NCBI GenBank assembly: GCA_005808475.1 | Contig: SYLY01000230.1 | Span: forward strand, 1-35,135 | Length of the DNA stretch: 35,135 bases | Direction: 5' to 3' | Source: Acidobacteriota bacterium | GTDB lineage: Bacteria > Acidobacteriota > Terriglobia > Bryobacterales > Bryobacteraceae | Shown: in pieces, positions 1 through 35,135 of the stretch | Layout of the letters: every line of letters starts with the position of its first letter | Numbering within the stretch: position 1 is the first letter of the stretch | Translations under genes and position numbers: made by a program | Notes under the pieces: generated by a model | Told to the model about the DNA's origin: nothing | Seen by the model: only the letters and a program-made list of their open reading frames with translations | Database searches by the model: none

Positions 1-381
1 ATCGTCCGGGATGTGCATCTTCCGGTAGATGCCGAGAATCGATCCGTCCGCGTCGATCACGGCCGCGCTGTTGTGATGGAGGCCGACAGCCCGGCGTTCG
101 AACACCGGAACCACGATCGCCACCTGATGTTCCTTCGCCACCTTCGACAGCGCATCCGTGGACGGGCCGGGAATGGTCTCGGCATGCCGGAACAGATCCG
201 GGTCCACGTCGCGGCAGAAGTACTGCGAGCGAAACAGCTCCTGCAGGCAAATCACCTGCGCGCCGCGCCGCGCCGCCTCCCGGCAAAGCTCGACGGTTTT
301 CTCCAGATTCGCGTCCTCGCCGGTCGAGCACGACGTCTGGACGATCCCGGTCCGGAAGGACCGGTCCTTCGACAAAGGCAT
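1..381 (-). CDS. aguB: Carbon-nitrogen hydrolase, N-carbamoylputrescine amidase-like (partial)
   Basis: This is the first 127 residues of a nitrilase-superfamily amidohydrolase. The C-terminal part, with the catalytic Cys, lies beyond the left edge. Two of the three catalytic residues are visible: Glu48 in CLQELF and Lys121 in YRKMHIPDD. The LQELFRSQYFC and IYRKMHIPDD stretches are typical of N-carbamoylputrescine amidase (AguB), which hydrolyses N-carbamoylputrescine to putrescine, CO2 and ammonia in arginine/agmatine breakdown. The start is the ATG at 381, giving MPLSKDRSF. It is divergent from the M14 peptidase gene with only 16 bp between the two starts, so the promoters must overlap coding sequence. 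The family assignment is strong. The exact substrate is inferred from these motifs, and other nitrilase branches remain possible. Confidence 0.85.
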   Translation of the reverse strand, partial: MPLSKDRSFRTGIVQTSCSTGEDANLEKTVELCREAARRGAQVICLQELFRSQYFCRDVDPDLFRHAETIPGPSTDALSKVAKEHQVAIVVPVFERRAVGLHHNSAAVIDADGSILGIYRKMHIPDD

Positions 382-397
382 AGTATCATTGTGACCT

Positions 398-2824
398 ATG
401 GGGTTCGCTTCCGGCCAGCGGATCGGCTGGTTTCTGCTCTGGGCCGCGTCCATTCCCGCCGCCGCGCCCACGCCGAAAGAGCATCTCGGCTTCACTCCCG
501 GCGACGACTACAAACTGGCCGGCTACGCGGACGTGTCCGGCTACTTCCGGAAACTGGCCGCGTCGAGCGACCGCATCCGGCTCGAGGAGTTCGGACGCAG
601 CGCCGAGGGCAAGCCGATGCTCGTGGCCTATCTGTCCTCGCCCTCGAACTTGGCGCGTCTCGACCGCTGGCGCCAGATCAGCCGGCGTCTCGCGCTCGGC
701 GAGGCCACCGAGGCGGAAGCGCGCGCGATGGCCCGCGAGGGCCGCGCCATCGTCTGGATCGACTCCGGTCTCCACGCCACCGAGACCGCGCCCGTGCAAC
801 ACTCCTTCGACCTCGCCTACCGCATGGTCACCGCCGAGGACGAGGAGACCCGCCGCATCCGCGACCGCGTGATCCTGCTGCAGGTGCCCGTGATCAACCC
901 CGATGGGCTCGACTGGGTGGTTCAGTGGTATCGCGAAAACGTGGGCGGACCGCACGAGGTCGCCCCTTTGCCACGCCTCTATCAGAAGTACGCCGGCCAC
1001 GACAACAACCGCGACTGGTTCATGATGAACCTGCCGGAGACCCGCCATGTCACGCGGCTGCTGTTCCAGGAGTGGTTCCCGCAGATCGTCTATAACCAGC
1101 ATCAGTCGCCCCCGTTTCCCGCCCGGATCTTCGTCCCACCCTACGCCGAACCGCTCAACCCGAACATCCCCGCGCCCGTCATGGAGGGGATCAACTTCAT
1201 CGGCGCCGCGATGAAGGAGCGCTTCGTCCGGGAGGAAAAGCCGGGCGTCCTTTCCTACTGGGGTTTCGACGCCTGGTGGAATGGCGGACTCCGGTCGGTG
1301 CCCGCCTTCCATAACATGCACGGGATCCTCACCGAGACGGCGGGATACCAGTACGCGACGCCGAAAACCTACTCGTCCCGCGATTTCGAGGAACGTTTCA
1401 CCAACGGCATGCCCACTCGCGAGCCCGGCGTCTTCTATCAACGGCCCTGGATGGGAGGTAAGTGGGGCGTTCGCGACGCGATCGACTACATGCTGACCGC
1501 CGACTTCGCCATCCTGGACCTCGCGGCTTCCCGGCCGGAGGACTTCCTGCTCAAGGCCTGGCGGCTCGCCCGCATGTCGATGGATACTCGCGCGCCTTTC
1601 GCTTACGTGCTGCCCTCCGCCCAGTGGGATTTCTCCGAAGCGCTCAATCTGGCGAGCCGCCTCAATCTGGCCGGTATACAGGTGCAACGCGCGCGCTCGG
1701 CCTTCAAGGCGGGCAAGCGGGACTATCCGGCGGGCTCCCTGGTGCTGCTCGCCGCGCAGCCATTCCGGCCATACCTGGTCGACTTACTCGAACCCCAAAA
1801 ATATCCCGAGATCAAGACCGGCGCTTCCGGATCCACCAAGAAACCGTACGACGTCGCCGGCTGGACGCTCAGCATGAACATGGGCGTTCAGGCCGACCGC
1901 GTGGACGAAGTGTTCGAAGCCCAACTGGACCGGCTGGAAACCGTCGAAACCCTGACCGCCTCCTCCAACCCGAAAGAGAACGCGTCCTATCTTTCGCTCG
2001 CTTCCAGCCTGTCGGGTGGCGGAACGGTCCGCTGGAACTCCTACGAACTCCGGAGCCCGCGAGTGGCGCTCTACGAGCCTTACATCGCCAACATGGATAC
2101 TGGCTGGACGCAGTATTTTCTCGAGACGTACAAGATCCCCCACGTCTTGATTCACAACACGGACTTTAGCGGAGCCGCGTTGCGCGGCCGGTTCGACACG
2201 ATCGTGCTGGCTTCGCAATCCGCCGCTTCGATCCTGCATGGGACCCGCCCCGGAGAGCCTTCCGGCCGCGGCCGTGAAGCCGATCCCAAGTCCGTGCAGC
2301 GGCCCGAATTCACCGGCGGTATCGGGACGGCGGGACTCTCCAACCTGGACCGGTTCGTGCGCGACGGAGGCACGCTGATCGCCCTGGACGACGCGGCGCA
2401 GTTACCCATCGAGCACTTCGGCCTGCCAATCCGCGAGGTAGCCAAGGATCGATTCTATAGCCCCGGTTCGATCGTCCGGATCAAGGTGGAAACCGGCCAT
2501 CCATTGGCGTCCGGGATGCCCGCCGATGCCTTCGCGTTCATCGACGACGGAGGCCACGCGTTCGAGATCGCCGTCCACCGGGACTACAACAAGGGCGACC
2601 GCGAAGTGACTCCCGTGGCTCGCTATGCGCCGGCCAACCTTCTGGCCAGCGGCTGGATGTCGGGTGAGCGGCCGGTGCTCGGAAAGCATATCCTGCTGGA
2701 AGCCCGCCACGGCAAAGGCCGCGTGGTGCTGTTCGGATTCAGACCGCAATTCCGCGCCCAGACCACCGGGTCCTTCAAGTTTCTGCTCAACGCCATTTAC
2801 CTGGGCTCCGCCAAACCTCTATGA
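398..2824 (+). CDS. Secreted M14-family zinc carboxypeptidase-like protein
   Basis: An 808-residue protein with a hydrophobic N-terminal segment (about residues 8-23, ending AAAP) that reads as a signal peptide. The peptidase M14 fold is recognisable from the zinc ligands HATE (His126, Glu129) and a later His in YNQHQSP (His235). The substrate-binding stretches PVINPDG (about 164-170) and NNRDW (Arg205) are also present. About 450 residues follow the catalytic part, longer than a minimal carboxypeptidase. They include a region near 560-800 with alternating strands that resembles a glutamine-amidotransferase-like or beta-rich accessory domain; that reading is tentative. It probably trims peptides in the periplasm or outside the cell. 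Its stop overlaps the next start (ATGA), so it heads a co-transcribed run. The ATG at 398 was chosen because it gives the signal peptide. Confidence 0.88.
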   Translation: MGFASGQRIGWFLLWAASIPAAAPTPKEHLGFTPGDDYKLAGYADVSGYFRKLAASSDRIRLEEFGRSAEGKPMLVAYLSSPSNLARLDRWRQISRRLALGEATEAEARAMAREGRAIVWIDSGLHATETAPVQHSFDLAYRMVTAEDEETRRIRDRVILLQVPVINPDGLDWVVQWYRENVGGPHEVAPLPRLYQKYAGHDNNRDWFMMNLPETRHVTRLLFQEWFPQIVYNQHQSPPFPARIFVPPYAEPLNPNIPAPVMEGINFIGAAMKERFVREEKPGVLSYWGFDAWWNGGLRSVPAFHNMHGILTETAGYQYATPKTYSSRDFEERFTNGMPTREPGVFYQRPWMGGKWGVRDAIDYMLTADFAILDLAASRPEDFLLKAWRLARMSMDTRAPFAYVLPSAQWDFSEALNLASRLNLAGIQVQRARSAFKAGKRDYPAGSLVLLAAQPFRPYLVDLLEPQKYPEIKTGASGSTKKPYDVAGWTLSMNMGVQADRVDEVFEAQLDRLETVETLTASSNPKENASYLSLASSLSGGGTVRWNSYELRSPRVALYEPYIANMDTGWTQYFLETYKIPHVLIHNTDFSGAALRGRFDTIVLASQSAASILHGTRPGEPSGRGREADPKSVQRPEFTGGIGTAGLSNLDRFVRDGGTLIALDDAAQLPIEHFGLPIREVAKDRFYSPGSIVRIKVETGHPLASGMPADAFAFIDDGGHAFEIAVHRDYNKGDREVTPVARYAPANLLASGWMSGERPVLGKHILLEARHGKGRVVLFGFRPQFRAQTTGSFKFLLNAIYLGSAKPL

Positions 2825-3858
2825 CCCATCCCTTTCGCATCGGCGTCTCGCACGACTTCCTCGCGGAAGCTCGCGAGCACGTCGAAACCGTTCTGCGCGA
2901 TAAGTTCGCAGCGCACCCCCGCATCGAATGCGAGACGATGCCGCCCCATCCGGAAAAATACGCCATGGCCGAGGTCCTGAACCGCTACGACGCCGTGTTC
3001 GCCCTTGCCACCAAGATCGACGCGGAAAGCCTCCGGGGAGTGGACCGGCTCGCCGTGGTGTCCCGCTGGGGCGTCGGCTACGATCGCATCGACACTGACG
3101 CGCTTACGGCGGCTGGCGTCGCGCTGACGATTACTCCGAACGCCGTCAAGCGGCCCGTCGCCGAGGCGATCGTCACGCTGATCTTCGCTCTCTCGAAGAA
3201 TCTGATCGTGCAGGACCGCGTGGTTCGGTCCGGCGGTTGGCGCGGTAACTTGCCGCGACTCGGCGTGAACATCCAGGGAACGACGCTCGGATCGGTGGGC
3301 TGCGGCAACATTGGCCGCGAGATGTTCCGTCTGGCGAAAGGGCTCGGCTTCGGCCGGTTCATCGCTTGCGACCCCTTCGTAACTCAGGACCAGGTCCGGG
3401 ACGAAGGCATCGAGATCGTGGATCAGGATACAGTGTTCCGCGAGAGCGACTATGTCACCGTGAACACGCTGCTCAACGCTTCGACGCGCGGACTGGTCCA
3501 GGAGCGCCATTTCCGGATGATGAAGCCCACCGCGTTTTTCATCAACACGGCGCGCGGTCCTCTGGTGGATCACTCGGCGCTGGTAAAGGCGCTCCGGGAG
3601 AAGTGGATCGTCGCGGCGGGCATCGACGTGTTCCCCGTGGAGCCCCCTCCGAAAGACGATCCACTGTTCGAACTGGACAACGCGATCGTGGCCCCGCACG
3701 CACTGGCGTGGACCAACGAACTGATGCGCAACAATGGTTATGAGGCGTCGGACTCCGTGCTCCAGGCCGCGCGCGGCGAGGTTCCCAATGGCGTCGTCAA
3801 TCGCGCGGTGCTCTCGAGCCCCGCGTTCCAGGAAAAACTGAAGCGCTACGCGGAGTGA
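2821..3858 (+). CDS. D-isomer-specific 2-hydroxyacid dehydrogenase
   Basis: A 345-residue NAD(P)-dependent dehydrogenase of the D-2-hydroxyacid (phosphoglycerate/glycerate dehydrogenase) family. The Rossmann motif GxGxxG is at 160-165 (GCGNIG). The catalytic triad is Arg245 in NTARGPLVD, Glu274 in FPVEPPP and His293 in APHALAW. The cofactor-preference position after beta-B reads CDPF, an acidic residue that usually favours NAD. Length is normal for the family. The start overlaps the M14 stop by 4 bp, and the stop abuts or overlaps the next start. The specific substrate (glycerate, phosphoglycerate or another 2-ketoacid) cannot be told. The two following amidohydrolase-like genes hint at catabolism of an organic acid, which is inference from context. 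Confidence 0.9.
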   Translation: MTHPFRIGVSHDFLAEAREHVETVLRDKFAAHPRIECETMPPHPEKYAMAEVLNRYDAVFALATKIDAESLRGVDRLAVVSRWGVGYDRIDTDALTAAGVALTITPNAVKRPVAEAIVTLIFALSKNLIVQDRVVRSGGWRGNLPRLGVNIQGTTLGSVGCGNIGREMFRLAKGLGFGRFIACDPFVTQDQVRDEGIEIVDQDTVFRESDYVTVNTLLNASTRGLVQERHFRMMKPTAFFINTARGPLVDHSALVKALREKWIVAAGIDVFPVEPPPKDDPLFELDNAIVAPHALAWTNELMRNNGYEASDSVLQAARGEVPNGVVNRAVLSSPAFQEKLKRYAE

Positions 3859-4652
3859 CCGGCATGGCCGACTACGACAAGATCGACACCAATGTTTACT
3901 TATCGCGCTATCCGTTCCGGCGCCTCCCGGGCGACGAACCGGCGGAGTTGGTGGGCAAGTTGCGGCGGGGGGGCGTGGAACGCGCCTGGGCCGGCAGTTT
4001 CGACGCCCTGTTGCACCGCGATCTGGCGACGGTGAATCGCCGCTTGTCCGACGATTGCCGCCGGTTCGGTAATGGATTGCTCGTCCCGTTCGGTTCAGTG
4101 AATCCGGCCATGCCCGACTGGCAGGAGGAACTGCGCCGCTGCCATGAGGATTACCGGATGCCCGGCATCCGCCTGCTTCCCGGTTATCACGGATACAAAC
4201 TCGGCGACAAGGCGTTCGTCGACATATTGGGAGCGGCGACGCGGCGGCGGATGATCGTCCAGATCGTGGTCTCGTCCGAGGATGAGCGCACGCAGCATCC
4301 CATGGTCCGGCCGGTGGACGTCAGCGTCGCCGCTGGCGTCGATCCGATTCGCTCCACGCCAGGCGCGCGCGTGCAGCTTCTCAATCACAACCATCGCACG
4401 CCGGCGGACCTGGCTAAGAAACTGATGGCGGCCGGCGAGGTCTACGTCGACATCGCGATGGTGGAGAACACGCACGGCCTGGACACGCTGGTCAAGGCGA
4501 TTCCGCCGGAACGGGTCGCCTTCGGTTCTTACTATCCGTTCTATTATTGGGAATCCGCCGCCCTGAAGGTGAAGGAAGCGGCGCTTCTCGGGCCCCAGGA
4601 ACTGGCGATTTTCCGCGGCAACGCGCGCCGCCTGATGGGAGACGGACGATGA
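3855..4652 (+). CDS. Amidohydrolase-2-like protein lacking metal ligands
   Basis: About 262-265 residues, related in size and layout to the amidohydrolase-2 (PF04909-type) TIM-barrel proteins and followed directly by an intact member. The usual first-strand HxH metal motif is replaced by NVY in DTNVYLSRYPFRRLP. The usual C-terminal GSD, which carries the catalytic Asp, is replaced by GSYYPFYYW. Both ends of the metal centre are therefore missing, although His residues remain in LNHNHRT. It may be a non-catalytic partner of the next gene product, or it may use a different site. Two in-frame starts are possible: GTG at 3855 (overlapping the preceding stop) or ATG at 3864, giving MADYDK. The ATG looks natural for the family. 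The stop overlaps the next start as ATGA, implying translational coupling. Confidence 0.8.
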   Translation: MTGMADYDKIDTNVYLSRYPFRRLPGDEPAELVGKLRRGGVERAWAGSFDALLHRDLATVNRRLSDDCRRFGNGLLVPFGSVNPAMPDWQEELRRCHEDYRMPGIRLLPGYHGYKLGDKAFVDILGAATRRRMIVQIVVSSEDERTQHPMVRPVDVSVAAGVDPIRSTPGARVQLLNHNHRTPADLAKKLMAAGEVYVDIAMVENTHGLDTLVKAIPPERVAFGSYYPFYYWESAALKVKEAALLGPQELAIFRGNARRLMGDGR

Positions 4653-5434
4653 GAATCTGGGACTTGCATTGCCATCCATCGACGTTCGGCTCCGAGGATC
4701 CGCTGAAGGCGATGACGGATGTTGTCCGCACGGCCGACCGCATGGGCGTCGAGCGCATGTGCATCTACCTGGGCTCGCTGCGGCACTACGATCCGAACCC
4801 GGTGGACCTCGAGGATCACAATAACTGGATATTGCGGGCGATGAAGCCGTTTCCCGATCGCGTGTTCGGCTTTGCCTATCTCAATCCGAATTACCTTCAG
4901 AAGAGCCTCGCCGAGATCGATCGCTGCGTGCGGGACGGTCCGATGACGGGAGTCAAGCTCTGGGTCGCCAAGCGGTGCAACGCTCCAGAACTGGACCCGA
5001 TCGTGGAGAAGTGCGCCGGGCTGAAGGCGGTTATCTTCCAGCACACCTGGATCAAGACGACCGGTAATCTCGGTGGCGAGTCCACTCCGATGGAGCTGGC
5101 GGAACTCGCGTCCCGGCACCCGAACGTTCCCATCATCTGCGGGCACACGGGCGGGACTTGGGAGATCGGCATTCGCGCGATCCGCGCCAACAAGAACGTG
5201 TCGATCGATCTGGCGGGATCGGACCCGTCCAATGGCTTCACCGAGATGGCGTACCGCGAACTGGGACCGGAACGGATCATCTATGGCAGCGACAGCGGAG
5301 GCCGCAGCATGGGTTCGCAGTTGGCGAAGGTTCACGGCGCGGAGATACCCGAGGGCGCAAAGCCGCTGATCTTTGCGGAAAACCTCCGCCGGATGATGTT
5401 GCCGATCCTGCAGGCCAAGGGCATTCGCGCCTGA
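4649..5434 (+). CDS. Amidohydrolase family protein (metal-dependent hydrolase)
   Basis: A 261-residue TIM-barrel amidohydrolase with the expected metal and catalytic residues. It has HxH at residues 7-9 (DLHCHPS), His in IFQHTW, His in ICGHTGG, and Asp in IYGSDSGG. The family hydrolyses or decarboxylates cyclic and aromatic acids or lactones; the substrate is unknown here. The start is the ATG at 4649 (MRIWDLHCH), which overlaps the stop of the degenerate sister gene. A longer reading frame beginning at 4547 is only upstream read-through. It is co-directional with the dehydrogenase, and the pair is plausibly a degradative step followed by a hydrolytic one. The TIR-Sel1 gene begins only 2 bp after the stop. 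Confidence 0.87.
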   Translation: MRIWDLHCHPSTFGSEDPLKAMTDVVRTADRMGVERMCIYLGSLRHYDPNPVDLEDHNNWILRAMKPFPDRVFGFAYLNPNYLQKSLAEIDRCVRDGPMTGVKLWVAKRCNAPELDPIVEKCAGLKAVIFQHTWIKTTGNLGGESTPMELAELASRHPNVPIICGHTGGTWEIGIRAIRANKNVSIDLAGSDPSNGFTEMAYRELGPERIIYGSDSGGRSMGSQLAKVHGAEIPEGAKPLIFAENLRRMMLPILQAKGIRA

Positions 5435-5436
5435 CG

Positions 5437-6390
5437 ATGGGTTATCAGGTCTTCATCAGCCATAGCTCGCTCGACAAAGACGCCGCTGAAGGTGTTCGGG
5501 TGGCGCTGGAGGCCGCGGGAATCGAGGCCTGGATCGCGCCCCGTGACGTGCGCCATGGGTCTGACTTCGAAGAGGATATCGTCGCGGCCCTCGGGATCGT
5601 GCGGGTTCTCCTGGTGATCCTGTCCGCCAACGCCGCGTCGTCGAAACACGTGAAAAGAGAAGTGGCACTGGCTTTCGACGGGAACCGCCGGATACTGCCG
5701 GTGCGCCTGGACGGCGTGGATCTGAAGATCGCCCCAACCTTGTATTACTATCTCGCGAGCGTCCACTGGTTCGATGCCACCGCCGGTCTGGCCGGACCCG
5801 CGATGGGCCTGCTCACCGATGCCGTGCGTGGATGGATCGATCCAGCGCCGCCCGATAGCGCGCCTCCCGTGGATGGCCTTAGCGCCCCGGCGCTGCCCAC
5901 GGAGGCCGCTCCGCTTCGTATGGCCGGGGAAGGCGGCGACGCCGCCGCGGCATATCAAGCGGCGCTCGCCTACCGGAACGGAACCGGCGGCGTTCGGCGG
6001 GACAGCGGCGAGGCGCTTGACTGGACCCGAAAGGCCGCCCTGTTGGGCCATCCGATGGCGCAATGCGATTGGGGCTACCATCTCCAAGCCGCGCGGAACC
6101 TGCCGGCGGCGATCGAGTGGTACGGGAAGGCGGCGGAGCAGGGAGTTCGCGAGGCCCGGTTTCAGTTGGGTTTGTTGCTGCAGGCCGGGCGTGGAGTGCT
6201 GGTGGACAAACCGCGGGCCGAGGCGCTGTTCCACGCGGCGGCACGCGATGGACACCGGGGGGCGCAGTTCGAACTGGCCAAACTGCACTGGGCTTCGGGC
6301 CGCCTGGATTCGGCCCGCGAATGGGCGCGGCTGGCCGCGGAAAAAGGTCACGAATCGGCCGCGAACTTATTGCAAACGATGAATAAGTAG
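5437..6390 (+). CDS. TIR domain protein with Sel1-like repeats
   Basis: A 317-residue protein. Residues 1-130 form a TIR domain: YQVFISHSS at 3-10, a DVRHGSDF loop near 37-44, and SSKHVKREVALAF near 68-80. Glu75 lies at the position of the catalytic Glu of NAD-cleaving TIR domains. After a Pro/Ala-rich linker (about 130-155), residues 160-315 contain Sel1/TPR-like helical repeats such as AAAYQAALAYRNGTGGVRRD and EARFQLGLLLQAGRGVL. Bacterial TIR domains either cleave NAD in defence or act as scaffolds, and Sel1 repeats bind protein partners. There is no signal peptide. The ATG at 5437 lies 2 bp after the amidohydrolase stop, so it is transcribed with metabolic genes, an unusual setting. Domain calls are firm; the role is unknown. 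Confidence 0.88.
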   Translation: MGYQVFISHSSLDKDAAEGVRVALEAAGIEAWIAPRDVRHGSDFEEDIVAALGIVRVLLVILSANAASSKHVKREVALAFDGNRRILPVRLDGVDLKIAPTLYYYLASVHWFDATAGLAGPAMGLLTDAVRGWIDPAPPDSAPPVDGLSAPALPTEAAPLRMAGEGGDAAAAYQAALAYRNGTGGVRRDSGEALDWTRKAALLGHPMAQCDWGYHLQAARNLPAAIEWYGKAAEQGVREARFQLGLLLQAGRGVLVDKPRAEALFHAAARDGHRGAQFELAKLHWASGRLDSAREWARLAAEKGHESAANLLQTMNK

Positions 6391-6398
6391 TGTATTCT
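6370..6398 (+). promoter_or_regulatory. Possible sigma70-type promoter before the RDD gene
   Basis: TTGCAA at 6370-6375 and TATTCT at 6393-6398 are separated by 17 bp. Each matches the sigma70 consensus at four of six positions. The pair sits at the end of the TIR-Sel1 gene and 31 bp before the RDD start, in a locally AT-rich stretch. It would allow the RDD gene to be expressed separately from the upstream run. This is a pattern match only. Confidence 0.3.
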
Positions 6399-6429
6399 AG
6401 CTCAACCGGTTCGGCCGGAGGAGGTTTCG

Positions 6430-6978
6430 ATGGCAATGGTTTGCGTCAATCCGGTCTGCGGCTACACCGCCCGCAGCGGCCCCGTGCGCGACATGAGCGT
6501 TCAGTTCTGTCCCGACTGCGGCAAGAGGATGGAGTCCGCCGCCGCGTCCAGCTACCAACTTCCGGTGGCGGCCGCCAAGGGGCAGCGGTTCCTCGCTTAT
6601 ATGATCGACGCGTTGATCGGCATGGTGCTGTTCTTTATCATCACTCCGATGTCATTCATCCCGGTCATCGGCTTCATCCTGGCGTTCGTGATCCCGCTTT
6701 TCTGGCTGTTTCGAGACATCAAGGGCGCCAGTCCGGGCAAGGCCGCCATGGGCTTGCAGGTCGTGAGCCGCTCGGGCGAACCTTCCACCCAGCAGCAGCG
6801 GATCATGCGCAATCTCCCCTTTGGATTCGGCTTCTTGCCCTATGTGATTCCGTTCCTTGGAACCGCCGCGGCCGCGCCGGTCGCGGGACTCGTATGGCTG
6901 GCCGAGTGCATCGCCGTCCTTGCCACCGGAGAGCGCCTGGGCGATAAGCTGGCCGGAACGGTGGTCGTGAAGAAGTAA
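6430..6978 (+). CDS. RDD family membrane protein with N-terminal zinc ribbon
   Basis: A 182-residue protein with a short N-terminal zinc-ribbon-like segment: Cys5 and Cys10 (CVNPVC), Cys27 and Cys30 (CPDC). An RDD domain follows. Membrane segments lie near 57-72, 76-95 and 134-165. The RDD signatures are RFLAYMID (Arg53, Asp60) and the C-terminal GERLGDKLAGTVVV. RDD proteins are small membrane proteins, some implicated in transport; the role here is unknown. A strong Shine-Dalgarno, GGAGGAGG (6417-6424), is placed correctly for the ATG at 6430. The stop directly abuts the convergent M48 gene, whose C-terminus also carries zinc ribbons, which suggests a functional link. Confidence 0.85.
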   Translation: MAMVCVNPVCGYTARSGPVRDMSVQFCPDCGKRMESAAASSYQLPVAAAKGQRFLAYMIDALIGMVLFFIITPMSFIPVIGFILAFVIPLFWLFRDIKGASPGKAAMGLQVVSRSGEPSTQQQRIMRNLPFGFGFLPYVIPFLGTAAAAPVAGLVWLAECIAVLATGERLGDKLAGTVVVKK

Positions 6979-8052
6979 TCAGTCGGCGACCGAGCCCGGC
7001 TCCGAGAAGTTATTCCCGCATCCGGGACAGAACTTGGGGCGGGGAACCGCCACGGGCCGGCCGCACTTGGTGCATGTGGGCAGACCGGGCACGACCTCGG
7101 TCTGAGCGGTTCCGCACGCAGGGCAGTGCTTGTCGCCGGGATTTAGGACGCCGCCGCAGGTGGAACAGCGCCGCACCGTCGCATTGACCTCCGCCTTGGC
7201 GTAGTTACCGGCGAGGATGTCCTGGTACTGGTCGCCCTGGGACCACTGCAAAATCTGCCGCACGCGCTGAATCGGCAGCGGATGCGTCAGATAGATGCCA
7301 GACTGGATCTTGTTGATCACTTTGAGCACCGCCGACATCGTGTCGTTGTCGAGGTCGTCGTACTCCTTGGCCTGCTCTTGCAGCCCGTCGAAATCGATCG
7401 GCCCGAAGTTTTCCGCCCAGCCGCCGAACTTCGCCAGCACGCGCGCCACCGCCTCGGGATCCTGCACCACGAGCAGCGCGGCCCGGTCGCAACTGATCTC
7501 CGCCATCCGGCTCCAGTGAAACAGCGGCGCGTAGATCGCGGCGGTCAGTAATCCGCCGATGCCGGGGATCATGTTGACGAGTTCGTTGCCGCCGTATTCG
7601 GCGAACGTGAACGCGATCGTCTTGTGGACCATGTGGCGGCACTTGACATGGCCCAACTCGTGCCCGAGCACCGCCAGCAGTTCGATCTCGGTGAGCGAGT
7701 CGACCAGCGCGCTCGTCATGGTGATGGTGGGCTTCTTGATGCCCATCGCGAATGCGTTGCGGTCGGCGTCCCGGGTGACGTACAGTTCCGGCAGATCCTC
7801 GATCGCAAGAGCTTCCGCGGCCTTGATGAACTGCTTCCAGATCTCCGGCGCCTGCTTGGGGCCGATCCGGATCGCGTGGCTGAGCAAGTGGAGGCGGATT
7901 CCCTTCTCGGTCAGGCCGCCCGAGAAGTGCCGGATCACCTGCCCGAATCCCGGCGTGTTGACCAGAACTTCGGACGCCTTCACGTCGTCGCGATGCTGGA
8001 AGGCCTCGGGGCTGATATTGGGAAACGAGACTCGCTCGGGCGCCGGTTCCAT
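6979..8052 (-). CDS. M48 family metallopeptidase with two C-terminal zinc ribbons
   Basis: A 357-residue zinc protease of the M48 (HtpX/Ste24-like) family. HELGH is at 131-135, and the third ligand Glu185 is in MAEISCDRAA. A hydrophobic hairpin (about 160-178) lies between them, as in M48 enzymes. The last 55 residues hold two CxxC...CxxC ribbons (CSTC/CPAC and CTKC/CPGC), which probably bind zinc and may hold partners or substrates. There is no signal peptide. The start is the ATG at 8052 (MEPAPERV), 2 bp after the stop of the DUF4384 gene; the longer frame upstream overlaps that gene and is not credible. It is the last gene of the six-gene operon. A role in envelope protein quality control is inference. 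Confidence 0.88.
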   Translation of the reverse strand: MEPAPERVSFPNISPEAFQHRDDVKASEVLVNTPGFGQVIRHFSGGLTEKGIRLHLLSHAIRIGPKQAPEIWKQFIKAAEALAIEDLPELYVTRDADRNAFAMGIKKPTITMTSALVDSLTEIELLAVLGHELGHVKCRHMVHKTIAFTFAEYGGNELVNMIPGIGGLLTAAIYAPLFHWSRMAEISCDRAALLVVQDPEAVARVLAKFGGWAENFGPIDFDGLQEQAKEYDDLDNDTMSAVLKVINKIQSGIYLTHPLPIQRVRQILQWSQGDQYQDILAGNYAKAEVNATVRRCSTCGGVLNPGDKHCPACGTAQTEVVPGLPTCTKCGRPVAVPRPKFCPGCGNNFSEPGSVAD

Positions 8053-8054
8053 GG

Positions 8055-8756
8055 TTATTGATGGTTGAGCGCGATCTCGACGGCGAACATCGTAGGAGTG
8101 GCTCCGCCGGTCGTCACGGGCACGCAGTAGGTCGCCGGTTTCATGTCGTTGTCGTCGACCTGGAGAAGAATATCCTTGCTTCCACCCCCATCGCCGATGG
8201 AAGGCAACGGAGGAAACGCCGGCCCGGCGGCCCGGTTCATGTTCGGCGCTTGGCCCGCCGGCAAGTCGGGCATCACGTGCACGAGCAGGACTTCTTGCCC
8301 CGGTTTGTCGTCGAACACGAACCATGCCTTGGAAGAGCCGGGGATGGTCGTGTCGACATCGGCCGCGATCCGGTCGTCGCCGTTGTTGACGCGCGGATCC
8401 GGGAACAGAACGCGATGCTCCCCGTTCTTCTGCTTCTGCGCGATCATGATGCGGCCATTGCGATTGGTCTGGAAATGCAGACGGATCTTCTCTCCGCTTC
8501 GGAAGACTCGCTTTTCCGTGACGCGTTCCAAGGCTCCGTCCGCTTTGACCAGTTCGACCCAATACATCAGCCCGGGTGGCGGCTTTACGACCGGCGCCGC
8601 TGGCGCTTGCTTCCTCACCGCTGGCGCCGGCGCTTTCTTTTCCGTGAGGCTCAGTTCGCCGCCCGTGGATGCGTCGCGCAGAAACAGCGCCTTCGCTCCG
8701 TCCTCCGCCCAAGCGAACGCGGCGCCCGCCGCAAACATCGATGCCATGAGTCTCAT
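8055..8756 (-). CDS. Exported DUF4384 domain protein
   Basis: A 233-residue protein with a signal peptide (residues 1-17, cut near AWA). A Pro/Ala-rich linker follows, then a DUF4384-type beta domain from about residue 60. Characteristic stretches are VFRSGEKIRLHFQTNRNGRI and EHRVLFPDPRVNN. DUF4384 is a beta-sandwich domain of unknown function that often occurs with, or fused to, caspase-like peptidases; here it is the gene directly after one. The start is the ATG at 8756, chosen for AAGGAG seven bases upstream and the good signal peptide. A longer upstream frame overlaps the caspase gene. The stop lies 2 bp from the M48 start. Confidence 0.82.
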   Translation of the reverse strand: MRLMASMFAAGAAFAWAEDGAKALFLRDASTGGELSLTEKKAPAPAVRKQAPAAPVVKPPPGLMYWVELVKADGALERVTEKRVFRSGEKIRLHFQTNRNGRIMIAQKQKNGEHRVLFPDPRVNNGDDRIAADVDTTIPGSSKAWFVFDDKPGQEVLLVHVMPDLPAGQAPNMNRAAGPAFPPLPSIGDGGGSKDILLQVDDNDMKPATYCVPVTTGGATPTMFAVEIALNHQ

Positions 8757-8770
8757 TGGAAGCTCCTTGC

Positions 8771-9925
8771 TTACTCCACCGCGGTCCCGATCACGATGTC
8801 GATGTTCCGGCCCTCCGGCGACATCGTCGGGTTCTGGCTGCTGCTCTTCTCTTTCTTGACGGCTTCCGGAACATTGCGTTCCAGATAGGTGAACAGCTTG
8901 GTCACCGTCGCCTCGCCTTTGCTGGCGCGCATCGCTTCCACCAGATAGTGCGTGAAAAAGCTGTTGCCGATGCGATCCGATTCCCACGACTTCTCGGTGT
9001 TCCGGCTCGAGGTGATCACCACGCGGCCCTTGCCCTGCGCGATCCGGTTCACCAACTCTTGCGAGAAGCCGAGTGACAGCGCCTTGCCTCCGCCCCTCTG
9101 CCTTACCGTGTCGCCGCTGTAGCAGGTGTCCAGGAAGGTGACCACGCGGCCGGCGCGCATCCTGTCATCCACTACCCGCTTCATCTCGTCCATCGGGAAC
9201 GCGGTTGCGTATAGGTTCTGGACGTCGGTCTCGTGCGTGACGATATAGCCGGTCTGCCCGGTGGCCGAAGCAGCGTCCGCTTCCGCCGAGGTTCCGTGCG
9301 AACTGATGTAGATGACCACCAAGTCCTCGGCGCGCGCCCGCTTGGCGATATCATTGAGCGCGGTCTTCAGGTTCTCGACGGTGGCGTCTTTGTCCAGCAG
9401 GACGCGGACATGGACGCCGTCGCGGCGAAACCGTCCGACAGCGGGATCCTCGAGCATGTCGGCGAAGTCGCGCGCGTCCTTGGCCGCGTACTTGAGCGCC
9501 GGAATCCGTTCGGTGTCGCGGAATGTACCTACTCCCACTACCAAAGCCCACTTCTCCCGCACGAACGACTTGTCCTCGATCACGGACTCGCCGGGCTTGG
9601 CGGCCGCCGCCGGTTTCGGCGAATCCGGCTGCTTGTAGACCAGCGGCTTCGGAGCCAGCCGTTCGGCGTACTTACGATAGAACTCCGCGTTGCCGGCGTC
9701 GCCCATCGCCTGATAGACATCGGAGATCGCGCTCATCACGGCAAAGCTGGTGACGCACTCGGCCTTGGCCTGATCGATCCACTTCTTGGCGGCCGCGTGG
9801 TCGCCGCCCGCCTGCGCGAGTTTCGCCCGCTCCACCGTCAGCAGAGCTCGCGACGTGCAGGCCTGGCCCTGGGCCCGCGGGACCGAGGCCGCCAACCACA
9901 ACGCGAGGAACGCCAGATACCACAT
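8771..9925 (-). CDS. Exported caspase-family (C14) cysteine peptidase
   Basis: A 384-residue protein with an N-terminal signal peptide (about 1-20). A helical TPR-like segment with LTVERAKLAQAGGDHAAAKKW follows at about 25-95, then a linker. The caspase-like domain occupies 124-384. Catalytic His210 is in YISSHG and Cys268 in FLDTCYSG, with Asp266 two residues before the Cys as in metacaspases. Later SSRNTEKSWE and FFTHYLVEAM fit the family. It presumably cleaves after basic residues if metacaspase-like; this is family knowledge, not shown here. The ATG at 9925 is 6 bp after the preceding stop. The short distances on both sides argue for co-transcription with the TPR and DUF4384 genes. Confidence 0.9.
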   Translation of the reverse strand: MWYLAFLALWLAASVPRAQGQACTSRALLTVERAKLAQAGGDHAAAKKWIDQAKAECVTSFAVMSAISDVYQAMGDAGNAEFYRKYAERLAPKPLVYKQPDSPKPAAAAKPGESVIEDKSFVREKWALVVGVGTFRDTERIPALKYAAKDARDFADMLEDPAVGRFRRDGVHVRVLLDKDATVENLKTALNDIAKRARAEDLVVIYISSHGTSAEADAASATGQTGYIVTHETDVQNLYATAFPMDEMKRVVDDRMRAGRVVTFLDTCYSGDTVRQRGGGKALSLGFSQELVNRIAQGKGRVVITSSRNTEKSWESDRIGNSFFTHYLVEAMRASKGEATVTKLFTYLERNVPEAVKKEKSSSQNPTMSPEGRNIDIVIGTAVE

Positions 9926-9931
9926 GGGGAC

Positions 9932-11746
9932 CTACTTCTTCGGGGGAACAGCCGGAGTCTGGACCGCCGGCGCGGGGGGCTTGGGCGCTTGCGGCGCCGA
10001 ACCCGCCGCGGGAGCCGGCTTGGGCTGGGCCACGGCTGGTTTCGGTTGTTGCGCCACGGGCGGCTTGGGTTGCGGAACCACCGGCTTGGGGGGCGCCTTT
10101 GCAGCGGCGGCCTTGGGCGCGGGCGGAGGCGTCTTGCCCGGCTCGGTGAACTGGAACTGCGACTCCACTCCCTTTGTGTCATCCTCGCCCAGGCCAAGGT
10201 TCTGGCTCACCTGTGCCAGCATGGTGCGCTCCTCCGCGGAGACCGTCTTGTCGGACACGAGGGCGCTGAAACTCTCCTTGTACATCGCGAGCTTGGAGTC
10301 GATCTCTTCGCGCCATTTCTTCTCTTGAAGCACGACCCGCTTGGCTTCGTTCGGTTGCAGTTTGAAGGCCATGCCGCCCATCGTCTGGAGCTTGCCGGCT
10401 TCCTCCGCCGCCACCGGCACGGGCAGCGTCTTGAACTTCGCGCGCGCCACGTTGCGGAATACCGCTTCCGATTGGCTGTCGGGGCGGGGATCCCACAGCG
10501 CCTTCTCCTCGGCCTCTTTCTTCATCCGTTCGGCTTCCGCCTTGAGCTTTTCGGCGTCGAGCTCCTTCTGCTTGTCCTCCGCTTGCTTCAGCGCTTCGAG
10601 CGCCGCCAGTTGTTGCGCCGCGTACTGTTTCTTGGCGTTCTCGATATTGGCGCGGGCGCGCTGCAGACGGCCGCTGCTCTGGGTGATGTACTTTTCCTTC
10701 GGGTCGAGCTGGCGGGCTTGTTCGTAGAGTTCGAGCGCCTTGGCGAACTGCGGTTCCGCCTCGTCGGGATTCTGCTGTTTGGCGTAGGTGTCGTAGGCGA
10801 GGGCCTCGTTGGCTGCGGCGATGTTGAAGATGCGGTCGCCTTCCTCGTCTTTCTTTTTCATCTTCGCGGAGTCCCACAGCTTCAACGCGCCGGCCCAATC
10901 GCCGCCCTTGGCCGCGTCGTTGCCGGGCCGCAACGGATCGGTGCAGGAGAGCTTGAACTGCTCGGCGACGCGCGTCTTGCGATAGCGCGGCGTGAAGCCG
11001 CCGGCCAGATCCTCCACCAGTTCGATGTCGATCGCGTCGGGCGTCGGCAGCGCCGACGACGATCTCGCGCCGGACGGGGTGGCCGCCGCGCTCCGCGCCA
11101 AACGGAACGGATTCATTGTCGCCTTCGAGGGTCGCGCCAGCCCGCCGCCCGTGCTGGCGACGCCTTGCACCGAAAGCTCCCGCTTCTCCGAATAGTCGGC
11201 GCGCGGCGTGAACCCATCGAGCAGAACGCCATTGGCATCCTCCACTTTCACGCTGGCCGCCAGCGATCCACGCCCCTCCCAATACTGCACCGGGACAGGA
11301 CGATCTTCGTAGACGTCCACCATGATGGGCTCGCCCTTTTTGTTGACCTTGCCGGTGCCGTCGCTGTTCTTCGCCTGTTTCTGACCCACCTTCATGTTGC
11401 GGGTCTCGACCACCGTAAACGTGCGCGTCGTGGGGCGCTCGTACGCCGTGACCGCCACCTTGATCGTCGCTTCCGGCTTCGCGGCCACCACGGCGAAGTC
11501 TGGCGTGAGAGCTTTCTCGATGCCCGACTTCAATCCCGCATGTCCCCGGAACGCGCCCACCGCCTCATCGACAGTGATAAGGACATTCTTCTGCTGAAGA
11601 AACGCATCGGGCGGCCGCGGCACAAGCAGCGTCACTTCGTCGGACTTGGTGCCGAGCATGCCGCACTTGAAGTGCGCGGTGAATCCGATTGGCGCCGCGC
11701 CGGAGAGCACGGCCAGCAGAACGGGAAGCGCGGTGGGGGTTCTCAT
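9932..11746 (-). CDS. Exported TPR/coiled-coil protein with Pro-Ala-Lys tail
   Basis: About 604 residues. A signal peptide lies at about 1-19. Residues 20-200 form a beta-rich domain with VTAYERPTTRTFTVVE. Residues about 255-350 are TPR-like helices (AKALELYEQARQLDPKEKY). A charged coiled coil follows (about 355-400, rich in EALKQAEDKQKEL-type sequence), then a helical part. The tail of about 90 residues is very rich in Pro, Ala and Lys (repeated QPKPPVAQ-like units) and is probably unstructured or wall-spanning. I do not recognise the N-terminal domain. The start is the ATG at 11746, which has AAGAGG five bases upstream; a GTG at 11752 is also in frame. It lies between the DUF1318-TPR and caspase genes, so it may be a scaffold for the operon products. 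Confidence 0.8.
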   Translation of the reverse strand: MRTPTALPVLLAVLSGAAPIGFTAHFKCGMLGTKSDEVTLLVPRPPDAFLQQKNVLITVDEAVGAFRGHAGLKSGIEKALTPDFAVVAAKPEATIKVAVTAYERPTTRTFTVVETRNMKVGQKQAKNSDGTGKVNKKGEPIMVDVYEDRPVPVQYWEGRGSLAASVKVEDANGVLLDGFTPRADYSEKRELSVQGVASTGGGLARPSKATMNPFRLARSAAATPSGARSSSALPTPDAIDIELVEDLAGGFTPRYRKTRVAEQFKLSCTDPLRPGNDAAKGGDWAGALKLWDSAKMKKKDEEGDRIFNIAAANEALAYDTYAKQQNPDEAEPQFAKALELYEQARQLDPKEKYITQSSGRLQRARANIENAKKQYAAQQLAALEALKQAEDKQKELDAEKLKAEAERMKKEAEEKALWDPRPDSQSEAVFRNVARAKFKTLPVPVAAEEAGKLQTMGGMAFKLQPNEAKRVVLQEKKWREEIDSKLAMYKESFSALVSDKTVSAEERTMLAQVSQNLGLGEDDTKGVESQFQFTEPGKTPPPAPKAAAAKAPPKPVVPQPKPPVAQQPKPAVAQPKPAPAAGSAPQAPKPPAPAVQTPAVPPKK

Positions 11747-11748
11747 GG

Positions 11749-12645
11749 TCACCTCTTGTTGTCTCTGTCCTTCAAGACGCTGTTTTTCTGGACCTCGGCC
11801 GCGATCTCTCGAAACGCCGGATCCGTCCGGACGAACGCGAGATCGGGGTCTTCCGCCAGCAGCTTGGCGCCGGCGAAACCGGCCTTTGCCGATTTCCGGA
11901 GCGCCTCGATCGCGGCGTCGTTGTTCTTGCGCACCGAATGAAGCGAAGCGATGTTGTAGTGGACCTCGGCTCTCGCCTTGGGGATCTGCTCCGCCAAGGC
12001 TTTGGCTCGATCGGCGCCTTCAATGAAGTAGGCGTATTGGCCGAGCGCGGCCGGCGCCAAGCCTGCCAGGCATTCGACCAGCTTCGACTCGGCCTCGAAG
12101 CTCTCCAGCGCCTCTTTGTACTGCTTCAGCTTCATCCGCATGGACCCGATGTTCTGGTTCAGGGAGAGGAAGTTGCGGTCGATCTCCAGCGCCGGTTTGA
12201 ACTCGGCGAGAGCCTCCTCGAATTTCTCCGCCCGCGCCAGATTCATTCCCTGCTTCACGTAGACCAGCAGGCGCGCGACATCGGCGTCCTTGGCCGGGGC
12301 GCCACAGGTCGCGCCGTTTCCCGGGGGGTCGTGCCACTTCGCGGCGGCGAGCTTCGCCCGGGCAGCGAACATCGTCGCCACCTGCTCGAGCGCCAGATTG
12401 GACGCCTTCGCGATCCGTTCGAAGGCGAGCCTTCTATCGGCGTTCTCCTCGTCCACGATTTGCCGCGCATCCGGTGCGGTTCCGCCCGCTGATTCCAGGT
12501 AGCCGGCCTCTGTTTCCCGCGCCGAGCCCGCCACGATCAGCCCCTTCACCGCCGGAGCCCTGTCCTGGATCTTCATCTTCAAGTCGTCGTCGCTCTGCGC
12601 CCAGGCGGCGAAGAGCGGAAGTAACAAGGCGATCGCGATTCTCAC
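11749..12645 (-). CDS. Exported fusion of a YdbL/DUF1318-like domain and TPRs
   Basis: A 298-residue protein with a signal peptide (1-16, FAAWAQ). Residues about 25-105 match the YdbL/DUF1318 pattern: a Gly-Leu-rich start, ETEAGYLES, VDEENADRRLAFERIA and then LEQVATMFAARAKL. This corresponds to the GlvGE...GYL...NxxR...A...V sequence order of that family. From about 130 onward there are TPR motifs (MNLARAEKFEEALAEFKPAL and EVHYNIASLHSVRKNNDAAI). YdbL-like proteins usually stand alone beside YnbE/YdbH in envelope lipid transport, so the TPR fusion is unusual. The start is GTG at 12645 with GAGG upstream. The stop lies 2 bp before the next ATG. Function is unknown; periplasmic location is inferred. 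Confidence 0.72.
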   Translation of the reverse strand: MRIAIALLLPLFAAWAQSDDDLKMKIQDRAPAVKGLIVAGSARETEAGYLESAGGTAPDARQIVDEENADRRLAFERIAKASNLALEQVATMFAARAKLAAAKWHDPPGNGATCGAPAKDADVARLLVYVKQGMNLARAEKFEEALAEFKPALEIDRNFLSLNQNIGSMRMKLKQYKEALESFEAESKLVECLAGLAPAALGQYAYFIEGADRAKALAEQIPKARAEVHYNIASLHSVRKNNDAAIEALRKSAKAGFAGAKLLAEDPDLAFVRTDPAFREIAAEVQKNSVLKDRDNKR

Positions 12646-12652
12646 GGGCGCC

Positions 12653-12952
12653 TCATTTCACGTGCGGGAAGAAGTCGGTGATCATCGTTTCCGCGCGCAC
12701 CGGATCCGCGCGCACCGGATCCGGGCGCGACGCGACCCCGAACCACCAGGCTCCCGCCCCCACCAACAATCCCGCCGCGATCCCGCCGATCACCTTCAGC
12801 GGAAGGCCCGGCGGCGGGGCCTTTCCGGCTGCGAGTGGCTTGTCGCAGCCTGGACAGAGCTTGCTGTCGCTGTCGGAGAGAGCGAACGTCTTCGATGGAG
12901 TGGCGTTTTCGCATTGACCGAAATTCGTGCACTTATATATGACTTTGGACAC
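12653..12952 (-). CDS. Small zinc-ribbon membrane protein
   Basis: A 99-residue protein. A zinc-ribbon-like N-terminus has Cys at positions 8, 14, 33 and 36 (KCTNFGQC and LCPGC). A single membrane segment rich in Gly, Ala and Val lies near 52-71 (VIGGIAAGLLVGAGAWWFGV). A short tail carries a duplicated DPVRA unit. It begins with GTG at 12952, has only a weak AAAGGG-like ribosome site, and is the first gene of the six-gene operon. Similar ribbon-plus-helix N-termini occur in larger envelope proteins, so it could be a truncated relative. I see no second half downstream. Confidence 0.7.
   Translation of the reverse strand: MSKVIYKCTNFGQCENATPSKTFALSDSDSKLCPGCDKPLAAGKAPPPGLPLKVIGGIAAGLLVGAGAWWFGVASRPDPVRADPVRAETMITDFFPHVK
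12693..12722. repeat. Perfect 15-bp tandem duplication inside the zinc-ribbon gene
   Basis: GCGCGCACCGGATCC occurs twice head to tail (12693-12707 and 12708-12722). It is in frame and duplicates the residues DPVRA in the tail of the small zinc-ribbon membrane protein. It is probably a slippage product and a possible length polymorphism. Confidence 0.9.
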
Positions 12953-13086
12953 CCTTTTTGTTACACGCTCCTCTGTTTTTTTTTCGAGCCGCCACGCGGG
13001 GCCGCGCCGGGTTAGTGGACCCGTTGCCAGGGTTGAAAAAATACTACCACAGGAAAGCTACTCCGAGGTGTACTTTTTTGCCGCCG

Positions 13087-14508
13087 TCAGCGCTCCCTGA
13101 CGCAGATCTCCCGTATCGTCCGCAGCTTGGCGTCGCTGAGATACCCGTAACGGTTGATCCACACCCCGTGAGCCGACGCGCGCCAGGCGATCCCGATCCG
13201 GCGCCGGAAGTCCTCGACCGGCCCATAACCGTGCGCCAGAGCGTACACCGGCGTCGCGCCGGCCGCGATCTGCGCCTCCGCGATCTTGCGCATCTGCGCG
13301 CGTTCGCCTACCGGGTGCGCCTGGTCCGGCTCCGGGTACACGTAGTCGCGGAGCGACGGCAATCCCGCGTCGTCCGCGATATCCAGCCAGCGGACCAGGG
13401 CGCGCGTCAGCAGCTTCTCGTCGATCCCCGGGTTCGCCGCCAGCAACGCGTCGCCGTAGAATCGCAACATCACCGGCCAGTGCATCGTGTACAACTTGGT
13501 TCCGATGCCGGAAGCGTGCTTGGCTACCCGCCCGAAATCGAGGCCCGACGCCAATGACCACGGAGGTGGAAACGCGTTCGGGACCAGTTCGATCTTCTTC
13601 CCGCCGGCTTCGTCGATCGCCTTGCGAAACCCGGCGATCAACTCCTCCACCAGGATCGCCTTGAAGCGGAGCCAGTCGAGCAACGCCGGTTGGTCCTTGA
13701 GTACGTGCAGCAACCGGTAACGGCCGCCGTCGGCCTCGGCCCACGGAATCAGGTCCCGGTTCTTCAATCCGCCGTGCATGTGACGGTAGAGGTCGCCGGC
13801 AGCGCGCCGCATGGCCTCGAAATCGAGACCGAGCCGGGTGGCGGCGGCGGAGGCATGCGGACCGAAGTCGAGGAACACGTCGTCGAGGAAATACGGCGGA
13901 TACTCGGGCCAGTCGACGCGTAGGCCGTCGATGTCGGGGTACGCCTGCACCAGATCGCGCAGCAGCGCGCCGTGGTAGGCGGCGATGTGGGGGCTCGCCA
14001 GACTGCCGTTGTTCGCCAGGCGGCGGGGTGGCACGCGTCCGTCGGGCAACGTGGGGCGGTCGTCGCCCTGAGGTCCGCCGAACTGCACGCGATAGCCGGG
14101 AGGAATCGCCGCCTGCACCTGGAGATACACTTTCAAACGCCGTGCGTGGGCGGCCCGGATGAACTGCTTGATCACCGGCCCTTGCGCGCGTGTAAGGGCG
14201 TTCGGTTCCGGCGGTTGATACCGCAGTCCGCGGTACAGCCGCGTGTCGGGAGCGAAACTGGGCGCGGTGCGGACGAACAACTCGCGCTTGCCCCACAACG
14301 TGCGGTCGAGCAGGCGCACGCTGCCCGCGCCCGCGTCGACCGGAGGTTCGCGCGAGCCCGTCTTGTCGTCGGCCGCCTCCATCACGTAGGGCGAAGTCGC
14401 CACCGCCGTGGCCCCGGCCATCGAGGCCAGGTTATCGACGGTCCGCTCGATCCCTTCGTGCTGGATCCACTCGGGCATCATGGTGATGCCGATGAAGTTG
14501 CGAGGCAT
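13087..14508 (-). CDS. TIM-barrel glycoside-hydrolase-like protein of unknown function
   Basis: A 473-residue protein. It has the alternating strand/helix look of a TIM-barrel hydrolase: IDGLRVDWPEYPPYF near 215-230 (an Asp and Glu at a strand end), IPWAEADGG, KIELVPNAFPPP, and a C-terminal GVWINRYGYLSD. This resembles the putative glycosyl hydrolases related to family 10-like and DUF4015 proteins, but I cannot name the family. There is no signal peptide. The start is the ATG at 14508 (MPRNFIGITMM). A longer frame to 14703 overlaps the methyltransferase gene and has a different composition. It stands 44 bp downstream of the methyltransferase and in the same orientation. Confidence 0.65.
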   Translation of the reverse strand: MPRNFIGITMMPEWIQHEGIERTVDNLASMAGATAVATSPYVMEAADDKTGSREPPVDAGAGSVRLLDRTLWGKRELFVRTAPSFAPDTRLYRGLRYQPPEPNALTRAQGPVIKQFIRAAHARRLKVYLQVQAAIPPGYRVQFGGPQGDDRPTLPDGRVPPRRLANNGSLASPHIAAYHGALLRDLVQAYPDIDGLRVDWPEYPPYFLDDVFLDFGPHASAAATRLGLDFEAMRRAAGDLYRHMHGGLKNRDLIPWAEADGGRYRLLHVLKDQPALLDWLRFKAILVEELIAGFRKAIDEAGGKKIELVPNAFPPPWSLASGLDFGRVAKHASGIGTKLYTMHWPVMLRFYGDALLAANPGIDEKLLTRALVRWLDIADDAGLPSLRDYVYPEPDQAHPVGERAQMRKIAEAQIAAGATPVYALAHGYGPVEDFRRRIGIAWRASAHGVWINRYGYLSDAKLRTIREICVRER

Positions 14509-14552
14509 GGCTCGGGTCCTCGGATGATAACACGTGTGGACCGGAAGTCCCG

Positions 14553-15329
14553 TCAACCACGCCGGAGCAAAAAGAACAGGCTCGCCGGGGCGGTTCCTTC
14601 CTCGAGCACCTGGAACCCCGCATCGCCGGCACGTTGTCGCCACCAGCCCGGTCCGCGGGTTCCCCCGTGCGTGAGCATCGGGCCGAATGCGAACTTGGTC
14701 CACCGGTCGTTGCCGACGAGGATGAGCAGAAATTCGCCACCCGGCTTGACGACGCGCTTTGCCTCGGCGAGCGTCTGGCTGGCGCCTTCCCGCCCCACAT
14801 GGTCGACGGCGTAGGCGCTGACGATGGCGTCGAAGCTCGCGTCCTCGAACGGCAACTTCCGCATGTCGGCAGCGACGATGGACGCCCGCTGGTCGACGCC
14901 CGCGGCTTTCAGGTTCGCCATCAGCCGGTCGCGAGGACTACCCTGGTCTCCGAAGTGTCCCTTGAAGGAATCCGCGAACAGGTCCAACGCGACGAGCGTG
15001 GCCTGGGGGCGCGCGGCGAGAACCATGATCGACGAGCGGCCCGTGCCCGCGCCGATATCGAGAACCCGTCCGGCTCCCGATGCCAGGAAGTTCGCCACCG
15101 GCAGCTTGGCAACGCCGTTCACTTCGAACGACCGCGTGACGAAAAGCGCCGCCGCCGCCCACGCCGCGACGACGCCGAACAGCGCCATCGGCCAAACGGC
15201 CCAACCGCGGGCGCGGCCCAGGATCAGAAGGCCAAGGGCGGGGACCAGGACAGCCAGATGTCCATAGCTGAGCCACCACGGATAACCGAAGTCGATGGAA
15301 GAAGCCGGCATCCATCCATCATGAACCAT
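14553..15329 (-). CDS. Membrane-anchored class I SAM-dependent methyltransferase
   Basis: A 258-residue protein. Two hydrophobic segments near 23-39 and 45-65 anchor an otherwise soluble methyltransferase domain. The SAM-binding motif I is VLDIGAGTGRSS at 89-100, followed by VALDLFADS (acidic residue after strand 2), DMRKLPFEDASFDAIVS (motif II/III) and RVVKPGGEFLLI. The substrate is unknown. The ATG at 15329 overlaps the glycosyltransferase stop as TAATG, so the two are translationally coupled. This suggests modification of a glycan or lipid at the membrane (inference). The longer frame running to 15797 lies inside the upstream gene in another frame. Confidence 0.83.
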   Translation of the reverse strand: MVHDGWMPASSIDFGYPWWLSYGHLAVLVPALGLLILGRARGWAVWPMALFGVVAAWAAAALFVTRSFEVNGVAKLPVANFLASGAGRVLDIGAGTGRSSIMVLAARPQATLVALDLFADSFKGHFGDQGSPRDRLMANLKAAGVDQRASIVAADMRKLPFEDASFDAIVSAYAVDHVGREGASQTLAEAKRVVKPGGEFLLILVGNDRWTKFAFGPMLTHGGTRGPGWWRQRAGDAGFQVLEEGTAPASLFFLLRRG

Positions 15330-16549
15330 TACGGCCGAACGCGGGCTGAGCGGAGCCGCTCGAAAGCCGCCGCCGCCTCGGGCATGACTGGGCCGCCCAC
15401 CGCCTTCACCACCTCGATCGCACTGGGCCCGGAGGGCGACCAGCGCTGGAACATCCGCTCCGAAACGAAGCCCGCGAACACCGTCAACAGAGGAGTTCCG
15501 CAAGCGGCCGCGACGTGCTGGCCCGCCGAATCGTAACCCACGTATTGCCGCGCGCGCCGGATCGAGGCCGCGAACGGTGCGAACGCGCCCGACCAGGTCC
15601 GGACCTTGCCCGCGAACGCCGCCGCCAGCGCACGCGCGCGTTCGGCTTCCTCGCCGCCCGCGCCTTCGTCGAGCAGTGGAGCTTCTCCCCGCTCGATCAG
15701 GTACGCAAGCAATTCGCGCTCGAAATCGCCGGCGATCCGTTTCGCCGGATTCTCGCCGGCCCCGAAGCTTACCGCCGTCAATCCCTCGTCGTCGCACACC
15801 GGTGCGGACGCGGGAGCGATGAACGCGCGCGCGTCTTCCACGCCGAACGTTTCGCGGACCCAGTCTCTGGTCAACTCGCCCAGTGACGCTTGTCCGCCGC
15901 CGCCGGCGGACCGGCTTTCGAAGAACGTGTAACGCCGCTCGTCCGCCACCGGCAGCAGTCCCAACTGGCTCAGCCGTGAATCCGGGTCCACCACCAGCGC
16001 GTCGCCGCCGTCCAACAGCGGCCGCAGACGAAGGCCCGCCTCCAGCCGGTCTCGCAGGAGCCCGGTGCGCGAATACGGCGCCTCCAGAAACTCGATACGG
16101 GGATCGGCGTCGAACAGCTCATGGCTCTTCCGGTTGCCGGCCAGTGCGATCCGCGCGCGGGGGAAGCGCTTTTTCACCGCGTCCAGCACGACGCTGGTTA
16201 CCGCGACATCGGCGCCCAGCGTCACTCGGGACAGCACGAACACCCGCGCGAAATCGCCCAGCACCGGGCGCGTGCGCCGGATACGCGCGTAGCGGGCGCG
16301 CAACTCGCGCGCGCTCCATCCCGGCTGCACCTGCGCGATCGCGTCGGAGAACACCTCCGCGTACCGGTCGCACAACGCCGGTTCGAATGCGTCGCACAGC
16401 GGCTCTACCAGATCCCGGAATATCGCCCGCGATGCTTCTGGACGTTCCGCGGCCTCCACCAATTCGCGCAAAAGGTGATCGGGCCAAGGCGCCGCGCGGC
16501 GGCAGCAATCCAGAATGCGGGCGGCGGCTTCGGACGGCGATTCCACCAC
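15329..16549 (-). CDS. Glycosyltransferase family 9-like (heptosyltransferase-type) protein
   Basis: A 406-residue protein. The C-terminal half has the ADP-heptose transferase/GT9 arrangement: AVSFGAGENPAKRI (nucleotide-sugar side loop), LIERGEAPLLDEG, a helix, then YVGYDSAGQHVAAACGTP followed by LLTVFAG. The GxDSgxxHvAAAxGtP pattern is the family hallmark. The first 100 residues are helical, and VLSRVTLGADVAVTS precedes a Rossmann strand order. It probably transfers a sugar to a lipid- or cell-surface-linked acceptor. The start is a GTG near 16549; the AAGGAG sits almost on top of it, so the exact start is uncertain. The gene is divergent from pdxS, 59 bp away. Confidence 0.72.
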   Translation of the reverse strand: MVESPSEAAARILDCCRRAAPWPDHLLRELVEAAERPEASRAIFRDLVEPLCDAFEPALCDRYAEVFSDAIAQVQPGWSARELRARYARIRRTRPVLGDFARVFVLSRVTLGADVAVTSVVLDAVKKRFPRARIALAGNRKSHELFDADPRIEFLEAPYSRTGLLRDRLEAGLRLRPLLDGGDALVVDPDSRLSQLGLLPVADERRYTFFESRSAGGGGQASLGELTRDWVRETFGVEDARAFIAPASAPVCDDEGLTAVSFGAGENPAKRIAGDFERELLAYLIERGEAPLLDEGAGGEEAERARALAAAFAGKVRTWSGAFAPFAASIRRARQYVGYDSAGQHVAAACGTPLLTVFAGFVSERMFQRWSPSGPSAIEVVKAVGGPVMPEAAAAFERLRSARVRP

Positions 16550-16608
16550 TCCTTAAGATGGTAGCGGCAATTCGGGTCTTTTGCCGCGCGGTGCGATAAA
16601 CTCGAATT

Positions 16609-17496
16609 ATGGTCTTTCTAGACGATTCATTGCGAGTCAAAATCGGACTCGCGGAAATGCTCAAGGGCGGCGTGATCATGGATGTCACCAACGCCGAGCA
16701 AGCCGTCATCGCGGAGAAAGCCGGAGCCACGGCCGTGATGGCGCTCGAGCGCGTTCCCGCCGACATCCGTAAGGAAGGCGGCGTGGCGCGCATGGCTCCG
16801 ATCTCGAAGATTCGCGAGATCATGGCCTCGGTGAGCATCCCGGTGATGGCGAAGGCGCGCATCGGGCATTTCTCCGAGGCTCGCATTCTCGAGGCGCTCG
16901 AAGTCGACTACATCGACGAATCCGAAGTGCTCACCCCTGCCGACGAAGAGCATCACATCGACAAGCGCGGCTTCAAGGTGCCGTTCGTGTGCGGAGCCCG
17001 CAATCTCGGCGAGGCTCTGCGGCGAATCGCCGAAGGAGCGGCGATGATCCGCACCAAAGGCGAGGCCGGTTCGGGCAACATCGTGGAAGCGGTGCGTCAC
17101 ATTCGCACCATCGTCAAGGAGATGCGGCAGCTCACCGTGCTCGGCAACGAGGAACTGGTGGCCGAATCGAAGAAGCTGCAAGCGCCGTTGGAACTGGTGC
17201 AGTACGTCGCCAAGCATGGCAAGCTGCCGGTGCCGAACTTCTCGGCCGGCGGCATCGCGACGCCCGCCGACGCGGCGCTCGTGATGTCGCTCGGCGCCGA
17301 AGCCGTCTTCGTCGGCTCGGGCATCTTCAAGTCGGACGATCCCGACGCGCGCGCCCGCGCCGTGGTCAAGGCCGCGACCCATTGGAACGATCCGGTCAAG
17401 CTGCTGGAGGCGAGCGAGGACCTCGGCATCGGCATGTTCGGTTTGGACATTTCGAAGCTCCAGGAATCGGAGTTGTTGCAAACCAGGGGCTGGTAG
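16609..17496 (+). CDS. pdxS: Pyridoxal 5'-phosphate synthase subunit PdxS
   Basis: A 295-residue (beta/alpha)8 synthase subunit that makes PLP from ribose 5-phosphate, glyceraldehyde 3-phosphate and ammonia supplied by PdxT. The diagnostic residues are all present: Asp25 in VIMDVTN, Lys82 in MAKARIGH (Schiff base) and Lys150 in [27 protein letters not shown] and VGSGIFKS form the phosphate site. Length is normal. It is followed by pdxT with 5 bp between stop and start, the classical operon. It belongs to the deoxyxylulose-independent route, so this organism does not need PdxJ/PdxA for this step. Confidence 0.98.
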
Positions 17497-17501
17497 CGTC
17501 C

Positions 17502-18059
17502 GTGCCCATTGCCGGAGTGCTCGCCCTACAGGGCGACTTCGAAGCGCACCAGCGCGTGCTGGCGGGCCTCGGCCTGTCATCGGTGCAGGTGCGCACGGCG
17601 GCCGGTCTGGCCGGGTGCGGCGGTCTCATCATCCCCGGCGGCGAAAGCACCACCATGCTGAAGATGATCGGCTATGAGAACCTGCTCGAACCGCTGCGCG
17701 AATTCGGACGGTCCAAGCCTGTGTTCGGGACCTGCGCCGGCGCCATCCTGCTCGCTCGCGAGGTTTCCAATCCCGTGCAAGTGTCGCTAGGGCTGATGGA
17801 CATATCGGTGGAGCGCAATGCGTACGGGCGGCAGGTGCACAGTCATGTGGCCAGGATCGCGATCGACGAAGAAGAGGTGGAGGCCGTGTTCATTCGAGCG
17901 CCGGTCATCCGCCGCGTGGGGCCTTCCACACGAGTGCTGGCCCGGTTCGAGGGTACGCCGGTGCTGGTGGACGACGGGCTGCATATGGCCGCGACCTTCC
18001 ATCCCGAATTGACCTCGAGCGATCGCGTTCACCGCCTGTTCGCCGCCAGGATCCGCTGA
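17502..18059 (+). CDS. pdxT: Pyridoxal 5'-phosphate synthase glutaminase subunit PdxT
   Basis: A 185-residue class I glutamine amidotransferase that releases ammonia for PdxS. It begins VPIAGVLALQGDF and has GGLIIPGGEST, the nucleophile Cys78 in FGTCAGA, and the His167/Glu169 pair in FHPELTS. Length fits the family (about 190). The start is GTG at 17502, 5 bp after pdxS; the longer frame to 16989 overlaps pdxS and is not real. An ATG is not available at the N-terminus. The stop is followed after 3 bp by the phosphatase ATG. Confidence 0.97.
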   Translation: MPIAGVLALQGDFEAHQRVLAGLGLSSVQVRTAAGLAGCGGLIIPGGESTTMLKMIGYENLLEPLREFGRSKPVFGTCAGAILLAREVSNPVQVSLGLMDISVERNAYGRQVHSHVARIAIDEEEVEAVFIRAPVIRRVGPSTRVLARFEGTPVLVDDGLHMAATFHPELTSSDRVHRLFAARIR

Positions 18060-18062
18060 ACC

Positions 18063-18545
18063 ATGTCGAAGTTCTCTCCCCGGTCCAACTACAACCCCAC
18101 CTCGGCTTCCTTCCGCGCCGACACGCCGAGCGCTCCGGCCCGCCGGGCGCGCGTGCTATTCGTCTGCATCGGCAACGCGGTTCGAAGCCAGATGGCGGAG
18201 GGTTTCGCCCGCAAGTACGGCGATGACCTGATCGACGCCAGCAGCGCCGGACTGGCGCCGCTCGGATCGGTGCCGCCCCTCACCACGAAGGTGCTCGCCG
18301 CTCGCGGCGTCGACATCCCCACGCAGTTCTCCAAGGGGCTCGAGGCGGTGATGGGTCCGTTCGACGTGGTGGTGAACATCAGCGGATTGAAGCTGCCTCC
18401 GCCGTTCGACCGCGGAGAGCGCCGGTGGGAAGTGGGCGATCCCTATGGGCTCTCGGAAGAGGCCTACCGCGAGGCCGCCACCGAAATCGAAACCAAGGTG
18501 ATGGCGCTCATCCTCGAGTTGCGGAACGCCCGCCGCGCGCGCTAG
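18063..18545 (+). CDS. Low-molecular-weight protein tyrosine phosphatase-like protein
   Basis: A 160-residue LMW-PTP fold protein. The P-loop C-x5-R is CIGNAVR (Cys35, Arg41) after the strand RVLFV, and the general-acid Asp lies in GDPYG (Asp126). It removes phosphate from tyrosine or aryl phosphates, or may reduce arsenate if coupled. Cys35 is the only cysteine, so the thioredoxin-type ArsC resolving Cys pair is absent. The first 28 residues are a polar extension rich in Ser and Ala. It starts 3 bp after pdxT and probably shares its transcript. Confidence 0.85.
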   Translation: MSKFSPRSNYNPTSASFRADTPSAPARRARVLFVCIGNAVRSQMAEGFARKYGDDLIDASSAGLAPLGSVPPLTTKVLAARGVDIPTQFSKGLEAVMGPFDVVVNISGLKLPPPFDRGERRWEVGDPYGLSEEAYREAATEIETKVMALILELRNARRAR

Positions 18546-18555
18546 CCTCTCCCTG

Positions 18556-19779
18556 ATGCGAATCCCCGTATTCCTTGCCGCCGCCTTATGCGCCGCGGCG
18601 CAATCGCTCGACTTTCCGCAAGCGCTACGGCAAGCCAAGTCCGATCCAGCCGGTCTGCGCAAAGCGCTCGGCGACCGCGTTGCCAAGGCGTCCGCCGCCG
18701 TGAGCACCGGGCCCGATTTCCTGTTCGCCGCGGACGCGGCGAAAAAGCCGGTGCTGATCGTGAACGGCGAGCCCGGCCCCGCGATGCGGAAGTCCAAGGA
18801 CGGCTTCTGGTGGACCACGGCGAAGCTCCGCACCGGCCGCACCCACAACTTCCACTATCTGGTGGACGGCAAAAAGACCGGCGGCATGGACAATGTCCCC
18901 GCGTTCGGTCCCGATTCCTACGAACAGCCCGGCGTGCCGAAAGGCAAGCTGGAAGGCAAGCTGATCCACGAGAGCAAGATCTATCCGGGGATGAAGTCCG
19001 ATTATTGGATCTACGGTCCCGCCCAGTACGATCCGGCTGTTCCGGCGCCGGTGATGGTGTGGCAGGACGGCGAGGTGCTTGCCCCGCGCGAACTGCCCTC
19101 GCGCGCCCAGATCGTGTTCGACAACCTGACGCACCAGAAGAAGATTCCGCCCATCGTGCAGGTGCTGGTTTCCCCGGGAATGGCCGGCCGGCGCCGGATG
19201 CGTAGCATCGAGTACGACACCATGGACGACCGCTATCCCCGCTTCCTGCGCGACGAGATCCTGGCCGAAGTGGGCAGGAAGTACAATCTGCGCAAGGACG
19301 GCTACAGCCGCGCCATCGCGGGCGACTCGTCGGGCGGAATTTGCGCGTTCAACGCGGCCTACACGCATCCCGAACTGTTCACTCGCGTGTTGAGCCGGAT
19401 CGGCAGTTTCACCTCCATCCAGTGGCAGCCGGGCGTGCTCGACGGCGGCAACGTCTACCCTTACAAGGTTCGCAAGGACACCAAGCGCAACATACGAGTC
19501 TGGCTCCAGGACGGCTACGAGGATCTCGAGAACGAGCACGGAAGCTGGCCCGCCACCAACATCGCCTTGGCCAACTCGCTCAAGTACAAGGAATACGATT
19601 TCAAGCTCGTGTGGGGCAACGGCGGCCACTCCCGCAACGCCGGCCACGCCGAACTGGCCGAGGAGATGATCTGGCTGTGGCGCGACTACGATCCGGCCAG
19701 GACGGAGCAGACGTTCACCATGGATCCGGCCGAGAAATCCAAGCCTTTCTACCGCGCGGTGGCGCTGAATCGCGAATGA
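18556..19779 (+). CDS. Exported Fes-like esterase (enterochelin esterase superfamily)
   Basis: A 407-residue protein with a signal peptide (1-16, LCAAAQS). An N-terminal Ig-like/CBM48-type segment (about 50-125, LIVNGEPGPAMRKSKDGFWW) precedes an alpha/beta-hydrolase esterase domain. The nucleophile Ser258 is in AGDSSGG, and the catalytic His is in GNGGHSRNAGH. Family members hydrolyse siderophore lactones, feruloyl esters or related esters; the substrate here is unknown. The start is the ATG at 18556. It overlaps the ABC ATPase start as ATGA, which supports a link to iron or solute uptake, but no permease or binding protein is visible next to it. Confidence 0.87.
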   Translation: MRIPVFLAAALCAAAQSLDFPQALRQAKSDPAGLRKALGDRVAKASAAVSTGPDFLFAADAAKKPVLIVNGEPGPAMRKSKDGFWWTTAKLRTGRTHNFHYLVDGKKTGGMDNVPAFGPDSYEQPGVPKGKLEGKLIHESKIYPGMKSDYWIYGPAQYDPAVPAPVMVWQDGEVLAPRELPSRAQIVFDNLTHQKKIPPIVQVLVSPGMAGRRRMRSIEYDTMDDRYPRFLRDEILAEVGRKYNLRKDGYSRAIAGDSSGGICAFNAAYTHPELFTRVLSRIGSFTSIQWQPGVLDGGNVYPYKVRKDTKRNIRVWLQDGYEDLENEHGSWPATNIALANSLKYKEYDFKLVWGNGGHSRNAGHAELAEEMIWLWRDYDPARTEQTFTMDPAEKSKPFYRAVALNRE

Positions 19780-20567
19780 GCGCGCCGCCGCCGCTCATCG
19801 CCTACCGCAACGTCTTCATCCGGCGCGGTGGACGCCATGTCCTGAACGGCCTCGACTTCTCGATCGGCGCCGGGGAGAACGTCGCGATCCTCGGCCCGAA
19901 CGGTTGCGGTAAGTCGACCCTGATCAAGACCATCACCCGCGAACTCTACCCCGATCCCGACGTCCCCGGTTCGTCGCTGTCGATCCACGGCAAGCAGGTC
20001 TGGAACATCTTCGACTTGCGTCCGCTGTTGGGCATCGTCTCCTACGACCTCGTGGATGCGTGCTCCCGCAACGACTACCCGTGCCTCGAGATCGTGCTGT
20101 CCGGGTTCCATTCGTCGATCGGCATCTGGCCCAATCACGTGGTGACACCGGAGATGGAGACGCGCGCCGCCGAAGTCATGGAACTGCTCGAAATTCCGCA
20201 TCTGGCGGAAAGGCGGATCAACGAGCTATCCTCCGGCGAAGCGCGGCGCGTGGTGATGGCGCGGGCGCTGGTGCACGGTCCCAAGTCGCTCATCCTGGAT
20301 GAGCCCACCAACAGTCTGGATCTCCACGCCATGCATGAACTGCGCGAAATCGTGCGGAAGATCGTGGCCGATGGAACGGGCGTCATCCTGGTGACGCACC
20401 ACCTGCCCGACATCATCCCCGAGATCTCCCGCGTGATCATGCTGCGCGAGGGACGCGTCTTCCTGGATGCCGCGAAGACAGAGGCGCTGACTTCGGCGAA
20501 CCTGTCCGCGCTCTTTCGCACCGAAGTGGATCTGGCGGAGCGCGGCGGCTACTATCACGCATGGTGA
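19776..20567 (+). CDS. ABC transporter ATP-binding protein
   Basis: A 263-residue ATPase. Walker A is GPNGCGKST (40-48), the signature LSSGE (151-155), Walker B LILDEP (172-177), and the H-loop His at 208/209 in VTHHL. The tail is LFRTEVDLAERGGYYHAW. In sequence order it resembles the iron- or molybdate-type and ModF-like ATPases. No permease or binding protein is present in the neighbourhood, so it may serve a transporter encoded elsewhere or be a non-transport ABC protein. The ATG at 19776 overlaps the esterase stop; the longer frame starting at 19341 is antecedent read-through. The stop overlaps the next gene by 7 bp. Confidence 0.92.
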   Translation: MSAPPPLIAYRNVFIRRGGRHVLNGLDFSIGAGENVAILGPNGCGKSTLIKTITRELYPDPDVPGSSLSIHGKQVWNIFDLRPLLGIVSYDLVDACSRNDYPCLEIVLSGFHSSIGIWPNHVVTPEMETRAAEVMELLEIPHLAERRINELSSGEARRVVMARALVHGPKSLILDEPTNSLDLHAMHELREIVRKIVADGTGVILVTHHLPDIIPEISRVIMLREGRVFLDAAKTEALTSANLSALFRTEVDLAERGGYYHAW

Positions 20568-21463
20568 GCTGGCTGTTGGCCGCGGCGATGGCCGCTCAAG
20601 TGGAGACCGGCGATATCGGGCTGTTCCACCGCGAGCGCGCCGCGGCGGCCACGGTGGAGGAACTGCGATCCCGGTATTTCGCCAAGGCGTCGCCAGGATG
20701 GAAGCGGTACCTGGCGGGCGCCGGCGACCCCGCCATTTTCACGCAGTCCTACCGGCTCTACCCGAAGTTCTTCGCGACCTCAGAGCCGGGGTGCCGTCGT
20801 GTGGCGGAAGCCAAGCCAGAGATCGAGCGCGCGCTCGAGGCGTTTCGCGAACTCTATCCGCATCCCGGAGTTCCGGTGACGATCGGCGTGGGTTCGGTGT
20901 CCGGCGCCGGACGCGGCGAGCGCGACGGGGTGTATCTGGCGGCGGAGTTCTTCTCCAAGGGACCGGGTCTCGACGACTCGGAATTGGCGCCGTGGCAACG
21001 CGCGTTTCTCGCGCCGCCCGAGGGGATCGCAGCGGCGGCGGTGCATGAGATGGTGCACGTCTATCAGGCCCGCACCACGGACTCGACCCTGCTGGTGGCT
21101 TGTCTTCGGGAAGGCGCGGCGGACTTCGTCGCCGAACTGATCACCGGGCGGCACACCAATCCGGCGCTGGTGGAATGGGCGTCGCCGCGCAAGGCGGCCC
21201 TGTTCCAGGAGTTCGCGCGCCGGGCTCACGGGTCCTACCACACGGGCTGGATCTACGACGCGGGCGAAAACAGCGGCCGCCCGGCCAACGTAGGCTACTG
21301 GATCGGCTACGAAATCGCCAAGGACTTCCACGCCCGCGCGGCTGCCAAGCGTACGGCGATCGCCGACATCGTCGAGATGCGGGATCCGCGCGCCTTGGTC
21401 GCGGCTTCGTCTTACCGTTGGCTGGTGATTCCGCCCGCCGCGAAGAAGCGCCGCCGCCGCTGA
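20561..21463 (+). CDS. Predicted gluzincin-type zinc protease (HExxH)
   Basis: A 300-residue protein with a short hydrophobic N-terminus (LLAAAMAAQ). The zinc motif HEMVH is at 162-166, with a likely third ligand Glu184 in CLREGAADFVAEL. The HExxH plus EGxAdf pairing is that of DUF2268-like and other gluzincin proteases. After it, GRPANVGYWIGYEIAKDF resembles the conserved C-terminal helix of these proteins. It is probably secreted or periplasmic. The stop directly abuts that of the convergent DUF2905 gene. Assignment to DUF2268 is tentative; the protease motif is clear. Confidence 0.72.
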   Translation: MVSWLLAAAMAAQVETGDIGLFHRERAAAATVEELRSRYFAKASPGWKRYLAGAGDPAIFTQSYRLYPKFFATSEPGCRRVAEAKPEIERALEAFRELYPHPGVPVTIGVGSVSGAGRGERDGVYLAAEFFSKGPGLDDSELAPWQRAFLAPPEGIAAAAVHEMVHVYQARTTDSTLLVACLREGAADFVAELITGRHTNPALVEWASPRKAALFQEFARRAHGSYHTGWIYDAGENSGRPANVGYWIGYEIAKDFHARAAAKRTAIADIVEMRDPRALVAASSYRWLVIPPAAKKRRRR

Positions 21464-21679
21464 CTACCTGCGCCGGAACAGCGCGCCGATCAGCGTCAAC
21501 GCGAGGCTGAGCAACAGGCACGTGACGATGGGGAAGTAGAACGATCCCCGCTTGCCCTCGATCGCGATATCGCCCGGCAGCCTTCCCAGCCGGAACGGCA
21601 GCTTCCCGCCGAGCGTGACCAGCACGCCCAGCACCACTAGCGCGGCGCCCACGACGATCAGCGTCTTGCCGGGAGGCAT
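21464..21679 (-). CDS. DUF2905 small membrane protein
   Basis: A 71-residue membrane protein with two hydrophobic helices (about 7-25 and 51-68) around the conserved loop KLPFRLGRLPGDIAIEGKRG and the sequence FYFPIVTCLLLSLAL. The LGRLPGDI pattern identifies DUF2905, a conserved family of unknown role. Length is typical (about 65-75). It starts 6 bp downstream of the xylose isomerase stop, so it is likely co-transcribed with it. Confidence 0.92.
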   Translation of the reverse strand: MPPGKTLIVVGAALVVLGVLVTLGGKLPFRLGRLPGDIAIEGKRGSFYFPIVTCLLLSLALTLIGALFRRR

Positions 21680-21685
21680 CGCGCG

Positions 21686-22921
21686 TCAGACCGAGTAGAT
21701 ACGGCCCTTGTGCGCGCCCACCAGGATCTGGAAGAGCCGGTGCGCGATCAATTCGTGCAGCGTGAGCAACTCGCGGTTGGCTTCGGCGAGCGAGGCCGCG
21801 TCGCGCGGATCTCCACCGCCCCCGGCGCGCAGGGCCTCGTAGGCCTGCGAGATCACCGCGTCCGACGAGACCTCCCCGGCCATCTCCCACAGCGTAATGA
21901 ACCGGTCGACCGTGGTGGGAAAGCTCACCGAGAACACGCCCTGATTCGACGTGGTGCGCGGAGGCTTGTAGTCGAGATTGAACGGGCCGTTGTAGGCGTG
22001 CGTGCGCAGCATCACCAGCACGTTCAGCCAGTCGAGCGGATTCACCAATCCGACGCCGATGTCCACGTCGTGCTTGAGCGGATAGCCGTCGTTGATGTCG
22101 AAGTGGAAGAGCTTGTTGCACAGCAGCGCGCGGGCCAGCGCGGCGCGAACGGCCGCGCCCCACATCAGTTCGTGCAGATATTCCGGGTTCAGGCCTACCA
22201 TGTCCGGGTGCTTCAGCAGACCGGAGAAAATGAACGCGAGCATCGCGTCCGAACTCGGCAGCAGGATCTGAGCGGCGGGCTCGAACGGCTTGGCTTCCAG
22301 GCAGTGCTTCAAAGTCGGCCGGCCGTTTTCGCGCGCGATGGCGATGTCGGCCTCGCACGCGGCGTTGAGCCCTTCGGCATACCAGCGCAGGGTGTTGGTC
22401 TCTTCCACCGCGCCTTGCACCTGGTAACCGAGCGACCCCGGCCAGTAGACCGCGAACTGCGCGCCGAGTTCGTGGCCGATGCGCACGGTGTTGGTCAGCC
22501 GCCACTTGGAGTATTCGCGGACCTCCGGAGCCTCGGCGGCGGGCGACGCCGCGAACACCGCGTGATGGAAGGTCTCGGTGGTCACCATCGAGCATTGCAG
22601 TCCGTGCTTCTTGAGCGCCTTCTTGATGCCCGCCACGGTTTCGTCCTGCCGCGCGGTCCCCAGGTCGGGCGTCGCGATGACGTCGGTATCGTGGGTCGCC
22701 CAGTAGCCGATGCCGATCTTGCCGTACTCGCGGATCACTTCCTCGTAGCCCACCGGACGGCGGGTCGGCGCGTGGAATAGCGCATGGCCTTCGTAGGCGG
22801 CCGCCCATTGCGGCCCGGTGAGGAAGTATTTACGGCGCTGCTTGGGCGAGTAACCTCCGCCGCACGCTTTCGTCAGGCGGGCGACGAGCGCCTGTTGTTT
22901 CGCGGGAGGAACTGGCTTCAT
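21686..22921 (-). CDS. xylA: Xylose isomerase
   Basis: A 411-residue TIM-barrel isomerase converting D-xylose to D-xylulose (and glucose to fructose). All expected active-site positions are present with the right spacing: His77 and Asp80 in HDTD, Glu209 and Lys211 in CLEAKP, Glu247 and His250 in NPEYLHE. Asp275 in FDIND, Asp285 and Asp287 in HDVDIG, and Asp317 in FNLDYKP complete the set. The 275/285/287/317 spacing equals that of class I enzymes. No xylulokinase or transporter is next to it. The start ATG at 22921 is the family-typical N-terminus. DUF2905 follows. Confidence 0.92.
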   Translation of the reverse strand: MKPVPPAKQQALVARLTKACGGGYSPKQRRKYFLTGPQWAAAYEGHALFHAPTRRPVGYEEVIREYGKIGIGYWATHDTDVIATPDLGTARQDETVAGIKKALKKHGLQCSMVTTETFHHAVFAASPAAEAPEVREYSKWRLTNTVRIGHELGAQFAVYWPGSLGYQVQGAVEETNTLRWYAEGLNAACEADIAIARENGRPTLKHCLEAKPFEPAAQILLPSSDAMLAFIFSGLLKHPDMVGLNPEYLHELMWGAAVRAALARALLCNKLFHFDINDGYPLKHDVDIGVGLVNPLDWLNVLVMLRTHAYNGPFNLDYKPPRTTSNQGVFSVSFPTTVDRFITLWEMAGEVSSDAVISQAYEALRAGGGGDPRDAASLAEANRELLTLHELIAHRLFQILVGAHKGRIYSV

Positions 22922-22948
22922 GGGAGAAACCAGTGTACCGCAAGGCCC

Positions 22949-22977
22949 GGCGCGGCGGCATGGTTGGCCGCCGCGCC
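22949..22977. terminator. GC-rich hairpin between the GlcG-like gene and xylA
   Basis: A perfect 11-bp inverted repeat (GGCGCGGCGGC and GCCGCCGCGCC) with a 7-base loop begins 10 bp after the stop of the GlcG-like gene when read on the minus strand. There is no T-run, so it could be a factor-dependent terminator, an RNA-stability element or simply a GC-rich palindrome. Confidence 0.4.
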
Positions 22978-22987
22978 CGCGGCGTCC

Positions 22988-23719
22988 TCAGTAGTCCTTG
23001 GCCGGAATCTCGTCTCCCACCCGGCTGCCGTTGCGCCAGGTGTTGATGCAGCGCGGATGGGCGAACACGCTGACGCCATCGAGATAGGTATAGACGATGT
23101 CGTCGGCCGTGGGGCCGCCTGGCGGGTTCAGCTCCGCCATCTGGCGCACACGCTTGGCCACCTCGTGGTCGGCGCAAGAGGTGTCTCCGCTGATGCCCAG
23201 TCCGCCGACAACCCGGCCGGACCGGTAGATCGGCAGGCCGCCGCCGAAGAAGATCAGGCCTCCCGCGATCTTGCCGTTACTCTTCTGCGCGTCCGCTTGC
23301 GTCTGCAGTTCGGCCGGGTTGAACAGGTTCGACTGGCCCAGGCTCCACAGCGAGTGGCCCGGCTGGGTGAACGTGTACAGCCGCGCCGTGGACAGCGGCA
23401 GCGAGTCGACCGAGAACGCGTTGCCGGTGTATGCCTTCGCCTTGGCGATCGCCTGGCTGCCCGGCCACACCTGCGTGGGATCGGAAGTGGACGCGGCCAC
23501 GGCGCAGACTTCGCCGGCGCGGTTCACGATCGCGCCCCACATCCGCGCCCCGTTGAACAGGCCGCCCACCGTTCCGCCGACCACTCCGTCGGCGAGGCCC
23601 GGCGCCTGCTGTAAGAAGGTCCGCAACTGCGCCGATGTGGGCAGGTTGACGCACTTGTCGTCCGTGCCTTGACCGAGCGCGGCTCCCGCGATCGAAAGGC
23701 AAATCAAGAATCGCTTCAT
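22988..23719 (-). CDS. Exported GlcG/HbpS-like heme-binding domain protein
   Basis: A 243-residue protein with a signal peptide (1-15, AGAALGQ). The GlcG/HbpS (DUF336) fold shows as WGAIVNRAGEVCAVAASTSD, SQAIAKAKAYTGNAFS, GGLPIYRSGRVVGGLGISG, and D/E-rich HEVAKRV. Members bind heme or act as small sensing domains; the role here is unknown. Near its end, CADHEVAKRVRQM is the typical last helix. A very good AGGAGG ribosome site precedes the ATG at 23719. It is co-directional with xylA, with a hairpin between, so it may be a separate unit. Confidence 0.85.
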   Translation of the reverse strand: MKRFLICLSIAGAALGQGTDDKCVNLPTSAQLRTFLQQAPGLADGVVGGTVGGLFNGARMWGAIVNRAGEVCAVAASTSDPTQVWPGSQAIAKAKAYTGNAFSVDSLPLSTARLYTFTQPGHSLWSLGQSNLFNPAELQTQADAQKSNGKIAGGLIFFGGGLPIYRSGRVVGGLGISGDTSCADHEVAKRVRQMAELNPPGGPTADDIVYTYLDGVSVFAHPRCINTWRNGSRVGDEIPAKDY

Positions 23720-23936
23720 ATGTTTCCTCCTGGAGTTGACGCGCGGGCGGCTCCCCAGTCGTCCCGCGACAGGTCGAGTGCGTCTCCGGCGTCGAATGGT
23801 CCGTTTACCGTTGACATTGTACAGGACGGCCTGTGAGCGCGGCTTCGCCCGCCCGCTGGAAGCGCCGGTAGGCCGCCGGCGCGGAGCCGCCGAGCACGAG
23901 GATGACCCGGTCGAGCGGGTCTCGCGCGTGGCCGAA
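23720..23936. other. Intergenic region with no convincing gene
   Basis: No reading frame here has a plausible start and protein-like composition. Short Arg/Pro-rich frames on both strands are composition artefacts. It holds the ribosome site and presumably the promoter of the GlcG-like gene. TACAAT on the minus strand at about 23817-23822 could be a -10 box, but no matching -35 is seen. Confidence 0.5.
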
Positions 23937-24161
23937 TCACTCGGTCGAAGCTCTAGCAGCCCGTGGTGCAAGTAGCATGAGTCGCGTTGCGAGCGCCGCC
24001 GCAACCCACTGGGCGCATTGGACTTGCAACGCAGGCTCCGCGCATTGGCGTTTGCCGCCCATGGCCGCCGCCGCGGCCATGGCATGGTTGCGCGCGGCCC
24101 CTACCTGCACCACGGGCTGCTGGGCCAGTACGTCGGTTGCCTCGAGGGGGACCTGCCTCAT
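23937..24161 (-). CDS. Small hypothetical ORF, coupled to the 83-aa gene
   Basis: A 74-residue frame whose ATG overlaps the stop of the preceding small gene as ATGA. It is Ala-, Gln- and Val-rich (EATDVLAQQPVVQVGAARN, MAAAAAMGG) with two Cys in QCAEPALQVQC. Third-position GC is high over most of the length but drops toward the end. I recognise no family. The overlap and codon pattern favour a real gene; composition alone does not prove it. It is the last gene of the S8 protease run. Confidence 0.45.
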   Translation of the reverse strand: MRQVPLEATDVLAQQPVVQVGAARNHAMAAAAAMGGKRQCAEPALQVQCAQWVAAALATRLMLLAPRAARASTE

Positions 24162-24409
24162 TCGAAGGGCGTGTCGATCTTCTCCCAGTCGGCTGACTTG
24201 CGGAGAGTCTTGATCTGGGCCTTCGCGTCGGCCTCCTCCAAGGTCTCGCCGCGCAGGGTCGGCCCCACGCGGGTGAGTTGGAGCCGGATCACCGTGTAAT
24301 AGAGCGTCTTCCGCGCCTGGGGAAACATTGTTTTGGTTCCGAGGTTGGCGACGTAGTAACTCACGTCTTCCCCGGACCGCGTATTAAGGAACCGTGCGGC
24401 GAACTTCAT
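24158..24409 (-). CDS. Small hypothetical protein in the S8 protease run
   Basis: An 83-residue, polar, mostly charged protein (MKFAARFLNTRSGEDVSYYV at the start, ADAKAQIKTLRKSADWEKID near the end). It has no signal peptide or membrane segment. A GGGGGA-type ribosome site lies just before the ATG at 24409. It follows the 59-residue gene after 12 bp and overlaps the next one. No family is recognised. Confidence 0.65.
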   Translation of the reverse strand: MKFAARFLNTRSGEDVSYYVANLGTKTMFPQARKTLYYTVIRLQLTRVGPTLRGETLEEADAKAQIKTLRKSADWEKIDTPFE

Positions 24410-24421
24410 TTGTCTTTCCCC

Positions 24422-24601
24422 CTATTTGACTGGCGGCGGGGCCGCGGACGCCGTTCCACCACCCGCCGCCTCGATCGCGGCAATCAACCACGCCGGAGGC
24501 CCGCCCGCGTCCGCCGCCGCGGGGGCGGGTGCGGCCTGCCCCTGCGCGGATTCGGCGCGGGGCGCCGCGCCGTCCTGGTCGATGTCAATCGTAATTCTCA
24601 T
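24422..24601 (-). CDS. Small Ala/Pro/Gly-rich peptide gene
   Basis: A 59-residue ORF. It has a strand-like N-terminus, MRITIDIDQDG, then an Ala/Pro/Gly-rich tail containing AGGPPAWLIAAIEAAGGG and ending PPPVK. GAGGAG lies at normal spacing before the ATG at 24601, which supports translation. It could be a linker-type or secreted peptide or an assembly factor for the protease. There are no modification enzymes nearby to support a RiPP precursor. No family is recognised. Confidence 0.6.
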   Translation of the reverse strand: MRITIDIDQDGAAPRAESAQGQAAPAPAAADAGGPPAWLIAAIEAAGGGTASAAPPPVK

Positions 24602-24612
24602 CGTGACTCCTC

Positions 24613-24867
24613 TCAGTTGACGACCGCGTAGCGGGCTTCCACGGTTACCTGCTCGCCGGTCAGATTCCGGACGCTGATCCAGTATTGTACGTGCTCCTCG
24701 GACAACCGCTGCACTTCCACGGTCCATTCGATCTGCGCCACCGCGGCGGCCGGCGCTGTGGGTATCACGGTCCACACGACATTCCAGTCCTTGGGCCACC
24801 CTGGCGCGAACCACCGCCTCACCGAATTGGCGTCCACGGTCGCGGTGAAGTGAGAAGCGACTCTCAT
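24613..24867 (-). CDS. Free-standing copy of the S8 protease C-terminal domain
   Basis: An 84-residue protein that aligns without gaps to the last 78 residues of the upstream S8 protease, with about half the positions identical by eye. Shared stretches include WF.P.WP..W.VVWTV, VQR and the EAR.AV end. The domain is Trp-rich and beta-strand-like, so it is probably a small beta-sandwich that binds a partner or polymer. A strong AGGAGG ribosome site precedes the ATG at 24867. It starts 8 bp after the protease stop. The longer frame reaching to 25605 lies antiparallel in frame with the protease gene and is not real. Confidence 0.85.
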   Translation of the reverse strand: MRVASHFTATVDANSVRRWFAPGWPKDWNVVWTVIPTAPAAAVAQIEWTVEVQRLSEEHVQYWISVRNLTGEQVTVEARYAVVN

Positions 24868-24875
24868 GATGCCTC

Positions 24876-26639
24876 CTACCAGCCCATCACGGCGAAGCGG
24901 GCTTCGAACTCGACCGGCTGATTCGACAGATTGGTGACGTGGATGTGATAGGTAACCAGCGCGTCCGTCTGCCGCTGCACCTGGACCTTCCAGGTGATCT
25001 GGGCCTGCTGCGCGAGCGGACTCCGCGGAACCACGGTCCAGACGACGTGCCAATGGGCAGGCCAACTGGGAGTGAACCACGATCTGGTCTCGTTGGCCGG
25101 AACGGAATTGCTGAATTGGACTCCGTTCCATTGCCGCTGGTCGGTGACGGAGGCGATGAGTTGGCGAAGGTTGGGCCGGTTGCCGATCCGTTGGGTGAGC
25201 GGCGCGGCGTCGGACGCCTGTTGCGGAGAACCGGTTTCGCGCAACAGCGCCCGCGCCCGCGCGGGAGTCAGCGGAATGCGGCCCTGCGCGCGGAGCACGC
25301 CCTGAACGCAGCCGAGCGTCCCCACCACGATGGGCGAAGCACTCGAGGTTCCGGCGAAGGTATCGGTGTACCAGACGTCTTCGTTGGCGCCACCTTGCAG
25401 ATCGCCCGCGGTGGAATGACGGCCTCCGGTTGTCGTCACTTCCTGGCCCCAGCCTTGGACGTCGATCAAGGCGCCCCAGTTGGAGAAGCCGAGCCGCGAA
25501 CGGTCCGGACCGTGGTCGTTGCCATGCGTACCCGGCGGCGGCGCTCCCGCGCCGACCAGGATCGCGCCGGAATCGCGGTTCGCCCGGCGGAACGGATTCT
25601 TCCACGAGGCCGGGAAGCCGGTTGCCGCCGTCTCGTAAACCGCCGCGTCGAGATCCTCGGCTCCGTTGCCAGCCGCTTCCACCACGACGATGCCCTTACC
25701 GATGGCATAGCGGATTGCGTCGAAGTCGTCCGGCCACCACTCTATGGCGATGAACCCGGTCTGGTTGGCGTTGCTCGCGAAATTGAAGCGCGGACCCGGA
25801 CGGTGCAGTTCGAGCAGCATCACATCGCCGGGCCGCAACAGGTCCGCCCCCTGCCGGATCGCGGCCGCGGATCCGAGTCCGCCGAAGATCGAGATGGCGC
25901 GCGTATGGGCGTTCGGACAGATGCCGGTCACCCCGATCGAGTTCACGTCGGCTCCGAATACACCCACGACGGCGGTTCCGTGATTTCGCCAGCCAAGATC
26001 GGGGCTTGGAGTGCCGCCAACCACGCCGCCCTGGTTCTGTGCCAGATCCTCATGGGTGAACCGCCAAGCGCCTTCTATGTCGATGATCTGGACGTTGTCT
26101 CCGCGCCCGCCCGCGACAGTCCACGCGAAACGCGCGTCGACTCCGCCAGGCGCCGCGTCCAGGTAAAGCTGGCGCGCGGTGAAGTCGGACGTATTGGGCG
26201 GAGCCACGTTGGGCGCGGCCTGCGCCGTCACGATTCCGGGCTGCGAAACCCAAAACGGCGGATAGCTCGGAGGCTTGATGTAGGCGCCTTCGACGGTGCT
26301 CTCGTTGAGGATCGCCTGCCGGATCCCCTCCAGCATCTCCTCCGGGGCTCGAACCTTGTAGTACAGCGCCATCTCGAGCGGACCCGCGTCCGGAGACGCT
26401 GATTCGACGCTCTCGGCGCGCCGCGCGATACGGTCCTCGCTGAGTCCGAAGAGCGGGACCAGTTCGAACCCCCGCTCCGCGCACAGCGTCTCGAGCGACT
26501 TCGTATTGGCGCCAGTGGCGGACTCGATGGAGGGTCCGGAAACCCGCAGCCCCGCCTGTTTCTTGGCGACCACCACCAACTCCTGCTCGCCAGGAAACAA
26601 GTTGAAGCCGTTATTGTCTGACCTTCGCCGCGTCGCCAT
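24876..26639 (-). CDS. Subtilisin-like (S8) serine protease
   Basis: A 587-residue S8 peptidase. The catalytic triad is Asp187 (VQIIDIEG), His220 (NHGTAVVG) and Ser432 (GTSSASP), with the oxyanion Asn325 in AAGNG. Residues about 50-130 look like an I9-type propeptide (YYKVRAPEEML, then VEGAYIKPPSYPPF). Residues 505-587 form a C-terminal Trp-rich beta domain that also exists as a separate gene just downstream. No signal peptide is seen (MATRRRSDNNGF...), unusual for a subtilisin; it may act inside the cell or be exported by another route. GGGGAGG precedes the ATG at 26639. The upstream 78-residue gene resembles its propeptide end. Confidence 0.93.
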   Translation of the reverse strand: MATRRRSDNNGFNLFPGEQELVVVAKKQAGLRVSGPSIESATGANTKSLETLCAERGFELVPLFGLSEDRIARRAESVESASPDAGPLEMALYYKVRAPEEMLEGIRQAILNESTVEGAYIKPPSYPPFWVSQPGIVTAQAAPNVAPPNTSDFTARQLYLDAAPGGVDARFAWTVAGGRGDNVQIIDIEGAWRFTHEDLAQNQGGVVGGTPSPDLGWRNHGTAVVGVFGADVNSIGVTGICPNAHTRAISIFGGLGSAAAIRQGADLLRPGDVMLLELHRPGPRFNFASNANQTGFIAIEWWPDDFDAIRYAIGKGIVVVEAAGNGAEDLDAAVYETAATGFPASWKNPFRRANRDSGAILVGAGAPPPGTHGNDHGPDRSRLGFSNWGALIDVQGWGQEVTTTGGRHSTAGDLQGGANEDVWYTDTFAGTSSASPIVVGTLGCVQGVLRAQGRIPLTPARARALLRETGSPQQASDAAPLTQRIGNRPNLRQLIASVTDQRQWNGVQFSNSVPANETRSWFTPSWPAHWHVVWTVVPRSPLAQQAQITWKVQVQRQTDALVTYHIHVTNLSNQPVEFEARFAVMGW

Positions 26640-26695
26640 GAGGTTCCTCCCCGGATGGATGTCTCACCGGGGTAGTGACGCCTCGGCCGGCGTCC

Positions 26696-26707
26696 GTTTC
26701 ACGAAAC
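26696..26707. promoter_or_regulatory. Inverted repeat upstream of the S8 protease gene
   Basis: GTTTC-AC-GAAAC lies 57 bp upstream of the protease start. On the minus strand it reads into GTGAAACGG, a 9-mer that also occurs in the inverted repeat between the two divergent large genes near 33.84 kb. It may be a binding site for a common regulator; this is inference from two sites. Confidence 0.35.
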
Positions 26708-26718
26708 ACGAACAATCT

Positions 26719-26955
26719 TCAGAACGGGGCGAAATCCGCTGGTTTGGTGTATGCCGCCTCGACGCCCGCTTCGGTCCGTACGCGCTGGGCTGCTTCCTCC
26801 GCCTCGGCGTCGCCAACCTCCGCCGTGAAGTACTTGCGCAATCCCGCGTCGGAGGTCCCCGGATGCATCGCCTTCAACGGCGCTCCCAGCTTGCGTGAAA
26901 GGCTCGCGAGCCGTTTGCCGCCGCTTTCCGCGTCGAGAATCAAAATCACTTGCAT
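26719..26955 (-). CDS. Free-standing I9 propeptide/inhibitor-like protein
   Basis: A 78-residue protein. Its C-terminal half matches the propeptide-like region of the adjacent S8 protease: VEAAYTKPADFAPF here against VEGAYIKPPSYPPF there. The preceding SDAGLRKYFTAEV also corresponds to SPDAGPLEMALYYKV. Stand-alone I9 domains act as subtilisin inhibitors or folding helpers, a plausible role here. The start is the ATG at 26955 (MQVILILDAESGG); only a weak ribosome site is seen. It lies 79 bp upstream of the protease gene on the same strand and is divergent from the 748-residue gene, 31 bp away. Confidence 0.75.
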   Translation of the reverse strand: MQVILILDAESGGKRLASLSRKLGAPLKAMHPGTSDAGLRKYFTAEVGDAEAEEAAQRVRTEAGVEAAYTKPADFAPF

Positions 26956-26986
26956 CGTTTTATCGCCTGGAATCACTATAGAACAT

Positions 26987-29233
26987 ATGCTCGATCTCTC
27001 CAGGCCGATTGACTCCACGGGGGGGCTGGCGCTGTTCGCGGACCACGAGAACCCTGACCTCGTCTACTATCTTCCCGACGAAATCGGTCTGGCCCAGTTG
27101 GGCGCCGGTGAACCGGACCTCTCCCTGCAAGTGTTCTACCCGGACGACGCGCTGGTAGGCGGTACGGCGGCGCTGGACAAAGCGGTGGGGTCTATATTCA
27201 CATTGGGCGTGCAATGCAGCGTGCGGCCGGACCGCCTCGCTGACGCGCGCGCCGCGCTTGCGGGGCGCCTGGGACGCACGGGCCTCCAGCTCGTGGCGCC
27301 GCCGTGGGAGGACGGCAGCGTGGACCTGATCCTGCTCGACGCCAAGGCCGGCGAGACTGTCGATACGGCCATTCGCGACGACCGGATGGTCCGGGGCGTC
27401 GTGGGGAGCCGAAAGCCGTCGCTCTCTGGCGGCGAACTGAACGCCTTCTTTCACGCGCGCCTGGACCAACGCGGATCGGCGCTTCTCGTCGCGGCCATGG
27501 AGGGCGAGGCCGGCTCGCTCGCCGGCGTGCTCTACGATCTGAAGTTCGCGGCGCTGCGGCCCGCGGTGAATCTGGTGATGCGCGCCAACCTGGACAGCGT
27601 CGCCGAGTCGATCCGCGCCGGACTTGGGGTGCAGGTCTACTACGTGAGCGCCGACGTCCAGACCGCTTTCCACAAGATGCGCGAGAAGGGCGTCATCCAG
27701 GTGGACCTCGTCAGTCAGGTCGCCGATCCGGAAGCCGAACGGCTCGTCAACGAGAGCGTCCGCGACTTCTACGACGTGCTGATGCGCGAGTTGTTCAAAC
27801 CCTCCGTTCCGGCGCTCGATGCCGCGTCGCTCGGGCTGGGCGCCGTGTCCACGTCGATCGTGAAGCTGTCGTTCAGCTACTCGAAGACTACCCGGTCGCG
27901 CGTGGTGGAGGTCGACTACCGGAAGCGCTCGGCGACAAGGCGAACTCACAATCCGCAACGCCACGTCCGTTTCCTCGCGGGCGACGCGGGCGGAGCGGCC
28001 GCGCGCACCAGGCGCGTGGCGCTCTCGCGGGCCTGGCGCGAGATGACGGTGGAGGTTGCCGCGCCCGAGGCGTTCCCGCGCCACCCCGCGTTGCGCGAGA
28101 TCCGCGTGGTGCTGTGGCGGGGCAAGGACCCGGTGCTTTCGCCCGCCCAGGCCCGCGATGGCGGACTCCGAATGCCCGCGGAATCCGTGCCGCTGCGGGA
28201 GTTCGCCTTCACCGCGCAGGATCACCAGCCGCGCCAGCTCTCCTGGGTCAACATGCCGGGCGAGGCGCCGTTCTATCGCTGGCAGGCCCGGCTGACCTAT
28301 GCGCAGGCCAGTGACACGCAGTCGCCCACCGCGCTTTGGACCGCGCCGCATGTCTCGAGTTCGGTGGACCTCGATCTCTTCCCCGAGATCCTGTGCCCGG
28401 TCCACCGCGCCGCGCTTACCCTCGGCGCGGGAATCGACGGACTCGACAGTGTCGAGGCGCACGTGACCGCGCATGATCCGGCGGGCCGGCTGGCTGGTGA
28501 GAGGCGCATCACCGCGACGCCGGCGGAGCCGAAGGCCGGGTGGAACCTGCGGACCTCCGAGGAGGAACGGATCCTCATGCAGTACGCGCTGACCTACCGG
28601 TTCAAGGACGGCCGAACCCTGACGCCGGCGACTCGGGACGCACAGGGCGAGATCGTGGTCAACAGTCCGTTCCTGAAGCGGATCAAGGTCTCCCCGTTGG
28701 TCGTGGGCGCTTCGCCCGCCGTGCTCGAGGTGACGCTCATACTGACGCACAAGGATCCGGCCTCGGGCTACGAAGCGCGGTCCGTCGCGCGCCTGCGTCC
28801 GCCGAATTTCGAGGCGCCGGACCTCGAAGTCGCCGTGCCGCGCCTGACTGGGCTCGCGCAGTGGGAGACGCTGGTGGTGCGCGCCGATGGATCCGTGACG
28901 CCACTCCGCAAGGGGGAGACCGAGGGCGGGACGCTGGTGATCCGTCCGGACGGCGAGGCGCGCCGGGTGCGCGTCGAATGGCTTGGTCCAGCGCCCGCCG
29001 CGCTCGGGCTACGCAAGGTCACGGTGACGTTGCGCGCGCGCAAGGACGATGGCCAGTTGGCGGGCGACCCCGTGCTGTTCGAATACCGCGGCGAACGCGT
29101 GGTGGAGGAGCAGTCCGCCGTTCTGCCCGCCCAGGGACAGCTTCAGTTCTCCGTCGAGAAGCGGTTCGACGACGGACGCAAGGAGACCGCGCCGTTCCAG
29201 CCGGTGCAGGGCGATCTCGTCACGGTTCCCTGA
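26987..29233 (+). CDS. Large paralogue 1 (P1) of the DHxxPxxFYYLP family
   Basis: A 748-residue protein of a family I cannot name. It shares the following with the genes at 29297, 31539 and 33916: an N-terminal block FADHENPDLVYYLP (17-30), a strand pair near 68-80, and KPSLSGGELNAFFHARL (143 on). It also shares a helical region with GVIQVDLVSQVAD and VLMRELFKPS. The C-terminal half (about 330-748) is built of beta-rich, Ig-like segments, including THKDPASGYEA (about 587) and RVRVEWLGPAPAALGLRKVTV. No signal peptide or membrane segment. The ATG at 26987 fits the family N-terminus (ML...), but no ribosome site precedes it and TATAGA lies only 3 bp upstream, so a leaderless transcript is possible. 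Upstream frame to 26675 is not credible. Confidence 0.85.
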   Translation: MLDLSRPIDSTGGLALFADHENPDLVYYLPDEIGLAQLGAGEPDLSLQVFYPDDALVGGTAALDKAVGSIFTLGVQCSVRPDRLADARAALAGRLGRTGLQLVAPPWEDGSVDLILLDAKAGETVDTAIRDDRMVRGVVGSRKPSLSGGELNAFFHARLDQRGSALLVAAMEGEAGSLAGVLYDLKFAALRPAVNLVMRANLDSVAESIRAGLGVQVYYVSADVQTAFHKMREKGVIQVDLVSQVADPEAERLVNESVRDFYDVLMRELFKPSVPALDAASLGLGAVSTSIVKLSFSYSKTTRSRVVEVDYRKRSATRRTHNPQRHVRFLAGDAGGAAARTRRVALSRAWREMTVEVAAPEAFPRHPALREIRVVLWRGKDPVLSPAQARDGGLRMPAESVPLREFAFTAQDHQPRQLSWVNMPGEAPFYRWQARLTYAQASDTQSPTALWTAPHVSSSVDLDLFPEILCPVHRAALTLGAGIDGLDSVEAHVTAHDPAGRLAGERRITATPAEPKAGWNLRTSEEERILMQYALTYRFKDGRTLTPATRDAQGEIVVNSPFLKRIKVSPLVVGASPAVLEVTLILTHKDPASGYEARSVARLRPPNFEAPDLEVAVPRLTGLAQWETLVVRADGSVTPLRKGETEGGTLVIRPDGEARRVRVEWLGPAPAALGLRKVTVTLRARKDDGQLAGDPVLFEYRGERVVEEQSAVLPAQGQLQFSVEKRFDDGRKETAPFQPVQGDLVTVP

Positions 29234-29262
29234 TTGCGGGCCACCGAACCGCGGAACCGCAT

Positions 29263-29294
29263 CCTTGGCCCCGGTCAACCGGGCTGAACCAAGG
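29263..29294. terminator. Possible bidirectional terminator between convergent large genes
   Basis: CCTTGG (29263-29268) and CCAAGG (29289-29294) bracket the inner pair CCCGGT and ACCGGG (29270-29275 and 29278-29283). The hairpin lies between the stops of P1 and P2. There is no T-run, so its strength is doubtful. Confidence 0.4.
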
Positions 29295-29296
29295 CT

Positions 29297-31516
29297 CTAC
29301 CATGCGTCCGCTGGCAGCGTCACTTCCAGGTCGTCCGCACCGCTTACCGCTTCCCTGGCAATGAAGCGCTCGCCGTTTTTGCCGAGCGCGCGAAGCTTGT
29401 AGCGGAAGTCGGCCTGAGCCGGATTGGGGAATGGGTGGAGCCAATCCTGCACGGCGCCGTCCGCGCGGAACTCGAGCGACGTCTGGGCCGCAATCTGGTT
29501 CGGCGCGTCCGCATAGGTGAGGTCGACCGTGACCTTGCGCACCCCCAGCGCGTCGAAGCGCGGGGCCAGCAGCTTGACGCGGACACGCCGCTCGGCGCGT
29601 GGAGGCTCGCGCAACGCAACCACCGGACCCGTGAGATCGGTCCACGGACCGCGAATCAACGAGCCGTCTCGCCCGGCTCGCGTAAGCCGCGCTTCCGCCT
29701 TCTGGGGCGTATCCAGGCTCGTGTCGAAACGCAGCGTCTGGATCACGGCGTCCTTCGTGAACTTCTTCTCGTCGCGCAACCACGTCCTACGGACCGTGTC
29801 CCACACCCGCAACTCGGCGAACATCGCATCCACCAGCGTCCAATCCGCTACCGCGCGCAACTCCATGGACCAGACGCGGGCGTACGGATTCATGATCCGG
29901 TGAACCGGCGGCTCGAGTCTCGCGAAGGCGCGCGTGAGGTCGGGCTCGTTGGTCTTGCGGAACGTCTCCGCGCCGCGGAACGAGACCGGGGCGCCTTCGG
30001 GAATCACCACCGCGACGGTCCGCGACGGGTTCTGCTTGTCGAAGTCGAGGTGGAATTTGCGCGGCGCGATGGACGGCGACAGCGCTTCGATCTCCATCGC
30101 CACGCGGACCTGCTGATCGAAGATGCGCGCGTCATCCACCTCGACGCGCAGTTCCTCGGTGTCCAGCCATTCCTCGGCGTGGAACCAGACGCGTCCTCCC
30201 TCGACGGGACGCCAGTCGAACGGGAACTTCTCGCGTCCACCGGGCGCCCGCGCCGGATCGAGGATCATGTCCGCGCGAAACTGGAGTTTGGCGTCCGCCG
30301 TCCCGCGACGCCGGTATTGCAGCACCTTGTTCTCTCCGGGCTTCAGCACCAGCGTCGTATCGAGCAACGGTTCTCCGCCCGCCGGAACCGCGTCGGCGCG
30401 GACCTGAATCACCACGTTCTTCACGCCAACGCCGCCCGATTCAGCCGAGACCTCGACAGGGATCTCTTCGAGGCGGTTCGGAAGGCTGTCGATCGACACC
30501 CACTTGAGCCGCTCCCGGACTCCGCCCGCGCGGCGGATCATTCCGGAAAGCGTCGACTGCGGGAAGTACGGGTAGCTCCGCACCTTCTGTTCGCGGACAT
30601 CGATCGTCGCCGTCGTAAGTTCGGACTGGTTCACGGTCCGCAAGCTGTGATGAACGCCGATCGCGACGGAAGTCAGCACGTCGCGAACGCCCTTCCCAAT
30701 GCGTTCCTCGACAGGAACATCGCCCATGGCGCGTGGATTCTCGAACAACTTCTGAATCACTTCCTTGCGCAGTTCGTCGAACATCGCCCGTGTGGCCGAG
30801 CTTTTCGCTTCGGGGTCGAGCTCGGTCACCTGAATCTCGATCGCGCTGGTCCGGCGCAAGGATTCGACGGTACTGTCTATCTCGTCGCTGAAGAAGACGA
30901 AATTGGACCGGTCGACTTCGCGGAAGCGGGCGTAGACCTGCTTCCAATCCACCCGCATCTGCGCCTGAAACGCCGGGCTGAGGCCGTGGAACTCCAGTTC
31001 GTAGGCGACCACGGCGGCGAAGTCGTCCACCGTCAGGGCCGCGGCCAGCGCCTGTCCTTCGAAGCCTTGGGCCGCCACGGCGTAGGCTGCGCGGTTGGCG
31101 CCAATCAGGGAGGGCGGAAATCCCTCCCAAACGAAGAAGTCCTTCTCGGGCTGGGCGGCATTGGGCCGGGCCACGATCAGCTTCGCCTTGCCGCTGTGCA
31201 AGGGCGCGGGAACGACGCGCTTGGGCGCCTGGCCGGTCCGCTTCTCGAGTTCCTCGGCTAGCTTGACTAGCAGCGCCGGCGGCGGCGCCAGGTGCACGTC
31301 GAAGCTGACTTGCAGGCGCGAGACCTGTTCGGCCCGCTGGCCGGGAGCGCCGCCTTGCGCCGGGGGAAGGATCGCGGTGGCGAAGAAGGCGGGTGCGCCG
31401 CCTTCCACGACGAACTCGGGGATCGAATAGATGTAGTAGAACGTCAGGGGATCGGCGTGATCGGGGAAAGCGGTCAGCCCATCCACCATCAGAAATGGCG
31501 GCCGGTAAAGCAGCAT
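29297..31516 (-). CDS. Large paralogue 2 (P2) of the DHxxPxxFYYLP family
   Basis: A 739-residue relative of P1, P3 and P4. The N-terminal block is FPDHADPLTFYYIY (17-30); PPSLIGANRAAYAV follows at 134-147. A helical part has FSDEIDSTVESLRRTSAIEIQV and VIQKLFENP. The C-terminal beta-rich region includes RVRVKLLAPRFDALGVRKVTVDL, which matches the end of P1. No signal peptide. GGAG lies before the ATG at 31516. It starts 22 bp after the P3 stop and is probably co-transcribed with it; it converges on P1. No family function is known to me. Confidence 0.85.
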   Translation of the reverse strand: MLLYRPPFLMVDGLTAFPDHADPLTFYYIYSIPEFVVEGGAPAFFATAILPPAQGGAPGQRAEQVSRLQVSFDVHLAPPPALLVKLAEELEKRTGQAPKRVVPAPLHSGKAKLIVARPNAAQPEKDFFVWEGFPPSLIGANRAAYAVAAQGFEGQALAAALTVDDFAAVVAYELEFHGLSPAFQAQMRVDWKQVYARFREVDRSNFVFFSDEIDSTVESLRRTSAIEIQVTELDPEAKSSATRAMFDELRKEVIQKLFENPRAMGDVPVEERIGKGVRDVLTSVAIGVHHSLRTVNQSELTTATIDVREQKVRSYPYFPQSTLSGMIRRAGGVRERLKWVSIDSLPNRLEEIPVEVSAESGGVGVKNVVIQVRADAVPAGGEPLLDTTLVLKPGENKVLQYRRRGTADAKLQFRADMILDPARAPGGREKFPFDWRPVEGGRVWFHAEEWLDTEELRVEVDDARIFDQQVRVAMEIEALSPSIAPRKFHLDFDKQNPSRTVAVVIPEGAPVSFRGAETFRKTNEPDLTRAFARLEPPVHRIMNPYARVWSMELRAVADWTLVDAMFAELRVWDTVRRTWLRDEKKFTKDAVIQTLRFDTSLDTPQKAEARLTRAGRDGSLIRGPWTDLTGPVVALREPPRAERRVRVKLLAPRFDALGVRKVTVDLTYADAPNQIAAQTSLEFRADGAVQDWLHPFPNPAQADFRYKLRALGKNGERFIAREAVSGADDLEVTLPADAW

Positions 31517-31538
31517 GCGTGGCTCCTCGGCAGTGCGC

Positions 31539-33818
31539 CTAGGCGGGCGGACTCAGAATCAGATTCTGTCCGCTCCTTTCCGCTTCCGCGACCTGGACCT
31601 CGGTTCCGTCTGGCCGGAAGAGCGTCAGGGCCACGGCGTAGCGTTCGTGAGTCCGGTCCACGCGCGGAATGAGCCAGACGGCGTTGCGGGCTTGGGGCGT
31701 CAGAAAGTACTCCTGGCTCACCGAGTCACGCTGGCCTGGGTAGTCGTACCGCAGCTTGACCAGCGCCTCGGAAAACTGTTGACCGAGCTTCAACCTGTCG
31801 GTCCGCAGCGTCACGGCGAGCACCGGGAGGATGATCTCCTGGTCGCCCTCCGCCGCGGTCCACGGGCACACCGCGATCTGGTCGGCCGTGTGGAGTTGAT
31901 AACGGTAGCGGAACTTCTGGTTGGCGCGGTTGGCCTGGACGACATTGGTCTTGCCCTCCCACTCGCCCTCTTTATCGAGCGAAATCTCGGCGTCGCTCTC
32001 GAACCCGCTGGCCGGGTCCTTGTGCTGAATCTGCACGACCGCCTTGGTGAGGCCAGGCAGATTGGCCGCGCACCGCGCCGAGATCCGAAGCGCGTCCGGC
32101 CACGGCGAAGGCAGTTCGACCAGCGTTTCCTCGCCGGGGCGGACCCAGACCGTCCGCTCCGGACCGGCGAGCGCCGCCGCGTTCGAACGCAGATACGTGG
32201 GCCGCAGGATCACCGGCGCGTCCACCGGCAGTCCGGTCTTATGCGCCACGATCACCCCCGTGAGGTCTTCCTTGCGCACCACGACGCTTCCGGCGGTATG
32301 GTCCTTCGCCCCCGGGGCCTTGTACGAGTAGTCGAACTGAATGCCCGAGATCGCGGCGGATCCCGTTCCGGCGAACGTGTCCGGATGCGCCCGGGCCTTG
32401 AAGGCGAACTTGCCGAGTTGCGGGACTTGGATATGGACGGCGCCGTTGCTCTCGCCCTTGGCGACTTCGACGGGTTTCGCGACGCCTTCGATGAACGCCT
32501 CCGCGCGGTAGTGGACCAGCCCGCGGTCGCGTGGCGGACGCCGCCATCGCACCGTCTCCGACGATTTCGTGGAATCGAACAGAATCTCGGTACGGGCATT
32601 GTCGCCGCCGCCGGGGTAGCCGACAAAAACCCGGACCTTGGTGATCTTCGGATCTCCGGTCCACGGCGCGTCGACGGAAACGGGAACCGAGAGGGTGGCG
32701 ACGATCGGATCGGACAGGTCCACCAGCGTGATGAGTTGCTTGCGCTTGCTGGAGTCGAGGCCGCCCAGGAAGCTGGTGATGGTGGCCTGCGGATTCGCGC
32801 CCCATTCGATCACGTCGCGCTGCGTCATTCGCAGTTCCGCGAACGAGGTGACCTCTTCCTCCACCTTGGTGATCAACGATCGCTTTCGCTCCTCCTCGGT
32901 GAGGCCCCGAATCCGGCTCGTGATCACCTGTTTGATGCGGTCGGAGATGAGGTTCAGCGCGGCATTGCGAAGTTGCGCCACGTGCTCGTCGCTGATCTTG
33001 GCCGAGCCCTTGATGATGTCGATGTTGATGAGCCCCTCCTCCGTTAGCTTCTCCGAGATTTCACCGACATCGATGTTCTCCACGTCGGCGTCGCTGCATC
33101 CCTGGTCGCGGTTTTCGACGGTCCGCGTCACCTTGCGCGTGAGATCGAGCTTCTGATGCGAGCCCGCCCAAACGTGGATCTGCAGGCTGGGCAATCGCGC
33201 CTGGAACTTCAGTTCGTACCGCACGGAGATCGCGGTTGCGTCCTGTTCCAGCGCGCGAAACCAGACGGCCGCGCCCTCCGCGTTCAGCCGCAGCGAGAAG
33301 GCAGCGTTGTTGCTTCCAATCAGGCTGGGCGGTCCGCCGGCCGAAGACCATTCGACGAAGCCTCCGGTTGCACGCTCCAGCAGGACCACGTTGCCGCCGA
33401 GGTACTGGATGGACCCGAGGCGCGGTGCGCGGATCTCCGGCGTTCGCACGGTGACGCTGTTCGGATCCTGGCCGCGCACCCGCGCCAGCCGCGTCAGCCG
33501 CTCCTTTTCCGCCGCCGCGATCGCATCGGCGCGCTGTTGCTGCACGCCCGAATCGCGGATCTTGTTGAGCAGGTCCTTCTCCTCCGGCTCGGTGAGCGCC
33601 ATATTGACGTCGAAGTTCAATTGCGCGCCCCGGACTCCGGCCACGGAGCCGGCCGCGCCGTCGGCGGCGTCGGTCCAGAACAGTCCCCGGAAGACCGGCT
33701 TGCCCTGCTCCATCCGTAGACGTGGCACGCTGGGCAGGGCGTAGAAGAGGTTCGGATCCTCGTCGTCCGGAAACACGACCGTGTCGCGGTGGGTGAAAGT
33801 CTCGGGAAAAGTGAGCAT
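31539..33818 (-). CDS. Large paralogue 3 (P3) of the DHxxPxxFYYLP family
   Basis: A 759-residue member. The N-terminal block is FPDDEDPNLFYALP (16-29), followed by LNFDVNMAL and PPSLIGSNNAAFSLRL (163-178). A charged helical insert rich in Glu, Lys and Arg lies near 75-125. A helical region with ISEKLTEEGLINIDII matches the same position in the relatives. The C-terminal beta-rich part has IQHKDPASGFES near 597, colinear with HKDPASGYEA in P1. No signal peptide. The ribosome site is weak. It is the first gene of the P3-P2 pair and is divergent from P4, 97 bp away, across a perfect inverted repeat. Confidence 0.85.
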   Translation of the reverse strand: MLTFPETFTHRDTVVFPDDEDPNLFYALPSVPRLRMEQGKPVFRGLFWTDAADGAAGSVAGVRGAQLNFDVNMALTEPEEKDLLNKIRDSGVQQQRADAIAAAEKERLTRLARVRGQDPNSVTVRTPEIRAPRLGSIQYLGGNVVLLERATGGFVEWSSAGGPPSLIGSNNAAFSLRLNAEGAAVWFRALEQDATAISVRYELKFQARLPSLQIHVWAGSHQKLDLTRKVTRTVENRDQGCSDADVENIDVGEISEKLTEEGLINIDIIKGSAKISDEHVAQLRNAALNLISDRIKQVITSRIRGLTEEERKRSLITKVEEEVTSFAELRMTQRDVIEWGANPQATITSFLGGLDSSKRKQLITLVDLSDPIVATLSVPVSVDAPWTGDPKITKVRVFVGYPGGGDNARTEILFDSTKSSETVRWRRPPRDRGLVHYRAEAFIEGVAKPVEVAKGESNGAVHIQVPQLGKFAFKARAHPDTFAGTGSAAISGIQFDYSYKAPGAKDHTAGSVVVRKEDLTGVIVAHKTGLPVDAPVILRPTYLRSNAAALAGPERTVWVRPGEETLVELPSPWPDALRISARCAANLPGLTKAVVQIQHKDPASGFESDAEISLDKEGEWEGKTNVVQANRANQKFRYRYQLHTADQIAVCPWTAAEGDQEIILPVLAVTLRTDRLKLGQQFSEALVKLRYDYPGQRDSVSQEYFLTPQARNAVWLIPRVDRTHERYAVALTLFRPDGTEVQVAEAERSGQNLILSPPA

Positions 33819-33837
33819 ATTTGGCGGCCTTTTGATA

Positions 33838-33872
33838 TATAGTGAAACGGCGGCCCTGGACGTTTCACTATA
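33838..33872. promoter_or_regulatory. Perfect 12-bp inverted repeat in a divergent promoter region
   Basis: TATAGTGAAACG (33838-33849) and its exact reverse complement CGTTTCACTATA (33861-33872) are separated by 11 bp, between the divergent starts of P3 and P4. Each arm begins with TATAGT, which could be a -10 box pointing toward the opposite gene, so the element may be an operator for a dimeric regulator over two overlapping promoters. TCACTATA recurs at 26973-26980 between the divergent small and P1 genes. No clear -35 boxes are seen. Confidence 0.6.
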
Positions 33873-33915
33873 CCTTTAGAATTCGCCGGACAGACCGGCT
33901 ATTGGAGGAACGTTC

Positions 33916-35135
33916 ATGCTCACCCTCGAGCCGCCGCAATACACCGTCCGCGGCGTCACCATTTTCCGGGATCACGCCAATCCCCGCCAGTTCTACTATC
34001 TGCCGTACGACAAGGCGCGGGTTTCGGAACAGGGTAAGGGACTGTCCTTCGTCGTGTACACCGAGGACATCACCGGAGAGCCGAACTTCTCGCTCGGAGA
34101 CGACAGGGCGGGCGGATTCCTGACGCTCGAGACCGAACTCGGACCGTCGCCCGAGGAAGTGGAGAATCAGATCAAGCCGGCGCTCGAGGCGGTCGCGGGC
34201 GTGGGTGGCATTTCGCTCGCACAGGTCCCCTTTACCGATGGGACGGTGACGCTCTACGTGTTGAGCCAGTCCGGCGCCGCGACCGGCGCGGCGAACGGGT
34301 TCCAGGTGAGCGCCGCCGGTTCGACCAAGCCGTCGCTGTTCGGACGCCAGACCGCCGTGTTCTCGGCCCGGCTCGGCGGCAAGGCGGCCAACCTCCTTTA
34401 TGAAACGCTGCGCCGCAACGCCGATCCACAGGCGGTGGTCTGCTACACGCTGCAGTTCCTGGCGTTGCGTCCGGCCTACGGATTGAAGATCGAGATCGAT
34501 TTCAAGGAGACGTTCAGCTACGTGCGTCACCGGGTCGGGCTCAACCTCCTCATCGCGCAGGCCGACTTCGACCTGCTCACGCAGGAGATGATCAACTCGG
34601 GCAGCATCAAAATCGAAGAGATCGACTTTACGGGGAAGGCAACCGACTCGGGTTCCAAGCTGATCGGCGAGGGCGGCGTGCTGAAGCTGGTCCGCGATCT
34701 GATGAGCCAGACGCTGTTCAATCCGATGCCGGTACCCACGCCGGACTACCGCGCGCTGCCGGACAGCGCGTCCAACGCGCTCAACACCGCGAGCGGAACG
34801 AAGCAGTTCCTCTCCACCGGAGGCGAAGACGGCGGTTCGCGAAACGCGGTTACGGTGGGGACGCGGATCAAACTCACGCACACTCCGCTCGGCGGCGGAA
34901 TCGAGGCGGGCAAGGAGATGTCTGTCACCGCTAAGGTCGAGGCCGGATCGGGAGTGACGCTTGGTAGCGTGAAGGTGTTCTTCCGGACCGGCCAGAGCGG
35001 CGCGTTTCAAGAGTTGCCGATGACCGTCGGAGGCGCGGCGGGTGGCGGAGGCGTCGCGGGCGGCGGAGGCGTCGCAGGTGGCGGAGGCGCGGCAGGTGGC
35101 GGGGGTGCGGCAGGCGGCGGAGACGCGGCAGGCGG
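33916..35135 (+). CDS. Large paralogue 4 (P4) of the DHxxPxxFYYLP family (partial)
   Basis: At least 406 residues; runs off the right edge. The N-terminal block is FRDHANPRQFYYLP (17-30), in register with P1. GGFLTLETELG follows, then KPSLFGRQTAVFSARLGG (138-155). YTLQFLALRPAYGLKIEIDF precedes a helical part with MINSGSIKIEEIDFTG and LMSQTLFNP. From about residue 376 it enters a Gly-rich hexapeptide repeat. No signal peptide. GGAGG lies seven bases before the ATG at 33916. Its N-terminal half is the cleanest example of the family in the window. The C-terminal half is unseen, so comparison with the Ig-like ends of P1-P3 is not possible. Confidence 0.85.
   Translation, partial: MLTLEPPQYTVRGVTIFRDHANPRQFYYLPYDKARVSEQGKGLSFVVYTEDITGEPNFSLGDDRAGGFLTLETELGPSPEEVENQIKPALEAVAGVGGISLAQVPFTDGTVTLYVLSQSGAATGAANGFQVSAAGSTKPSLFGRQTAVFSARLGGKAANLLYETLRRNADPQAVVCYTLQFLALRPAYGLKIEIDFKETFSYVRHRVGLNLLIAQADFDLLTQEMINSGSIKIEEIDFTGKATDSGSKLIGEGGVLKLVRDLMSQTLFNPMPVPTPDYRALPDSASNALNTASGTKQFLSTGGEDGGSRNAVTVGTRIKLTHTPLGGGIEAGKEMSVTAKVEAGSGVTLGSVKVFFRTGQSGAFQELPMTVGGAAGGGGVAGGGGVAGGGGAAGGGGAAGGGDAAG
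35041..35135 (+). repeat. 18-bp tandem repeat encoding Gly-rich hexapeptides
   Basis: Five consecutive 18-bp units (35041-35130) plus the start of another encode GGGGVA, GGGGVA, GGGGAA, GGGGAA and GGGDAA in the P4 frame. The array reaches the window edge. It is probably a flexible linker and a slippage-prone site. Confidence 0.9.

Follow-up and report, generated by a model that had tools for sequence, protein, structure and literature searches.

Why should a subtilase gene stand between two small genes that resemble its own two ends, and what might the products of these genes do to the enzyme? The question arises from the 35,135-nucleotide stretch of Acidobacteriota DNA analysed here (hereafter the window). 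The original prediction described three genes, namely i) an S8 protease gene, ii) a 78-residue gene upstream (p78), and iii) an 84-residue gene downstream (p84). All three are present as described; it overlooked a fourth small gene downstream of p84 (p59), and the four form a cluster on the minus strand (Table 1). In the window, 8 nt separate the protease stop from the p84 start, and 11 nt separate the p84 stop from the p59 start, which is preceded by a GAGGAG stretch. An 83-aa ORF (24158-24409, minus strand) starts 12 nt past the p59 stop; it has no family match in Pfam, NCBIfam or PADLOC, the other loci lack a relative of it, and it is probably outside the conserved set.

Table 1. Positions of the clustered genes, the protease domains and the large paralogues in the window.
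Feature	Position	Strand	Remarks
p78 gene	26719..26955 (coding 26722-26955, stop 26719-26721)	-	78 aa; stand-alone copy of the protease N-domain
S8 subtilase gene	24876..26639 (coding 24879-26639)	-	587 aa; PF00082
Protease N-domain, predicted propeptide	26250..26585, residues about 19-130	-	model compared with unprocessed pro-subtilisins
Protease catalytic domain	25140..26192, residues about 150-500	-	
Protease C-terminal domain (CTD)	24879..25139, residues about 501-587	-	DSSP of model; paralogy with p84
p84 gene	24613..24867 (coding 24616-24867)	-	84 aa; stand-alone copy of the CTD
p59 gene	24422..24601 (coding 24425-24601)	-	59-aa low-complexity peptide; motif DAGGPPAWLIAAI
Large paralogue	26987-29233	+	ORF 26642-29230 in clustering
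Large paralogue	29297-31516	-	
Large paralogue	31539-33818	-	
Large paralogue	33880 to window end (ORF 33880-35133)	+	

The protease matched a single Pfam family, PF00082 (E 2.2e-11; 44.1 bits against a curated cut-off of 21.8). It carries no visible signal peptide. Residues D187, H220, N325 and S432 are invariant in 45 aligned rows; we take D187, H220 and S432 to be the Asp-His-Ser triad and N325 the oxyanion Asn. The model of the protease aligns to unprocessed pro-subtilisins from residue 19-20 onward, and its N-domain is predicted to occupy their propeptide position, with a low-confidence linker (residues 132-140) just after it.

The proposed resemblance of p78 to this propeptide-like region is weak when single sequences are compared and clear when profiles are used. 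By eye, 8 of 14 positions are identical between the stretches VEAAYTKPADFAPF (p78) and VEGAYIKPPSYPPF (protease). As single sequences, p78 and the N-domain show a modest match (27.8% over 54, E 0.008), the alignment score of 64 being reached in 0 of 2000 shuffles with the whole protease and in 1 of 2000 with its first 150 residues, and comparison by profiles gave an hhalign value of 98.1% (E 1.3e-13, 92 columns). In the alignment, p78 ends opposite protease residue 129, just ahead of the low-confidence stretch, which would fit a product-like tail. The fit of the protease model to unprocessed pro-subtilisins makes inhibition in trans likely, and the earlier proposal of a dedicated inhibitor gains support from the homology of p78 to a domain modelled in the propeptide position; p78 is thus likely a trans-acting inhibitor of the propeptide type, which is a known kind. 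Pfam yielded no family for p78 up to E 0.1, propeptide families included; further family searches gave sub-threshold matches to TatA (E 0.079) for the window p78, to ACT_4 for the p78 proteins of L018 and L014, and to CysS_C for that of L012, all below the cut-off. When p78 was searched as a single sequence against 61 relatives (E up to 0.01), the window's own p78 alone was recovered; this search was insensitive, since it also missed the protease's own N-domain.

The resemblance of p84 to the C-terminal domain of the protease, predicted to be gap-free at about half the positions, is borne out by 50.6% identity over 77 columns without gaps, with an alignment score of 213 where the best of 2000 shuffles reached 63. 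The p84 model has six predicted strands (pLDDT 93.8), as does the CTD in the DSSP assignment of the protease model, and the two are predicted to share a six-strand beta fold. No Pfam family matched p84, and fold matches of p84 and the CTD, for which Tk-SP, KP-43 and PPC domains were considered, were weak among the families that VIA-align lists. In a large protein database, p84 has homologues in 2057 clusters of short proteins, short by design as the search admits proteins of about 46-147 aa; within that range, 119 of the best 120 clusters are 83-85 aa long. Two alignments of the p84 family, of 62 and 60 rows, contain 13 and 14 invariant residues, respectively. Most of the conserved positions are common to p84 and the CTD, and the two classes differ at the C-terminal end (GW in 41 of 45 CTD rows; LN in 46 of 60 p84 rows). 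A tree of 16 domains separates the p84 and CTD classes, with weak support (42/97) and a bootstrap that is not settled. Mean identity between p84 and CTD is 63% for pairs from the same locus (7 pairs) and 55% between loci (42 pairs); the window pair reaches just 46% in the same-locus comparison, its p84 being divergent. We read these values, from a small sample, as suggesting an old split between p84 and the CTD that may have been kept in step within loci. In the source genome (77% complete), the protease CTD is the sole confident relative of p84, and three further matches have E 0.026 to 0.49. By eye, a 123-aa protein (P0063) appears to contain two p84-type domains in tandem, one partial and one complete.

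The fourth gene encodes a peptide that begins MRITID and carries the motif DAGGPPAWLIAAI within its 59 codons. At the other six loci with p84, an ORF lies 9-23 nt past the p84 stop, with an M(R/S)(I/V) start and related DAG/NGG motifs, and at two loci with a CTD and no p84 (L013 and L015) a motif gene is present downstream of the protease, that of L015 without the usual start. A profile built from eight of the nine motif genes, L007 being left out, was scored against 7994 candidates and matched 95 protein clusters (E up to 0.01). A motif pattern, written after the family was inspected, occurs in 88 of these 95 relatives (two matches in 28, one in 60 and none in 7). Searches of 8 genomes with the p59 profile gave one strong match each, next to the CTD gene (E 1.2e-27 to 4.4e-10); two of these matches span a stop codon, and no further match scored better than E 0.15. 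The p59 of L022 has matches to YukD and DUF6958, below cut-off. A first motif pattern missed L007 and L023, both recovered by later reading; it also matched two long ORFs away from the protease at loci that have no CTD (L020 and L028); these were dismissed as chance and are missed by the p59 profile. A link between a C-terminal DAG motif in p59 and the presence of p84 was likewise dropped, two loci (L013 and L015) being too few and the window being an exception.

How regularly these genes occur together was assessed across 24 loci, comprising the window, 4 of 17 protease-matched plasmid records and 19 loci on genome contigs. Nine have a CTD: the window, L007 (Haloferax), L011 (Holophagales), L012 (Armatimonadetes), L013 (Terriglobia), L015 (Saprospiraceae), L018 (Methanotrichaceae), L022 (Lunatibacter) and L023 (Chelatococcus). 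A p84 gene follows the protease at 7 of these 9 (not L013 or L015) against none of the 15 loci without a CTD, where three p84 matches on the protease strand are no better than chance (E of at least 0.11). The p59 profile detects a gene at 8 of the 9 CTD loci, which are the eight from which it was built, and at 0 of the 15 others; the p59 of L007 was assigned by position, start and motif. The cluster of Haloferax mediterranei ATCC 33500 comprises the protease, p84 and a p59-like gene. A p78 homologue, scored with a profile of eight members that always excluded the locus under test, is present as a separate upstream gene at 11 of the 24 loci (the window, L012, L013, L014, L018, L020, L022, L023, L026, L027 and L028), that of L023 sitting at a contig edge. 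Nine further loci yielded no separate p78 gene upstream, and at L015 and L029 the reading is limited by contig ends. At two Paenibacillus loci (L010 and L024), the N-domain is missing from the protease ORF and appears to be encoded by an ORF of its own upstream, an apparent natural split of pro-domain from enzyme (L010 6552-8131; L024 5600-6100).

The full four-gene set is present at 5 of the 24 loci (the window, L012, L018, L022 and L023), that is, in the window and in assemblies labelled Armatimonadetes, Bacteroidota, Pseudomonadota and archaeon. Spacing at the seven p84 loci is 8-75 nt from protease to p84 and 9-23 nt from p84 to p59; where p78 is present at these loci, it lies 36-79 nt from the first protease ATG, and 346 nt at L023. 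Clustering of ORFs of at least 60 aa found no further gene common to the CTD loci as a set; two ORF types were each shared by one pair of CTD loci, the window having an ABC-type ORF in common with the surroundings of L007 and a caspase-type ORF in common with L018. The latter is a caspase-domain protein at 8774-9925 of the window (minus strand; PF00656, E 4.8e-22), with a relative at L018 4677-5828 near the Methanotrichaceae cluster. More proteases, of matrixin/astacin or S8 type, lie near the protease at L012 1314-2210, L022 9001-10179, L011 3661-5775 and L016 8577-9872.

The CTD also occurs on a second type of enzyme. A search of an archaeal phylum identified a genome (G1041) in which the CTD ends a 439-aa protein (locus L045) that matches protein-glutaminase (PF18626, E 4.6e-31, 107.6 bits against a cut-off of 25) and PDB 3a54 (E 2e-31); its match to NCBIfam NF040782 is below cut-off (113.8 against 250). 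The L045 enzyme is thus like protein-glutaminase (PDB 3a54, PF18626) by sequence, and unlike 3a54 it bears a CTD and is followed by p84 and then by a gene that starts MKITIQ and contains DAGPAP and DCGEAP; its position, start and motif are our grounds for assigning this gene to p59. The joint occurrence of CTD, p84 and peptide gene on two enzyme types implies that the module moves between enzymes, the glutaminase pairing resting on one genome. Downstream of the p59-like gene, an ORF with no Pfam match (L045 2-781, minus strand) runs off the fetched stretch.

Among the 19 genomes behind L011-L029, a CTD was found in 7 and an adjacent p84 in 5 of these 7; 12 have neither. When 95 p59 clusters were compared with the best 120 of the 2057 p84 clusters, 13 pairs fell on identically sized contigs from the same source, against a mean of 0.8 and a maximum of 2 with shifted sizes. 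The p84 profile (A6) was positive in 1/396, 2/344, 1/299, 1/296, 1/43, 1/99 and 1/50 genomes, and in 0/339 of a set without a positive control; in the sets of 396, 339, 344, 299 and 296 genomes, part of the first-look candidates were scored. Since the positives were limited to the window's own genome, already known centre genomes and G1041, the cluster is sparse. Phage or plasmid mobility was considered and set aside, p84 being absent from the phages and viral contigs searched and present in 1 plasmid record (Haloferax). A search of viral contigs for relatives of this CTD-bearing protease found none, and 4 phage records contain distant S8 relatives.

The original prediction further raised, as a check, binding of the 84-aa domain to large paralogues, for which we found no indication. 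Searched against window ORFs of at least 35 aa, neither p78 nor p84 matched a large paralogue at E up to 0.5. Against three of the paralogues, the best p78 match to one had E 0.04, and p84 matched the CTD alone. At E up to 1e-6, the other loci contain no relatives of the paralogues, which were rejected as partners. Those at 29300-31516, 31542-33818 and 33880-35133 are mutually paralogous, and ORF clustering adds the fourth. Their N-termini resemble FPDHADPLTFYY, the first three have no Pfam match, and the gene at 26987-29233, on the strand opposite to p78, has its likely start 31 nt away from that of p78.

We propose, with an even chance in our estimate, that in the four-gene cluster p78 inhibits the protease in trans while p84 and p59 constitute a docking module acting via the CTD. 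As a product-like competitive inhibitor, p78 might hold the protease once its own propeptide is lost. The CTD and p84 would be paired copies binding the Asp-Ala-Gly-x-Pro-Pro-x-Trp-Leu motifs of p59, with p59 gathering or parking the enzyme and p84 competing with or completing the CTD-p59 assembly. The conserved aromatics of the p84/CTD domain and the Pro/Trp-rich p59 motif are compatible with such docking. More broadly, and with somewhat less than even confidence, we suggest a portable system in which a jelly-roll handle on a subtilase or protein-glutaminase, a free handle and a disordered p59 scaffold with Asp-Ala-Gly-Pro-Pro-Trp-Leu clips would have spread sparsely among bacteria and archaea by horizontal transfer.

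Other functions for the small proteins can be weighed against this proposal. If p59 were instead a substrate or product precursor, docked via the CTD and p84 and trimmed (or deamidated, at the glutaminase locus) to release a peptide, one would expect a gene such as is found: short, low-complexity, motif-bearing, last in the cluster and with one strong match in each of 8 genomes. However, its motif and start are similar at the protease and glutaminase loci, which docking fits better than one shared reaction, and the CTD loci as a set have no further recurrent gene family in common; we regard a precursor as unlikely. That the motif peptide and the handle are common to protease and glutaminase is the reason docking is preferred over a shared substrate. 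It is somewhat unlikely that p84 is a chaperone or stabiliser forming a heterodimer with the CTD, with p59 as a flexible clamp. Such a partner would rigidify the enzyme as the internal jelly-roll domain does in the Clostridium subtilase CspB (PMC3567191); p84 is nevertheless missing from 2 of the 9 CTD loci, and the fold matches are weak.

For p78, action as a foldase (an intermolecular chaperone) rather than an inhibitor would agree with subtilase propeptides being folding chaperones, as stated in the excerpt of PMC6993865, and with the two Paenibacillus loci, where an N-domain on an apparent separate ORF would act in trans. The window protease retains its own N-domain, however, which would make a second foldase superfluous, and we hold this to be quite unlikely. 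Finally, the flanking genes could be idle, functionless duplicates of the protease ends, for which the divergence of the window p84 might speak; the length of 83-85 aa in 119 of the best 120 p84 clusters, the 13 invariant residues in 62 rows (14 in 60) and the recurrence of gene order across phyla make this very improbable. Inhibition by p78 and docking through the CTD, p84 and p59 remain our preferred reading.

Stand-alone propeptide-like inhibitors are an established kind. According to the excerpt of PMC6993865, Plasmodium SUB1-ProM adjoins subtilase genes and inhibits SUB1, and the stand-alone propeptide inhibitors named there are eukaryotic; for pernisine, the excerpt of PMC10580911 describes a separate propeptide that inhibits its enzyme tightly and selectively. 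Like SUB1-ProM as portrayed in that excerpt, p78 is small, separately encoded, subtilase-propeptide-like and located beside a subtilase gene. Unlike SUB1-ProM, p78 comes from bacteria and archaea, has as its neighbour a subtilase with no visible signal peptide and shows sequence homology to the N-domain of that same enzyme, its inhibitory role being predicted. Compared with the jelly-roll subtilases Tk-SP (3afg, 9ues) and CspB (the latter as given in the excerpt of PMC3567191), the domain here is also a separate gene, has a motif-bearing partner gene and occurs on another enzyme. For the p78, p84 and p59 proteins of the window, neither Pfam nor NCBIfam nor PADLOC gave a family above cut-off. 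With PADLOC, which covers known anti-phage defence systems, 8 proteins, these three and the protease among them, had no match even at E up to 0.1 (the p59 query being shifted by one codon in several of these searches, that of PADLOC included). Judged by titles and the beginnings of abstracts, no publication on p84, p59 or this cluster was found. Both the protease and the concept of a separate propeptide were known before; the novelty lies in the combination of handle, free handle and motif peptide.

Here a putative stand-alone inhibitor of the propeptide type adjoins a prokaryotic subtilase with no visible signal peptide and resembles its N-domain. The CTD, p84 and p59 form a recurring set in bacteria and archaea, on two unrelated enzyme types, for which the libraries searched gave no named family. 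If docking is confirmed, the set would represent a natural modular means of recruiting protein-modifying enzymes to a peptide scaffold and would hint at a function for some two thousand small-protein clusters that match p84.
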